From: a virus
Strand: one strand, 5' to 3'
Virus record (IMG/VR): IMGVR_UViG_3300020213_000040
Coordinates: 1 to 51,762 of that record
Length of the DNA stretch: 51,762 nucleotides
Part shown: positions 1 through 51,762 of the stretch, one piece after another
How positions within the stretch are numbered: position 1 is the first letter of the stretch
Layout of the letters: the number at the start of each line of letters is the position of its first letter
Made by a program: the position numbers and the translations under genes
Notes under the pieces: generated by a model
Told to the model about the DNA's origin: nothing
Seen by the model: only the letters and a program-made list of their open reading frames with translations
Databases searched by the model: none

Positions 1-131
1 GATTGGTTTCGGCAAGAAGGCGAAGCTCAAGATGATTTATCACGGGCCGCGCTTCATGTACCTCGATATGTCGCAGGTGAAGCTGCCGAAACCAATCAGC
101 ATCGAGAGCGGCAAGATCATTCCGATGGATG
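1..131. repeat. Terminal overlap of a circular contig (left copy)
   Basis: Bases 6-131 are identical to 51637-51762, with an offset of 51,631 bp. The first five bases (gattg) do not match the corresponding 51632-51636 (agcgc) and probably reflect an assembly edge or strain variation. The repeat lies inside the DnaB gene, and the reading frame is unbroken only if the two copies are merged. It is therefore best read as circular closure and not as physical terminal repeats. Confidence 0.9.
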
Positions 132-184
132 AAGCCGCGCAGCGCCTCGACGATGCTGGGGCAGGTGAGGCGGCGAAATCTTGA
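1..184 (+). CDS. DnaB-like replicative helicase, C-terminal end (continues from 50355 across the circle join)
   Basis: This is the last part of the gene that begins at 50355. The frame reads ...FGKKAKLKMIYHGPRF..., matching the extreme C-terminal strands of DnaB-type helicases, then an acidic, Ala-rich tail ending in TGA at 182-184. From the start codon at 50355 to this stop in circular coordinates is exactly 487 codons. The TTG start of the next gene (181) overlaps the stop, so translation is probably coupled. The first five bases differ from the right-hand copy, so the residues they encode here should not be trusted. Confidence 0.85.
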   Translation, partial: IGFGKKAKLKMIYHGPRFMYLDMSQVKLPKPISIESGKIIPMDEAAQRLDDAGAGEAAKS

Positions 185-537
185 ACGCTGTCGATCAAGC
201 GCAGATTGCGCTCTGGGATTATGGCGAACCGGTTGATGTCGAGATGCGAAACCCTGTCATTCGTCGGCTCTTTCTGGAGACGAATCTCGCATATTTCAGA
301 GCGCACAGCCCGACGGCAAAGATGCTGATGAATCGCGCGCTGCGTGAATGGCGGCTGGTGATTCGCGTACCGGGTTTAGAGCCGATTCACCCTACTTTGT
401 TTGTGGATACACGGTGCAGCGCCATGCCCGAATGGGGTGATGTGCGGCTGCTGCAGCCGATGTGCGGCGAGGCTTTCTGGCCGTTGTCGCCGTTGATGAT
501 CGTGGTAATGAGCGGCATTCAGCCGATAGCGAATTAA
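181..537 (+). CDS. Hypothetical protein, 118 aa, translationally coupled to DnaB
   Basis: I do not recognise this protein. It starts at a TTG overlapping the DnaB stop codon, with a purine-rich GGTGAGG stretch upstream as a possible ribosome site. The N-terminal half is charged and the C-terminal third is hydrophobic (AFWPLSPLMIVVMSG), which could be a buried core or a single membrane segment. Its position behind DnaB in the early operon suggests expression with the lytic replication genes. No catalytic motif is evident. Confidence 0.65.
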   Translation: MNAVDQAQIALWDYGEPVDVEMRNPVIRRLFLETNLAYFRAHSPTAKMLMNRALREWRLVIRVPGLEPIHPTLFVDTRCSAMPEWGDVRLLQPMCGEAFWPLSPLMIVVMSGIQPIAN

Positions 538-551
538 GAAAGGGAATTGAA

Positions 552-962
552 ATGACAGCATTGGCCCGTTTGACCCCGAAACAGCAGGAATTACTGGAGA
601 TGTACCACGAGGGCTTGGAAATCGACACGATCCGGCACGGTGTTTATCGAGTGAACAACGCTTTGCTGTCACGGGGGCTGATTCAATACCTGCCAATTGA
701 AGGGCAGTGGGAGCTTACGGACGCGGGTAAAGCCATGTTCGAGGAACGCGATCTCACTGGAAACATCGTTGATATGTTTGCTCCTAAGCAGAAAGTGGAA
801 ATCCTGACATGGAACAACTGGGGCGGCAAGTACCGTGCTATTTGGGACGCAGGCAGAGTGGTTAAGACGAGCAGCAGTCGGGTTCTCGTGGCCATTGATG
901 GAAAGGGCTACTGGCGCGATCCGCGCATGATGCGTCCTGCGCCTGTCGTCGAGGGGGTTTAA
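552..962 (+). CDS. Small winged-helix-like protein, 136 aa
   Basis: The start at ATG 552 is chosen because AAAGGGA lies about 7 nt upstream; an in-frame upstream start at 462 would overlap the preceding gene widely. The first 70 residues look like a short winged helix: an initial helix (LTPKQQELLEMYHEG), a recognition-type helix (NNALLSRGLIQYL) and the segment ELTDAGKAMFEE, a common wing/helix ending in MarR/PadR-like folds. The C-terminal half is beta-rich and ends in a small YWRDPRMMRP motif. It may bind DNA; its target is unknown. Confidence 0.65.
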   Translation: MTALARLTPKQQELLEMYHEGLEIDTIRHGVYRVNNALLSRGLIQYLPIEGQWELTDAGKAMFEERDLTGNIVDMFAPKQKVEILTWNNWGGKYRAIWDAGRVVKTSSSRVLVAIDGKGYWRDPRMMRPAPVVEGV

Positions 963-968
963 GCGATC

Positions 969-1913
969 ATGGCAGTAGCCAATCCGCTTTTGAGTCGTGA
1001 ACTTAAATTCAATACCAAACAGGTTGTGATCGACTACGTTCTCGACATGATCACGACCTCCGAGCAGATGCGTGTTGTTGGCACTGAATCACTGAGCCGC
1101 AATCCGCACTGGCGCACTCTGGCTGAGGTCAGAGCATTCTACGAACGACATGACTATGTGCTGGTGGAAGAAACCGAGGTCGGTCTGATTTACGAAAAGC
1201 CTCTGTATGGCGAAGTTCCAAAGGGCCGGCGGAAGACGCGCTTCGATCACCTTCCGACGTGCATCGTCTGTGGCGGAGTTCGCTGGAAAAAGAGTGTCTA
1301 CTGCAAGACACACTATCGGGAAATGAAAGGTCAACCACAACAGCAACCTAAATCGGGTGAGTGGGTGAGCGTCGATCCGCCGCAGCTCGCGCCGGGCCCG
1401 ACGGATGAGGAAATTCTCGCTCCCGCTTTCTTGGCGCAGGTCGAATCAGTCACGCCAGACGAGAAGTCTAATAGAAAGCCCGGACGACTAGCTCGGACAG
1501 AGTGTCCTGAATGCGGCGGATTGGTCTTCAAGAGAGGGTTGTGCCAGAAGCACTACTCCGAAAAACGAGAAGAGGAATATCAAAGATATTCTGCTCCTCA
1601 AAGACAGTGTAAGTCTGAAGGCTGCACTGAATCGCGTATCAAGTGGGAACAGTTCTGCGCTCGGCACCTTGAAGAATTGCAGACCGGCAATGTGGGTACG
1701 AGTGTAGGGCGGCGTACCTCTATTCCGGTGAAAGCCGTTCGTCGTGTAAAGATGACCATCGAAGCTGCCGAAACCGATCAGTCGGCGCGCTTCTGCTCAT
1801 TCTGTCTGACTGGCAAGCCGTTGTCAGCTTTCGATACGAGCAAAGATACAAAGTGGGGCGTTCTGAATTTCATCTGCCGGAAGTGTGAAGCGAAGAAGCA
1901 GCGAGTGAAGTAA
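969..1913 (+). CDS. Multi-zinc-knuckle protein, 314 aa
   Basis: An AGGGGG ribosome site precedes ATG 969. The protein has a roughly 90-residue N-terminal domain and then four cysteine clusters: CIVCGG...YCKTHY, CPECGG...LCQKHY, CKSEGC...FCARHL and a C-terminal CSFC...ICRKCEAKK. The first three share the plan Cys-Cys then a x(G/Y)xCxxH(Y/L) ending, as in tandem zinc knuckles. The fourth has the look of a zinc ribbon at the edge of HNH-type proteins, but no HNH catalytic histidines are visible. It probably binds nucleic acid and its role is unknown. A 13-bp hairpin follows immediately. Confidence 0.7.
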   Translation: MAVANPLLSRELKFNTKQVVIDYVLDMITTSEQMRVVGTESLSRNPHWRTLAEVRAFYERHDYVLVEETEVGLIYEKPLYGEVPKGRRKTRFDHLPTCIVCGGVRWKKSVYCKTHYREMKGQPQQQPKSGEWVSVDPPQLAPGPTDEEILAPAFLAQVESVTPDEKSNRKPGRLARTECPECGGLVFKRGLCQKHYSEKREEEYQRYSAPQRQCKSEGCTESRIKWEQFCARHLEELQTGNVGTSVGRRTSIPVKAVRRVKMTIEAAETDQSARFCSFCLTGKPLSAFDTSKDTKWGVLNFICRKCEAKKQRVK

Positions 1914-1919
1914 CGAGAA

Positions 1920-1952
1920 GAGCCGTCGACGGCGCTACACCGTCGACGGCTC
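1920..1952 (+). terminator. Perfect 13-bp hairpin after the zinc-knuckle gene
   Basis: GAGCCGTCGACGG (1920-1932) pairs perfectly with CCGTCGACGGCTC (1940-1952) around a 7-nt loop. No T-tract follows, so it may be a weak terminator, an mRNA-stabilising end or a protein-binding site. Confidence 0.55.
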
Positions 1953-1989
1953 CAATAGACCCTCGTAGTCTACGGAAAGGATACCACGA

Positions 1990-2442
1990 ATGCCAACTTG
2001 GAAAGTCGTCACGGTTTACAACCCTCATGCGATGTATATCGCGTGGGGTGATAAGTGTTTTGAGACACGTGGTTGGGAGCCAGATTCCAACACACTTCGA
2101 CCCGGCGAGATTTTAATGATTCATGCTGGCACTCACCGGCTGACCAAAAGGGACAAAGCGTTTCACACCAATCCGGTGAGCGCGATCTTTACCGAAATAT
2201 GGAAACGTCAGGGGATCACCGACCTCGATACGCTGCCTTACGGCGCGATTGTCGCGGCTGCCATTTTCAAAGGCGCTCATCGGGTCGAGACCTTGAAAGA
2301 CAAGCTCTCGGTCAAAGAACGGGCGCTCGGTGATTACAGTCCGGGCAGGTTTGCGTGGGAACTGGAGGTTGTCAGAGTGGCAGCCAAGCCGATTGTTGCG
2401 GCTGGCAAACAGGGCATTTGGCGGTGGAGCGAGGGGCAATAG
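1990..2442 (+). CDS. ASCH-domain protein, 150 aa
   Basis: The start at ATG 1990 has GGAAAGGATA upstream. The sequence shows the ASCH/PUA-like signature: an N-terminal strand with YNPHAMYIAWGDKCFETRGW (the E-T-R-x-W ligand motif near residues 25-29), then LRPGEILMIHAG, YGAIVAAAIFKG and the closing FAWELEVVRV strand followed by GKQGIWRW. ASCH domains are small beta-barrels thought to bind RNA or modified nucleotides, and some are RNases or hydrolases. In phages they are common accessory genes. Which activity applies here cannot be told from the sequence. Confidence 0.8.
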   Translation: MPTWKVVTVYNPHAMYIAWGDKCFETRGWEPDSNTLRPGEILMIHAGTHRLTKRDKAFHTNPVSAIFTEIWKRQGITDLDTLPYGAIVAAAIFKGAHRVETLKDKLSVKERALGDYSPGRFAWELEVVRVAAKPIVAAGKQGIWRWSEGQ

Positions 2443-2473
2443 AAAAGAACTTATGGAAAGGCGGGGGGAGGTT

Positions 2474-2710
2474 ATGAGCGGGAGCGGGTATCGGATGGAG
2501 CGGCGGGTGATCGAACTGCAAATCGTGCATATTGTGCGCGGTTTGCAGCGGCGGATGGGGCGGGGCATTTTGCCTGTGGATGTGCAGCCGTGGCTGGTGG
2601 GGTACAGGGCAGAGCAGACGCTGCGGATGGATATGATGCGGCTCGTCGATGAGGGGTACTTGGAGCGCATCGGCGGGGATGGTTCGAGGCGGGGGTATCG
2701 GGTGGCGTGA
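2474..2710 (+). CDS. Small winged-helix protein, 78 aa
   Basis: The start at ATG 2474 is favoured by the strong GGGGGAGG site just upstream; an in-frame GTG/ATG further upstream would overlap the ASCH gene. The protein has helices (VIELQIVHIVRGLQRRM; AEQTLRMDMMRLVDEGYLERI) and a terminal RRGYRVA strand, which reads like a minimal winged helix. It is very Arg-rich, so DNA binding is likely. It lies directly before the left end of the first IS element. Confidence 0.6.
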   Translation: MSGSGYRMERRVIELQIVHIVRGLQRRMGRGILPVDVQPWLVGYRAEQTLRMDMMRLVDEGYLERIGGDGSRRGYRVA

Positions 2711-2750
2711 AGGTGGCTGATAGTCCCCATAGAAACATTCGGCGGGGACA

Positions 2751-2766
2751 CCCGTCTTTAGACGGG
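2751..2766 (+). repeat. Left-end subterminal hairpin of the first IS element
   Basis: CCCGTC TTTA GACGGG forms a perfect 6-bp hairpin flanked by CGGC...GCCG. Its loop and stem sequence is the same as in the right-end hairpin of the same element. This is the kind of structure recognised by Y1 transposases. Confidence 0.75.
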
Positions 2767-2804
2767 CGGGGAAGCCGAAGTCTCCTTTCTGATTAAACGA
2801 ACGG

Positions 2805-2833
2805 TTGCAAGAGATAATTGCGCGTGGTATAAT
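2805..2833 (+). promoter_or_regulatory. Sigma70-type promoter for tnpA
   Basis: TTGCAA (2805-2810), a 17-bp spacer and TATAAT (2828-2833) with an extended TGG just before it. The predicted transcription start (about 2840) is only a few bases before ATG 2843, so the tnpA message would be leaderless or nearly so. Confidence 0.7.
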
Positions 2834-2842
2834 TTGTTCACT

Positions 2843-3232
2843 ATGAGTGAACAAACGCGACACGCCCACTACAACATCAACTACCACCTTGTGTGGTGTC
2901 CGAAGTTTCGCCGCCCTGTTTTGGCTGGCGATGTTGGAAAACGTCTCACCGAACTCATTCCGCAGCAAGTGGAAAAGTTGGGCGGGCGTGTTTTGGAATT
3001 GGTCGTCCAACCGGATCACGTTCACCTGTTTGCGACGTTCCCGCCCACGATTGCGATTTCTCAAATCATGCACGGGTTGAAAGGTGCAACCGCTTTCCAA
3101 CTGCGGAAAGAGTTCCCGCATCTGAAAAGCCGTCTGCCTAGCTTGTGGACGCACTCGTACTATGTTGGCACTGCTGGTTATGTGTCGGCAGAAACAATTC
3201 GTCGTTACATTGACGACCAGAAGGGGCAGTAG
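2843..3232 (+). CDS. tnpA: IS200/IS605-family Y1 transposase TnpA, 129 aa
   Basis: This is a single-strand HUH transposase that excises and inserts the element by transient Tyr-DNA links. Visible motifs are HLVWCPKFRR in the first strand, the HUH metal site PDHVHLF (His59, His61) and the C-terminal helix SAETIRRYIDDQ, with Tyr122 as the expected nucleophile. The length is normal for the family. ATG 2843 is chosen because the upstream in-frame TTG (2834) lies immediately beside the -10 box. It is followed after 3 nt by tnpB. It could also mobilise the TnpB-only copy and the deleted copy elsewhere in this genome if the ends are compatible. Confidence 0.93.
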   Translation: MSEQTRHAHYNINYHLVWCPKFRRPVLAGDVGKRLTELIPQQVEKLGGRVLELVVQPDHVHLFATFPPTIAISQIMHGLKGATAFQLRKEFPHLKSRLPSLWTHSYYVGTAGYVSAETIRRYIDDQKGQ

Positions 3233-3235
3233 CCC

Positions 3236-4414
3236 GTGAACCTGACCTACGAATATCGCCTGTTTACGCGCAAGGACGAAGCGCAAGCTCTCAACAATCT
3301 GCTTGAACAGGGGCGTGATGTTTACAATTGGGCGTTGGCTCAATGTAAAACTAGTTACGAAACGTCGGGTAAGCACGAAACGGGCTTGGGCCAGTGGGCG
3401 TATTTCCGCGAATGGCGCAAACAACCCGGTATTCTGCTCAATGCCAGCAGCTTGCAACAGCTTCTGCGACGGTTGGACAAGTCCTACAGCGCGTTCTTTC
3501 GTCGCATCAAAGCAGGTGAAACACCGGGACACCCACGCTTCAAACCCGCACAGCGTTTCAACAGCGTCGAGTACACCTACGGTGATGGTTGCAAGTTCAC
3601 ACCCGTAGCGGGAAACAGCGCCACGCTGTATGTGCAGAACATTGGCCACATCAAAGTCAAAATGCACCGCATTCTGCCTGAGAACGCGGTGATTAAGCAT
3701 GTTCTCATCAAGCGCAAAAACCGGAAGTGGTTCGTGTACCTGATGCTTGAACTGCCCGATATTGTCTTTGTGTCCAACGGTCTGCCTGCTGTTGGTGGTG
3801 ACATGGGTCTGCTGCGCTTGCTCACGCTCTCTGATAATACGCTGATTGACAACCCGCGCTGGCTGCGACACACGTTGAGTGAACTTCGCACCGCCCAACG
3901 GCGGTTGAGTCGTCGCAAAAAGGGCAGTCACCGACGACGGAAAGTCGCATTTCAAGTTGCACTTCTGCATGAGCATGTGTCCAAACAGCGCAAAGACTTC
4001 TGGCACAAACTCACGTTCGGTTTGGTCAACACATACGGATTGGTCGCGCTTGAAGACCTTGAACTCAAGTTTATGCTGCTCAATCGCAAGCTCTCCCTCA
4101 GTGCTCACGACGCAGGGTTGGGTATCTTCCAAAGTCTGCTGCGCTACAAAGCTGTAAAAGCTGGTTGCGCGATAGACTTGGTAGACCCCGCTTATACGTC
4201 GCAGGTGTGCTCCGGCTGCGGTTGCTTGGTTGAGAAAGCCCTGTCTGAACGTGTGCATCGCTGTCCTAATCCTGACTGCCTGCTTGTTCTTGACCGGGAT
4301 GTCAATGCGGCCCGGAATATATTGTCTCTAGCATTAAAGTCGGCGGGGACACCGCCGTCAGGCGCTAAGGTAGCGGATCGCCGCAAGCCTAGCCTGAGAA
4401 GCTCCCGTCTTTAG
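3236..4414 (+). CDS. tnpB: TnpB RNA-guided nuclease, 392 aa (first IS element)
   Basis: TnpB proteins are RuvC-type nucleases guided by RNA from the right end of the element, and they are ancestors of Cas12. The RuvC triad appears complete: Asp189 in VGGDMG, Glu273 in LVALEDLEL and Asp355 in LDRDVNAARNI. A zinc finger is also present (CSGCG ~325-329 and CPNPDC ~343-348). The length is typical. It starts at GTG 3236 with AGGGG upstream, 3 nt after tnpA. Its stop codon (4412-4414) lies inside the right-end hairpin, as usual where the guide RNA overlaps the 3' end of tnpB. It is likely functional. Confidence 0.92.
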   Translation: MNLTYEYRLFTRKDEAQALNNLLEQGRDVYNWALAQCKTSYETSGKHETGLGQWAYFREWRKQPGILLNASSLQQLLRRLDKSYSAFFRRIKAGETPGHPRFKPAQRFNSVEYTYGDGCKFTPVAGNSATLYVQNIGHIKVKMHRILPENAVIKHVLIKRKNRKWFVYLMLELPDIVFVSNGLPAVGGDMGLLRLLTLSDNTLIDNPRWLRHTLSELRTAQRRLSRRKKGSHRRRKVAFQVALLHEHVSKQRKDFWHKLTFGLVNTYGLVALEDLELKFMLLNRKLSLSAHDAGLGIFQSLLRYKAVKAGCAIDLVDPAYTSQVCSGCGCLVEKALSERVHRCPNPDCLLVLDRDVNAARNILSLALKSAGTPPSGAKVADRRKPSLRSSRL

Positions 4415-4421
4415 ACGGGAG
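4402..4421 (+). ncRNA. Right-end hairpin, probable 3' part of the TnpB guide (omega) RNA
   Basis: CTCCCGTC-TTTA-GACGGGAG is a perfect 8-bp stem overlapping the tnpB stop codon. In this family the omega RNA runs through the right end and its guide is the flanking DNA immediately after the element (here from about 4430). The exact RNA ends cannot be read from the sequence. Confidence 0.45.
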
Positions 4422-4453
4422 AGTTGTCACACACGGACATTGAAAGGATTGAG

Positions 4454-4699
4454 ATGAAACAGAAAATCACTATCCACAAACTGAAGCTCGAAATTGAAGT
4501 CGAGTTACCACTTACTGAGGAGTTGCGCGACAAGATTTATGCGCTGCTCAATGCCAACCCACGCAAGCCCATCCGTGAGCGATTGAAGGCATTGCGGGCG
4601 CGCTTGGTTTCAGCATACCCCGAACTCGCAGATGGGGCAGAGGCAGAACTGGCGGCGATCCAGCGCGCTTGGTTTCAGGACACGCCGAAAGTGAAATAA
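4454..4699 (+). CDS. Hypothetical protein, 81 aa
   Basis: ATG 4454 is used because GAAAGGA lies 8 nt upstream. I do not recognise the family. Residues 1-25 form alternating strands rich in Lys/Glu (ITIHKLKLEIEVELPLTEEL), and the rest is helical. It starts about 25 nt beyond the right end of the first IS element, so the element inserted between this gene and the one at 2474 without breaking either. Confidence 0.6.
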   Translation: MKQKITIHKLKLEIEVELPLTEELRDKIYALLNANPRKPIRERLKALRARLVSAYPELADGAEAELAAIQRAWFQDTPKVK

Positions 4700-4842
4700 A
4701 CGCGGTTATCAGCCATCAGAACGGGCTAAATTTGAACTCAATGTCCGTTTTCCCGGAAAGTTACGCGAGAAACGAATATCCGATAAGCAATTCGAGGTGT
4801 GAAATGGGAAGTCATCAGGGCAGGTTATGGGGACGGTGAACC

Positions 4843-5193
4843 GTGACTGAGAAACCCAAGATCGTCGTGCTGTGCGGTTCAACGCGCTTTTCCGAGGCGT
4901 TCCGTGAAGCCAATCTCCGCGAAACACTGGCCGGCAACATTGTCCTCTCGATAGGCTGCGACATGCGTTCCGATGCTGATCTATTCGCGGCGATGACCGA
5001 TGAGGAGCGCGCAGGCGTAAAAGCACGATTGGACGAGCTGCACCTGCGTAAGATCGATCTCGCGTCAGAAGTATTGGTACTGAATGTCGGTGGCTATGTC
5101 GGTGAATCGACCCAGCGCGAGATTTCCTACGCGCTGGAGCATGACAAACCGCTGCGTTGGTTGGAGGATAGCGACATGATCGCAGTGGCATGA
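4843..5193 (+). CDS. Nucleoside 2-deoxyribosyltransferase-like protein, 116 aa
   Basis: The N-terminus KIVVLCGSTRFSEAF is the typical nucleotide-binding strand-loop of short phage proteins related to nucleoside 2-deoxyribosyltransferases and DUF4406. It is followed by the helix LDELHLRKIDLASEVLVLNVGGYVGESTQREISYA, where VLNVGGYVGESTQREI is the strongly conserved second half. Such proteins exchange or cleave N-glycosidic bonds of (deoxy)nucleosides, or have lost that activity. Start GTG 4843. The stop overlaps the next start (ATGA at 5190). Confidence 0.75.
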   Translation: MTEKPKIVVLCGSTRFSEAFREANLRETLAGNIVLSIGCDMRSDADLFAAMTDEERAGVKARLDELHLRKIDLASEVLVLNVGGYVGESTQREISYALEHDKPLRWLEDSDMIAVA

Positions 5194-5396
5194 AGATCAA
5201 ACGGTTCTGGCTGCCAACGAATGGCACGTTGCCGCTGCATGTGCTGAAAGATGTTGCGCGGGTCAACTGCATGTGGATTTCCATCAATGAAGATGGTTGT
5301 CGTCGCTACTTCCTGCGTCTGAGCGATAAGGGGCGTTGGACGTATGTCTCAACGTGTCCCATTGACGCGGATAAGTTCTTTCTGCGATGGGTTTAG
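5190..5396 (+). CDS. Hypothetical protein, 68 aa
   Basis: It begins at the ATGA overlap with the preceding gene and is probably translated by re-initiation. It is Trp- and Arg-rich with no signal peptide or membrane segment. I do not recognise the family. The downstream 45 bases hold a seven-codon ORF (ATG 5401) and a strong ribosome site that now leads into the second IS element. Confidence 0.55.
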   Translation: MKIKRFWLPTNGTLPLHVLKDVARVNCMWISINEDGCRRYFLRLSDKGRWTYVSTCPIDADKFFLRWV

Positions 5397-5422
5397 AGCA
5401 ATGTACGTCGTAAAAGTTAATT

Positions 5423-5449
5423 AGAGGAGACAAATCCCATAATGTCATT
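5423..5449 (+). promoter_or_regulatory. Orphan ribosome site and start codon cut by the second IS element
   Basis: AGAGGAGA (5423-5430) is followed by ATG at 5442-5444 and then the IS left junction (TCATT-CGGCGGGG). The frame runs into the element and stops within its left hairpin. This suggests the element inserted just after the start codon of a former gene, although no clear remainder is found after its right end. Confidence 0.4.
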
Positions 5450-5528
5450 CGGCGGGGACACCCGGTTTTAACCGGGTGGGGAAGCCGAAACTATCCTTTC
5501 TACTCTGGCGTAATTCGCCAATACTTGG

Positions 5529-5534
5529 TACAAT
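5529..5534 (+). promoter_or_regulatory. -10 box for the second tnpB
   Basis: TACAAT with TTGG before it lies 6 nt upstream of ATG 5541, the same spacing as the tnpA promoter in the first element. The -35 region is poor. Transcription would begin at or beside the start codon, so the message is probably leaderless. Confidence 0.4.
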
Positions 5535-5540
5535 GTGCTT

Positions 5541-6665
5541 ATGAAACTGATTGCTCAACTCAAGTTGCAACCGACGCCCGAACAACACGCCTTGCTTAAG
5601 CAAACGCTTGAGACTGCCAATGCCGCCTGTAACTTCGTGAGCGACATCGCCTGGGAACAACAGGTATTTGGGCAGTTCGCGTTGCATGGGTTGTGCTACA
5701 AAGACGTTCGTCAGCGCTTTGGCTTGGGCGCGGATGTAGTTGTGCGTGTGTTCGCCAAAGTTGCCGACGCCTACAAGTTGGACAATAAAACGAAGCGCGG
5801 ATTTAAGGTTCTTGCCGCCTTCCCGTTCAACGAACGCTTGGTGTCCTACAAACTCACTCCTCAAATCGTCAGTATTTGGACGATGGGTGGACGACAGAAA
5901 ATGCCGTTTGTGTGCGGTGAACAGCAACTTGCGCTCTTGCAGGGGCTTCGTGGCGAATGCGATTTGGTTTATCGCAATGGCGAGTTCTACCTGTTCCAAA
6001 CCTGCGATGTTGAAGAAGCGCCAGAAATCGAAGCCGATGAATTTCTGGGTATCGACGTAGGTATCGCCAACATCGCGGTAGATAGTGACGAGACATTTCA
6101 TCAGGGCAAGGGCGTCAAGAATGTTCGTCACCGTCACCGCAGTCTGCGTGAAAAGCTGCAACGCAAGCAGACCGATAGCGCCCGCCGCAAGCTGAAGCGC
6201 TTGTCGGGTAAGGAACGGCGCTATGCAACCAATGTCAACCACGTTATCTCGAAGCAAATCGTGAAAACCGCTCAAGACACCGGACGCGGTATCTCCCTTG
6301 AAAATCTCAAGGGTATCCGCAAACGGGTAACGGCTCGGAAGCGCCAGCGCACGGTTCTGCATAGTTGGGCCTTCAATCAATTGCAAGGCTTTATCAAGTA
6401 CAAGGGCAAACGTGCTGGTGTGCCTGTGGTCTTTGTTGACCCGCGCAACACCAGTCGTACCTGTCCTGATTGTGGTTATGTTGATAAAGCCAATCGCAAG
6501 ACCCAAGATAAGTTCCTCTGTATTCGGTGTGGAAAAGCTGGACACGCTGATTACTTCGCTGCGATTGAAATTGGTCGCAGGGCTTTTGTCAGTAAGCCAA
6601 ACGTAGGCACGAGCGCAGAACATCGCGCTCCCGACTTACAAGCTCCCGGATTGATCCGGGAGTAA
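5541..6665 (+). CDS. tnpB: TnpB RNA-guided nuclease, 374 aa (TnpB-only element)
   Basis: RuvC residues are present: Asp172 in FLGIDVGIANIAV, Glu254 in GISLENLKGI and Asp337 in GHADYFAAIEIG. The last motif departs from the usual HADxNAAxNI (Phe in place of Asn). Zinc-finger pairs are CPDC (308-311) and CIRC (327-330). An Arg/Lys-rich segment (~195-230) is typical for RNA binding. It is only distantly similar to the first TnpB, so the two were acquired separately and did not arise by local duplication. ATG 5541 is preferred over GTG 5535 because of its distance from the -10 box. The stop lies just after the right-end hairpin. Confidence 0.88.
   Translation: MKLIAQLKLQPTPEQHALLKQTLETANAACNFVSDIAWEQQVFGQFALHGLCYKDVRQRFGLGADVVVRVFAKVADAYKLDNKTKRGFKVLAAFPFNERLVSYKLTPQIVSIWTMGGRQKMPFVCGEQQLALLQGLRGECDLVYRNGEFYLFQTCDVEEAPEIEADEFLGIDVGIANIAVDSDETFHQGKGVKNVRHRHRSLREKLQRKQTDSARRKLKRLSGKERRYATNVNHVISKQIVKTAQDTGRGISLENLKGIRKRVTARKRQRTVLHSWAFNQLQGFIKYKGKRAGVPVVFVDPRNTSRTCPDCGYVDKANRKTQDKFLCIRCGKAGHADYFAAIEIGRRAFVSKPNVGTSAEHRAPDLQAPGLIRE
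6643..6662 (+). ncRNA. Right-end hairpin, probable omega-RNA 3' part of the second element
   Basis: CTCCCGGAT-TG-ATCCGGGAG is a perfect 9-bp stem directly before the tnpB stop codon (6663-6665). By analogy with other TnpB loci the guide would be encoded by the flank starting near 6672. Confidence 0.4.
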
Positions 6666-6767
6666 CTGACTTCCAACTAACTATTGGAGCGGTGAAAAAG
6701 CCCGTTTGAGAGTTCAGTCCTTTATTGCCTTCTGCCGTGCAGGGCGTTTTAAGATTCGATAGTGCTG

Positions 6768-7103
6768 ATGATCCAGTTACCGCTTTTGCTTTACGACGAT
6801 GTGGCGCGTGAGGTCGAGCGCGCCATTCGGCGGCTCGCTTACGATGACGCGCTTGTTCGTCGCGGCTGGCGATTGGAGTACGTCAGGCTGTCTTACGGAC
6901 TGAGCCACTTTCGGTTGTACCGCGGGAGTAGGTTGGTTGGCATTGTCGATGTTCGTTCGCGCTCCGTACTGCCGAGAGTGCATCACAATCTCGCAGCGTA
7001 TTTAGCAGGGCTTGGATTTACGGCAAGGAACACACGATTGGTTACGTTCGGCGCGAAGACGCCGCTGGATGCGAAGAAACACCGAATGCCGAAGTTATTT
7101 TAG
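6768..7103 (+). CDS. Hypothetical protein, 111 aa
   Basis: I do not recognise this protein. ATG 6768 or GTG 6762 could be the start; neither has a strong ribosome site. Its original leader may have been altered by the IS insertion about 100 bp upstream. The C-terminal half (LAAYLAGLGFTARNTRLVTFGAKTPLDAKK) is helix then strand and basic. Followed by a perfect hairpin. Confidence 0.55.
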   Translation: MIQLPLLLYDDVAREVERAIRRLAYDDALVRRGWRLEYVRLSYGLSHFRLYRGSRLVGIVDVRSRSVLPRVHHNLAAYLAGLGFTARNTRLVTFGAKTPLDAKKHRMPKLF

Positions 7104-7134
7104 CGGCTGGTTAAGAGGATTGTCGAACCGATAG

Positions 7135-7159
7135 ATACGGGCGCAGATCGCGCCCGTAT
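7135..7159 (+). terminator. Hairpin terminator candidate
   Basis: ATACGGGCGC (7135-7144) pairs with GCGCCCGTAT (7150-7159) around AGATC. A T-run (TTTTTT, from about 7175) follows only after about 15 nt, so termination may be partial. Confidence 0.5.
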
Positions 7160-7228
7160 TGCTGCCGACAAATGCTTTTTTGTTCCCTGCTACGCTGAAC
7201 AAAATTAAATATTACGGCAGGGAAGCCA

Positions 7229-7789
7229 GTGAGCAACAAAAAAAGAAAGAAGCGTGAACGAAAGTGGCTGCGCGATGAACAACTTCGGCAGCCACACCGT
7301 TCATCAACCTATTGGCAAAATCAGAATCGCAGGTTCGAGAACTGGCCGCCTCACGGCGTAACGGCTGCGGATTGGGATAAACAGCAGCAGCAGAATGCGC
7401 GAGATCGGGATGAAGCCGTTTGCGCTGCGGCTGAAGAAGTTGCCCGGCGCTTTCAGCCGGGTGCGTTGGGCGAGAGCGAATTCACCGTTGCGCTCGATCA
7501 CGCCGCCGACGTGCGGCACTGGCACGATGCGTACATGGCGAATCTTGTCGATATGCGTGTGGAATATGGGGAGGTCGGCGCGGCGCTGAAAAATGTCGAT
7601 TGGAAAGAGCGCGCGAAACCGACATGGTGGCAAGACCCGCATCTCTGGGCGAAAGGCGGCAACCGAAAGCGGCAGAGTCACAAGGCGTTTCTCGTTTTCG
7701 GGAGCATCATGCCGATAGCAGAGGAGGCGGCAATCATTAACGTTGGCAATGAGGCAAGTCTGATTTATTGGTCAATACGAGGCCGATGA
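7229..7789 (+). CDS. Hypothetical hydrophilic protein, 186 aa
   Basis: It starts at GTG 7229 with GCAGGGA upstream. It is very basic at the N-terminus (SNKKRKKRERKWLRDEQLRQ), Gln- and Trp-rich in the middle, and has no hydrophobic segment until residue ~155. I do not recognise it. It is the last gene before the non-coding stretch with the terminator and tRNA-like fold, so it probably ends the early transcription unit. Confidence 0.6.
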   Translation: MSNKKRKKRERKWLRDEQLRQPHRSSTYWQNQNRRFENWPPHGVTAADWDKQQQQNARDRDEAVCAAAEEVARRFQPGALGESEFTVALDHAADVRHWHDAYMANLVDMRVEYGEVGAALKNVDWKERAKPTWWQDPHLWAKGGNRKRQSHKAFLVFGSIMPIAEEAAIINVGNEASLIYWSIRGR

Positions 7790-7852
7790 AGATGAGTGGG
7801 GTGCTTGACTACGTGAAAAGTCATGATATGCTTGTTCTATACGACAATACCA

Positions 7853-7878
7853 AAAAACGCCCAATTCCGGGCGTTTTT
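7853..7878 (+). terminator. Strong rho-independent terminator
   Basis: AAAAACGCCC (7853-7862), loop AATTCC, GGGCGTTTTT (7869-7878). The A-tract and T-tract flank the GC stem symmetrically, so it can act in both directions. It separates the early block from the late block. A promoter-like pair (TTGACT 7805-7810, 16 bp, TATGCT 7827-7832) lies just upstream and would make only a very short RNA. Confidence 0.8.
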
Positions 7879-7967
7879 CGTTTTCTGGCACAACCGAGTA
7901 TCAAGGCCAAGTCCTATGACCAACTGAGATTGCTGACAGCAAAACGTGAAACCGTATCAGATATAGC

Positions 7968-7990
7968 GCAGGGTGGAACATCCGCCCTGC
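7968..7990 (+). repeat. Hairpin just upstream of the tRNA-like fold
   Basis: GCAGGGTGGA (7968-7977), loop ACA, TCCGCCCTGC (7981-7990): ten pairs including one T-G. It ends 6 nt before the acceptor stem of the tRNA-like sequence and might act as a processing or stability element. Confidence 0.45.
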
Positions 7991-7996
7991 CAATAT

Positions 7997-8079
7997 GCCA
8001 GTGGGCGACCCTGAGCCAATTGGTGGGAGTCACGACGGATACATTCGTCTGCAACTGGGTTCGAGTCCCGGCGCTGGCA
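7997..8079 (+). tRNA. Atypical tRNA-like sequence without a standard anticodon arm
   Basis: A 7-bp acceptor stem GCCAGTG/CGCTGGC (7997-8003 with 8072-8078, one T-G pair) and a perfect T arm (CTGGG-TTCGAGT-CCCGG, 8055-8071) with the consensus TTCRANT loop are clear. The D region contains AGCCAATTGG. The middle does not fold normally: GACG-GATACATT-CGTC gives a 4-bp stem and 8-nt loop with no U33-anticodon arrangement, and the D loop is oversized. The length is 83 nt and CCA is not encoded. It is either a degenerate tRNA gene or a tRNA mimic. The region 7790-8185 holds no convincing gene. Confidence 0.4.
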
Positions 8080-8135
8080 CATAAACCATTTTCAACATTA
8101 GTTGTACGGGCTGTCGCCGAAATCGACAGGCAGGG

Positions 8136-8160
8136 GCGCGACTGCGAAACGCGCTTTCGT
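8136..8160 (+). terminator. Weak hairpin before the late operon
   Basis: GCGCG (8136-8140) pairs with CGCGC (8150-8154), followed by TTTCGTTTTG. A second small stem, CTGTCG/CGACAG (8111-8129), precedes it. These may end the tRNA-like transcript; the stems are short, so confidence is limited. Confidence 0.3.
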
Positions 8161-8185
8161 TTTGTCTTATAGGCGAGGTGCAGGT

Positions 8186-8446
8186 ATGGAACAGGAAGCT
8201 CAAACTCCGGCCAGTGTCATTCAACGACTGCGCAGCCGTTGTCGTTACCACACCTTCGAAGTGCGGATGAAGCTGCACCAATGGTGCGAAAAGGCGTTTA
8301 TGTGGTTCATCTGGAAGCTGCCACGCGGAATCATCTATTTTGCAGTCATCCGTATGTGGGCGCACGGAACGACAGGGCAGTATGGCAACACGCACCCGGA
8401 AGAATTGACTTGGAACGAAGCGCTGAAACGCTGGCGCGCAGGCTGA
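8186..8446 (+). CDS. Small hypothetical protein with an amphipathic/hydrophobic middle, 86 aa
   Basis: ATG 8186 has GGCGAGGTGCAGG upstream. Residues ~32-58 (WCEKAFMWFIWKLPRGIIYFAVIRMW) are aromatic and hydrophobic with scattered basic residues, so this may associate with the membrane or be a small packed helix pair. First gene of the late block, 21 nt before the terminase small subunit. No family recognised. Confidence 0.6.
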   Translation: MEQEAQTPASVIQRLRSRCRYHTFEVRMKLHQWCEKAFMWFIWKLPRGIIYFAVIRMWAHGTTGQYGNTHPEELTWNEALKRWRAG

Positions 8447-8467
8447 GAAGTTGTAACGAATGACATT

Positions 8468-9115
8468 ATGGCACGTCCAACCAAATTGACACCGGAATTG
8501 CAAACCGAGCTGGTCAAAGTGCTGCAAACAGGTGCGACGATTGAAGATGCCTGCACCCACGTCGGTATCGGCAAGAGTACGTTTTACTTGTGGCAGGCTA
8601 TCGGACAAGCGTGTGAGGATGGCATAGAGCATCCTCAAAAACCTCGCTATGTGAAAGACCGCCAGCCGTATATAGAGTTTTTGGACGCGATAACGCGCGC
8701 GCAAATCCGCACAAAAGTTTTAGCGATCACCGTTCTGCGGCAGGCGCTTGTCCCCACCGAGCAGACTTCCGAAACCATCGAGACCTTCAGTGAAACCCGC
8801 CTCCTCAAAACTGTCGATAAAAAGACTGGCAAGATCATCCAAGTGCCGTATGAATACACGCGCACGACGACGCGGAACTCGGTAACGACCTTCCCCGGCA
8901 ACACGCAGGTTGCTATCGAAGTCCTGAAACGGCGCTATCCCGACGAGTGGAGTGACCGTATCAAGGTCGAGGATGATCGGCTGCGGGCTATTGCCGACAT
9001 TCGAGCCGGGCGTATCACTTGGGAGGCATTAGCAGCATTAGATGTCGCAGTCGCTACCGAGCTATTTGACGCGGCTGGTGTTCCGAAGCCAATTGGAGCA
9101 GGCCCGGCAAAATAG
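8468..9115 (+). CDS. terS: Terminase small subunit, 215 aa
   Basis: The N-terminal helix-turn-helix region (ELVKVLQTGATIEDACTHVGIGKSTFYLWQ, ~14-43) followed by a segment expected to oligomerise and a C-terminal tail matches phage terminase small subunits that recognise packaging sites. It lies directly before the large subunit. The sequence LKRRYPDEWSDRIKVE near residues 155-170 (VAIEVLKRRYPDEW) is frequent in this family. The last 74 bp overlap the assigned start of the large subunit. The packaging site itself was not identified. Confidence 0.87.
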   Translation: MARPTKLTPELQTELVKVLQTGATIEDACTHVGIGKSTFYLWQAIGQACEDGIEHPQKPRYVKDRQPYIEFLDAITRAQIRTKVLAITVLRQALVPTEQTSETIETFSETRLLKTVDKKTGKIIQVPYEYTRTTTRNSVTTFPGNTQVAIEVLKRRYPDEWSDRIKVEDDRLRAIADIRAGRITWEALAALDVAVATELFDAAGVPKPIGAGPAK

Positions 9116-10382
9116 CATTCAGCGTGAGGATGCACAGTGGCGCTCGACGGTCAAAGTCAGAACGCCTCACCCCAAACAGCAGCTTTTTCTGAGGAGTAAA
9201 GCCAAGCGCAAAGTCATTCGCGCAGGCCGGCGCGGTGGTAAAACAACGGGCATCGGCATCCTTGCTGCTGAGAAGTTCGTCGAAGGCTGGCGTATTTTGT
9301 ACGCGACGCCGACGCAAGATCAGGTCGCTAAATTCTGGGCTGAAGTCAAGCTCGCTTTAGCGGCACCGCTCGAAGCCGGAATCCTTTACAAGAACGAAAC
9401 CTCGCACATCATCGAAGTTCCCGGCACAGAGAATCGTATCCGCGCTAAGACGGCTTGGAACGCTGACACACTGCGCGGCGACTATGCCGACCTGCTCATC
9501 CTCGACGAGTATCAGTTGATGGCCGAGGAAGCGTGGGATGAAGTCGGCGCGCCGATGCTGCTCGACCATAACGGTGATGCGGTGTTTATCTACACGCCGA
9601 TCTCGATGCAGAGCCGGGCGCGCACGAAAGCAAAAGACCCACGCCACGCCGCAAAGATGTTCAAGAAGGCGGCGGCGGATAAGACCGGACGTTGGGAAGC
9701 GTTTCATTTCACGAGCCATGACAACCCGCACATTTCCGAAGAAGGGCTTGAAGACATCACCGGCGACATGACGGTGCTGTCGTACAAGCAGGAGATTCTC
9801 GCCGAAGATACGGACGAGGCTCCCGGCGCACTGTTCAAACAGCGTGACATCGACAAAGGGCGATTGACGCAAGCGCCGCAACTTGTTCGTGTGGGTGTTG
9901 CCGTTGACCCGCCCGGCGGCGTGACGGAGTGCGGCATCGTTGTTGGCGGCATCGACGCGAAGGGCGAAGGCTACATCCTTGATGATTTCAGTCTGAAAGG
10001 TTCGCCGGAAACATGGGCAAATGAGGTGTTAGCCGCATATTCGCTGCATGAGGCCGATCTTATCATCGTTGAAATTAATTTCGGCGGCGACATGGTAAAA
10101 ACTACGCTTCGCGCAACTGAAGGCGGCAAGGACGCCAACATCAAAACCGTTCACGCCAGCCGTGGTAAGGCCGTCCGCGCCGAGCCAGTCAGCGCGAAAT
10201 ACGAACAGGGCTTGGTGCATCACGTCGGCCATTTCGGGCTGCTCGAAGGTGAACTGACATCATGGGTGCCGGGAACGGGAATGCCTTCTCCGAATCGGCT
10301 CGATGCGTGTGTCTGGCTGCTGACCGAGTTGATGATTAAAAACCGCAAGAGAGAAGCCGAGAGCTATCAAGGTACGGGCTGA
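9042..10382 (+). CDS. terL: Terminase large subunit, 446 aa
   Basis: This is the packaging ATPase and nuclease. Walker A-like RAGRRGGKTT (~60-69) and Walker B LLILDEYQ (151-158, Asp155-Glu156) form the ATPase. The C-terminal RNase-H-like nuclease includes VGVAVDPPGG (first Asp) and the segment VEINFGGDMV. The assigned ATG 9042 overlaps terS by 74 bp and has no clear ribosome site; in-frame GTG 9078 and TTG 9093 are alternatives. The stop overlaps the portal start (TGATG at 10380). Confidence 0.93.
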   Translation: MSQSLPSYLTRLVFRSQLEQARQNSIQREDAQWRSTVKVRTPHPKQQLFLRSKAKRKVIRAGRRGGKTTGIGILAAEKFVEGWRILYATPTQDQVAKFWAEVKLALAAPLEAGILYKNETSHIIEVPGTENRIRAKTAWNADTLRGDYADLLILDEYQLMAEEAWDEVGAPMLLDHNGDAVFIYTPISMQSRARTKAKDPRHAAKMFKKAAADKTGRWEAFHFTSHDNPHISEEGLEDITGDMTVLSYKQEILAEDTDEAPGALFKQRDIDKGRLTQAPQLVRVGVAVDPPGGVTECGIVVGGIDAKGEGYILDDFSLKGSPETWANEVLAAYSLHEADLIIVEINFGGDMVKTTLRATEGGKDANIKTVHASRGKAVRAEPVSAKYEQGLVHHVGHFGLLEGELTSWVPGTGMPSPNRLDACVWLLTELMIKNRKREAESYQGTG

Positions 10383-11929
10383 TGGAAGAACTCCAAGTTT
10401 CAAGCGATCTGAAGCGCGCCTACGAAGCGTTGAGCGGCAAACAAGCTCATTGCAATACGTACTGGTCGTACTACGATGGCGTGCATCCGATGGTCTACAG
10501 CGCCGAGCGGCTGCGGCAAGTCTTCGGCAGTGAGTTAACCAAGTTCTCTGAAAACTGGTGCGCCGTTGTCATTGACAGCGAAATCGAACGTATCGAGCTG
10601 CGCGAGATCACGGTCTCCAAGAACGAAACGGCAACGAGCCGACTTGCCGAACTCATGGAAAGCACGGGCTTGGGGTTGGACGCTGAAGACATTCACAAGG
10701 CGAGCTTGGTTTGCGGCGAGGCATTCCTGTTCATCTGGCGTGAGGAGGCTGAGGAGGTAGAAGCCTACTACAACGACCCCAGACTCGCTCACGCCTTTTA
10801 CGATGAGGAAAACCCGCGAAAGATGTCGTTCGCGGCGAAGTGGTGGGTTGGCAGCGACGGCAAGCGGTATCTCAATCTCTACTACCCGGATCACTTCGAA
10901 TACTACGTCTCACAGGGTAAATCCGAGGATGTAAACGCCGCAACGTCGTTCATGGCGACTGAAGAAGGGCGGGCAGATAATCCGAAAGGCAAAATACCCG
11001 TTTTTCATTTCAGAACGGAACGGCGCACGATCAAAAGCGAACTGGTCAACGTGATCGAGCCGCAGGACGCGATCAATAAGTTGTTCGCCGATATGATGGT
11101 GGCTGCGGAGTTCGCAGCCTTCCTCCAGCGTTGGGTTATTTCGAACGCCGATCTTAAGAAGCTGAAAAGCGCTCCGAATGAAATTTGGAAGATCCCGGCT
11201 TCGGATGGCGCAGAGCAGAATACTGAGGTTGGCGAATTCAGCGCCGTTGAGTTGAAGAACTTCCTCGACGCGATGGATAAGCTGGCGAACACCATCGCTG
11301 TTATCACCCGCACACCGAAACACTACGTCTTTAGTCAGAGCGGTGACCCGTCCGGCGAGGCACTCATCGCTATGGAGGCACCTTTGAATAAGAAGGCTGC
11401 CGGCCACATCAAGCGCTGGCTCGAAACGTGGCGTGCAGCCGCCGCGTTCCTGCTCGAACTGGACGGCGCGGGCGAGATCAAGCAGAGTGAAATCATGCCT
11501 GTGTTCGCTCGCCCGGAGACAGTGCAGCCGCGTACAACGGCGGAGATCGTCGAGATCAACGTTCGCAGTGGCATCCCGCTCCGACTGGCGCTGCGTCGTG
11601 AAGGCTGGACAGACGCCGAGATTAAGGCCCTCGACGCCGAGCCGCCGGATAAGGCAGAACTGATCGAGATGGCCAACGACGTGGCCGATCATCTCGACGA
11701 TCTAACATACCTCAAGACCGTCGCCCCTGCCTTTGGGTGGAATGAGCAAATGGTCAAGCAGATCGCGGCAGGTCTGGCCCTTGAACGCGAGTTGAAAGCA
11801 CGAGCCGAAGCGCGAGGGTTCGCTGAAGGCATCTTTGGCGCGGATGACGAGGGAGGTGAGGGCGATGGCAGCGAAGAAGCCGAAGAAAACGCAGCCTCAA
11901 GGTCAGCGTTCGCATATCCCGGCACTTGA
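10382..11929 (+). CDS. Portal protein, SPP1 gp6-like, 515 aa
   Basis: This forms the dodecameric DNA channel at one head vertex. The N-terminal NTYWSYYDGVHPMVYSAERLR and following FSENWCAVVIDSEIERI, then GEAFLFIWREE, YYPDHFEYYVSQG and the IEPQDAINKLFADMMVAAEFAAFLQRWV helix are typical for SPP1-type portal proteins. The length is in the normal range. It starts in the TGATG overlap with terL. The last ~20 residues (acidic, Ala-rich) overlap the next gene. Confidence 0.93.
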   Translation: MEELQVSSDLKRAYEALSGKQAHCNTYWSYYDGVHPMVYSAERLRQVFGSELTKFSENWCAVVIDSEIERIELREITVSKNETATSRLAELMESTGLGLDAEDIHKASLVCGEAFLFIWREEAEEVEAYYNDPRLAHAFYDEENPRKMSFAAKWWVGSDGKRYLNLYYPDHFEYYVSQGKSEDVNAATSFMATEEGRADNPKGKIPVFHFRTERRTIKSELVNVIEPQDAINKLFADMMVAAEFAAFLQRWVISNADLKKLKSAPNEIWKIPASDGAEQNTEVGEFSAVELKNFLDAMDKLANTIAVITRTPKHYVFSQSGDPSGEALIAMEAPLNKKAAGHIKRWLETWRAAAAFLLELDGAGEIKQSEIMPVFARPETVQPRTTAEIVEINVRSGIPLRLALRREGWTDAEIKALDAEPPDKAELIEMANDVADHLDDLTYLKTVAPAFGWNEQMVKQIAAGLALERELKARAEARGFAEGIFGADDEGGEGDGSEEAEENAASRSAFAYPGT

Positions 11930-12215
11930 TTCGCTCCAGCTTGAGGCAGCGCTGACACGGCTCGAAGCTGCGCCGATCAGCTCACTTGGCAAAGAGTATA
12001 TCCGCCGGATGCTGCAAGCGGGTGCGAATCCGAACTCCGAGAGCGCCGACGTGGTAATCGCCACGCTTCAGCCAGAGGAACAGGAGAATATCGGCGTTAC
12101 CAGCCAGACGGTGCAGGCACTGACAGCAAGCATTACCAGTCGCGGCGGTGCGGCACTGCTCGCAATGGACGATGCAGCGTGGGAAGCGTTGGTGAATAAT
12201 GAGTCAGCTAACTAG
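11865..12215 (+). CDS. Hypothetical head-region protein, 116 aa
   Basis: ATG 11865 follows GGGAGGTGAGGG, an excellent ribosome site inside the portal coding sequence. The N-terminus is Lys/Pro/Gln-rich and the rest helical (LQLEAALTRLEAAPISSLGKEYIRRMLQAG). No family recognised. The position between portal and the MuF-like gene suggests a head-assembly role. It overlaps the next gene by 17 bp. Confidence 0.6.
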   Translation: MAAKKPKKTQPQGQRSHIPALDSLQLEAALTRLEAAPISSLGKEYIRRMLQAGANPNSESADVVIATLQPEEQENIGVTSQTVQALTASITSRGGAALLAMDDAAWEALVNNESAN

Positions 12216-12810
12216 CACCATTGCGCTGCTGTACCGAATGGAAACTGGCGACGTAAAGCAGCTTGAAGCGGCTCTGCTGGAACGGCGCAAAACGGCGTGG
12301 GTAAGCAGCCTCGCTAATCAGGCCCGGGCCCACAATTGCAATCGGACGCCGAACGCGCCTCGCCGTGAGGATCTGCGCGAGATTAAGCGCATGTGCAAGG
12401 CGGATGCGAAGAGCATCTCCAACACATGGAATAGGGAAGTTACCCGCGAGATTGAGCGGCTCTACAACGCGAATCCCAAGGGCAACCGGCAGTATTACTT
12501 CGCCAACCTCGAACGCTGGAACAGTGCGCGGGATCAGTGGAAGCTGCCCCAGATCTCGCTCACAACCGAGATGACGACGCGGGAATATGCCGCGCAGCGC
12601 TTTCGACAAATGAATTACGAGACCGCGCTACGGTTCTTATTTGATGGCCCGCCAACGACGTGCGTGGATTGCACGCGGCGCTTTGCAGCCGGACTTGTGA
12701 ATGAGAACTACGTGCGCCGATACCCGACGCCCAGACACATCGGCTGCCCACATACATGGCGCGTTGTCAATGTCCCGCAAATCGACTGCGCCGAGTTATG
12801 GCTCGGCTGA
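12199..12810 (+). CDS. MuF-like minor head protein, 203 aa
   Basis: The C-terminal region TTCVDCTRRFAAGLVNENYVRRYPTPRHIGCPHTWRVV has the cysteine pair, then C-P-H-x-W, seen in phage head morphogenesis (Mu gpF/SPP1 gp7) proteins. The location between portal and scaffold fits. The N-terminal half is helical and basic. It is shorter than most family members. An IS remnant begins 18 bp after the stop. Confidence 0.65.
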   Translation: MSQLTSTIALLYRMETGDVKQLEAALLERRKTAWVSSLANQARAHNCNRTPNAPRREDLREIKRMCKADAKSISNTWNREVTREIERLYNANPKGNRQYYFANLERWNSARDQWKLPQISLTTEMTTREYAAQRFRQMNYETALRFLFDGPPTTCVDCTRRFAAGLVNENYVRRYPTPRHIGCPHTWRVVNVPQIDCAELWLG

Positions 12811-12827
12811 AAGGCTTGCGATGCAGG

Positions 12828-13182
12828 TGACATACTCCCCACAGCTAAAGCTGGGGGCTTCCCGCGCCGATTTCCGGTGAGCATTCTCAAACACGTTGCC
12901 CACAAACGCGGGAAAGAAATCCGCACGATTGGGCGTTGGGAACGCACGACAGGCAAGTGTTCGGGCTGCGGTCATGTTCAAGCGCTGGAACTGCGGGAAC
13001 GCACGTTTCACTGTGACTCCTGTGACCTAATCATTGACCGCGACCACAACGCAGCAATTAACATCCAACGCGCCGGGGCATCGGCGCATACTACTTTAGA
13101 GGCCGTTAGTCGCGTCCGTAAAACGACGCGCAGCCTTGCTTGACGGTAGAAGCCCCCGCCTTTAGGCGTGGGGAGTATGTCA
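12828..13182 (+). mobile_element. Deleted IS200/IS605-type element with both ends kept (~355 bp)
   Basis: The left end TGACATACTCCCCAC (12828-) and right end GTGGGGAGTATGTCA (to 13182) are inverted copies of each other, and each contains a hairpin: CAGC-TAAA-GCTG with CCCC/GGGG on the left, and GAAGCCCCCGCC-TTTA-GGCG on the right. Between them only the 3' end of a tnpB remains. With both ends present it could be moved in trans by a suitable TnpA. It separates the MuF-like gene from the scaffold gene and is a different subfamily from the elements at 2740 and 5450. Confidence 0.8.
12877..13143 (+). pseudogene. TnpB C-terminal fragment, 88 codons
   Basis: The fragment keeps the RuvC-III end and zinc finger: CSGCG...CDSCDLIIDRDHNAAINIQRAG. 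The Asp of DRDxNAA is present, but the RuvC-I Asp and RuvC-II Glu and the whole N-terminal guide-binding part are missing. It cannot be a nuclease alone. It starts from a GTG created at the deletion join. Confidence 0.85.
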
Positions 13183-13188
13183 CTTCTA

Positions 13189-13208
13189 CGCCCTACGGGG
13201 CGCTTTTT
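13189..13208 (+). terminator. Rho-independent terminator beside the IS remnant
   Basis: CGCCC-TACG-GGGCG followed by CTTTTTG, 6 bp beyond the right end of the remnant. If active it would reduce transcription from the portal genes into the scaffold and capsid genes, so read-through or a promoter downstream would be needed. Confidence 0.65.
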
Positions 13209-13224
13209 GTTTGTGGAAATACTC

Positions 13225-13313
13225 AGGCGAGATGCCTGTTTATTGGTCAACGCGGGCGAGATGCCCGCACTTATCAAGGGCGAGATGCCCGATGGAGTCG
13301 AGAGCGAGATGCG
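13225..13313 (+). repeat. Cluster of GGGCGAGATGCCC mini-hairpins
   Basis: Copies at 13225-13237 (A/T-ended variant), 13253-13267, 13278-13290 and a degenerate one at 13301-13313; a further copy lies at 13488-13500 inside the scaffold gene. Each is a 4-bp GGGC/GCCC stem around GAGAT. They occur in more than one reading frame, so the DNA (or RNA) and not a protein motif is the repeated unit. Confidence 0.65.
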
Positions 13314-14001
13314 AACACGACTTACAACAGTTCGGACGGCGCGGCGTAAGGACGCGGAAGCAATCGTTGATTTGTCCATCCGCCGGCGCTGGTTCGCCGA
13401 CGAGGGGCAGGCCGACGGCCAAAACGGTCAAGGTAATCAGGGCGATGACCCACAAAACGCAGGCGGCGAGAAGCCACCTGAAGGACAGGGCGAGATGCCC
13501 ACAACGTGGGAGGAGTGGTTGGCGGCACAGCCGGAAGCCGAGCGTGCGAAGATCACCAAGTTCTACGAAACCAAAACGGGCGCGCTGAAAGGCGCACTCG
13601 ATAAGGAACGCGAACAGCGCGAAGGGCTTGAGACTGACCTGCGTAAGCTGGCGAAAGGGCAGAAAGACGGCAGCGAGCCGCAGAAGGAGTTGGAGCGCGC
13701 AGCCGACGAACTGGCATTGGCCAATCGTCGCGCTGACTTCTTCCAAGCTGCTTCTTCTTCTGAACTCGGACTCGTCGATGTTGTTGCTGCATGGACGCTG
13801 ATGAGTGTAGATGCTGAATCCTACTTTGACCGCAAAGGTGCTCCGAACTTCGAGTTGCTGAAGCAGAAGCACCCCGCCTTGTTCGTGCAGCCCAAGCCGA
13901 TGCCGAAAGGCAACGGCGGAGCCGGAACAGGCTCAATTCCTGAAAACAGCAACCCCGATATGAACAAATTCATTCGACAGAGTGCAGGTTATCAAACGTA
14001 A
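13309..14001 (+). CDS. Capsid scaffolding protein, 230 aa
   Basis: It is directly upstream of the major capsid gene and has the usual make-up: an acidic Gln/Gly-rich leader (DEGQADGQNGQGNQGDD), a long coiled coil (~100-150; KGALDKEREQREGLETDLRKLAKGQKDG), an ADFFQAASSSELGLVD...AWTLMSVD segment and a basic, Gly-rich C-terminus (PMPKGNGGAGTGSIPENSNPDMNKFIRQ). ATG 13309 has GGAG 11 nt upstream; in-frame extension to 13168 would encode the repeat cluster and part of the IS end and is probably not translated. It should be absent from mature heads. Confidence 0.75.
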   Translation: MRTRLTTVRTARRKDAEAIVDLSIRRRWFADEGQADGQNGQGNQGDDPQNAGGEKPPEGQGEMPTTWEEWLAAQPEAERAKITKFYETKTGALKGALDKEREQREGLETDLRKLAKGQKDGSEPQKELERAADELALANRRADFFQAASSSELGLVDVVAAWTLMSVDAESYFDRKGAPNFELLKQKHPALFVQPKPMPKGNGGAGTGSIPENSNPDMNKFIRQSAGYQT

Positions 14002-14040
14002 CCCGCGGCCTGCCTCTGCACAGTCACCCGGAGGTGACAG

Positions 14041-14982
14041 ATGCCTTTCAACAACTCGCTTACCCGTACCGGGGTTCAAGCGCTCATCCCTGAAAGCGTG
14101 AGCCGGGACATTATTCAGGGTGTCCCGAAAGAGAGCATGATTATGCGGCTGGGGAAGAAATTGCCCAACCTGCCACAATCGGTCTCGCGTATGCCGGTGC
14201 TGTCGGCTCTCCCGACGGCATACTTCGTCAACGGCGATACGGGTTTGAAACAAACGACCCAGATGCTGTGGGACAACAAGTATTTGTATGTGGAAGAACT
14301 CGCGGTGATCGTTCCGATTCCCGAAGCGGTTCTTGCCGATACGTCCTATGACATTTGGGGCGAGGTCAAGCCGCGTATCATTGAAGCCTTCGGCGTTGCT
14401 TTTGACGCGGCGGTGATCCACGACACGAACGCGCCCGCGAGCTGGCCCGACGGACTTGTGACTGGCGCGACGGCTGCCGGTAATACCGTCGATCTCAGCG
14501 ATTCCGTTGATGTGTATGAAGCTGTCATGGGCGAAAACGGCGTGATTGCCAAAGTCGAAGAAGACGGCTTCATGGTTACGGGGCATCTAGCTTCACTGAC
14601 CATGCGTGGCAAGTATCGTGGTCTGCGTGACGAAAACGGTCAGCCGATCTTCGTCCAAACCATGCAGGCGACGACGACTTACGCCATTGATGGTCAGCCC
14701 GCCATCTTCTCGGAAAATGGCGCGCTAGACGCAACTCAAGCGCTTCAGATCAGCGGCAGCTTCCGAGAGTTGGTTTGGGCACCGCGTCAAGACATGTCGT
14801 ACAAACTCCTGACCGAAGCCGTTCTTACGGATGGCAGCGGTAACATCATTCTCAACCTCGCACAGCAGGACGCGGTGGCTTTGCGCGCCGTGATGCGCCT
14901 TGCGTGGCAGATCCCCAACCCGATCAACCGTGTGCAGCAAACGGAATCGGCTCGCTATCCGTTCGCCGTTCTCAAGCCATAA
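14041..14982 (+). CDS. Major capsid protein, HK97 fold, 313 aa
   Basis: ATG 14041 follows GGAGGTGA. The sequence has the HK97-type order: an N-terminal arm (LIPESVSRDIIQGVPKESMIMRLGKKL), the E-loop region (YFVNGDTGLKQTTQMLWDNKYLYVEELAVIVPIPEAVLADT), a spine-helix WGEVKPRIIEAFGVAFDAAVIHD, then the A-domain with GHLASLTMRGKYRG and a C-terminal NPINRVQQT strand. There is no long N-terminal delta domain, which fits with a separate scaffold gene. The best-expressed virion protein is expected from this site. Confidence 0.9.
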   Translation: MPFNNSLTRTGVQALIPESVSRDIIQGVPKESMIMRLGKKLPNLPQSVSRMPVLSALPTAYFVNGDTGLKQTTQMLWDNKYLYVEELAVIVPIPEAVLADTSYDIWGEVKPRIIEAFGVAFDAAVIHDTNAPASWPDGLVTGATAAGNTVDLSDSVDVYEAVMGENGVIAKVEEDGFMVTGHLASLTMRGKYRGLRDENGQPIFVQTMQATTTYAIDGQPAIFSENGALDATQALQISGSFRELVWAPRQDMSYKLLTEAVLTDGSGNIILNLAQQDAVALRAVMRLAWQIPNPINRVQQTESARYPFAVLKP

Positions 14983-14994
14983 GCGGAGGCTGAC

Positions 14995-15369
14995 ATGAGT
15001 TGGTTTCCGAGTAATTCGCCGAAAGACTGCTCGTTTGTGGTCGGCGCGGAGGCGACGAACATTATCAACGTCGCCATTCAACTGAAGGACAGCGGTGGAC
15101 GCGATCTGGCTGCGCGTGGTGCTGTCGATGCGTATCTGACGACAGATGCCAACGGCGATAACCTCGTCGGTACGGCGCTGGATACGGTAGCGATTGGCAC
15201 TGACGGTGTGCTGCTTCCGCTCATCGCAGGCAAAGCGTTCCTGCTGATTAGCGAAGCCGACGGCGACATTGACATCAACATCACCGAAGACGCAACCGGT
15301 ACGTGGTATCTCGTCGTTGTCTTACCGTCGGGCAAGCTGAAAGTCAGCGGCGCGATCACCTTCGCTTAA
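14995..15369 (+). CDS. Small beta-rich virion protein, 124 aa
   Basis: This gene is 12 nt after the capsid gene. The sequence is strands and turns only (DAYLTTDANGDNLVG...AIGTDGVLLPLIAGKAFLLISEADGDIDINITED), like a jelly-roll or Ig-like head decoration protein. No family can be named. It is part of the capsid cluster with good spacing (GGAGGCTGACATG). Confidence 0.65.
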   Translation: MSWFPSNSPKDCSFVVGAEATNIINVAIQLKDSGGRDLAARGAVDAYLTTDANGDNLVGTALDTVAIGTDGVLLPLIAGKAFLLISEADGDIDINITEDATGTWYLVVVLPSGKLKVSGAITFA

Positions 15370-15448
15370 TCGACTGTCCGCAGCTTCGCTTTGAGTGAAG
15401 CTGTCGGACGGTTCTATCCCTCAAACAAGTCAACAGGAGAACAAGCTC

Positions 15449-15826
15449 ATGGCTGGTTTTGACGATGGCGCGTATCGCGCCACATTGACCGCCGCGACGG
15501 TCACGACGGGGGGCGCGGTGCTGGCGCTGGCGAACCCCGAAGGGCGCGACATCGTGGTGACGCGCCTCATTCTCAACATCGCAACCGCCTCATCCGGCGC
15601 GGCGACGGTGGACGCGGGTATCGCGGCGGATGCGGTAACGAGCAACGACACGCTCATCGATGGCAAATCGGTGGCGACGGCGGGTATCTTCGACAACATC
15701 GAAGATCAGGGCACAAACGGTAAGAGTGCCGTCAAGTGGGGCAGCGGGCAGTATCTCACGATAACAGCTTCGGCGACCTTAGCTGGACTCGTGGGCGAGG
15801 CGATCATCGATTACGTCGCGCGCTAA
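15449..15826 (+). CDS. Possible head decoration protein, 125 aa
   Basis: ATG 15449 is chosen for the CAGGAGAAC ribosome site; an upstream in-frame start at 15395 has none. The protein is Ala/Thr/Gly-rich and beta-structured (GGAVLALANPEGRDIVVTRLILNIATASSGAATVDAGIA), a pattern shared by many phage surface proteins annotated as decoration or head-fibre. Its place after the capsid gene supports that. It is a guess by composition and context. Confidence 0.6.
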   Translation: MAGFDDGAYRATLTAATVTTGGAVLALANPEGRDIVVTRLILNIATASSGAATVDAGIAADAVTSNDTLIDGKSVATAGIFDNIEDQGTNGKSAVKWGSGQYLTITASATLAGLVGEAIIDYVAR

Positions 15827-15843
15827 TCGCTTAGGAGGCCCGT

Positions 15844-16287
15844 ATGTCTGCTACAGAAGCGATGATCACCCAACTGCGCCGGATGGTCAAAGAGCCGACT
15901 GAGGACACGTACAACGACGCAGCGCTGGCGACTTACATCGAGCAGTATCCGGTCATGGATGAACGCGGTGTGGATCCGTACTACTACGACACGACAACTG
16001 ATCCGCCAACACAAGTTACTACTGTAGGTTGGTACAGCTCCTACGATCTTCACGCAGCAGCATCGGACATCTGGGAAGAAAAAGCTTCAGACGTGATCGA
16101 ATGCGATGACGTAACGATTGAAGACACGACGTATCGCAAAAGTGAGCGTCACGACAGGTATCTAGAATTCGCACGTTTTCACCGCTCCCGGCGGACAGCT
16201 TCAACGGTAGAACTGTTGAAGTCACCGAACGAAAGTCGTCGCCGGGGCGCGGTATGGGTCGGCAATTTAGCCGAGGAGGACTATTAA
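15844..16287 (+). CDS. Head-tail connector (adaptor) protein, 147 aa
   Basis: AGGAGG precedes ATG 15844. The N-terminal helix MITQLRRMVKEPTEDTYNDAALATYIEQYP is the usual opening of gp6/gp15-type adaptors that dock under the portal. A second helix (YDLHAAASDIWEEKASDVI) and a basic tail follow. Position between capsid and tail completion genes agrees. Confidence 0.7.
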   Translation: MSATEAMITQLRRMVKEPTEDTYNDAALATYIEQYPVMDERGVDPYYYDTTTDPPTQVTTVGWYSSYDLHAAASDIWEEKASDVIECDDVTIEDTTYRKSERHDRYLEFARFHRSRRTASTVELLKSPNESRRRGAVWVGNLAEEDY

Positions 16288-16290
16288 CCC

Positions 16291-16881
16291 ATGCGTTACT
16301 TTATCTATCGCAGCCCGAAGCATCGTGGCCCGGGCAAACTAGGCACGGAAAGCCAGCCGATTGCTGAGGGCGATTTGAGTTCCCGCAGGACGCTGGAAGA
16401 TCGCGGCTGGCAGATCATCAAGACCATTGGCGGTGAGGAATTGCCGGAAGAAAGCGCGGGCGAAACGGCGCTTGACGCTGACTTGATCGGCACGGTCTAC
16501 GACCTCGATCTCAAGCCTGACGTGGCCGAAGCGTTGGAAAACGCAGGCTATCTCACGCACGATCAAATCCGCGGCGCGTCCGACGATGCGCTGAAGGAGG
16601 TCGAAGGGCTGACTCCGGCTGTCTTGCGGAAGATGCGTAAGACGCTCGATCAGCGGCAGGTGCAGCAGTCTGCCACGCCGCCTGCTCCATTGAAACATTC
16701 GGAGTGGACGGATGACGAGCTGCGCGCTGAAGCAGGATTGCGCGAACTGGACATCCTAAATCGGCAGCCGGACGCAGACCGGGCCGCACTGATCGCCGAT
16801 CTGGACGCTTTCGACGAGGGTACGCCGGCAGCAGGCAAGGCGACGAAGCCCACCGGCAAGAAGCCCGCGCCGAAGGGATAG
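16291..16881 (+). CDS. Helix-hairpin-helix-containing virion-cluster protein, 196 aa
   Basis: Residues ~70-115 (DLDLKPDVAEALENAGYLTHDQIRGASDDALKEVEGLTPAVLRKMRKTL) form a helix-hairpin-helix of the type in RNA polymerase alpha-CTD and other non-specific DNA binders. The C-terminus is Pro/Lys-rich and disordered. A DNA-binding module among neck genes is unusual; it could contact the genome at the portal. The family is not recognised beyond the HhH. Confidence 0.65.
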   Translation: MRYFIYRSPKHRGPGKLGTESQPIAEGDLSSRRTLEDRGWQIIKTIGGEELPEESAGETALDADLIGTVYDLDLKPDVAEALENAGYLTHDQIRGASDDALKEVEGLTPAVLRKMRKTLDQRQVQQSATPPAPLKHSEWTDDELRAEAGLRELDILNRQPDADRAALIADLDAFDEGTPAAGKATKPTGKKPAPKG

Positions 16882-16884
16882 CCC

Positions 16885-17394
16885 ATGATCCGGGTCAAAG
16901 CTGAGATTGACACGGACGTGATACAGGCGCTTAAGGAAACTTATCGCGCTGCACCGCGCACACTGCTCACCGTCGTCAATCGCAGCATTCTCCCGCGTTC
17001 ACAGGATCGTATCGACGCCAAGCTGAACACCGAGCCGGGGCCGGTGGTGCATCCATTTGTATTCGCCTCGCCGGAATCACAGCGCTGGTATTTCGCTAAC
17101 AAAGTGCCGAAACAGCGGGGCAAAAAGAGGGGCAAGTATCCGCGCAGCGGCAAGATTCTCGCGTGGAAAATCTTGCTGCGTCCTTTCAACGGCGAATCCT
17201 TCGAACTGGAAGCGTTCAATCCCCGTGAAGAAGCGACTTTCGTGTTTGGTCCCCGGCAGGTGCTTGGTCATAGAAACACGGGCTGGCCGAACGCTCAGGA
17301 CTTCATGGCGCAGGAAAACGAGCGCCTACAGGATGAGCTGATCGACGCTTGGTGGTCGGTTACTGAACCGGGCAAGGGTACTCGGTTCGTCTAG
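16885..17394 (+). CDS. Tail completion/neck protein, HK97 gp10-like, 169 aa
   Basis: It starts 3 nt after the preceding stop. The opening IRVKAEIDTDVIQALKETYRAAPRTLLTVVNRSILPRSQDRIDAKL is typical for the N-terminal helix and strand of gp10-like proteins, and the position after the connector fits with this role. The middle is Lys-rich (PKQRGKKRGKYPRSGKILAWK). Confidence is limited since the family is divergent. Confidence 0.55.
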   Translation: MIRVKAEIDTDVIQALKETYRAAPRTLLTVVNRSILPRSQDRIDAKLNTEPGPVVHPFVFASPESQRWYFANKVPKQRGKKRGKYPRSGKILAWKILLRPFNGESFELEAFNPREEATFVFGPRQVLGHRNTGWPNAQDFMAQENERLQDELIDAWWSVTEPGKGTRFV

Positions 17395-17406
17395 AAAGGG
17401 CATCTA

Positions 17407-17880
17407 GTGACTGCATCGACGCCGGAAGAAGTTCGTGAGCGCATCTTGGCAGTCGCCCTCGAAGGCGGGGTAGCCGCATCAGGCTACACGGCTGAAGACT
17501 GCGATGACTGTGTGGTCGAGCCGGACGGTTTGCCCATGCTCATCGTCGCAACGCGCGGCACAAGGCGGGAACAGTCCAACCGTGATAAGCGCCTCGTGAC
17601 GACGGATTACGAGCTGCTGCTGCTCGTTGTGGAGTTCGATCCTCAATCGCGTGAAAGCAACGACGAGGCCCGGCGCGCAGCGGAAGCGGTTTATGAGCTG
17701 CTTCCAGACTATTTCGCCGATCACGCCCCGCGTCTTGAGGTGAACAATCAGCCGATGGATGGGATATGGCGCACGGATGCGATTCGAGATGACGGACCAA
17801 AAACCATCGAATGGGGCGGCAAGCACTACTACGACATTCTGTACACATTGCCCGTTGTGACACAGCGGGCACGATCATAG
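17407..17880 (+). CDS. Tail terminator-like protein, 157 aa
   Basis: It starts at GTG 17407 after GAAAGGGC. The length, order and content (helical start, a DYELLLLVVEFDPQSRESNDEARRAAEAVYELLPDYF core and C-terminal strands with HYYDILYTLPVV) resemble gpU/gp11-type tail terminator proteins that cap the tail tube. There is no unique motif, so this is mostly by context. Confidence 0.5.
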   Translation: MTASTPEEVRERILAVALEGGVAASGYTAEDCDDCVVEPDGLPMLIVATRGTRREQSNRDKRLVTTDYELLLLVVEFDPQSRESNDEARRAAEAVYELLPDYFADHAPRLEVNNQPMDGIWRTDAIRDDGPKTIEWGGKHYYDILYTLPVVTQRARS

Positions 17881-17890
17881 GAGGCCAGAT

Positions 17891-18349
17891 ATGGCCGAAA
17901 GTTGGTTGAACCCCGAACTCATCGGAGAGCGCGGGGAAAATGGCGATTTTGTGCGTCCGGCAGACTTTTCTATTCTGCCGCCGCATTTCAAAGTTCAGCC
18001 GGGGGACGTGCGAATCAACATTGCGGGTACGCCCCATTTTTACTATATCGCGGCTGCCGAGTTCCAGCGCATGAAGCCGGAAGAACGGCAGGCCATCCAT
18101 GAGCAGGTGCAGCACGCTGCCGAACGACTGCGGGAAACTGCTGCCGTTCCGTCAGCGGATTACGACACCTACGATCTTGATGCGCTGAAGGCGATGGCGG
18201 CTGATCGCAGCGTAGACATTTCCGGGCGGCGCACGAAGCCGCAAATCATCTCCGCGTTGGTGGCAGCCGATACGGCGAACCGCTTGAACGCCGGATTCAA
18301 CCTGCAACCAACGGCGGCAGATCAGCCCGCTAATGGCGAGGCGGAGTAA
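17891..18349 (+). CDS. SAP/LEM-like domain protein in the neck cluster, 152 aa
   Basis: Residues ~95-130 (YDLDALKAMAADRSVDISGRRTKPQIISALVAAD) read as a SAP/HeH-type helix-extension-helix, a small DNA-binding fold. The N-terminal half has FSILPPHFKVQPGDVRINIAGTPHFYYIAAAEFQRM. AGGAGG precedes the ATG. This is the second DNA-binding-type motif in the head-tail gene cluster. Confidence 0.6.
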   Translation: MAESWLNPELIGERGENGDFVRPADFSILPPHFKVQPGDVRINIAGTPHFYYIAAAEFQRMKPEERQAIHEQVQHAAERLRETAAVPSADYDTYDLDALKAMAADRSVDISGRRTKPQIISALVAADTANRLNAGFNLQPTAADQPANGEAE

Positions 18350-18354
18350 CGATC

Positions 18355-19197
18355 ATGCCGAATATTGCAAAATGGGCAGCGGCGGGTCTGGATGCCATTC
18401 ATGTGGCTGCGCGTTCGAGCGCGGGTTTCATGGCCGGCTATTCCAACCTCGTTGCTGCGAATACAAACATGGGTTCGGGAATGCGGCGCGTCAAAGGGGC
18501 AGTCACCGCCCCGATTGCTATTCCTGAGCCGACTCGCGTTCCCGTTCGCGGCGACAACGGGCGTATCACCACGTTCCAGTTCCAGAGCGATGAGGACAAT
18601 GCCTTTACGCTCGAAAACAGTGTGACGGACATCGAACTAGAGATGTACGCGCAGGGTGGCAACACCTATGTTCTCGGCGAATGGGATTTTGGTCTTCGCG
18701 GCTCGCTTTCACCGACCTTCAAAGACCTCATGTTCCTGCTGACACGCAATGCCGAATCACAGGAAGCTGGCAGTCAGGGCACAGCCGGCTTCGAGAACAT
18801 GCTGGTGCTCGACTCATCGGCCATGCCGCTCGGCGACGACCAGTGGGCTTATCAGGAGGAAGGCAGCGCACGCCTAAGCTGTCTCGCTAATCCGTCGCTG
18901 CTGCTTCCGTGGGGTGTGTTGTGTTCAAGCGCTTTCACCCTGACCGACGGCATCACAATCGTCTGGAAAAGTCAGTATCGCACTATGCTGCACGTTTTCA
19001 TCGGCGATGGCACTGAAGATGAAATCGTGGTCGATTACACCCCGATCAATGTTGCGAAGTCCAAGTGCTTCAATGCCGATACGGCTGCGGCGATCACTGT
19101 CTCAACTGTGACCCCCGGCACGAAGACCATTGCGCTGGCCGCGCCTGTGCCGATAAATAAGTATGGCGTTCTGCTGTACGAATGCGCCGGGTTCTAA
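18355..19197 (+). CDS. Major tail (tube) protein, 280 aa
   Basis: It precedes the tail chaperone pair and tape measure gene, the fixed place of the tube protein. It is beta-rich (ITTFQFQSDEDNAFTLENSVTDIELEMYAQGGNTYVLGEWDFGLRG) with the usual long N-terminal loop (GYSNLVAANTNMGSGMRRVKGAVTAPIAIPEPTRVPVRGDNGRI). There is no Ig-like add-on domain. It starts at ATG 18355, 6 nt after the previous stop. Confidence 0.75.
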   Translation: MPNIAKWAAAGLDAIHVAARSSAGFMAGYSNLVAANTNMGSGMRRVKGAVTAPIAIPEPTRVPVRGDNGRITTFQFQSDEDNAFTLENSVTDIELEMYAQGGNTYVLGEWDFGLRGSLSPTFKDLMFLLTRNAESQEAGSQGTAGFENMLVLDSSAMPLGDDQWAYQEEGSARLSCLANPSLLLPWGVLCSSAFTLTDGITIVWKSQYRTMLHVFIGDGTEDEIVVDYTPINVAKSKCFNADTAAAITVSTVTPGTKTIALAAPVPINKYGVLLYECAGF

Positions 19198-19207
19198 AGG
19201 CAGTCGT

Positions 19208-19639
19208 ATGAACACCAGACCGATTCAAAGTGGGAATGCGCGTGTCGTCGTTCGTCGTGAGATGGTTGGCGACGATCTGCGGCTGCGAGCATTCTCACGC
19301 AAGTTCCCGACTGCTGCTCCGCCGGATGCGGACGATGACACGCGAGAGCTGTTTACCACACGCTGGAACTTCATCTATGCGATGTCAAAGACCATTGAAA
19401 TCGTGGGGTTGAACGTCCCGCTGCTGGATCGTACAGCCTCCGCCGATGACATAGAGTCGGCGTTTCAATTGTTCCTCGAAGAGGTCGATGCCGAATTCGC
19501 TGACGATTGGTTGCTTGAAGCGGTAGCGGTGCAGGAAGCTATCAATAAACCTTCCGACGATGCCGATGCAGGTGACAGCGCCTCAAAAAACGCGACCCGG
19601 CGCGCTCCGAAGAAGAGGAGCGAGAGCGCGCCGAAATAA
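19208..19639 (+). CDS. Tail assembly chaperone G, 143 aa (0-frame product)
   Basis: This gene lies between the tube and tape measure genes. The acidic helical sequence (DRTASADDIESAFQLFLEEVDAEFADDWLLEAVAVQEAI) and Lys/Arg/Ser-rich tail match gpG-type chaperones, which coat the tape measure during tail assembly. ATG 19208 is the sensible start (the 19163 start would overlap the tube gene). A slippery A AAA AAC heptamer occurs at 19585-19591 in the correct phase, about 16 codons before the stop, so a minority of ribosomes should move to the -1 frame and make a G-T fusion. Confidence 0.82.
   Translation: MNTRPIQSGNARVVVRREMVGDDLRLRAFSRKFPTAAPPDADDDTRELFTTRWNFIYAMSKTIEIVGLNVPLLDRTASADDIESAFQLFLEEVDAEFADDWLLEAVAVQEAINKPSDDADAGDSASKNATRRAPKKRSESAPK
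19585..19591 (+). promoter_or_regulatory. -1 programmed ribosomal frameshift site (A AAA AAC)
   Basis: The zero-frame codons are TCA AAA AAC. Slipping back one base re-pairs both tRNAs on AAA AAA and continues at 19591 in a frame that stays open to 19989. GC-rich sequence follows (CGCGACCCGGCGCGC...), suited to a downstream stimulatory structure. This is the classic lambda-like G/GT arrangement. Confidence 0.85.
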
Positions 19640-19989
19640 GCGAAAGCATTGATGACTTCGCGCGGGTTGAGCTTCAGCTACCCGTTTCGAGATCGTCACC
19701 AGAACCGCCATTCCCCAAGCTCACGCACCCTTTCGATTACATCTGGCCGCAGTTTGTCCGGTACTACCGTTCCGATTTCGTTGCCCTGCCCGACGTGGGC
19801 GGCTACGACGATCAGGACAAGCAGAAGATGGATGACTTCGAATGGCTGCTGATCTGGGTGAATCACCGAATGCGACAGCTCAGGCCGAGAGACAGAGACC
19901 GCCGTAAGCCGTCGCCGCCATCGAAGCCGAAACCGCCGCCGAAGCGCTTGAAACCAGCAACGTTTGACGACATTACCGGCGAGGAGTAG
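19591..19989 (+). CDS. Tail assembly chaperone T extension (-1 frame, made as G-T fusion)
   Basis: The open -1 frame from the slip site encodes about 132 residues: an acidic start (RDPARSEEEERERAEI), an aromatic core (HPFDYIWPQFVRYYRSDFV, DDFEWLLIWVNHRMRQL) and a Pro/Lys-rich end. It has no ribosome site or early start codon of its own; the first in-frame start codon candidate (GTG 19795) would drop half of it. The fusion would be about 260 aa. The T part usually recruits the tube protein to the tape measure. Confidence 0.8.
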   Translation, partial: RDPARSEEEERERAEISESIDDFARVELQLPVSRSSPEPPFPKLTHPFDYIWPQFVRYYRSDFVALPDVGGYDDQDKQKMDDFEWLLIWVNHRMRQLRPRDRDRRKPSPPSKPKPPPKRLKPATFDDITGEE

Positions 19990-19991
19990 CT

Positions 19992-22526
19992 ATGCCATCA
20001 ACAGAGCGTGATGCACGTCTCAGGCTGCGCGTTCTCGCCGAGAAGAAAGACATCGACAGCACGATACGCGAAGTTGGGCGTGTCGAGCAAAAGATCACCG
20101 ATGTTGACCGCACCAGTAAAGAGTTCCAAAAGACTCTCAGCAAGCTCGGCAAGGCGATTGGTCAGTCCGGGCGCACCAACGAAATCAAGGGGTTGACCCG
20201 TGATCTCGTCGAGGCCCACCAAAAGGGCGAGAACTTTGGGAATGTCGTCGAGCGCGCCGCTAAAGAACTGACGGCGTTAGGGGCGCGAAAGGAAGATATC
20301 CGCGCCGTAGGGCGTGCGCTCGGTGATGCCTCCGATCAAGCCGAGCGGTTGACCAACGCGCAAAAACAAGGCCGCCAGCTCAACGAGCAGATGTTTCGCG
20401 CTCCGGGTGGCGGTGGTGGTGGCGGCGGCGGCGGGCTTCCCGATGAAGGCGGGACAACTTTTGGGCGCAGCGTTTACAAGGCGGGTAGATCGCTTTTCAA
20501 TGCCCCCGATATTGGCGGCTCGACAACGCTTTCGAGAGCGATGGTCGGCATCGGCGCTTTATTCGACAAAATGGGCATCACGTTCGCCCAGTTTCTCATC
20601 TCGGCGTTGCCAATCGCGCCGGCCATCGTCGCGGCGGCCATCGCCGTTGATCGGTTCAACAAAGAGATTGCGATTTACAGAAGCCGACTCGAAGCTGCGC
20701 TGAAAGCAGAAGAAGCATTCGCGCAGGCACGACTCAATTCGACATCCGACGAAGCTGTCCAATCGCTTGAAGAAGCCGCACGGAGGCGTGAGGACTTAGA
20801 GCAGCGTGTCGCGGATGCACAGACTCGCATGAACGCGGCCTTCGCGGATACCGCTGCAAATCTCGGCGATCTGGGAGCGCGGCTGTTGGACAACAGCACC
20901 CCCGTTGCTCAACTGCGTGAAAACTATGAACGCTTGCGTAACGAGCTGTTCTACCAGACCGATCTTGTTTCGCAGTACACGCGGGGGCTGTCCAACGGCA
21001 CGTTTGCCACGAATGATGCCATTGAGGCCGAACGCACCTTACAGCAAGAACGCAATCGCACCGCGCAGGTCAACGTTAGCTCGGCGCTCACTGCACGTCA
21101 GCAAGCACGAACGCTGACGAGTGACGCAGCGGCTCAACTGATGGAGGATTTGCAGTTTGAATTCGACCAGTTAAACGGGTCGTCGATTGAAGGCGCTGGC
21201 AAACGCTTGCAAGAGATCTCCTATGAGATGATCCGGCTTGAGCGGGATGTTATCCCGGCGATTGCTGCCCGCGAACGCGAGACCGCCGCTATTCAGTCTT
21301 TTCTGGACTCGGCGAATGCCCGCATTGCAGCCGACACGGAATTCGCCAACCTCAACCGCACGTCCACCGTACCGCAGGTCTATGAGCGCATCCGTGCGTT
21401 GATGGACGAGAAAGCCGCGATTGAGGCAGCACTGCCGGAGCTACAAGCGCTTTCGCAGGGCAGCGCAGAGGGCGCAGCACGCTTCAGAGAAGCCAATCAA
21501 CGGCTTTCCGAGTTGAACACGGAAACGAGACGCTTGGCGCGGGAAACGGTGCCAGCCGCGCTCGCTCGACTGCTGCAAAGCAATACGAACGAGATCGATG
21601 GCATTCTCTTGGCGCGTGATGCCAAAATCGCCGAGATTGAAACCGAACTGGGCAATAAGCGGACGAGCATCCTCTCCGCCTACGATGACAAAATCACCGA
21701 TCTTGAAAGCGCCGCTGGCGACAATCGCACACAAATCGAGAGCAAGTTCCAAGATCGCATCAGCAAACTACGCGAGAAGGGCGATGCTGACGAAAATACG
21801 GCAATTGAAGATCGCAACGTCCGGGCCGCGGATAAAGCCCAAACCGCTCGTGAAGAAGAAATAGATGCCGCTGAAAAAGAGCGCAAAGATGCGCTCGGCG
21901 ATCTAGAACGCGACCTGAAGCGTCAGCGCGGTATCGCTCAGAGAGAACGCGATCAGCAGCTTAAGATGGCGGCTGATGGTGCGCGTATTGCAATCGACAT
22001 CGAGCGCCAGAAGGCACAGGCCGAGATCAACGTCAAGAATCAAGCGCTGCAAGCGGAACTGAGTATGTTGGCTTCGCTGCAAACCGGCGTTGCAAATACA
22101 GTGACCAGCGTCAACGCAATGCTGGCCCAGCTCGGGCGGGCCGGCGCGCCTCGTGCATCGGTGGGCGCTCGTGTAACCACGACGACAACCAGCCCAACCG
22201 TGAAATCCCCCACATTTTCCGGCAACTTCGGCGCATTCAGCAGCCGTGCTCTCGCGGCTGGTGGTACAGCGCGCACGAACGAAATTGTCCGCATCAATGA
22301 TGGCAGGGGCATGGAGTCCGGGCTGACCAAGAGCGGGCGGCTCGTGGCGTTTAGCGAGCCGATGCGTGTGTTCACCCACGAAAAGACCCGCGAACTGCTC
22401 TCCGGTGGCGGGGCACGGGGCGGCTTGACTTTCGCACCCAATTTATACGGGCTAACGATGTCGCAAACTGAACGCATGATGCTAAGTCAGTTCCGCGACT
22501 TTGTACGCAAGTGGAAGAAGCTATAG
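19992..22526 (+). CDS. Tape measure protein, 844 aa
   Basis: This is the longest helical protein of the tail block, directly after the chaperones. The N-terminal third is coiled coil, then a Gly-rich linker (~140), a hydrophobic stretch (ITFAQFLISALPIAPAIVAAAIAVDRF, ~195-221) that could insert into the host membrane, and long Ala/Arg/Glu-rich coiled coils to ~720, with a compact C-terminal part ending in FRDFVRKWKKL. Tape measure length sets tail length; with about 0.15 nm per residue a tail of roughly 120-130 nm would be expected. No lysozyme or peptidase domain seen. Confidence 0.88.
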   Translation: MPSTERDARLRLRVLAEKKDIDSTIREVGRVEQKITDVDRTSKEFQKTLSKLGKAIGQSGRTNEIKGLTRDLVEAHQKGENFGNVVERAAKELTALGARKEDIRAVGRALGDASDQAERLTNAQKQGRQLNEQMFRAPGGGGGGGGGGLPDEGGTTFGRSVYKAGRSLFNAPDIGGSTTLSRAMVGIGALFDKMGITFAQFLISALPIAPAIVAAAIAVDRFNKEIAIYRSRLEAALKAEEAFAQARLNSTSDEAVQSLEEAARRREDLEQRVADAQTRMNAAFADTAANLGDLGARLLDNSTPVAQLRENYERLRNELFYQTDLVSQYTRGLSNGTFATNDAIEAERTLQQERNRTAQVNVSSALTARQQARTLTSDAAAQLMEDLQFEFDQLNGSSIEGAGKRLQEISYEMIRLERDVIPAIAARERETAAIQSFLDSANARIAADTEFANLNRTSTVPQVYERIRALMDEKAAIEAALPELQALSQGSAEGAARFREANQRLSELNTETRRLARETVPAALARLLQSNTNEIDGILLARDAKIAEIETELGNKRTSILSAYDDKITDLESAAGDNRTQIESKFQDRISKLREKGDADENTAIEDRNVRAADKAQTAREEEIDAAEKERKDALGDLERDLKRQRGIAQRERDQQLKMAADGARIAIDIERQKAQAEINVKNQALQAELSMLASLQTGVANTVTSVNAMLAQLGRAGAPRASVGARVTTTTTSPTVKSPTFSGNFGAFSSRALAAGGTARTNEIVRINDGRGMESGLTKSGRLVAFSEPMRVFTHEKTRELLSGGGARGGLTFAPNLYGLTMSQTERMMLSQFRDFVRKWKKL

Positions 22527-22529
22527 CTC

Positions 22530-22943
22530 ATGCCCTATTGGTTTGAGTACGAAGTTGCTCCCGGTTGGGATGCTGACCCCGGCGACTTTTTGAATTTCGA
22601 GACGTTCTTCAATGTGCCGCTGCGTGGGCGGCGCGTACCGCTCGGCGCTGTCTCGAAGAAGACGCTGGATAAGGCGCAGCACTGGTACGGCAGCCGGGAG
22701 ATCTCCCTTTCGACAGAAGCCTGCACCTTCGACGAGCTGGACGCTTATGTGACGGAGATCTTCGGCGATTGGGACACTCAGAATCAACAGGTAACTTTAC
22801 GCACTCGCAACCGCGACAACACCTTTTCTTACTGGAACGCGAAAGCCCATATCCCGGTTGATGAGCAGGACTATCAGCACGTCACAGTCAACCAGCTTCG
22901 GGATGTGGCGCTGCGTTTCGACATTATCGGGGTGGCTGCTTAA
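22530..22943 (+). CDS. Distal tail-type minor tail protein, 137 aa
   Basis: It starts 3 nt after the tape measure gene and ends next to the large tail protein gene. The sequence is beta-rich with many aromatic residues (WFEYEVAPGWDADPGDFLNFETFFNVPLRGRRVPLG; WDTQNQQVTLRTRNRDNTFSYWNAKAHI). By position it probably forms the tail tip ring. No motif identifies the family with certainty. Confidence 0.6.
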   Translation: MPYWFEYEVAPGWDADPGDFLNFETFFNVPLRGRRVPLGAVSKKTLDKAQHWYGSREISLSTEACTFDELDAYVTEIFGDWDTQNQQVTLRTRNRDNTFSYWNAKAHIPVDEQDYQHVTVNQLRDVALRFDIIGVAA

Positions 22944-22945
22944 CG

Positions 22946-25900
22946 ATGCCAAACCTAGACGCTTTTTCCTCGATTTTCGATAACGAGGCATACCGTTACG
23001 CTGCCCATCTGGGCACCCTGCCGGAAGTGATACGGTTTAGTCGCTTCGTCAACATGGCGACTGTGCCGGACTCGCTGACTGTTATCACTTTCGATGGCAG
23101 CGGCATCGGCGCGTACACCGACGTGCGTGAAGGGTTGACCCTTCGCGTTTTTCATCAGAATACAAGCACGGTTAAGGGTATTCTGCGCGTAGCTGCCGGG
23201 GGCGCGACGACCAACACAATACAGGTCAACGAAGTCGCCAAGCAAACCGTCGATGTCCGCGATAACGACAGATTCGAGGTGGTTGACGAATATCGGGTGT
23301 GGGATGTGTTAGTCAGCGCGACCAGTTTGTTCCTCAAAGATTCGAGAATCACCTACACAGATCAGCTTGAAGAACTTGCGCCGATAGCGACGGCTGGCGG
23401 GCCATGGTTTGGTTTCCATGATCGCGGTCAAGTCTACGCGACTGTGCCGTTCGACGCTTCCGGCTCGTATACGATTGATCGCAGCAGCAGCGGCACAAAA
23501 ACCTATCTTTGGGATGTCGGCGACGGCACGATCACCGTCGGCTCGACCACTACTGCCGCGATCACCGTGCGTGTTCCTGTCGGTTTTCGCCATGTCACGC
23601 TGACTGTCACCGACTCCAGCAACAGCAAAAGCGCGACGATTTATGTTCCCGTTCGTGTCTACAACCACACGACAGATCGCCCGCTCTCGGTGTTCGTCGA
23701 AGACGACGAAAGCGACGATGACAACGGCACGAACTTCAGTGTAGACGCTTCGGCTGCCGATGCCGTTATCGTCGCCGCGCTGCGTCATGGTGCGTTCGCA
23801 GCGCTGTTCATGGAAGAATGGCACGGCGAGACGCTCGGCTCGTATGGCAACGCTGTTGAGGGGCGTGCCCACATGAAGGGCTGTGGCTACTTCAGCAGCC
23901 AAACCATCGAGATTGACGCTGAAAGTGACAGCGTTCGCTTTGAGATCCTCGGCCCGCTGGCGATTCTGAAGGATACGCCGGCCCTGCCACAGTTGATGAT
24001 CTACTCCAACAATCCGGCCAGTTGGCAGGATGTCGAGGGGCTGACGCTGTGGTTGGCGTTGTGGTACATCATTCGTTGGGGCAGCTCGACGTTTAGCTAC
24101 TTCGACTTCTACTTCCCGGACGGCATTTCTTATCTCTACCGCCGTATCGGTGTGGATGGTGGGACGATCTTCGACCAGCTTGAAAATATCGCCAAGAGCT
24201 TCTGCGCCAAAATTAGGGCGGATCGTTTGGGCCGCATCCTTATCCAGCGCAGCCCCAATTACATGACCACTGCCGAACGCAATGCGCGCACAATTACCCG
24301 TAATCTGACGACGGCAGGTATCGTGCGTGTGCGGATCACACAAACGCATCGCAAGAAAGTTCGCACCGTCAACGGCGAGGGTCTCACCATCGCCGAGCAG
24401 CCAGTCTACAGCCGCGCGCCGCATGTGCCGGGGCCGGGCACGGTGATTGAAACGCTTGAGAGTCAGGTCGTCATCAGTCAAAGCGAAATTGATGATAGAA
24501 CCGGCCATAAAGCTGCGGAGATCGACGGTTCGTACTACGACGAAAGCACGGGTGTCATACGCGATGTGCCGATGGGCGTTGAGTTGGAAGTGCTGGACAG
24601 CGACGATCACTACGACCCCGGCTTAGGCGAATACACCGTTTTCATCCTGCCTGCCTCGACGAATAAGTGCGGCATCAGCTTCAGCAGCGCAGATCGTTGG
24701 CTGCTGCGAAGCCGTCGCGCCAGTTACGACGAAGACACGCAAGAAAAAACCATCATTCTGACGCTCGACCACGAAACCAAAGGGCGGGCCGGCACAGCAC
24801 AGGCAAAGAAGATTGAGCCGGAAGAACCACCGATTGATTTCGATGACCCGCAGTTCGATCCGGGCTTGATCGAAGTCGCGCCGCCAGTAGCCGCGCCGCC
24901 ACTCGTGACCGTCGGCATCGGCATCGGGCGCTATCTCGCGTGGAGCACAGTCGGCCCGTATGCCGCTCGCGTGACTTCACCGGACGGGTTCATTACGCCC
25001 GCGAACTACGTTTATACCGACATCAGCGCCGGACTAACGGGTAAATGCGTTCTGGCGCATGTCAACCCGCAACAGTTCGCACAGTTTTATGTCATCACGA
25101 CTGAAGGGTTATTTCGAGGCTATCCGCTGGCTGACCCGTTCACGGGTTGGTCGCTGGTGGCCGACAATGACACGATCTGGGGCGATGCGACAGCCGTTTC
25201 CGGCAACATCCGCCTGAGCATCAACCGGGCTGGCTGGCTTATCCTGCGTTCCGGCGACATGACGGCGGCGTGTGCGGACATCAACGCAAACCCGAATTCG
25301 TGGGTGAGGATTGGTATCAACGGCGGTACATGGAGTACCAGCGTATTCGGTGGTGGGCTGTTCCCGAATCTGAATAACGCTGGCTCGAAGGGGCATCTCT
25401 ATACTTCGGAGGGCGGGTACCCAACGACAGGGCGTGTATGGCGCAACACGACGTGGGGATTATCGGGCACATGGGGCGTGACACTCTACGCGACAATGGG
25501 CGGTGTCGTTGGCACGGATGTCGTTGCGCCGTTCAAACGACTGTCCGGTGCGCCCAACCTACCCAACGATACGGTGTCGCTGGTTTACGGCTGCGGTGTG
25601 AGCGGCACAGGCAACAGCAGCCTCATCTACTTGGATAACGGCTCGGCGGTGGACATCGCCGAAACCGAACTGCATCGCACCATCCGTCTCGGCGGGGAAA
25701 GCCAGCGTGGGCTTTGCGTCTCAGATGAAGACCCGCGCTGTGTCTACACCGGCGTACAACTCGTCATTTCTTCAGGAGGCAACGTCTATGCAATGACCGT
25801 AGCATTTGCGGACGATGCCGATGCCTTTGTTTGGAACAACCCGCTTATCACCTACACCGCCGCGAATTTCGCCAACTCGTATCCCGTCTACGGTATCACG

Positions 25901-26092
25901 CTCAACCCGGCCAACAAACAGTACGCGATGCTCTACATGGCGGGCTTCGGTCTGGCTGGCGCAGGTTGGGATACCAACGGCGGCGGTCTAGCAGCAACAG
26001 CGGATAAGGGTGTGACTTCGGTCAATCTCATGACACCGGAACTCGAAGCCATTCTTGGCGGCACAACCGTCGCTTATGCACAGGCGGCCTAA
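22946..26092 (+). CDS. Large tail-tip protein with a PKD-like domain, 1048 aa
   Basis: The N-terminal ~130 residues are beta-rich. Residues ~145-235 (GPWFGFHDRGQVYATVPFDASGSYTIDRSSSGTKTYLWDVGDGTITVGSTTTAAITVRVPVGFRHVTLTVTDSSNSKSAT) follow the PKD plan with the YLWDVGDG strand. A hub-like segment (IFDQLENIAKSFCAKIRADRLGRILIQRSPNYMT, ~410-445) is like those of baseplate hub/tail-associated proteins. The C-terminal ~400 residues form repeated beta blades (GRYLAWSTVGPYAARVTSPDG...). It probably builds the tail tip and contacts the host surface. It ends 4 nt before the next gene. Confidence 0.75.
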   Translation: MPNLDAFSSIFDNEAYRYAAHLGTLPEVIRFSRFVNMATVPDSLTVITFDGSGIGAYTDVREGLTLRVFHQNTSTVKGILRVAAGGATTNTIQVNEVAKQTVDVRDNDRFEVVDEYRVWDVLVSATSLFLKDSRITYTDQLEELAPIATAGGPWFGFHDRGQVYATVPFDASGSYTIDRSSSGTKTYLWDVGDGTITVGSTTTAAITVRVPVGFRHVTLTVTDSSNSKSATIYVPVRVYNHTTDRPLSVFVEDDESDDDNGTNFSVDASAADAVIVAALRHGAFAALFMEEWHGETLGSYGNAVEGRAHMKGCGYFSSQTIEIDAESDSVRFEILGPLAILKDTPALPQLMIYSNNPASWQDVEGLTLWLALWYIIRWGSSTFSYFDFYFPDGISYLYRRIGVDGGTIFDQLENIAKSFCAKIRADRLGRILIQRSPNYMTTAERNARTITRNLTTAGIVRVRITQTHRKKVRTVNGEGLTIAEQPVYSRAPHVPGPGTVIETLESQVVISQSEIDDRTGHKAAEIDGSYYDESTGVIRDVPMGVELEVLDSDDHYDPGLGEYTVFILPASTNKCGISFSSADRWLLRSRRASYDEDTQEKTIILTLDHETKGRAGTAQAKKIEPEEPPIDFDDPQFDPGLIEVAPPVAAPPLVTVGIGIGRYLAWSTVGPYAARVTSPDGFITPANYVYTDISAGLTGKCVLAHVNPQQFAQFYVITTEGLFRGYPLADPFTGWSLVADNDTIWGDATAVSGNIRLSINRAGWLILRSGDMTAACADINANPNSWVRIGINGGTWSTSVFGGGLFPNLNNAGSKGHLYTSEGGYPTTGRVWRNTTWGLSGTWGVTLYATMGGVVGTDVVAPFKRLSGAPNLPNDTVSLVYGCGVSGTGNSSLIYLDNGSAVDIAETELHRTIRLGGESQRGLCVSDEDPRCVYTGVQLVISSGGNVYAMTVAFADDADAFVWNNPLITYTAANFANSYPVYGITLNPANKQYAMLYMAGFGLAGAGWDTNGGGLAATADKGVTSVNLMTPELEAILGGTTVAYAQAA

Positions 26093-26096
26093 CCAT

Positions 26097-27353
26097 ATGA
26101 ACTTCGATAACGAGATCCGCGATGCCAAACGTGCCACACAAAAAGAGAGCGGCGCAGTCGATACCTTCAAAGGTACGCTCGGCGCAACCGTTGGTGGGGT
26201 CTTTAAGCTATACACCGACGTGCTCAATCAATACTACGTCACCCGTTCCGACACGGGCGGCTATGAATCGGTATTCAACCATATTGCGCCGCCTGAGCCG
26301 GATTTGGAAGTGTTCTGCGGCAAGCTCTATGGCCATGACTATTTCGAGGTTGCCAGCTTCGACTTTCAAAGTCTGGCGCGCTTGGGCCGACGCATCGGGG
26401 CTGGGCCTCACCATCAACAGCACGAGGTACGCATTAAGTTCGGGCAGGCGGATGAGCCGACGGTGCAGCAGCTCGGGCCAGATCCGGTCTTTCTCTCCAA
26501 TCTGCAACTGACCAACCTCGCGCTTGCCCCACATCAGGGTATGGTCGTCAAGGCGCTGTCAGGGGCGTTTGAGATCAACGGCGTGCCGTATTGGTCGGAG
26601 GGTGGGCTGCTTGACGATCAGACGCCGGAGATGCCCGGCTCAGGAATGACCAAGCTGTGTCTGGTAGAGGAAGATAACGCCGGGGATTTCTACTACTCCT
26701 ACAGCGCCGAGTTCGCTACGACGACCAACGTTCCAGCCATCTTGACCAATACACCGACGCGCACGTCGGGACGCAAGGCACGAGGGTTGCTGCTGCTTGT
26801 CGATGGCGAAACAGCGCTCGGCTGGAATCGTATCCTGCCACTAGCGAGTATAACCGCCGATGCTGCGATACCGCCAGCCGTGATGATTGGTGCGGACGGC
26901 ACAGATCCCGGCGAAGAGGGCTTAGTCCCTGCGCCTGCTAATACCGACAATATCAAGTTTCTGCGAGGCGATGCGACGTGGGCAATGCCGCCTGCACCAG
27001 TGATCGTTAGTCAAGCCGTCTTTCACATCCCCGGCACACTGAGCGTCGGCGCATCGCCAATGCGGATATACAACAACTTCGGGGCAAGTAAGACGATCAC
27101 GAAGGTCATGATCGCCGCGCCGACAGCGCCGACAGGCGCTGCGATCAAGGTGGATGTCAATCTAGGCGGCACAACCATCTTTACCAATCAGGCTCATCGT
27201 CCAGAGATCGTCGCCAGCGCGAACACGGGCACAACCACCGACATCGACGTGCCGACGTGGGCGGCAAACAACTACCTGACTATCGACATTGACCAAGTTG
27301 GCAGCACCATCGCGGGCGCAGACCTGACCGTGCATGTGGTCTATCAGGGGTGA
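26097..27353 (+). CDS. Tail fibre-like protein, 418 aa
   Basis: ATG 26097 is chosen over an in-frame ATG at 26055 inside the preceding gene. The N-terminal half (residues 1-220) is beta-rich, then a short linker, PANTDNIKFLRGDATWAMPPA (~284-304), of the kind repeated in phage fibre tips. The C-terminal ~110 residues (IPGTLSVGASPMRIYNNFGASKTITKVMIAAPTAPTGAAIKVDVNLGGTTIF...) form a jelly-roll-like domain. Likely part of receptor recognition. Confidence 0.65.
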   Translation: MNFDNEIRDAKRATQKESGAVDTFKGTLGATVGGVFKLYTDVLNQYYVTRSDTGGYESVFNHIAPPEPDLEVFCGKLYGHDYFEVASFDFQSLARLGRRIGAGPHHQQHEVRIKFGQADEPTVQQLGPDPVFLSNLQLTNLALAPHQGMVVKALSGAFEINGVPYWSEGGLLDDQTPEMPGSGMTKLCLVEEDNAGDFYYSYSAEFATTTNVPAILTNTPTRTSGRKARGLLLLVDGETALGWNRILPLASITADAAIPPAVMIGADGTDPGEEGLVPAPANTDNIKFLRGDATWAMPPAPVIVSQAVFHIPGTLSVGASPMRIYNNFGASKTITKVMIAAPTAPTGAAIKVDVNLGGTTIFTNQAHRPEIVASANTGTTTDIDVPTWAANNYLTIDIDQVGSTIAGADLTVHVVYQG

Positions 27354-27356
27354 ATC

Positions 27357-27644
27357 ATGCGATTATTGACGCTTGGCTTCGAGATGGGTAGCAGCGCCGA
27401 ATTGAGCAGTCTAGCCGCTGGTGGCGCTGGTTGGTACTTAGCGGCGAAGGGCTTCAAATGCTTGCCAGCCTTCATTCGTCGGGCAGCGTGGTACATCCCC
27501 ATCTACCTCGCCGCAATAGCGTTGTTCGGACTGTGGTACGAAATCCGGCTGTTCACGCCGCTGCTGCCGATATTGGTTCCGGCGTTCCTTATCGGACTGC
27601 GAAAAGGAGTTAATCATGCAGATACTTCAAATCTATCGCGCTGA
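27357..27644 (+). CDS. Small membrane protein, 95 aa
   Basis: Two hydrophobic stretches are visible: a Gly/Ala-rich one (~16-31) and a long one (WYIPIYLAAIALFGLWYEIRLFTPLLPILVPAFLIGL, ~46-82), with basic residues between and after. It could be a holin-like or other small membrane protein. It lies in the tail fibre cluster and not with the endolysin. It overlaps the next gene by 29 bp. Confidence 0.6.
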   Translation: MRLLTLGFEMGSSAELSSLAAGGAGWYLAAKGFKCLPAFIRRAAWYIPIYLAAIALFGLWYEIRLFTPLLPILVPAFLIGLRKGVNHADTSNLSR

Positions 27645-28002
27645 AACGGGTGCGTGGTACGCCGTCGTCCAGAACGATGATGGGCGTACTGCGGAGATCA
27701 AGTTTCGTTCGCGTCCATCGCGTGACGAGGCGATGGACGCGGTGCAGGCGGTCTTTAGTCCGCCGACAGTGGCGGTCATTGCCGAGGACGGCACGACGCT
27801 GCAACTGGCGGGTGTGAAAGCCGGAACGCTGAATATTTCGCCCGCGCAGAAAACGGCGGTGCGTAATGCGCTGCAAACGGTCAATACATTCGTAGACGCT
27901 GTGCTGAATGTACTGCCTACCGATGCCGATCAACGCTCCCGCCTGCGCGAACGTTCTCCGTTGTTGGATGGGCTGTTCAGTATCGCGGAAAGGCTGCGCT
28001 AG
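27616..28002 (+). CDS. Hypothetical tail-cluster protein, 128 aa
   Basis: AAAAGGAG precedes ATG 27616. The N-terminal half is beta-rich (MQILQIYRAETGAWYAVVQNDDGRTAEIKF) and the C-terminal half helical. Not recognised. Its stop codon abuts the GTG start of the spike gene with no spacer, suggesting translational coupling. Confidence 0.6.
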   Translation: MQILQIYRAETGAWYAVVQNDDGRTAEIKFRSRPSRDEAMDAVQAVFSPPTVAVIAEDGTTLQLAGVKAGTLNISPAQKTAVRNALQTVNTFVDAVLNVLPTDADQRSRLRERSPLLDGLFSIAERLR

Positions 28003-29775
28003 GTGGCGACACGTACAGCGTCGGTTACGGAGCTATGGTCGAATACAGCAACTTGGGGCGGGGCCGCGGTTCCGGTTGACACGGATAATGTCGTCATCAA
28101 CACGGGCGTCACCGTAACCTTTAATGTTAATCAGAGCGCTTTCGCTTCTGGCATTGCTGGCATTGCCATTAACGGCACGGGGCGTCTGCAATTCAGCACC
28201 GATGGCACGGTGACGTACCTCAAGGCGTCCGGCAATATCTCTGGCGCAGGTAGTTTGTACATCGGCAACAGCGATGCCGATCCGATCCCCGCGCCTGCGG
28301 GATCAACGCCGGAAGTGGCAACACTCGCTTTCAACGGCAACTTCGGCATTACCATCACGGGCACAGTCGAAACACATGGCGAGTTACGCAACCCGGCGGC
28401 TGCGATTACGAGCAAGACCGACAATACGCATATCATCGTCGCGGCGGGCGGCCCAACCTTCCGTGCCGGAGATGTGATTTGTATCTCAGACAGCACCGTC
28501 ATCGGCAAGCACAGTCCGGCGACGGAGAGTTTTACGGTCAGTGCCTACAACGCGGGCACACGCGAGATCACGCTTGGCAGCAGTCTCACCCGTTCGGTCA
28601 ATCAGAACAGTGTCACCGATTACGTGCTGCTGGTCAGTCGCAATATTTTGCTTCTTGGAATGACCAACGCCAGCAATTTCCTCTCCGGCACGGGTGTAAC
28701 GCTGGTTATCAAGGGCGCACGTTTTTCGTGGAGTGTCGCGGGCGGCTCGGTAGTGACAGCGAACACGGGCGGTTCGGGGCCGGGCACAACCAGTGGTGCT
28801 GAGTTTGCCTACTGTACGGCAGATGGGCTGCCGAACACCTTTACTGGCTATGCGACTAGCACCACGCGCTATATCGCCATAACAGCGTGTGTGTCTATTA
28901 ACTCGACCAGCGGCATGGTCAGCTACTATGCCCCAACCGTCACCAACTGCTACGCGCTGAATTGCACGGTTGGCATACTGGGTAACGCGACACTTGCCGA
29001 CGGCGCGGCTGTTGGCTGTGTAGCGCTTAACTGTACCAACGGCGGGCTGATGGGGGCGACGAACTTTTCCAAGTTCTACATAGTTAACTGCATCGCCTAT
29101 AACTGCACCCACGGCATGTTAGGTGGATCGAACTCCGTGATGGGTCGCGGTAAAGTCGTCAACTGCACTTTCCGCCACAATACCAACGATATTAACGGCA
29201 TCTCCAATATCCTGCTGTTCAATACGCTGCTGGATGATGCGTCGGAAGTCGTTGTTGCGAATCTCTTTTCGCTGCCCAATACATCGGTGATGTCGTTCGA
29301 CCATGACCAAGTAGCAGGCGCGTTCAAGGCATGGACGTTCGGCGGCAACGTGACCAGCGTCAGTAGCCCGGTGTTCGACACCAGTCGCGTTCGCAGTTTT
29401 CAGCACGGGCCGACATCGGCCCTCTTCCCGGTTTTCATGGAGCGCGAAATTCTCGTTCCTGCGGGCGCTAGTCTGTACGTGCGCTGCTACGTCCGCAAAA
29501 CCGTGACGATGACTTATCTCCCGCGCCTGTGGGTGTTTAGCCTCGATAAAGAGCCACTCATCACGGGTTCTCCAGACAGTGAACAAATCATGACCAACAG
29601 TATCGACACATGGGAAATTCTGACGGCGACGGTGACGAACAGCAGCGACAGCCCTAAATTGTACATGGTCAGAACCCTTGCTAAAAATGCTTCGGGGCTG
29701 GTTTACTTTGACCCGATCATTCGCACGAGCAGCTTTATAGCCGACGCAGGTATGCTCGGCGGAATGGCTTCTTAA
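28003..29775 (+). CDS. Tail spike-like protein with G8-like start and beta-helix, 590 aa
   Basis: Start GTG 28003. The opening TASVTELWSNTATWGGAAVPVDTDNVVINTGVTVTFN followed by IAGIAINGTGRLQF is the G8-type pattern of parallel beta-helix surface proteins. The middle (~270-400) has regular short strands with Asn/Cys/Thr at turn positions (VTNCYALNCTVGILGN, VGCVALNCTNGGLMG, VNCIAYNCTHGMLGG), typical of a right-handed beta-helix. The C-terminal ~150 residues are a jelly-roll-like domain. Glycan binding or cleavage is possible, but I see no defined catalytic motif. Confidence 0.72.
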   Translation: MATRTASVTELWSNTATWGGAAVPVDTDNVVINTGVTVTFNVNQSAFASGIAGIAINGTGRLQFSTDGTVTYLKASGNISGAGSLYIGNSDADPIPAPAGSTPEVATLAFNGNFGITITGTVETHGELRNPAAAITSKTDNTHIIVAAGGPTFRAGDVICISDSTVIGKHSPATESFTVSAYNAGTREITLGSSLTRSVNQNSVTDYVLLVSRNILLLGMTNASNFLSGTGVTLVIKGARFSWSVAGGSVVTANTGGSGPGTTSGAEFAYCTADGLPNTFTGYATSTTRYIAITACVSINSTSGMVSYYAPTVTNCYALNCTVGILGNATLADGAAVGCVALNCTNGGLMGATNFSKFYIVNCIAYNCTHGMLGGSNSVMGRGKVVNCTFRHNTNDINGISNILLFNTLLDDASEVVVANLFSLPNTSVMSFDHDQVAGAFKAWTFGGNVTSVSSPVFDTSRVRSFQHGPTSALFPVFMEREILVPAGASLYVRCYVRKTVTMTYLPRLWVFSLDKEPLITGSPDSEQIMTNSIDTWEILTATVTNSSDSPKLYMVRTLAKNASGLVYFDPIIRTSSFIADAGMLGGMAS

Positions 29776-30983
29776 TGGCAAAGCTATGGCAAAAGAACGG
29801 GGTCACGTCGCTCATCCTGCGTGTGTTCATTCCCGACATCACATCCGTCATCGGCGCTGGAAAGACCGGGCTGACGTTCGGTTCTGTGGGACTGATTATC
29901 GCTACGATTGCCGATAATGAGGCAGCGGCGACACTCTATACGCAGGCAGCCGGAAACGTCGAGAACATCACAACGCTCGGCACTTTCGCCGCGCCAACGG
30001 CCAGCAAAGTGCGTTTCAAGGAAGTAGACGCCACGAACTTTCCCGGCATCTACGAAATCCAGATCGCCGATGCGCGCTGGGCGGTCTCTGGAGCGCGCAG
30101 CTTGCTTGTTTCGCTGCCCGGTGTGAGTGGCTTGGGCACAGGTTACGTGCGCGCTGAAATTCAACTGACGGCGGTTGACCCACAAAATGCCAACAACTTC
30201 GGCATGGCCTATCTCGACGCGGCGGTATCCACAGCAGGTGCGACAGCAGCAGCTATTTGGGCATATGTGAATCGCTCACTGACGGACAAGGCAGGCTTTA
30301 GCCTTGCTACGCCGCCGCCGACAGTACCGGAAATTCAGACCGGACTGGCTACATCGGCGAACCAGACGATCATCAACAACAATGTGCTGTCAGTGGCTGC
30401 TCTCGTAACAACCGTCATCAACCGGGTCGGCGCGTTGACCGGCACAGGCGTAAACACCATTTTTGGCTTCTTGCAAGCGATTATGCGTAGTAATGCCACA
30501 CTGCCCAGCGACGTGGGCGGCACGTATGACCCGACGACGGACAGCCTTGAAGCGGCCAGCTCGAGCGGCGGTCTCACGGCTGAAGAACACGCGAAGGTGA
30601 TGGCACTCGGCTCCGGCACGGTCACATTCCTCTCCGTCGTTAATGTAAGGACGGGCATTCCGGAACTCGTGCGCGGCGACGACTATACCGCCGCAACCGG
30701 ACGTGAGCTGTCGTGGCTGATCGAAGGTTTTCCGACGTTCACTTCGATGAAGTTCAAACTCAAGCGCAAGAGTTACGCTGGGTTGGTACTCGACATTCCA
30801 ATGACCATCACGCCGGAAGGCAGCGGCCAGCGCGTTAAGGTGCCCATCACTCGCACCCAAACCGCTGCACTCCTTGTCGGCGACAGCGTGTACACCTTCG
30901 ACTTGGAAGGCGTTATTGCCGGGGGCGACGTGATGACACCGATGGTAAACAAAAAAGTGGCCGTGCTCGCCGACACCAGATAG
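29775..30983 (+). CDS. Tail structural protein, 402 aa
   Basis: The start codon shares one base with the spike stop (TAATG). Residues 1-130 are an N-terminal beta domain (GVTSLILRVFIPDITSVIGAGKTGLTFGSVGLIIATIADNEAAATLYT) with ATNFPGIYEIQIADARWAVSGARSLLVSLPGVSG. This plan is frequent in phage tail proteins of host-contact regions. A middle linker (AAIWAYVNRSLTDKAGF, ~155) leads to a C-terminal beta domain (~290-400; VNVRTGIPELVRGDDYTAATGRELSWLI). A fibre or upper-baseplate role is inferred from position. Confidence 0.6.
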   Translation: MAKLWQKNGVTSLILRVFIPDITSVIGAGKTGLTFGSVGLIIATIADNEAAATLYTQAAGNVENITTLGTFAAPTASKVRFKEVDATNFPGIYEIQIADARWAVSGARSLLVSLPGVSGLGTGYVRAEIQLTAVDPQNANNFGMAYLDAAVSTAGATAAAIWAYVNRSLTDKAGFSLATPPPTVPEIQTGLATSANQTIINNNVLSVAALVTTVINRVGALTGTGVNTIFGFLQAIMRSNATLPSDVGGTYDPTTDSLEAASSSGGLTAEEHAKVMALGSGTVTFLSVVNVRTGIPELVRGDDYTAATGRELSWLIEGFPTFTSMKFKLKRKSYAGLVLDIPMTITPEGSGQRVKVPITRTQTAALLVGDSVYTFDLEGVIAGGDVMTPMVNKKVAVLADTR

Positions 30984-30997
30984 GTGAGGAGAAACTC

Positions 30998-31831
30998 GTG
31001 CAGAAACTCGTGCAGAAACTGTGGAAGCAGATTGGGCGGCGCGGGGCGCTGTTGGTGACGCTGACGCTTGCCGTGTTCTGCTTGCTTGCCTTCCAAGTGA
31101 CACCGCAGCCAAGCCCCACGCCGCTCATTACTTTCGCGCCGCAGACGCCTGCGCCGGCTGTCGATGATGATCGGCTGTGGGATCTGCTGGATAAAGCGCT
31201 GCCGCTGCTGCTCGCGGGCGGCGCGCTCGTCGTCGCTATGGGTCGAAAGCAGGTCGATAAAGCGGGTGTCGAGGTTGAAGCCGCGAAAGAAGATGTCGCT
31301 GGCAAAGCGCTGATTAACCGTTTCGCTGAGAAGACGCTTTCTTCTTCCGATAGCGCAGAGGCAGCGGCAAAGTCAGCAGCAGAAGCGGCGCGCATCGCTC
31401 AAGGCACAGTCGAGACGGTTACCGTCTTGCAAGGACAGATCACCAATCTGAACACCAAGCTGGGCGACAGCGATATGACCATCATTGCGCTGCAAAATCA
31501 GAACAAATCGCAGCAGAATCAGATCGAAGACCTGCGCCGACAGTTGCTAGACTGGAAGGATGAGAACGAAACAAAGGGTCTGCTGCTGCTTGAGAAAGAC
31601 AAGCAGATGGCTCAAAAAGAGACCGACTGGCGGCGCACTGTCGAACTCCGGGACGTAGACATCGCACGGCTGAATAATCAGTTGTACAACGCGGCCCTCC
31701 AACTGACACCGCCGAATTTCAACAACACACTCCATCAGCCGGTGATTAACGCCGAGACGGTTCAAAAGGTGGAAATTCAGAATACAACGGAGAATCCCGT
31801 GCCGACCATTGACCTGCAGATGGAGCAGTAG
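30998..31831 (+). CDS. Membrane-anchored coiled-coil protein, 277 aa (lysis cluster)
   Basis: Start GTG 30998 after GAGGAG; a near-repeat of the start region (GTGCAGAAACTC twice) offers a second GTG 12 bp on. The N-terminus has a basic-then-hydrophobic signal anchor (~17-34), a Pro-rich linker, a second hydrophobic segment (ALPLLLAGGALVVAM, ~67-81) and then a long Ala/Gln/Lys/Glu coiled coil (~90-215). That architecture suits a spanin-like or envelope-spanning lysis protein, but no lipobox is visible and it could also be a tail-associated membrane protein. Confidence 0.6.
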   Translation: MQKLVQKLWKQIGRRGALLVTLTLAVFCLLAFQVTPQPSPTPLITFAPQTPAPAVDDDRLWDLLDKALPLLLAGGALVVAMGRKQVDKAGVEVEAAKEDVAGKALINRFAEKTLSSSDSAEAAAKSAAEAARIAQGTVETVTVLQGQITNLNTKLGDSDMTIIALQNQNKSQQNQIEDLRRQLLDWKDENETKGLLLLEKDKQMAQKETDWRRTVELRDVDIARLNNQLYNAALQLTPPNFNNTLHQPVINAETVQKVEIQNTTENPVPTIDLQMEQ

Positions 31832-31833
31832 CT

Positions 31834-32040
31834 ATGCCTCACCCGCGCCCCTGCTGGATACGCTGGAAAACTGGCTTTGCGCCCGCGCTCGGTCAGCCAC
31901 ACCCGGAGCGAACCGGGATATGGCAGGTTCTTGTACCTCCGAATTGGCAGCATGATCGCTCGGCAGAGGATAAGAGCGAAGTCGTCACGGTGCTGGCAAA
32001 TCAAGTGTTCGAAATAGTTGGAGAGGCGGTCAGCCTATGA
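31834..32040 (+). CDS. Small hypothetical protein, 68 aa
   Basis: It lies 2 nt after the preceding stop and overlaps the lysin gene start by 4 bp. It is rich in Pro/Trp/His at the start (MPHPRPCWIRWKTGFAPALGQPHPERTGIW) and has a helical end. Not recognised. Confidence 0.5.
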   Translation: MPHPRPCWIRWKTGFAPALGQPHPERTGIWQVLVPPNWQHDRSAEDKSEVVTVLANQVFEIVGEAVSL

Positions 32041-34073
32041 GGCAGCCGATTGGGCTTCACGCCACAAATCAACGCAGTGCGGAACTTTTCACCGCCGTCG
32101 AGCAGCTTCAGCCGACGGCGGTTTTAATTCTGGACGGTCTCGGCGAGGCGGTTCACATCCACGAGCGGCTCGGCGTGCCCTATGTCTTTCATCGTGTGTT
32201 CAACGGCAATGAAGGCAGTCTATGGAATAACCGACTGAGTGCCTACAAAGCGCCATCGAAGTGGATTGATGAGTGGCGCAATCAGGGTCACCCGGAGATC
32301 GCCCGTGTCGTGCTGAATGAGCCGGGAATCAGCAGTGAAGAAGAGATGGCGCGCCTCTTTGATTACCTGATGGACGTGGGAGATCGCGCCGCTGCGGCTG
32401 GCTTCAAGGCTTCGCTCGGCGGGTTTGCGACAGCAAACACCATCCGCGAGGGCTGGCTGTGGAGTGAGCCGACGCGCACGGTCTGGCGCTCGACCACCGT
32501 GTATGACAGGTTTCTTCGATGGGCAGCCGATTGGACGACTGAGGGGCACGGCTTTGTCGATTGGCACAACTACAGCACGTTCCCGCCTGTCGATGGCAAT
32601 GGCGATGCCACTGCTCTCCTCGATCCGGCGCGCTGTCAGCGTGGACAGTGGAAGACACGTCAACAGGTCTTAGAGACGAACTGGCGCGATAACTGGCTCA
32701 TGTACCGCGACGTGTGGCTGGCGAAGCGCTGCGAGGCGCTCGGCGTGTCGATGCATCATGTCGTCTACGGCGAAGGCTGGGCAGATGCTATGCCGAATTT
32801 AGCCTCGATCTATAGCCAGCTTGAAGCGCAGCTTCCCGGTCTCAAGGTCGAAGGCCCGTTCAGCATGGGCGTGTTCTACGCCAACCGTTTCCCCGGACAT
32901 ACGCAACCAGAAGTTATGCGCTGGGTCGATGAGTGGATTATCGACACGATGCCGGCCTACGCGGTGGGCTTGTGCTTCTTCGCGTGGAACTTCAATGCGC
33001 CGTGGCACAACAACCGTGCCGCAGGCGGGCGGATGTACAACGTCGGCGAACGTCCCGACGTGCTTTCCGAGATGTATAGGTTAAAGGAGCGAGTTCAAAT
33101 GCCTGATTACGGCATACCCGTAAGCGCACGTATCGCCGCCGATTACAACCTGCGCGAGCAGCCGACGACGAGCGGCAAGCTGGTCGTGACAGTCACGAAG
33201 AACAGTGAGGTCAAATACTACCCCGTCAGTAAGACGGTTGGCGGTGCTTTTAACTGGCTGCGCGTCGATTTCGGCGCGAAATCCGGTTGGATGGCAGATC
33301 AGGGCCAGTTCGTACCGATTGATACCACGCCTGCGCCGTCGCCGACTGTGTTGGTGCATGTGCCGTTTCGTTCGCAGATCGGCAGCGAAGCGCCCAACGC
33401 CAACGACTGCGGGCCTGCCTGTGTCGCCAGCGTCGCCAACTGGGCGGGTTTGCAGTTGAACGATCCGGTTTTGCAAGCGGTCACGGTAGGCAATGTGAGC
33501 GCCTATTTGGGGCACGGCAACAACACGACCTCGCTGACGCAGCTTGAGCGCGCTTTGGAGCATTGGGCTGTGCCAGCCGTCGTGCAGTCAGGCCCATTCA
33601 ACGGCATGACTCCAGCCGCCATCCGAGCCGAATTGGACGCCGGACGCCCGGTCATCATGCTCGTCCATCGCGCCAAGCTCAAGCCGACGTTCTACAACTT
33701 CGACGGCTCTCACTTCATCGCTGTCGTCGGCTATGCGCCGGGCTGGATGTTCTACCACGATCCGCTCGGCGTCGATGCGGCTCAAGGCGCGATCATCCCG
33801 ATGAAGGATGTTGACTTCGAGGCGGCGATCTACGAGACCCCCGGCAACGCTGGACTGCACTATGCGGGCGTGACTGTGGCGTTGCCTGTCGTTGTGCCGC
33901 CTAACCCTAAGCCGGATACATCCAAGAGTTTGATTGTCAAAATCACCGGCCCAACTGAAGCGGATGTGGATGTGGTTATGGCGGCGATACGGACGATCAT
34001 CACGGTATCTGTGACCATCGCCAACAACGAGGCCGAGATTGAACTTGTGTCTGAAACGGACGCGGTGCAGTAG
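32037..34073 (+). CDS. Multidomain lysin: glycosidase-like + SH3b + C39-like peptidase, 678 aa
   Basis: Residues 1-350 look like a clan-A glycoside hydrolase barrel, with RVVLNEPG (Glu95, acid/base position) and HVVYGEGW (Glu246, nucleophile position). Residues ~362-428 are an SH3b wall-binding domain (SARIAADYNLREQPTTSGKLVV...GWMADQGQ). Residues ~440-620 are a C39-like cysteine peptidase: Cys458 in NDCGPACVASVANW, His559 in SHFIAVVGY, Asp575 in HDPLG. A short C-terminal domain follows (~635-678). Cutting both glycan and peptide bonds is predicted. There is no signal peptide, so release would depend on the neighbouring membrane proteins. Confidence 0.8.
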   Translation: MRQPIGLHATNQRSAELFTAVEQLQPTAVLILDGLGEAVHIHERLGVPYVFHRVFNGNEGSLWNNRLSAYKAPSKWIDEWRNQGHPEIARVVLNEPGISSEEEMARLFDYLMDVGDRAAAAGFKASLGGFATANTIREGWLWSEPTRTVWRSTTVYDRFLRWAADWTTEGHGFVDWHNYSTFPPVDGNGDATALLDPARCQRGQWKTRQQVLETNWRDNWLMYRDVWLAKRCEALGVSMHHVVYGEGWADAMPNLASIYSQLEAQLPGLKVEGPFSMGVFYANRFPGHTQPEVMRWVDEWIIDTMPAYAVGLCFFAWNFNAPWHNNRAAGGRMYNVGERPDVLSEMYRLKERVQMPDYGIPVSARIAADYNLREQPTTSGKLVVTVTKNSEVKYYPVSKTVGGAFNWLRVDFGAKSGWMADQGQFVPIDTTPAPSPTVLVHVPFRSQIGSEAPNANDCGPACVASVANWAGLQLNDPVLQAVTVGNVSAYLGHGNNTTSLTQLERALEHWAVPAVVQSGPFNGMTPAAIRAELDAGRPVIMLVHRAKLKPTFYNFDGSHFIAVVGYAPGWMFYHDPLGVDAAQGAIIPMKDVDFEAAIYETPGNAGLHYAGVTVALPVVVPPNPKPDTSKSLIVKITGPTEADVDVVMAAIRTIITVSVTIANNEAEIELVSETDAVQ

Positions 34074-34107
34074 CCGCGTCCGTCTATCGTAAATCGAGTA
34101 TGGGAGA

Positions 34108-34335
34108 TTGAAGAAAGTGGTACGTGCAAAGTTTCAGGTCACGGAGATCAAAGCGGGTGAAGAAGGTGCGACGGTTTATCTGTCGCCCGTCACCAGCGGC
34201 AGCCGGGAAAACGAGCAGTTCTACAAGTGGACACCGGGCGGACAGATCATCCTTTCGACGATCAACTCCGATGCCGCCGCTCAATTCGTCGTCGACGACG
34301 AATTCTACGTCGATTTCACTCACGCCGACGCTTAA
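34108..34335 (+). CDS. Small beta-rich hypothetical protein, 75 aa
   Basis: It starts at TTG 34108 or, with better spacing from GGGAGA, at GTG 34117. The sequence VVRAKFQVTEIKAGEEGATVYLSPVTSGSRENEQFYKWTPGGQIILSTINSDAAAQFVVDDEFYVDFTHADA is a common plan in small phage/prophage proteins. Function unknown; sits between lysin and the holin-like gene. Confidence 0.65.
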   Translation: MKKVVRAKFQVTEIKAGEEGATVYLSPVTSGSRENEQFYKWTPGGQIILSTINSDAAAQFVVDDEFYVDFTHADA

Positions 34336-34399
34336 GCCTAACCTTAACCCCCATCCAGTCTGACCACTAGTTCTCAATCGAATATAGAAGGAGAAAGAC

Positions 34400-34990
34400 A
34401 TGCGTAAGCATTTCTCGGTTCTGCTGTTGTCTCTATTGTTGGTGTTGATGTTGCTGCTCGTGCCGGCAGCGTTCGCGCAGGAGCAAACGCCGGAAGCCCA
34501 GCCTCCGGGTGAGATCGTCAGCATGACCGAAGTCGAGGAAGGCGACACGAGTCTAACAGGCGAGGACGTAGGCTTGGCTGACTCGCCCAGTGATCCCACC
34601 ATCATTGGTTCGCCGACGGGCGCGGATGCGGAATTGCAAGCAGCGCTGGAACTGATAATCAAGATGGTGTCGGATGTGACGTTCATCCCCGGCGCTGCGG
34701 CGCTGGTGATCGCGCTAACGGCTATCCTCAAGCGCTTCCTGCCGATCAACGCGGCCTACATCGCGCTCGGCTTGCAGGTCATTGTCTGGGTGGCGTGGAT
34801 ACTGGTCAAAAACGCCGGATATGAACTGCAATTCCAATCGGTCATTGATTCGCTCACAACTGTTGTCAGTGGGCTTGTTGGACTTGTGCTTTCAACGGCA
34901 GCAGCCACCAAAGGTTACAACGCACTCGTTCGAGCTGAAGCGCCAATCTTAGGTGATACGATGGCGGCGATACGGGCGCAGCGCGAATAG
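34400..34990 (+). CDS. Holin-like membrane protein with signal peptide, 196 aa
   Basis: A clear signal peptide (MRKHFSVLLLSLLLVLMLLLVPAAFA-Q, cleavage near 26) is followed by an acidic linker and three hydrophobic segments: FIPGAAALVIALTAIL (~95-110), YIALGLQVIVWVAWILV (~119-136) and a C-terminal TVVSGLVGLVLSTAAATKG (~154-172). Last gene of the late block, right after the lysin. A holin or pinholin role is likely. AGAAGGAG precedes ATG 34400. A strong terminator follows. Confidence 0.65.
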   Translation: MRKHFSVLLLSLLLVLMLLLVPAAFAQEQTPEAQPPGEIVSMTEVEEGDTSLTGEDVGLADSPSDPTIIGSPTGADAELQAALELIIKMVSDVTFIPGAAALVIALTAILKRFLPINAAYIALGLQVIVWVAWILVKNAGYELQFQSVIDSLTTVVSGLVGLVLSTAAATKGYNALVRAEAPILGDTMAAIRAQRE

Positions 34991-35015
34991 TGTTGGTGAC
35001 CACATGAAGAGCGAA

Positions 35016-35041
35016 GACCCGGCACTGTGCCGGGTCTTTTT
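35016..35041 (+). terminator. Terminator at the end of the late operon
   Basis: GACCCGGCAC (35016-35025), one-base centre, GTGCCGGGTC (35027-35036), then TTTTT. Classic rho-independent structure closing the 8.2-35 kb transcription unit. Confidence 0.9.
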
Positions 35042-35074
35042 GATTCCTCTGGGTTACCCGAAAGAAGCGCCGTA

Positions 35075-35108
35075 AAGCCCCTACCTTTAGCTGTGGGGAG
35101 TATGTCAC
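35075..35108 (+). repeat. Solitary IS right end (footprint)
   Basis: AAGCCCCTACC-TTTA-GCTGTGGGGAGTATGTCAC is nearly the same as the right end of the remnant at 13149-13182. No tnpB remainder or left end is found beside it. It overlaps the stop codon of the leftward gene at 35105 and may have replaced that gene's original 3' end. Confidence 0.7.
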
Positions 35109-35359
35109 GGGGTTCGATCTTGAGGATGCGGGTTCTCGTCGAAGATGCCGCTCAACTTGCAATCTGGGCAGAAACAACCCTCCGGGCATTGAAAAGGCTC
35201 TGCACTCAGCCACTCGTATGCGGTTTGACCTGCCCCAACGAAATTGTGCCAGTAGGCGTAGTATTGCGGCGCGATGTAAGATGCGTAGCCGGGTGCAACA
35301 AGATCGTGTACGTAGCCGGGCAGCGCTTCGCGGTAGTACATCGGATTAGACTTCTGCAT
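35105..35359 (-). CDS. Hypothetical protein, 84 aa, last gene of the leftward operon
   Basis: Start ATG at 35359-35357. It is Tyr-rich in the middle (YVHDLVAPGYASYIAPQYYAYWHNFVGAG) with a CPEGCFCPDC cysteine cluster near residues 58-67, perhaps a zinc site. The stop TGA is supplied by the solitary IS end, so the C-terminus may be altered. Family not recognised. Confidence 0.6.
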   Translation of the reverse strand: MQKSNPMYYREALPGYVHDLVAPGYASYIAPQYYAYWHNFVGAGQTAYEWLSAEPFQCPEGCFCPDCKLSGIFDENPHPQDRTP

Positions 35360-35392
35360 GATCGTTTGCCTCGTTTTCGTTTTAAGGTAGTC

Positions 35393-35420
35393 GGTTTTGA
35401 AAATGGGCTTGTAGGGGCGC
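35393..35420. repeat. 28-bp direct repeat, copy 1
   Basis: Identical to 36512-36539. In the leftward direction each copy begins inside a GC hairpin and reads on into TACAAGCCCATTTTCAAAACC, in the spacer before the next gene. Confidence 0.85.
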
Positions 35421-35439
35421 GTGGATGACTGCGCGCCCC
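35414..35439 (-). terminator. GC hairpin after the DUF932 gene
   Basis: GGGGCGCG (35414-35421) pairs with CGCGCCCC (35432-35439). Read leftward it follows the DUF932 stop by about 8 bp. There is no strong T-run (TACAAGCCCATTTTC follows), so it may attenuate or stabilise and not fully terminate. Confidence 0.5.
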
Positions 35440-35447
35440 GATCTGGA

Positions 35448-36473
35448 TTAGCTCTTAGCCAGTTCAGCGAACATGCCGTAGCCGCGCTTGATGGTGCGAG
35501 CGCGATCACCGTCGATGATGTTCTGCGCCATCGACTGCGTTGTGCCTCGTCGGTAGGTCTCGAACTCGGCAACCGCGTTCCAGCCGGCCCATGCCGTGCC
35601 TTCCGTCGCTACGCCGGATAAGCCCGTGCCTTCGCCTTCATACAGGCGCACGACTGTCGAACGCGCACGAGTCACCCAATCACGGCGGTACTCGTAGGCT
35701 TGCAGCACATCGTCCCATTCGCGCTTACGCGGCGAATCAGCGTTCGGACGCTGCGGCAGCTTGTAGAGCGTGTCGGCGATCATCTTCACCTGCACCGTCG
35801 TCACAGGCTTGGCCGCCAGAATGTCGTAGGCTTCTTTCATCACTTCCAGCGACATGAGCGCGGCTTGGTAGGTGTCCTTCAGCCAGCGAGCCAGCAGCTT
35901 TGATGCGCCCTTGGTGTGGCGAATACGGAAATTGCTTTCGGAGCGCCCAATCGCGGCGCGAAGCGTGTTCGCGCACACGACGCGAATGTTGGCGACGTGG
36001 CCAGAAGCGGCTCCAGTGCCGTCCATTGGATTGTTGAGAATCAGGTAGTTATCGACGGCCTCACCGCGCACATCGAAGGTTGGCAGCTTGCCCGTGATGA
36101 ACAGCGAAGTGCCGCTCCGTAGGAATGCCATCGTTTCAACCGGCAGTGTGACCTGCGAGTCCCACATATTTGCAGCGCTGTACGGCGTGATGAGTTCGTA
36201 GTCGCTGCTGACCACGCCGAACTGAACAGCTTTCGGATCTTCCGGCATTCCAGCGCGAACGATGGCGCTGTAGCCGCTCGAAATCTGCTGTCCGTTGTAG
36301 TCGTAGCCGAGCGGTACGAGTTCGACCACCGGCTCTCCCATCAGCTTGAGAACATCGCCAGCCGTGCGAGTGCCATCGTCGGTGATGCCCAGCTCGTCGA
36401 GCAGGCTGATGTGATGCCACGCCGGAACGTTGCGAGCCGAGTAAAAACGCTTTGACCAGATTTCGTGTGCCAT
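35448..36473 (-). CDS. DUF932 (phage/plasmid-like) protein, 341 aa
   Basis: The N-terminal MAHEIWSKRFYSARNVPAWHHISL, followed by AVQFGVVSSDYELITPYSAANMWD, ...GTSLFITGKLPTFDVRGEAVDNYLILNNPMDGTGAASGHVANIRVVCANTLRAAI and the C-terminal GTAWAGWNAVAEFETYRRG are the signature of DUF932/TIGR03299 proteins, found on plasmids and in phages near replication genes. Length is typical. Its biochemical role is unknown. It is flanked by two copies of a 28-bp repeat and GC hairpins. GAGGAAC precedes the ATG. Confidence 0.9.
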   Translation of the reverse strand: MAHEIWSKRFYSARNVPAWHHISLLDELGITDDGTRTAGDVLKLMGEPVVELVPLGYDYNGQQISSGYSAIVRAGMPEDPKAVQFGVVSSDYELITPYSAANMWDSQVTLPVETMAFLRSGTSLFITGKLPTFDVRGEAVDNYLILNNPMDGTGAASGHVANIRVVCANTLRAAIGRSESNFRIRHTKGASKLLARWLKDTYQAALMSLEVMKEAYDILAAKPVTTVQVKMIADTLYKLPQRPNADSPRKREWDDVLQAYEYRRDWVTRARSTVVRLYEGEGTGLSGVATEGTAWAGWNAVAEFETYRRGTTQSMAQNIIDGDRARTIKRGYGMFAELAKS

Positions 36474-36511
36474 GAGATTTGTTCCTCTCGTGTTTGTCGG
36501 TTAGGTTAGAT

Positions 36512-36539
36512 GGTTTTGAAAATGGGCTTGTAGGGGCGC
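36512..36539. repeat. 28-bp direct repeat, copy 2
   Basis: Identical to 35393-35420. Lies in the spacer between the 36568 gene and the DUF932 gene. Confidence 0.85.
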
Positions 36540-36554
36540 AGCTTGCCACGCCCC
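36533..36554 (-). terminator. GC hairpin before the DUF932 gene
   Basis: GGGGCG (36533-36538) pairs with CGCCCC (36549-36554) around a 10-nt loop. Same position relative to its gene as the hairpin at 35414. Confidence 0.45.
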
Positions 36555-36567
36555 TATCGTCGATTAG

Positions 36568-36822
36568 CTAGGCCAGAAAGCGGCGCATACGGTTGCGCTC
36601 GGCTACCGATTGCGTGTCGTAGCCGCCGAGCAGACGAACCTCAACCGGCTCATCGTCGTCTTCTGGCTCCGGCGCGATCTGGCATTCGTAGCACTGGGCA
36701 TCACCATTGAGTTCGCACTCGCAGGCGCACGTCGGGCAAATGTCCATCTGCTCGTCGTGAAGATCTGCAACGTCTTCGAAGTCGGGCCAATCGAGGATTG
36801 CTAACTGTGTGAGGAAAACCAT
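36568..36822 (-). CDS. Small zinc-ribbon-like acidic protein, 84 aa
   Basis: AAGGAGAG precedes the ATG (36822). Residues ~29-47 contain CPTCACECELNGDAQCYECQ (split Cys pairs as in a zinc ribbon), followed by an acidic run (EPEDDDEPVEV). Not recognised as a defined family. Second gene of the leftward operon. Confidence 0.65.
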   Translation of the reverse strand: MVFLTQLAILDWPDFEDVADLHDEQMDICPTCACECELNGDAQCYECQIAPEPEDDDEPVEVRLLGGYDTQSVAERNRMRRFLA

Positions 36823-36841
36823 CGTGATATACTCTCCTTGT

Positions 36842-36875
36842 GGGGCGGCGTCATCTTCCCGGACACCGCCGCCCC
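36842..36875 (-). terminator. GC hairpin between the first and second leftward genes
   Basis: GGGGCGGCG (36842-36850) pairs with CGCCGCCCC (36867-36875). It is the third GGGGCG/CGCCCC-type hairpin in the leftward operon's spacers. Confidence 0.5.
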
Positions 36876-36891
36876 GCGAACAATAAAGGTT

Positions 36892-37182
36892 TTAGTAAGC
36901 GGCAGAGGCTACGGCTTCTGCCGTTTGCCATTCTAGGATCAGGTGCTCAAAGCCAAACCAGTGGTTGCGCCACTCCAACAGGATGTCATCCCAAATACGG
37001 ACGTAGGCATCTTGCCGCACTTCGTCGATCTTCAAAACGACGCCGATATATTCCCGGTAACTGGTCGCAACTGTTACAGTGAGATCCACGACAATGCGCT
37101 CAACAACCTCTTCCGGCATGACGTGATCGGCATCATCGGCTTCGTTGAAAAACAGATCACTAAACAGACTTTGGAGGGACAT
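36892..37182 (-). CDS. Hypothetical protein, 96 aa, first gene of the leftward operon
   Basis: ATG 37182 is preferred because AAAGGTAG lies 8 nt upstream on the mRNA; a second ATG at 37200 would be almost leaderless from the predicted promoter. The sequence is acidic and hydrophobic (VVERIVVDLTVTVATSYREYIGVVLKIDEVRQDAYVRIWDDILLEW), Trp-rich. Function unknown. Confidence 0.6.
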   Translation of the reverse strand: MSLQSLFSDLFFNEADDADHVMPEEVVERIVVDLTVTVATSYREYIGVVLKIDEVRQDAYVRIWDDILLEWRNHWFGFEHLILEWQTAEAVASAAY

Positions 37183-37207
37183 TTTCAAGCTACCTTTCAT
37201 GTTTACA

Positions 37208-37236
37208 GTGTAACACACGTCAAGCACGAAAGTCAA
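37208..37236 (-). promoter_or_regulatory. Leftward promoter of the DUF932 operon
   Basis: TTGACT (37236-37231), 17-bp spacer, TTACAC (37213-37208), transcribing leftward. A TGTTTACAGTGTAACA-like imperfect palindrome covers the -10 box and a second TGTTTACA occurs at 37251-37258, so a shared operator for both divergent promoters is possible. Confidence 0.65.
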
Positions 37237-37243
37237 GCGGTTA

Positions 37244-37272
37244 TTGCTAATGTTTACAATCTTTGCTATGCT
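37244..37272 (+). promoter_or_regulatory. Rightward promoter of the RHH/Rep module
   Basis: TTGCTA (37244-37249), 17-bp spacer, TATGCT (37267-37272), about 30 bp before the RHH gene. Divergent to the leftward promoter, with TGTTTACA in its spacer. Confidence 0.55.
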
Positions 37273-37303
37273 GATAACTATGTCATTTGGAAAGGAGTTT
37301 TCT

Positions 37304-37510
37304 ATGGCTTCTCAAAGTCGGATTGCCACTAACCGCATTCCGATCACGCCTGAGCTGCACGAAGAACTGAGGGAGTTTCGGGACGGGCTGAAAGTCAGCT
37401 TTAACGAGGCTATCGAATTGATGTTGAGGGAGTTGAAGCAGGAAGACGATGCCTACACTGCCGGGAAGAAGTTGCGTCAGAAAGTAATGAAACAGCAAAA
37501 AGTGAGCTAA
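37304..37510 (+). CDS. Ribbon-helix-helix (CopG-like) protein, 68 aa
   Basis: GGAAAGGAG precedes ATG 37304. The pattern RIATNRIPITPELHEELREFRDGLKVSFNEAIELMLRELK has the N-terminal strand and two helices of CopG/Arc-type repressors. The C-terminus is basic. Placed between divergent promoters and just ahead of the Rep genes, it is a good candidate for copy-number or operon control. No toxin gene is adjacent, so a toxin-antitoxin role is unsupported. Confidence 0.7.
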   Translation: MASQSRIATNRIPITPELHEELREFRDGLKVSFNEAIELMLRELKQEDDAYTAGKKLRQKVMKQQKVS

Positions 37511-37518
37511 AAGCAAAA

Positions 37519-37540
37519 CCCGCCGGGGCTTCGTGGCGGG
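37519..37540 (+). terminator. Hairpin after the RHH gene
   Basis: CCCGCC (37519-37524) pairs with GGCGGG (37535-37540); only CTTC follows. A second small hairpin, GGGCTG/CAGCCC (37563-37581), lies before the next gene. Partial termination or attenuation is possible. Confidence 0.45.
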
Positions 37541-37603
37541 CTTCACAGAGTCATATTTTCGCGGGCTGCGGTCAACAGCCCCTAGCCGATAGGATACCAT
37601 GAA

Positions 37604-38293
37604 ATGGCAAACCCTGATGGGCAAATTGGCGTTTTTGTACCTTTTGCCTTTATAGGCATTTGCGAAAGTTCCGCAGATGCGATTGTATTATCGACCATAC
37701 TTCAATGGACGAATATCAACACTGATGACCCACTACCGCAAGGCGTTTGCTGGTACGGTAACCATTTATGGGTTTCGAAAACCCACGAGGAATGGGCCGA
37801 GACGATACCCGTTGTTGTCAGCACTTTGGGTATGATTTTCCGCCGCCTAAAGAAGCAGGGGTATATTTTTTCGGAAGCCCACCGCTCGAAGCTGCACAAT
37901 GATCGCGTGGTAAATTTTGTGCGATTGAATGTGCGGTCTTTACCCTCTCTGGATGGCTACGCCTATCAAGTTCCTGTACGCGAATTGCCAGACGAACTAC
38001 CCAAACTGTCCAAGCGGGCAAGATTAAAAGCGGGGTGCGTTTATCTTATCCGGTCAGACGTGGGTTACTACAAAATCGGACGCACCGTCAACCCTGATAA
38101 CCGCATTACCACATTCGCTGTGAAACTGCCCTTCGACGTTGATTATATTTGCGTAATCGAAACGCCGGATATGTATGGGCTAGAACGTGAACTTCACCAG
38201 CGCTTTGCCAGTAAGCGCGTCAACGGTGAATGGTTTGCGCTCAACGACGACGATGTGGCGCATATCAAGTCATTGGTGGGGAAACGCGAATGA
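37604..38293 (+). CDS. Winged-helix + GIY-YIG (T5orf172-type) fusion protein, 229 aa
   Basis: The N-terminal ~115 residues resemble a replication-protein winged helix (SKTHEEWAETIPVVVSTLGMIFRRLKKQGYIFSEAHR). The C-terminal ~90 residues (AGCVYLIRSDVGYYKIGRTVNPDNRITTFAVKLPFDVDYICVIETPDMYGLERELHQRFASKRVNGEWFAL) match the T5orf172 branch of GIY-YIG: YLI, KIGRT, an Arg helix and ELHQRF with Glu. It could nick or cut DNA near the origin. The stop overlaps the Rep start (ATGA at 38290). Confidence 0.8.
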   Translation: MANPDGQIGVFVPFAFIGICESSADAIVLSTILQWTNINTDDPLPQGVCWYGNHLWVSKTHEEWAETIPVVVSTLGMIFRRLKKQGYIFSEAHRSKLHNDRVVNFVRLNVRSLPSLDGYAYQVPVRELPDELPKLSKRARLKAGCVYLIRSDVGYYKIGRTVNPDNRITTFAVKLPFDVDYICVIETPDMYGLERELHQRFASKRVNGEWFALNDDDVAHIKSLVGKRE

Positions 38294-39078
38294 GTAACGA
38301 TCCATTCGAGGGCTTCGAGGGATTCGACTATCCCCGCGAAAACTGGTCGAAATTGCCGCATGTGTTTATCGAATATTTCCTGCCAAGAATTGATACGCTG
38401 GCGGAATTGAAACTGCTGCTTTATCTCTTGCGACATACGTGGGGCTTTGACGAATACGGCATCCCCAAGCACATTACGACAGATGAGTTTCAATTTGGGC
38501 GCAAACGAAGAGATGGCAGTCGATACGACAGCGGCACAGGACTTGGCAATGAAACCGTTCGGCGCGGACTCAAAGCGGCGCTGGCACATAATCTCATTCA
38601 GGTTGTGATTGATGACACTGATAAAGGGCGCATTGAAAAGCACTACACTTTACGCATGAAACAGACCCCTCAAGATGAGGGGTCGGCACGTAGACGGCGA
38701 GGGGTGCAACCCCCAGCACCGCAGACCGCAACCCCTGCCGCAAGGGAGCGATCAGAGAAAGAAACTCTCGAAAGAAACAGGGAGAAAGAAACTCTCGAAA
38801 GAAGCAAGTTCGAGAAAAGAGTGGGGGCGGTTCTCGCAAAACTAACGCGGGCGAAAATTAAGTTCGGCAACACGGACTATCCCGATAGGCGTGTCCTCAT
38901 CAAAGGCATCATCGAGGAATACGGCTACAAGACCGTTATGATGGCAATACAGGAAGCCGAGCGCGAAAACGCCCAGTGGTGGTCATACGTGGCTATCAAA
39001 CTCGAAGCGCAGCGTCAAGTTGTACTCACCGGAGAAGACTATATCTCAGGCGCACTTGCCGACTATATCGATCACTAG
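38290..39078 (+). CDS. Plasmid-type replication initiator (DnaD/O-like), 262 aa
   Basis: ATG 38290 in an ATGA overlap is preferred to the longer in-frame start. The N-terminal ~110 residues (NWSKLPHVFIEYFLPRIDTLAELKLLLYLLRHTWGF...ITTDEFQFGRKRRDGSRYDSGTGLGNETVRRGLKAALAHNLI) are the winged helix of RepA/DnaD-like or lambda-O-like initiators. A linker with a DNA-level direct repeat (38755-38803) follows, then a helical C-terminal domain (YPDRRVLIKGIIEEYGYKTVMMAIQEAERENAQWWSYVAIKLEA) like the DnaD/DnaB_2 region. It is immediately followed by parA. Confidence 0.75.
   Translation: MSNDPFEGFEGFDYPRENWSKLPHVFIEYFLPRIDTLAELKLLLYLLRHTWGFDEYGIPKHITTDEFQFGRKRRDGSRYDSGTGLGNETVRRGLKAALAHNLIQVVIDDTDKGRIEKHYTLRMKQTPQDEGSARRRRGVQPPAPQTATPAARERSEKETLERNREKETLERSKFEKRVGAVLAKLTRAKIKFGNTDYPDRRVLIKGIIEEYGYKTVMMAIQEAERENAQWWSYVAIKLEAQRQVVLTGEDYISGALADYIDH
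38755..38803 (+). repeat. 22-bp direct repeat x2 inside the Rep gene (candidate iterons)
   Basis: 38755-38776 and 38782-38803 are identical (core GAAACTCTCGAAAG), period 27 bp. Just upstream are GC-rich GCAACCCC copies. Repeats inside an initiator gene often mark the origin. Only two full copies are present, and the period keeps the reading frame, so a protein repeat cannot be ruled out. Confidence 0.55.
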
Positions 39079-39086
39079 AGGTAAAT

Positions 39087-39884
39087 ATGTACATCGTTTC
39101 AGTTATCAATGAAAAAGGCGGCGTCGGAAAAACGACGGTTACAACTCATGTCGGAGCGGGACTAGCGGCTATGGGCTATCGTGTGATGCTGATTGACGCC
39201 GATCCGCAGGCACATACGACGTTTACGATGGGCGCGAAAAAATCAGGGCATCTTTATGACCTGCTCGTGCGTGAAGCCAGTTGGAAAGCTGTGTCTGAAG
39301 CCGTGAACCCAGCTTATTATGGTGACGACCCGGAAGCAAAGAGCCGACTGTTTCTCGTCGCGTCAAACACTGAGACGCGCAATATCGCTGGAAGCCTTCA
39401 AGAAGTTGGCGCTGGCGATACCGTATTGCGTGAACGGTTGATGGAACTAGCAGATGACATCGATGTGGTGCTGATCGACACCAGTCCGTCGCCATCCAAC
39501 TTCCACGCGATCATCTACATGGCTACTGATGCGATTCTGTATCCAACCGAATTAGAGGCACTTAGCTTCAACGGTTTGGGCGAGAGCCTCCGGCATCTCG
39601 CCCGCATCCAGAATCGGCGTATGAACGCAGGCTATGAGATGGCGAAGGTTATGGGCATCGTGCCGATGAAAACTCGGCCCAGACAAGTTGTTCATCAAGC
39701 TAACTATGAGCTGCTTTTGGAGCAGTTCAAAACCTACAAGATCTTCGAGCAGGTACAGCAGCGCGCAACATGGTCGGAAGCCAGCAAAGCGAAACAGCTA
39801 ATTTACACGTATGCTCCTCGCAGCGCGGCGACGAAAGAAGCGTGGCGGCTTGTTCAAGAGGTGAAGGCGAGGTTATCGGCATGA
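39087..39884 (+). CDS. parA: ParA-family partition ATPase, 265 aa
   Basis: The deviant Walker A is EKGGVGKTT (residues 9-17), Walker A' LIDADPQAH (~35-43) and Walker B VVLIDTSPS (~130-138). There is no N-terminal HTH, so it is a short type-Ib-like ParA without autorepressor domain. GAGGTAAAT precedes ATG 39087. It overlaps parB by 4 bp. ParA moves plasmid copies on the nucleoid and its presence argues for an extrachromosomal prophage. Confidence 0.93.
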   Translation: MYIVSVINEKGGVGKTTVTTHVGAGLAAMGYRVMLIDADPQAHTTFTMGAKKSGHLYDLLVREASWKAVSEAVNPAYYGDDPEAKSRLFLVASNTETRNIAGSLQEVGAGDTVLRERLMELADDIDVVLIDTSPSPSNFHAIIYMATDAILYPTELEALSFNGLGESLRHLARIQNRRMNAGYEMAKVMGIVPMKTRPRQVVHQANYELLLEQFKTYKIFEQVQQRATWSEASKAKQLIYTYAPRSAATKEAWRLVQEVKARLSA

Positions 39885-40999
39885 GCAAGCTCAAGCGCAT
39901 GAGAGAGAACAGCAGCAATCCGTTTGCTGAAGAGGAAACGCCAACGACGAGCAATATCAGAGACTCGGACGGAGATCTCTTTGGCAATACGGCTCAGGCT
40001 GAAGCCAAACGTGGTGAACGCCTGAAGAAGTTGTCGATCTTCGACATTGAGCCTGACCCGACACAACCCCGGCGCACTATCCCTTCAGCCGTTCGCAATC
40101 TTTGGAATGGCGCGCCGACTATGCTGGGCAGAATGTTTGCCGATTGGGAGTCACTTGCTCAACAGGAATGCGGAAATCAAGCGCCGCTCATCCGGCAACG
40201 CCTAGATGGTCAGGAGGTCGAGAGCGACGATTCACTGCCGCCGATCACCGACGCGCTGCTGAAGCTGGTCACACTTGCGATCAGAATCAAACAAGAAGGC
40301 TTGACCAATCCGATCACCGTTGTCGAATACGAGCCGAGTCGCTATCGGCTTGTCACTGGCGAACGTCGTTGGTTGGCTCATCATCTGCTGTACGCTTACA
40401 GCACCGGCGATAAGCAGTGGTCGAATATCGCCGCACAGGTCGTCAAAAGGACTGACCGATTCGCGCAGGCCAGCGAGAACACGGCTCGCGGCAATCTCAA
40501 TATGGTTGCCCGAAGTCGGCAGTGGGCATTACTCGTCATGGCACAGCACGAAGCGAGTGGCGAATATCAGTTTGCCCCCTATGGCGAGTTCGAGAAAGAT
40601 GTGGACTACTATCGGCAGGTTGGCGAACTCGCAGCGCTTGACGCGGCAGCCGTGATGAGTGCCTGTGGTGTACGAAATAAAGCCTCTCTCAGTCAGTATC
40701 GGAAGGTGTTGAATCTCTCGCCACAGGACTGGACGAGAGCCGACGATGAGAACTGGGGACGTCGGCAGATTGATGAGCTTTTAGGGGTCATCGAGGAGTC
40801 TGATGCTGAGGGAAGGTTTACCGCGGTTAACCCTCCCTCGACTAAGCACAAAAAACGTACAAAGCCAAAAGGCTTCGACGACCACCTAGCGACGTTCATT
40901 TCCTCGGCTCGAAAACACAAGGCAAAAGCCAGCGCTGACGAGCGCCGGGCAACCGCTCGACTACTTCGGCAGCTTGCCGACGAGATGGAGCAAGGCTGA
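39881..40999 (+). CDS. parB: ParB-family partition protein, 372 aa
   Basis: It starts in the ATGA overlap with parA. The N-terminal domain has SIFDIEPDPTQPRR (~52-65), then, after an unusual insertion of about 55 residues, LTNPITVVEY (141-150), GERRW (160-164) and the ParB box-like ASENTARGNLN (197-207). A central HTH (ALDAAAVMSACGVRNKASLSQYRKVLNL) and a basic C-terminal domain end it. ParB loads on parS and stimulates ParA. The insertion between the two N-terminal motifs is atypical. Confidence 0.88.
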   Translation: MSKLKRMRENSSNPFAEEETPTTSNIRDSDGDLFGNTAQAEAKRGERLKKLSIFDIEPDPTQPRRTIPSAVRNLWNGAPTMLGRMFADWESLAQQECGNQAPLIRQRLDGQEVESDDSLPPITDALLKLVTLAIRIKQEGLTNPITVVEYEPSRYRLVTGERRWLAHHLLYAYSTGDKQWSNIAAQVVKRTDRFAQASENTARGNLNMVARSRQWALLVMAQHEASGEYQFAPYGEFEKDVDYYRQVGELAALDAAAVMSACGVRNKASLSQYRKVLNLSPQDWTRADDENWGRRQIDELLGVIEESDAEGRFTAVNPPSTKHKKRTKPKGFDDHLATFISSARKHKAKASADERRATARLLRQLADEMEQG

Positions 41000-41307
41000 T
41001 GGCTGACGATGATTCGGCTTTGACATTTGAGTTGGAAAATCTAGGCTTCGATCTCTGGAGGGGCTTGATTTTGACTGGTCGGCAGCTTCAGCAAGGGCAG
41101 CCCGGTAGGTTAACGGAATTGATTATCGAGTCTCTCAACGAGATGTTTGAGGCCGAGGCAAACAAGTATGGAGTTGATCTGAAGGCGATTCGCGCCGCTG
41201 GTGGTGGTACGACAATTGCCGAAGAGAATGTGATTGGCGGCCTGCTGGTCGAGTTTGCATTTAGACTGAAAGGCAAAACCTTCAACCCGGCTGACCCAAA
41301 GATATAG
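40999..41307 (+). CDS. Third gene of the par operon, 102 aa
   Basis: The start shares one base with the parB stop (TGATG). It is an acidic helical protein (LTFELENLGFDLWRGLILTGRQLQQGQPGRLTELIIESLNEMFEAEANKYGVDLKAI) with no family I recognise. The tight coupling suggests a partition accessory role. A terminator follows. Confidence 0.6.
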   Translation: MADDDSALTFELENLGFDLWRGLILTGRQLQQGQPGRLTELIIESLNEMFEAEANKYGVDLKAIRAAGGGTTIAEENVIGGLLVEFAFRLKGKTFNPADPKI

Positions 41308-41347
41308 AGTTATAGCTAACTCCCCTACTGCTATTTCTGCCTGTTGG

Positions 41348-41381
41348 AAAGCGCTCCGTCTAAGCTCAGACCGGGCGCTTT
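41348..41381 (+). terminator. Terminator after the par operon
   Basis: AAAGCGC (41348-41354) with GCGCTTT (41375-41381) and an inner GTCT/AGAC stem, followed by a T-run (TTTTTG). Good rho-independent form. Confidence 0.8.
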
Positions 41382-41455
41382 TTGTTGTTTATTGCGGTGG
41401 GAGAGGGCAGTCGGCGACATAATTGCTGCCATAATTTACGTCGAACAGTTGACCC

Positions 41456-41472
41456 CGATTTGGGATAAATCG
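41456..41472. promoter_or_regulatory. Palindrome near parAB (candidate parS or operator)
   Basis: CGATTT-GGGAT-AAATCG with 6-bp arms lies about 150 bp after the last par gene, among short direct repeats (TAATTTAC twice, GATAAAT twice, ~41430-41505). It is a possible ParB site, but neither sequence nor arrangement is proof. Confidence 0.3.
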
Positions 41473-41501
41473 CCGGCCTGATAAATGACCCTCGGAGTAA
41501 T

Positions 41502-41999
41502 TTACATCAGCCGTCCGGCGATCACCACCGCGAGCGGTATAGCGATCAGAAGCAGCAGAACAAACATCAACTTTCGTAGGATGCCCAGAGCGCGCACTCC
41601 GGGCAGCGGCTCCCCGGCGAGTGCTTCCATGCGCTGACCTTCGTTGTGATAGAGGACATTGGCGATGATACCGGGGATGAAAAACACACAGTACAGTACC
41701 ATCACGATCACTACCGCGCCGGTGTAGCTTTTCATTCGAGCATTCGAGCGATCAAGATCATACGCAGTATAGCCGCGATTGCTCATGGCGCTCTGATTCG
41801 CATAAGCCGATGCAGGCAAGGGCGGCGGAGCCGGGATTACGGATCGTTGGCGTCGTGGTGGAGTAGCAACCTTAGCGAGCTTCGCCAGCCACTTTTGAGC
41901 CGTCGGCTCGTCGGGCATTGTCTCTAGCAACGTGCGTGCCTCGCCGTAACGTTTTTCTTGAATGAATTCGCGGGCAGCAAGCAGTTTGGCTTTCGACAT
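41502..41999 (-). CDS. Membrane protein with TPR-like N-terminus, 165 aa
   Basis: The first ~48 residues (KAKLLAAREFIQEKRYGEARTLLETMPDEPTAQKWLAKLAKV) look like one or two TPR-type helices, then a Pro-rich linker. Two membrane helices follow: GAVVIVMVLYCVFFIPGIIANVLY (~94-117) and LMFVLLLLIAIPLAVVIAG (~144-162). I associate such proteins with Chloroflexota genomes. It stands alone between the par operon and repressor, transcribed leftward like the repressor, so expression in the prophage state and a role in superinfection exclusion or host change are possible. Confidence 0.65.
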   Translation of the reverse strand: MSKAKLLAAREFIQEKRYGEARTLLETMPDEPTAQKWLAKLAKVATPPRRQRSVIPAPPPLPASAYANQSAMSNRGYTAYDLDRSNARMKSYTGAVVIVMVLYCVFFIPGIIANVLYHNEGQRMEALAGEPLPGVRALGILRKLMFVLLLLIAIPLAVVIAGRLM

Positions 42000-42006
42000 A
42001 TGCTTT

Positions 42007-42140
42007 GAACCTTAACCCGTTAGCAGATCTATGAACAAGTGTTATTACGGTTTACATCAATTTGGAATTTCATACGGCTGTTCTATAGACAAAAGCGAAC
42101 ATTGGTTCTATTCTTGGTAATATTCTATATGTTAAGGTTC
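42007..42140. repeat. Widely spaced inverted repeat in the AT-rich gap upstream of the membrane-protein gene
   Basis: GAACCTTAAC (42007-42016) and GTTAAGGTTC (42131-42140) are exact inverted copies 114 bp apart. The stretch 42000-42190 is AT-rich with no gene; the promoter of the leftward gene must lie in it. Possibly paired operator sites. Confidence 0.45.
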
Positions 42141-42190
42141 TGTGATCTATGCTTACGGTTTCCGAACTATATATATTAGCATGGTATAGA

Positions 42191-42601
42191 TTACTCAACG
42201 ATGTCGAGCGCCTCATCGTTCGCTGTGGTATCTACACCGGAGATGCCAGTTTGATTATCTGGTTCTGGAGTGACGGCATCAGCAGCTACCCGCATGATGC
42301 CTCTGAGGTCGCCCTTGCGGAAAGCCATCAGCAGCTTCCACTCCTGTGATGTTAGTTCTTTTTCATGTAAGTGTTCGTCGTGTTTATCAACGAGTCCTAG
42401 TAACCAGTCGGCTGTTACTTCTAATTCTTCTGCGAGCCGCACCAATACATCGGGACTCGGATCAGCTTTACCATTTTCATATTTGTTAAGCTGGCTTTGA
42501 CCAGAACCGAGGCGCTCCGCGAGTTCCTCTTGAGTAAGATCGCGGCGTTCGCGTATTGCTTTTAAGCGGTCACCTCTAAATACATTGTTGCGCTTTGTCA
42601 T
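42191..42601 (-). CDS. XRE-family phage repressor (CI-like), 136 aa
   Basis: Start ATG at 42601 after CTGGAG; the in-frame extension upstream has no site. Residues ~8-70 form an XRE helix-turn-helix (RGDRLKAIRERRDLTQEELAERLGSGQSQLNKYENGKADPSPDVLVRLAEELEVTADWLLG). The C-terminal part is acidic with no S24/LexA-type peptidase motif, so induction would not be by RecA self-cleavage. It diverges from the early operon and probably binds the two ATGYCTA palindromes. Confidence 0.85.
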   Translation of the reverse strand: MTKRNNVFRGDRLKAIRERRDLTQEELAERLGSGQSQLNKYENGKADPSPDVLVRLAEELEVTADWLLGLVDKHDEHLHEKELTSQEWKLLMAFRKGDLRGIMRVAADAVTPEPDNQTGISGVDTTANDEALDIVE

Positions 42602-42645
42602 TACAGACTCCAGTTGATTACAGAGAGAATAACTTAACTGATTGC

Positions 42646-42674
42646 TTGACACTATGTTCAAATAAGCATATAAT
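42646..42674 (+). promoter_or_regulatory. Consensus early (lytic) promoter
   Basis: TTGACA (42646-42651), 17-bp spacer, TATAAT (42669-42674): a perfect sigma70 match. Operator palindromes begin 4 bp after the -10 box, so repressor would block initiation or escape. Confidence 0.9.
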
Positions 42675-42678
42675 TTTT

Positions 42679-42694
42679 ATGCCTAAATAGGCAT
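42679..42694. promoter_or_regulatory. Operator palindrome 1
   Basis: ATGCCTA-AA-TAGGCAT, perfect 7-bp arms, at the expected transcription start of the early promoter. Shares half-site ATGYCTA with operator 2. Confidence 0.8.
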
Positions 42695-42710
42695 TTTTCT
42701 TGAGTTGATT

Positions 42711-42728
42711 TATGTCTACTTAGACATA
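42711..42728. promoter_or_regulatory. Operator palindrome 2
   Basis: TATGTCTA-CT-TAGACATA, perfect 8-bp arms, centred 33 bp downstream of operator 1 (about three helical turns). It differs from operator 1 by a compensated C/T change in each arm. Confidence 0.8.
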
Positions 42729-42744
42729 AAGAAAGGTATCCTAG

Positions 42745-43014
42745 ATGTCCATAAAGAAGGCTCATCGGCTGGAGGAGATCGCGCAAGAACGCGGTGTTTC
42801 TGTCGGTGAACTGCTTCCGGCGACCATTGAAAAACATGGCTCGGTGCTTGGGGCTGCTCATGATCTGAAGGTTGCTCCTAACACGATTCACAACTGGCTT
42901 GCCAACAACGGGCTTCATGTAGAAACACGGCAGGTTGCGACTGTTGTGCCTCTTAACAAACAGACTATCACGCAAAAGGCCCGTGTGCCGGAATCGCATC
43001 CAAATGGCACATAA
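42745..43014 (+). CDS. HTH protein in the Cro position, 89 aa
   Basis: AAAGG precedes ATG 42745. A helix-turn-helix is visible at ~32-57 (GSVLGAAHDLKVAPNTIHNWLANNGLHVE), preceded by an ALGV-like helix (HRLEEIAQERGVSVGELLPATIEKHG). First gene after the early promoter and opposite the repressor; a Cro or early activator role is likely. It overlaps the next gene by 11 bp. Confidence 0.7.
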   Translation: MSIKKAHRLEEIAQERGVSVGELLPATIEKHGSVLGAAHDLKVAPNTIHNWLANNGLHVETRQVATVVPLNKQTITQKARVPESHPNGT

Positions 43015-43180
43015 ATCGCAGCAAAACAGCACACAAATCGACTATCGAACAGCAGCACTCGCCGCTTTATCGGCAGTGCTGATCGTCGCTTGGCGGAATG
43101 AGCGTCGTCGTCGTCATCACGCCGTAGCCGGCGCGGCTGTTCTTCGTGAACATGCGCGGTCAGGGGGCAACGGTGGGTAG
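43004..43180 (+). CDS. Small single-span membrane protein, 58 aa
   Basis: ATG 43004 lies within the end of the preceding gene. A hydrophobic segment (TAALAALSAVLIVAW, ~19-33) is followed by an Arg/His-rich stretch (RNERRRRHH), fitting one membrane helix with a cytoplasmic positive tail. Function unknown. Confidence 0.5.
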   Translation: MAHKSQQNSTQIDYRTAALAALSAVLIVAWRNERRRRHHAVAGAAVLREHARSGGNGG

Positions 43181-43472
43181 GAAGTACATCGACGGCTACG
43201 ACAACAAGACCATAGCAAGAGAGGTGCGCGACCTCGTAGAGCGCATCATCGACAGCTCGCTAGACGGCGTGATGGCCAGCATTGAAGGCAACGACGCGGT
43301 GGTGCTGAAAAAGTACCGTGACGTGCTGGCAGATGCACGGAAGGTGCAAGAAATTGCCCGCCTGATGGCTGAAGGCGAGCATGAGGCAGCGATGGACATC
43401 GTTATGGACACCAATCCATTCATAAAGCCGCAGGAGGACATCGCACATGGACACAAACGCACCGGCAGTTAA
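43173..43472 (+). CDS. Hypothetical helical protein, 99 aa
   Basis: GTG 43173 is preferred because AGGGGG lies about 7 nt upstream; longer forms start at 43146 or 43152. The protein is helical with charged residues (DNKTIAREVRDLVERIIDSSLDGVMASIEGNDAVVLKKYRDVLADARKVQEIARLM). Not recognised. Confidence 0.55.
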   Translation: MGRKYIDGYDNKTIAREVRDLVERIIDSSLDGVMASIEGNDAVVLKKYRDVLADARKVQEIARLMAEGEHEAAMDIVMDTNPFIKPQEDIAHGHKRTGS

Positions 43473-43743
43473 GCCGAAACGCAAGTATGTCACCAAGAAA
43501 ATGCGGGCTGCCCAGAAGCGCGAGGCACGTCGTCAGCGCCGAGCTGAACGGCTAGCAGAAGGGCGTTTCGATACGGATGCCCGGAACATTGCCCACGCTG
43601 AAAAGCAGCGTCAGAGCGGTAGCAATCAGCCGCGCCGATGGCCGCTCAACATGGAGCGCTGGGCACCCACACGTCGCCAGCGCTGGCAGGCGAAAACAGA
43701 ACGCCGTCTCGTTCGAGAACAGGAGCGGGGCACTGTCTCCTAA
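43447..43743 (+). CDS. Very basic hypothetical protein, 98 aa
   Basis: It overlaps the preceding gene by 26 bp. More than a quarter of residues are Arg/Lys (PKRKYVTKKMRAAQKREARRQRRAERLAEGRF), so nucleic-acid binding is likely. Stop and next start overlap (TAATG). Confidence 0.55.
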   Translation: MDTNAPAVKPKRKYVTKKMRAAQKREARRQRRAERLAEGRFDTDARNIAHAEKQRQSGSNQPRRWPLNMERWAPTRRQRWQAKTERRLVREQERGTVS

Positions 43744-43964
43744 TGAACTACGAAATCGTACTCCGGCCAGTAGTCGGCTGCGCTGACCGCTCGACTGGAA
43801 GCCTCTCAGAGCTAGTGATCCATCTCCGCGGATGGTTCCAAGCGCTGAATGATGCGGGCTACGTGATCGTCTACGAAGTCGCTAAATGCGAATGGTCGAT
43901 CTTACATCCGAACGTGGGCTTGTTGAGTCGTGTCACGCTCGAAGTATCCATCAAGAAAGGCTAG
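43743..43964 (+). CDS. Hypothetical protein, 73 aa
   Basis: Start in the TAATG overlap. A mix of strands and one helix (SELVIHLRGWFQALNDAGYVIVYEVAKCEWSIL). Unrecognised. Confidence 0.5.
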   Translation: MNYEIVLRPVVGCADRSTGSLSELVIHLRGWFQALNDAGYVIVYEVAKCEWSILHPNVGLLSRVTLEVSIKKG

Positions 43965-43966
43965 CT

Positions 43967-44350
43967 ATGGCAAAGAAATCCGGTTGCGACGAGATCGAGC
44001 TAGGCAAACTGTACGCGAACGCGCAGCAGCGAAACCCCGGCAACTGGCACGGCTTCTGCACGGCGGAGGTTGTGAGCAGCACTGGCGAACGGCGCATCAT
44101 TCGGATGCGGCAGCCGGAGATCGTGTTCGACCCAGATGAAACGCAGTCGGGTGAGCCTATGCAGGCGGTGGATTTCGTCGGCTTGGAAGAAGCGGCGCGC
44201 GTTGTTCGCTCGATTCGTAATCATCAACCACAGCCGGAGTCGGAGCCTGAATCAGCCGTATGGCTGCCGCTTCCCACGCCGCGCATGTTATGGCGCTTCA
44301 TTGTTTGGTACTGGAGCGTGGTCGCGGAGTGGTTCGATGAGCGCAAATAA
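43967..44350 (+). CDS. Hypothetical protein with Trp-rich C-terminus, 127 aa
   Basis: ATG 43967, 2 nt after the preceding stop. The C-terminal PRMLWRFIVWYWSVVAEWFDERK could be an amphipathic membrane-facing helix. The N-terminal part is soluble. Function unknown. Confidence 0.55.
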   Translation: MAKKSGCDEIELGKLYANAQQRNPGNWHGFCTAEVVSSTGERRIIRMRQPEIVFDPDETQSGEPMQAVDFVGLEEAARVVRSIRNHQPQPESEPESAVWLPLPTPRMLWRFIVWYWSVVAEWFDERK

Positions 44351-45065
44351 CGCACCCGAACGACGCCAGCTATTACAGCTCAAGCGCGGCACGAATTCCA
44401 ATCGCTACAGTCCGCGAGATGGCGGCATGAAGCTCGACAACTACCTGCTTGACCCGCAGCGCAGTCTCACGACGCTCGCCGAATCGCCGCAAACGGCTGT
44501 GCCAGCCGGCGCGCTGTCGGGCCGCGGCGCGCCGCTCAACTCAGGAACTAACCGCTCGATCATCGAGCGTGATCGTTCAACTTCGATCAATTCAGTACAG
44601 GAGGTCAGAGCAATCGTGAACGTGAAAAAGATCATGGTGAAAAAGGGCATCACGCTCAGTCTGGGCAACTTCGAGAACAAGCGTGTCGACGTGATGATGG
44701 AGGCAGAGATTCAAGCTGGCGACCATTGGGACGAGGCAACGGCAGAACTCGCGGCACGGGTTAATTCGGTGCTTATGGCTGAAGCGGAGCCATACCTGAG
44801 CTTGATGTGCGATGCACAGCGCGAAGACTGGCTCGTTCGTTTCGGGCAGTTGCCGACGGCGAAGCAGATTGACGAAGGCTTGCAAGAGCAACTTGCAAAC
44901 AGTGATCCCGGCACGAATCCGGCGGATGGCCCGTACCCCGGCTATCGCGGTGATGATGACGATAAAGATGACGACGGCGAAATCGAGCATCTTCGCGCCG
45001 ATGACGACGGTATGCCGCCGTCTGTCCGTGTGATCGACGGAGATCTCAACGAAACCCTTCAGTAG
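44337..45065 (+). CDS. Acidic-tailed protein, 242 aa (or 149 aa from an internal start)
   Basis: ATG 44337 overlaps the preceding gene. However, an AGGAGGT site at 44599-44605 precedes GTG 44616, and the sequence before it looks low in structure. The product from 44616 is a compact domain (VKKGITLSLGNFENKRVDVMMEAEIQAGDHWDEATAELAARVNSVLMAEAEPYL) with an acidic tail (DDDDKDDDGEI...DDDG), as in single-strand-binding-type phage proteins. Two isoforms are possible. A terminator follows. Confidence 0.55.
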   Translation: MSANNAPERRQLLQLKRGTNSNRYSPRDGGMKLDNYLLDPQRSLTTLAESPQTAVPAGALSGRGAPLNSGTNRSIIERDRSTSINSVQEVRAIVNVKKIMVKKGITLSLGNFENKRVDVMMEAEIQAGDHWDEATAELAARVNSVLMAEAEPYLSLMCDAQREDWLVRFGQLPTAKQIDEGLQEQLANSDPGTNPADGPYPGYRGDDDDKDDDGEIEHLRADDDGMPPSVRVIDGDLNETLQ

Positions 45066-45089
45066 CTCCTTTTGCCTTTAACCAAGCAC

Positions 45090-45117
45090 GGGGCGTTTTT
45101 AGGACGCCCCATTTTTT
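45090..45117 (+). terminator. Terminator within the early block
   Basis: GGGGCGT (45090-45096), 7-nt loop, ACGCCCC (45104-45110), then ATTTTTT. Strong form; passage into the replication genes would need antitermination or an unseen promoter. Confidence 0.85.
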
Positions 45118-45148
45118 CCAAGTTCGATTTTAAGTGAGGATGAGAGAC

Positions 45149-46375
45149 ATGCCGATCAAGCGTTTTACAGAAATGAAACCGTTGGGCGCGGGACTTCCGC
45201 GTATCGCCAAGCTGTACAAAGGGGATGAGCGGCCCGAAGAAGGCAATCGTCCCGGCAAAGACCTGAACTATTTCCGTATCGAGTTCGAGGAGCCTTACGC
45301 GCATCTGCGTCCCGTTTGGGAAATGATGTACGGCAAAGAGCCAGCCGTATTCGAGAACGTGTTTTTCCCTGCACCAACCATCGACGAAGCAATGGAATCG
45401 TGGATGGAAGAATGGGTAGCTTCGAAGCGACTGCATCAATGCGACGGCGACGAGCAGCATACTTGGTACAACGCTGAACTCGGCATCCAAAGCACAGCAC
45501 GTATCCCCTGTGCCAGTCCAGCCTGCAAATGCAAGCACACGGGCCGGCTGAAGCTGTGGATGCCGGATTTCATGCAGGAAGCCGGTGTGTTCGGCTACCT
45601 CGCTCTTAACACACACAGCCAGTACGACATCTTGACGCTCGTTGGCTACATGCACGACATCCTACGTCTTCACGGACGACTCGACGGTGTGCCGTTCATT
45701 CTTGGCCGCGCACCACGCGAGGTCAGCGTTCCGAAGCCAAATGGCAAGCCCGGTGAGCGCATCAAGGTCAAAAAGTCGCTGCTCTATTTGCGGGTTACAG
45801 AGGTATTCGCACGACACATTCTTATTCCTGCGATTGCTGCCGGTGGTGCAATGCCCGCACTTCCAGCGCCGCAACCCGATCAGCTACCAACCAATGTGGC
45901 GCGTGAGTTACTTGGCGGCGGAGGCAAGCAGCGTCGTATGGGCGTAGAGCCGCCGACGCAGCAAGGGCAGGGCGAAGAAGCCGAAACGCCAGTTTCGTTC
46001 CTCGTCGATCTGACGCGCCGCACGAAATTCCTCGCGTGGGCCAAGACGCAACTCCGGCTAAACGATGCAGACGTTTATAGGGCGTTGAACATCGTCCATG
46101 CCATGTCGAATGATGGTGTGGCAATGGGGGATTGGGACGCTTTTGTCGGCAGTGAAAAGCTCGCTATGTCCGCATGTGTCGCAGCCGCAGGCCGCTATGA
46201 CGCAGATGAGATCAACGCACTGACGAGCAGCTCGGCGCTGAAGCTCAAAGAGGAAACGCGCCACGAACTGTATGAACTCACCTGCGATATTGCCGAACGC
46301 TACCAATCACGGGAGGTCGATGAAAGCGACGAGATCCTTGATGCCGAGATTCTTGAGGAAGAGCCGGAAGCATGA
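45149..46375 (+). CDS. Phage Gp3/recombination-directionality-factor-like protein, 408 aa
   Basis: ATG 45149 is preferred over in-frame GTG 45134. The pattern PLGAGLPRIAKLYKGDE..., a Cys/His cluster (QCDGDEQHTWY...IPCASPACKCKHTGRLKLWMPDF), then GVFGYLALNTHSQYDILTLVGYMHDILRL and a strand with GRAPREVSVP matches a phage family whose best-known members are the RDFs of serine-integrase phages. No integrase is present here, so it more likely acts in replication or ssDNA handling. Confidence 0.55.
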   Translation: MPIKRFTEMKPLGAGLPRIAKLYKGDERPEEGNRPGKDLNYFRIEFEEPYAHLRPVWEMMYGKEPAVFENVFFPAPTIDEAMESWMEEWVASKRLHQCDGDEQHTWYNAELGIQSTARIPCASPACKCKHTGRLKLWMPDFMQEAGVFGYLALNTHSQYDILTLVGYMHDILRLHGRLDGVPFILGRAPREVSVPKPNGKPGERIKVKKSLLYLRVTEVFARHILIPAIAAGGAMPALPAPQPDQLPTNVARELLGGGGKQRRMGVEPPTQQGQGEEAETPVSFLVDLTRRTKFLAWAKTQLRLNDADVYRALNIVHAMSNDGVAMGDWDAFVGSEKLAMSACVAAAGRYDADEINALTSSSALKLKEETRHELYELTCDIAERYQSREVDESDEILDAEILEEEPEA

Positions 46376-46626
46376 TCGACGTTTGGGAGCGAGAAGCGCG
46401 ATTTCTCTCCGAGCGGCTTCTCGAAATGGAACTTGGCGACGAGCTGATATTCGCCAATGGCATGACGGTGAAGCGGAATCGAGGCCGCTTTACCGTCCTT
46501 GATCGGGGTGCAGCCCACGACGCTTTCATTGGCCGTTCAACTGCTGACAACGTTGCGGAAGCCGCTAATTCCGTGATCGACCACTTATCTTCGCTGCGCG
46601 GCGAAGCAGATCGGCGGCTGCCATGA
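46372..46626 (+). CDS. Hypothetical protein, 84 aa
   Basis: It starts in the ATGA overlap with the preceding gene. Sequence FLSERLLEMELGDELIFANGMTVKRNRGRFTVLDRG reads as helix then a small beta-sheet. Unrecognised. Confidence 0.55.
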   Translation: MIDVWEREARFLSERLLEMELGDELIFANGMTVKRNRGRFTVLDRGAAHDAFIGRSTADNVAEAANSVIDHLSSLRGEADRRLP

Positions 46627-46871
46627 ACGATACGGCTAACGATTGTCTACGGGATCGGGTACTGGCTACACATCTGATGGTACTGGGGCATCGGCGCAAG
46701 CTGCGCGCTGGTCGCGCTGTCGTCTATCGGGGTCGCCACAGCTTCGTCATTCTCGGCCCCGACGGCAGTACGCGGATTATGCGGGTTGGCCATCGGTTGG
46801 GTGAGTGCCGGAATTGGCTCAGTGCTGCCGAATGGGTTGTGAACGAACTTAACTGGTGGGGGTGGCTGTGA
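46623..46871 (+). CDS. Hypothetical protein, 82 aa
   Basis: ATGA overlap again. It resembles the preceding small protein in layout (a helix, then RAVVYRGRHSFVILGPDGSTRIMRVG strands and a closing helix), so the two may be distant paralogues. Function unknown. Confidence 0.5.
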   Translation: MNDTANDCLRDRVLATHLMVLGHRRKLRAGRAVVYRGRHSFVILGPDGSTRIMRVGHRLGECRNWLSAAEWVVNELNWWGWL

Positions 46872-47479
46872 GCGAAATAGTGATGGATGCGTTTGAGGTC
46901 ATTGAGCAGGCGGCCAAAGCAGGCGATGACATTTGGGAAATGGCTATCGGGGCAGGGCTTCAGGCGCATGAAGATATGGATACCGGACGCTGGCTCATCG
47001 GTGATCTTTCCCTTCTTGTAAGCAAGCAATACGGCGAACACCGCATTGAAGATTTCGCCAAAAGCATCAAGGTCGAGGTCGGGCGAGCGAAGGAATATCG
47101 GACAGTGTGCCGGTTCTGGAGAAAATCGGTACGTACCGATTTTCTGGCAGATCGCCCGAATGTGACCTATTCGCACCTGCGAATCGCCATGCGCTTGAAG
47201 ATGCTGGAGAAGGCGATGGATTTCATTGAGGAGTGCAGCGATAGCGACTGGACAGCGGAATTTGCCCGCCTCGAACTGAATAGGCGGCTCGGCAAACCTG
47301 TTCCGCCGCCGCGAGTATTGGATGCTCAGGCAAATCTAAGACTCATCGACTCGAAGACCTTCACCCTGACACTTGAAGCCCTGTCCTTCATCGTTGGCGA
47401 TGGGCTAGGCATCGTTGATGGTAAGAGCGTTCGCATCGTCATGTACGAGCTGTCGAAGGATGAAAACGATGCTGTTTAA
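46868..47479 (+). CDS. Hypothetical protein, 203 aa
   Basis: GTG 46868 in a GTGA overlap is preferred over GTG 46856. Helical, with IEDFAKSIKVEVGRAKEYRTVCRFW and PNVTYSHLRIAMRLKMLEKAMDFIEECSDSDWTAEFARLELNRRLGK, a plan seen in some phage and plasmid replication-associated proteins. No family can be named. It overlaps the helicase by 11 bp. Confidence 0.55.
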   Translation: MSEIVMDAFEVIEQAAKAGDDIWEMAIGAGLQAHEDMDTGRWLIGDLSLLVSKQYGEHRIEDFAKSIKVEVGRAKEYRTVCRFWRKSVRTDFLADRPNVTYSHLRIAMRLKMLEKAMDFIEECSDSDWTAEFARLELNRRLGKPVPPPRVLDAQANLRLIDSKTFTLTLEALSFIVGDGLGIVDGKSVRIVMYELSKDENDAV

Positions 47480-49190
47480 TGAGAAACAGTACCAACCGCA
47501 GCGTTTGCGGGAGTATCAGGAAAAGGCCGTCGCTGCTATTCAACACGCATGGGACTCTGGCGATCCTGCACCGCTCGCAGCGCTGGCAACCGGCGCTGGC
47601 AAAACCACCATTCTGGCCCAGCTTCTCGTTGAGACCGTGACACCGATGATTCATCGTGCGCTGGTCGTTGGTCATACTGAGGAGATCGTGACCCAGCTTC
47701 ACGAGCGGGTTATCAACCAGTTCGGCGGAGAACTCAACCACTACTTCGGCGACGATTTCGCACCCGGCATCGGCATCGTGATGGCTGAACAGGATGCCGC
47801 CGATGCGCGTATTGTGGTGGCGACACGTCAGTCCCTCCATAAGAAACGACTGGCGAAGCTGCTCGAACACGGCGCTTTCGATATTCTGATTATCGACGAA
47901 GCACATCACGCACTCGCCGATAACAGCTACGGAAGCATCAAAGAAACGCTGACCGAAGCAAACCCGCTTTTGCGAACAGCAGGTTTCACCGCTACGCCGA
48001 AGCGCACAGACAAAGAAGCGCTGGGCAGCTTGTTCACATCGATCTGCTATCAATGGCTGATTCCTGAAGGGGTTGGCTCCGGCTATCTCGTACCAGCTAC
48101 CCGGCTGAAGGTCAGCACAAAAGTCGATGTCAGCGATTTAAGAACACAGAAGGGCGATTACGAGCAGAGCAAGCTGATCTCGGCTCTCGACACTGCTAAC
48201 TGGCGCGACCTGTGCGTGAATGCCTATCAGCAGTACATCGCGCCTTCTAACCGCATGGCATTAGCGTTCCTTCCCAATGTAGCGATGAGCCAGAATTTCG
48301 CGGCAGCGCTGCGGGAGATCGGGGTGGCAGCCGCGCACATCGACGGCGAGACACCCAAAGAGGAGCGGCGGCGTATCCTCGCGCAGTATGCAGCGGGCGA
48401 GATCCGCATCATCTCTAACTGCATGGTCTTTACCGAGGGCTTCGATTCACCTCAAACCAGCGCAATTTTATTGGCGCGTCCGACACGGCAGTCCACTTTA
48501 TTTACGCAAATCATCGGGCGTGGTCTACGTCCATATCCCGGCAAACACGACTGCCTGATCGTCGATATGACAGTGGTGGACACAAAGGCTTTGGAGGTCG
48601 GAACTCTGTTGGGGCGGTTGATCTCATGCCCGGAGTGCAAAGTCGAGTTCTACGCAGCGTTGAAGTGCTGCCCACAGTGTGGCGCGGAACGCAAGATCAG
48701 CCTCCGCGAAGCCTACGAGCGCGATCTGTTCGTTGGCGATGAGAACGGCGGTAGCAAACCCGGTCAAGGTCTGTTCGCCGATTATCAGCCGATGTTCGAG
48801 AAGGCGTTTGCAGCGTGGTATCGCGGGGCAGATGGTTTCTTCTCCTGTACGTTGAGTTTCGAAGATGGCGCGCTGGTGATCGTGCCGCCGCTGCAAGACA
48901 ACCTCTACCGCCTCGTGCATGTCCCCAAGATCAAAGACGCACCTTCGCAAGTGTTGGCGCGCAATGATGACCTAACGGCGCTGATGTTGGACGCCGACGA
49001 GCAGGTGCAGCAGCGATCCGAAGCCAGCATTACACAGAAAGATGCGTTCTGGCGCGGAGATCCGCCGTCGCCAGCGCAGATCAATTTATTGAGCAAGTTG
49101 GGGGTAGTCATACCCGATGGTTTATCGAAGGGTGCGGCGAGTCAGTTGATAACGCATACGCTGGCTGTGCGCCGCTTGGTCATGGAGTAA
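47469..49190 (+). CDS. SF2 DEAH-type helicase with zinc ribbon, 573 aa
   Basis: AAGGATG precedes ATG 47469. Motifs: LREYQEKAVAAI (Q-like), ATGAGKTT (Walker A, 40-47), DEAH (143-146), TAGFTATPKR (motif III), FTEGFDSPQTSAILLARPT (V) and QIIGRGLRP (VI). A zinc ribbon (CPEC...CPQCG, ~396-417) follows, then a C-terminal domain without motif. This resembles UvsW/RadD-like helicases. A role in replication restart or origin opening is likely. Confidence 0.9.
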   Translation: MLFNEKQYQPQRLREYQEKAVAAIQHAWDSGDPAPLAALATGAGKTTILAQLLVETVTPMIHRALVVGHTEEIVTQLHERVINQFGGELNHYFGDDFAPGIGIVMAEQDAADARIVVATRQSLHKKRLAKLLEHGAFDILIIDEAHHALADNSYGSIKETLTEANPLLRTAGFTATPKRTDKEALGSLFTSICYQWLIPEGVGSGYLVPATRLKVSTKVDVSDLRTQKGDYEQSKLISALDTANWRDLCVNAYQQYIAPSNRMALAFLPNVAMSQNFAAALREIGVAAAHIDGETPKEERRRILAQYAAGEIRIISNCMVFTEGFDSPQTSAILLARPTRQSTLFTQIIGRGLRPYPGKHDCLIVDMTVVDTKALEVGTLLGRLISCPECKVEFYAALKCCPQCGAERKISLREAYERDLFVGDENGGSKPGQGLFADYQPMFEKAFAAWYRGADGFFSCTLSFEDGALVIVPPLQDNLYRLVHVPKIKDAPSQVLARNDDLTALMLDADEQVQQRSEASITQKDAFWRGDPPSPAQINLLSKLGVVIPDGLSKGAASQLITHTLAVRRLVME

Positions 49191-49194
49191 AAGC

Positions 49195-50358
49195 GTGAGT
49201 TCAAAGATTCTGCCGAACACATTTATGAGTTTTAACCTCTACGTCGATGTGGCGATGGAACTGCTCACACCGGAAGAATACACGGTGCTTTCATACGCGA
49301 CCCGTCATATCCTCGGCTGGCAGGATAAGGTCAACAAACGACGTGGATTTATCAGCCTAACGATGTTTGAAGGTGGCTTCAGCACTGGTGAGGGGACTCA
49401 CTTCGGTGGTACTGGACTAGGCCGCGCCACGTTGCTCAAGGCGCTGGATGGACTGACACAGGCGAATTTGCTAGTCAAAATCGGTGAGCCGACAGCTGAT
49501 GGACAAGAGTGGGAACTCGGTGAAGAAATTCGTTGGGACTATTTACTTGCCCGTCAAGCGGCTAAAGACGAGCAGAATCGGCTTAAAACCGAAAAGGCGC
49601 GTAGTACCCGAAAAGCCCGCCAAGTGGTTAGTCCCACAAACCAGCAGGTGGTTAGTCCCACAAACCAGCAGGTGGTTAGTCCCACAAACCAGCAGCGGTT
49701 AGTCCCACAAACCAGTGCTGGTTTGTCGCACAAACTGAATCAAAGACATCTTCAAAGACACCTTCAAAACCATATTGCGCCTACCGGCGCACCGGCTTCT
49801 TCCATCACAGACGAAACGGGACTATATCCTTGCACATCAGCCGACATAGTGGCTCTCATCGGCGCATGGTGGGACTGGACACCGCGTCGGCCAACGAAAC
49901 GCGGGCAGGTCATTGAGTCAAAGCAGCATTTTGCTAATAAGACCAACCGCGAATACGCGCAGAACCTCGTCCAGCGCGGGGTGCTGCCTGCCGACTTCAT
50001 TCGCTGCTTGGGCGAGATTCGCAACGATGAGAACTCGCGCCTGCACGATAAGGAGATGACCTTCTGCTATGCCGGGGAAGTCGTCGAGGAGTGGGTGCAG
50101 GAAGATCGCGCAGAGAACTGGTACACCGAAGATGCGCCGCGCATCACGCCGCGTAAGCCGGATGTCGCGGTCAATATGGGCGAGATCGGCGAGGGCGATA
50201 ACCTGCTGGAGCGGCTCGCCAATGACCCGACTGTGATCGTCGATGTTCCTGCGCCGTACATCTCCCCACATGAAGCGAGTGAAGCTGAAGACGATGAGAG
50301 CGGCGAATTCTCTGCCGACGATGCCACACTGCTGGCGGAACTGGGGCTGCCGCTATGA
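49195..50358 (+). CDS. Phage replication initiator (lambda-O-like) with origin iterons inside, 387 aa
   Basis: Start GTG 49195. The N-terminal ~120 residues (FMSFNLYVDVAMELLTPEEYTVLSYATRHILGWQDKVNKRRGFISLTMFEGG...GLGRATLLKALDGLTQANLLVKIG) form the winged helix of O/DnaD-type initiators. A linker with VVSPTNQQ repeats is the translation of DNA iterons (49626-49737). The C-terminal half may bind the helicase (SKQHFANKTNREYAQNLVQRGVLPADFIRCLGEI) and is acidic at its end. The stop overlaps the dnaB start. Confidence 0.82.
   Translation: MSSKILPNTFMSFNLYVDVAMELLTPEEYTVLSYATRHILGWQDKVNKRRGFISLTMFEGGFSTGEGTHFGGTGLGRATLLKALDGLTQANLLVKIGEPTADGQEWELGEEIRWDYLLARQAAKDEQNRLKTEKARSTRKARQVVSPTNQQVVSPTNQQVVSPTNQQRLVPQTSAGLSHKLNQRHLQRHLQNHIAPTGAPASSITDETGLYPCTSADIVALIGAWWDWTPRRPTKRGQVIESKQHFANKTNREYAQNLVQRGVLPADFIRCLGEIRNDENSRLHDKEMTFCYAGEVVEEWVQEDRAENWYTEDAPRITPRKPDVAVNMGEIGEGDNLLERLANDPTVIVDVPAPYISPHEASEAEDDESGEFSADDATLLAELGLPL
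49626..49737 (+). repeat. Origin iterons: four 19-bp copies plus an inverted copy
   Basis: GGTTAGTCCCACAAACCAG occurs at 49626-49644, 49650-49668, 49674-49692 and 49697-49715. The spacing is 24, 24 and 23 bp, so the fourth copy is in another reading frame (VVSPTNQ becomes RLVPQTS). ACAAACCAG-TG-CTGGTTTGT then gives a perfect inverted repeat (49707-49726). Repeats conserved despite a frame change are selected as DNA. This is the expected layout of a lambda-type origin within its initiator gene. Confidence 0.85.
49740..49775 (+). repeat. Three tandem 12-mers beside the iterons (candidate unwinding element)
   Basis: TCAAAGACATCT (49740-49751), TCAAAGACACCT (49752-49763), TCAAAACCATAT (49764-49775). 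AT-richer than the surroundings and directly after the iterons; three short tandem units recall the DnaA-type unwinding 13-mers. Confidence 0.6.
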
Positions 50359-51762
50359 ACAACCAAACAACATTGGCACAGCGGGCGAATCTCCCGCCTT
50401 ACAGTCAAGAAGCTGAAGAAGCGGTCATCGGCGCGATCATCAGTAATCCCGGAGCGCTGCATGATGTCGCCGCGTTCTTGGAGTCTAAGGGCTTTTATCT
50501 GCTACGCCATCAGCACATTTGGAACGCGCTGATTCGTCTCGACGAACGCGGCGAACCGATTGATTTGCTGACCGTCAGCGAAGAACTTAAGAACATGGGC
50601 GTATTGGACGAGATCGGCAGCGTTGCTTATCTGATGCAGCTCGTCAACAACACGCCGACCTCGATACATGCGGAGGCTTACGGGCAGCTCGTCGTTCGCA
50701 CCGCGATCCGTCGGCACATGCTCCGGGTAGGCGACGAAATTAAAGCGCTGGCACTGAATGGCGAAATCACCATCCAGCAAGCCTATCTGGAAGGCTTGCA
50801 GCGTTACGATGCTATTCAAGTGCATGACCGCCAGCAGTTCCTACCCGGCTCACTCTCGATCCAAAGCTACGATGAGACGCTCGAAGACCTTATCAGACGC
50901 AATCGGGCTGGCGAAATGCTCGGCTATCCGCTTCCGCCTGCGTTGAAACGATTGTCTGAAGCGCTTCCGGTGCTGCTGCCCGGACATCTGGTCGTCGTGT
51001 CCGGGACTTCGGGCAGCGGCAAATCGGCGCTGATGGAGCAGCTCGCGGAGTGGTACGCCAGTCTCGGTTTGTTGTGCTATTACGCGCATACCGAAATGAG
51101 TACCAACGATTTGCTGCACCGCCGCATGGCGCGACATTCGGGCATTCCATTTCATCTGCTGGCGACTGGCAGCATCCAAGACGCTCAGTATCCGACGCTG
51201 CTCGATGCTGATGTGGAGATCAAGAAGTTCACGACCAACATCGCCTATCACTGGCTGCCGGATGTGGAGTTCTCGGTACTGGCGACTCAGATGCGCCGTG
51301 CTGCCGAGCATGGCGTGAAGATCTTCTTCCTCGATCACTTTCAGGATGTGAAGCCGCCTTCAAAGGGGACAAGCGATGTTCGCGCTTTCGAGGAAATGTG
51401 CGTGTGGCTGAACGCCTTCGCCGAGCATCGTCATGTGCTGGTGATCGTCGCCAGTCAGCAAAACCAGCGCGGCGATACCAAGTGGACGAAAAAGCTCACC
51501 GAAAAAGCGAGCGTTTGGATCGGTGTCAAGCGCGAACGGCTGCTCGGCGAGTACGTCTACACGCATGAGGGTGTTGAAGTCCGGGCGCAAAAAGGTGAGG
51601 ACACGCCTGTCGTCGATGTGTCGATCAACAAAGCGCGTTTCGGCAAGAAGGCGAAGCTCAAGATGATTTATCACGGGCCGCGCTTCATGTACCTCGATAT
51701 GTCGCAGGTGAAGCTGCCGAAACCAATCAGCATCGAGAGCGGCAAGATCATTCCGATGGATG
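50355..51762 (+). CDS. DnaB-like replicative helicase, N-terminal and main part (continues at 1-184)
   Basis: It starts in the ATGA overlap with the initiator. The N-terminal domain (PYSQEAEEAVIGAIISNPGALHDVAAFLESKGFYLLRHQHIWNALIRLDERGEPIDLLTVSEEL) is the DnaB helical domain. Walker A is GTSGSGKS (217-224), Walker B-like IFFLDHFQDV, and a QQNQRG-type motif near residue 365 is present. The gene crosses the contig ends and totals 486 residues, normal for DnaB. The initiator presumably loads it at the adjacent iterons. Confidence 0.93.
   Translation, partial: MNNQTTLAQRANLPPYSQEAEEAVIGAIISNPGALHDVAAFLESKGFYLLRHQHIWNALIRLDERGEPIDLLTVSEELKNMGVLDEIGSVAYLMQLVNNTPTSIHAEAYGQLVVRTAIRRHMLRVGDEIKALALNGEITIQQAYLEGLQRYDAIQVHDRQQFLPGSLSIQSYDETLEDLIRRNRAGEMLGYPLPPALKRLSEALPVLLPGHLVVVSGTSGSGKSALMEQLAEWYASLGLLCYYAHTEMSTNDLLHRRMARHSGIPFHLLATGSIQDAQYPTLLDADVEIKKFTTNIAYHWLPDVEFSVLATQMRRAAEHGVKIFFLDHFQDVKPPSKGTSDVRAFEEMCVWLNAFAEHRHVLVIVASQQNQRGDTKWTKKLTEKASVWIGVKRERLLGEYVYTHEGVEVRAQKGEDTPVVDVSINKARFGKKAKLKMIYHGPRFMYLDMSQVKLPKPISIESGKIIPMD
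51632..51762. repeat. Terminal overlap of a circular contig (right copy)
   Basis: This is the right-hand copy of the end overlap; 51637-51762 equals 6-131 exactly. Merging the copies gives a 51,631-bp circle and joins the helicase gene that starts at 50355 to its stop codon at 182-184. Confidence 0.9.

Follow-up and report, generated by a model that had tools for sequence, protein, structure and literature searches.

A predicted O-type replication origin within the initiator gene of a probable phage-plasmid

In the middle of a gene of an uncultured virus lie short, near-identical DNA repeats that are read in different codon frames, which raises the question of what has kept them alike. The gene belongs to IMG/VR virus record IMGVR_UViG_3300020213_000040, of which positions 1 to 51,762 were analysed; this whole 51.8 kb stretch is called the window below. 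The record ends have 126 identical bases in common (6–131 and 51637–51762, offset 5). Since an overlap of this length is the signature of a circular assembly at k = 127, the record is a circular assembly of ~51,631 bp, though its IMG/VR class is linear. Genes for terminase, portal and major head protein are found together with those for the partition proteins ParA and ParB, a repressor-like XRE gene and a second initiator-like gene (Table 1), and a search of the record for tyrosine or large serine recombinases found none. Partition genes, repressor, second initiator and the lack of a recombinase make up the outfit of a phage-plasmid, and as the record is also circular, it is a probable member of that group.

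The initial annotation had described four 19-bp repeats with spacings of 24, 24 and 23 bp, followed by a perfect inverted repeat and an inverted copy. The repeats and these spacings were recovered, but the count has to be raised to five: a further copy starts at 49719, giving spacings of 24, 24, 23 and 23 bp and an array at 37–47% of the gene length. Each 19-mer is an imperfect palindrome of the form TGGTT-a-GT-ccc-AC-a-AACCA, self-complementary at 14 of 19 positions in copies 1–3. Because imperfect palindromes fit the consensus in both directions, the fifth iteron had escaped notice as a direct copy; it shows four mismatches to the consensus directly and five when inverted, an about equal fit. 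The perfect inverted repeat is real, while the separate inverted copy was dropped as an element, its sequence being that of iteron 5. TRF returned the iteron region as the top-scoring tandem array in the window, on the + strand of which no other site lies within six mismatches of the 19-mer.

Table 1. Positions of the predicted origin elements and of the associated genes in the window.
Feature	Positions	Strand	Codon frame	Remarks
Iteron 1	49625..49643	+	1	TGGTTAGTCCCACAAACCA
Iteron 2	49649..49667	+	1	TGGTTAGTCCCACAAACCA, identical to iteron 1
Iteron 3	49673..49691	+	1	TGGTTAGTCCCACAAACCA, identical to iteron 1
Iteron 4	49696..49714	+	0	CGGTTAGTCCCACAAACCA, 1 mismatch
Iteron 5	49719..49737	+	2	TGGTTTGTCGCACAAACTG, 4 mismatches
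Perfect inverted repeat	49707..49726	.		ACAAACCAG-TG-CTGGTTTGT; right half of iteron 4 facing left half of iteron 5
Three 12-mers	49740..49775	+		TCAAAGACATCT / TCAAAGACACCT / TCAAAACCATAT; probable DNA unwinding element
Replication initiator gene	49195..50358	+		387 aa; PHROG and fold matches
DnaB-type replicative helicase	50355..51762	+		Pfam DnaB 9e-30, DnaB_C 5e-17; PHROG 19 5e-46
DNA helicase (ResIII/DEAD type)	47415..49190	+		Upstream neighbour of initiator; PHROG 16 1.8e-78; Pfam ResIII 2.6e-26
Second initiator-type gene, winged-helix/DnaD-like	38290-39078			Directly before ParA; 25-bp repeat pair 38755-38806 in linker
ParA and ParB partition genes	38976-40999			

The first three copies encode VVSPTNQ(Q), the fourth RLVPQTSA and the fifth AGLSHKLN. 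Because the repeat is read in all three codon frames, it is kept as DNA and not as peptide. This was set against a recoding null in which the peptide was held fixed and the codons were redrawn from the phage's own usage. In none of 200,000 recodings were copies 4 and 5 both reproduced as well as in the real sequence. In a second test the best off-frame 19-mer identity of the repeats was 19/19, while 3000 null sequences gave no more than 15; when the whole record was scanned off-frame, 17 was reached at one other place only, near 4.5 kb. The earlier claim that the last spacing breaks the reading frame while the DNA sequence is retained is thus upheld, the recoding tests rejecting chance.

The three tandem AT-richer 12-mers noted before do follow the repeats, the third being identical to the first at 9 of 12 positions, and from its sequence this array is a probable DNA unwinding element. 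The 50-mer starting at 49728 is 64% AT, and its instability stands at the 99.97th percentile within 45–51.7 kb and the 99.2nd over the record; the AT-rich element is just 62–64% AT, and some 15 other sites in the record are equally unstable. GC skew is positive almost throughout the record, with no switch near the predicted origin, and is uninformative.

The product of the gene around the repeats has an N-terminal domain of the winged-helix type (about residues 15–140), followed by a linker (about residues 143–195) which the predicted origin DNA encodes. Residues 18–140 were modelled with a pLDDT of about 80. The nearest solved folds are the N-terminal domains of plasmid initiators, namely 4pql (Z 8.6), 4pt7 (Z 8.3) and 5kbj (Z 7.9) by VIA-align, values close to the background stated for models of this kind. 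Among viral models, one fold match was to a protein named "Bacteriophage lambda, GpO, N-terminal" (E 3.3e-5). The linker was modelled at low confidence, as expected of a disordered stretch; the C-terminal part, without a family match, gave a model (pLDDT under 50) too poor for a fold search. A Pfam search of the whole protein gave no match at E up to 0.1, RepA_N (PF06970) included. It matches PHROG 678, "replication initiation O-like", weakly (E 0.0037), and its relatives match O-like PHROG families clearly (3.9e-8 and 1.3e-7), which places it in the phage O-like family weakly by itself and clearly through these relatives. The protein had no match in an annotated phage collection even at E 1, no relatives were found in genome_contigs, and the use of DnaB and the upstream helicase as search anchors yielded no additional related initiators. 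Directly downstream, the start of the DnaB gene overlaps the initiator stop codon, about 580 bp past the repeats, and its reading frame closes across the circular join, where the last codons fall. Together with the O-like matches this agrees with the initial annotation, which had an initiator gene surrounding the repeats and DnaB next to it.

Comparison with related phages, recommended there, spoke for the proposed origin. The initiator of L001 (IMG/VR 3300033067_001588, a 49-kb contig, possibly incomplete) is 66% identical to that of the window across the first 121 residues. At the same place it has five diverged iterons of the TGGTAAAGCTGACATACCA type, with spacings of 27, 23, 23 and 23 in frames 2,2,1,0,2, and one in 3000 recodings was as good in the off-frame test. 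The linker peptide is unlike that of the window, while the DNA repeat pattern is kept. Two further relatives, L004 and L005, have an initiator N-terminal domain about 44–47% identical to the window's and carry four copies of CAGTTGAACAG (spacings 19, 24 and 23; frames 0,1,1,0); the repeats of L004 are less decisive off-frame, 72 of 3000 recodings being as good. Repeats are therefore kept across differing reading frames in three lineages. A peptide repeat retained after loss of the DNA repeat was not seen among these relatives, in which the reverse was found. The iteron site and the DNA-binding domain have thus changed in step, in the manner expected of a protein and the DNA it binds. When viral_contigs was scanned for two consecutive window-type iterons, L001 came up again, with two unrelated repetitive genes (L076, L077), and a scan for L004-type iterons gave L004, L005 and unrelated low-complexity repeats only (L081, L083, L085-L087).

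L004 and L005 are 98.8% identical across 568 bp (5975–6542 in each), a stretch comprising the DNA-binding domain and the iterons. The identity ends at L004 position 6543, just past the iterons and the AT-rich tract, in a sharp recombination junction. Past this point no relationship remains between the C-terminal domains, and the adjacent helicases also differ: L004 has DnaB, L005 a protein with Toprim and DnaB_C. In the same way, the window and L001 have the N-terminal part and iterons in common and not the C-terminus. In L001 the latter (L001:3522-3752) bears a weak resemblance to DnaA domain I (TIGR00362 positions 1–74, E 0.0064; Pfam DnaA_N, E 0.097), the part of DnaA which contacts DnaB. 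Neither DnaB nor DnaB_C was found in the possibly incomplete 49-kb contig, and its C-terminus is a possible recruiter of host DnaB. The exchange of modules in both pairs favours, though it does not prove, separate tasks for the two ends of the protein: the N-terminus would read the iterons and the C-terminus recruit the helicase. We tentatively suggest, as one possibility, that in this initiator family the DNA-binding domain and the iterons it reads form a fixed cassette, which recombination immediately downstream of the origin joins to exchangeable C-terminal recruiters of phage DnaB, of a primase-helicase or, in the DnaA domain I-like form, of host DnaB. If so, a junction placed where the origin ends would mean that the site always travels with its reader.

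A lambda-type origin is described in PMC7466680, and the annotated ori of phage lambda (J02459) was put through the same off-frame test as a control. Its four iterons, at 39–48% of gene O, have spacings of 20, 24 and 23 and frames 2,1,1,0, and eight in 3000 recodings were as good. As in the window, the lambda origin lies mid-gene in the gene of an initiator with an O-like N-terminal DNA-binding domain, with quasi-palindromic iterons of ~18–19 bp placed 20–24 bp apart in three frames and an AT-rich tract straight after them. AT-richer DNA directly after the iterons is also present in the relatives. AAAGACAC follows the iterons in all three phages: lambda and L001 read it as KDT in one codon frame, the window as QRH in a different one. 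This common match is short and only suggestive. Unlike lambda, the window has five iterons of unrelated sequence, a less extreme AT tract (64% AT) and a C-terminal domain that matches no O family. Its neighbour gene encodes DnaB itself, whereas that of lambda encodes a P-type helicase loader. With DnaB next door and no P-type loader, helicase recruitment would not follow lambda's own route, and this is not a lambdoid O-P replicon. RepA_N plasmid initiators (pSK41/pTZ2162 RepA; PLE RepA, PMC7145576) provide the nearest solved fold for the N-terminal winged-helix-type domain, at Z values close to background, and as here they combine semi-palindromic iterons with a variable C-terminal domain (PMC7145576). 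They differ in that the window initiator lacks a Pfam RepA_N match and the phage has its own DnaB.

We conclude that 49625–49775 is very probably a replication origin of the phage, most likely that for lytic growth, contained in the gene of its own initiator. The reasons are the five near-identical 19-mers in three frames, the iterons of the relatives, the lambda control, the AT tract, the exchange of modules at the end of the repeat and AT block, the O-like matches and the adjacent DnaB; the repeats in three lineages, the control and the exchange in particular bear out the lambda-type origin first proposed for this locus. The predicted origin is of the O type, inside the initiator gene and with DnaB adjoining, which is a kind already known, the case being new.

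Among the other explanations, the one that survives best is that these are sites through which the initiator autoregulates or controls copy number, with replication beginning at another place, for example at the second initiator gene by ParA/ParB. That gene does carry a pair of linker repeats (Table 1), and an unstable stretch lies at 39064. We nevertheless think this improbable, since the repeats are mid-gene and not at a promoter, they are followed by a 12-mer array needless for a regulatory cluster and by a helicase gene, and in L004 and L005 the block was swapped as a unit with the DNA-binding domain. The second gene is a candidate plasmid-phase initiator and origin, and could carry another origin; its structural model (mean pLDDT 50) was too poor for a fold search. 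If the virus is a phage-plasmid, lytic growth would depend on the predicted origin at 49.7 kb and maintenance on the second initiator-like gene. Phage P1 also has its lytic origin inside an initiator gene, repL, together with a plasmid-type replication/partition module, although its initiator is believed to belong to another protein family. Relatives of the second initiator (L088, L089) have linker repeats about 18–21 bp apart, and by inspection that of L089 precedes a DnaB-like helicase ORF. Directly before the second initiator, gene 37604–38293 encodes a DnaD-like N-terminal half followed by a T5orf172/MUG113 nuclease-type domain (PF13455, PF10544).

It is less probable still that the repeats are a neutral minisatellite, produced by tandem duplication within a disordered linker and irrelevant to replication. 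The low-confidence linker model would suit this, and copies 1–3, being exact in-frame tandem units of 24 bp, could by themselves be a recent duplication. Simple duplication does not account for copies 4 and 5, each of which lies in another frame and has diverged on its own while the 19-mer at its core was conserved; moreover, the corresponding position in L001 and in L004/L005 is occupied by a different repeat, again with 23–24 bp spacing, and the synonymous-recoding null is rejected. We regard as highly improbable the idea that the peptide VVSPTNQ is selected in the linker and the DNA similarity is a by-product: three units are identical (VVSPTNQQ), but the fourth and fifth copies encode different peptides in the other two frames, and L001, at 66% identity, has a quite different linker with the DNA pattern kept. 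An RNA-level element in early mRNA, whether a structure or terminator-like hairpins, is just as improbable. The RNA of the segment does fold better than its shuffled versions (z -3.7), but tandem palindromic sites in DNA bring this about by themselves, and a T-run is lacking; the spacing, the AT-rich flank and the surrounding genes agree with an origin, and lambda's DNA-level origin has the same layout.

Returning to the origin, the following course of initiation is envisaged. The N-terminal winged-helix-type domain would bind each quasi-palindromic 19-mer, probably as a dimer, and occupation of all five iterons, 23–24 bp or about two helical turns apart, may give an O-some-like complex. The resulting strain on the adjoining AT-richer 12-mers would lead to melting, and the C-terminal domain could then bring the phage's own DnaB to the open strands. 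The predicted origin has been placed to within about 150 bp from sequence alone in an uncultured, probable phage-plasmid, and the lambda layout recurs in lineages whose iterons have no sequence in common with lambda's. The rule applied, to look in O-like genes for repeats that persist from one codon frame to another, is automatable for other uncultured phages.

Two further genes in the window may be mentioned. That at 45134–46375 encodes a Gp3-like protein (recombination directionality factor-like, PF18897, 7e-20), yet no serine integrase was found. The other, at 3236–4414, is of the TnpB/IS605 OrfB family, and its product shows ~40% identity to TnpB of Paenibacillus larvae and of Thermus plasmids.
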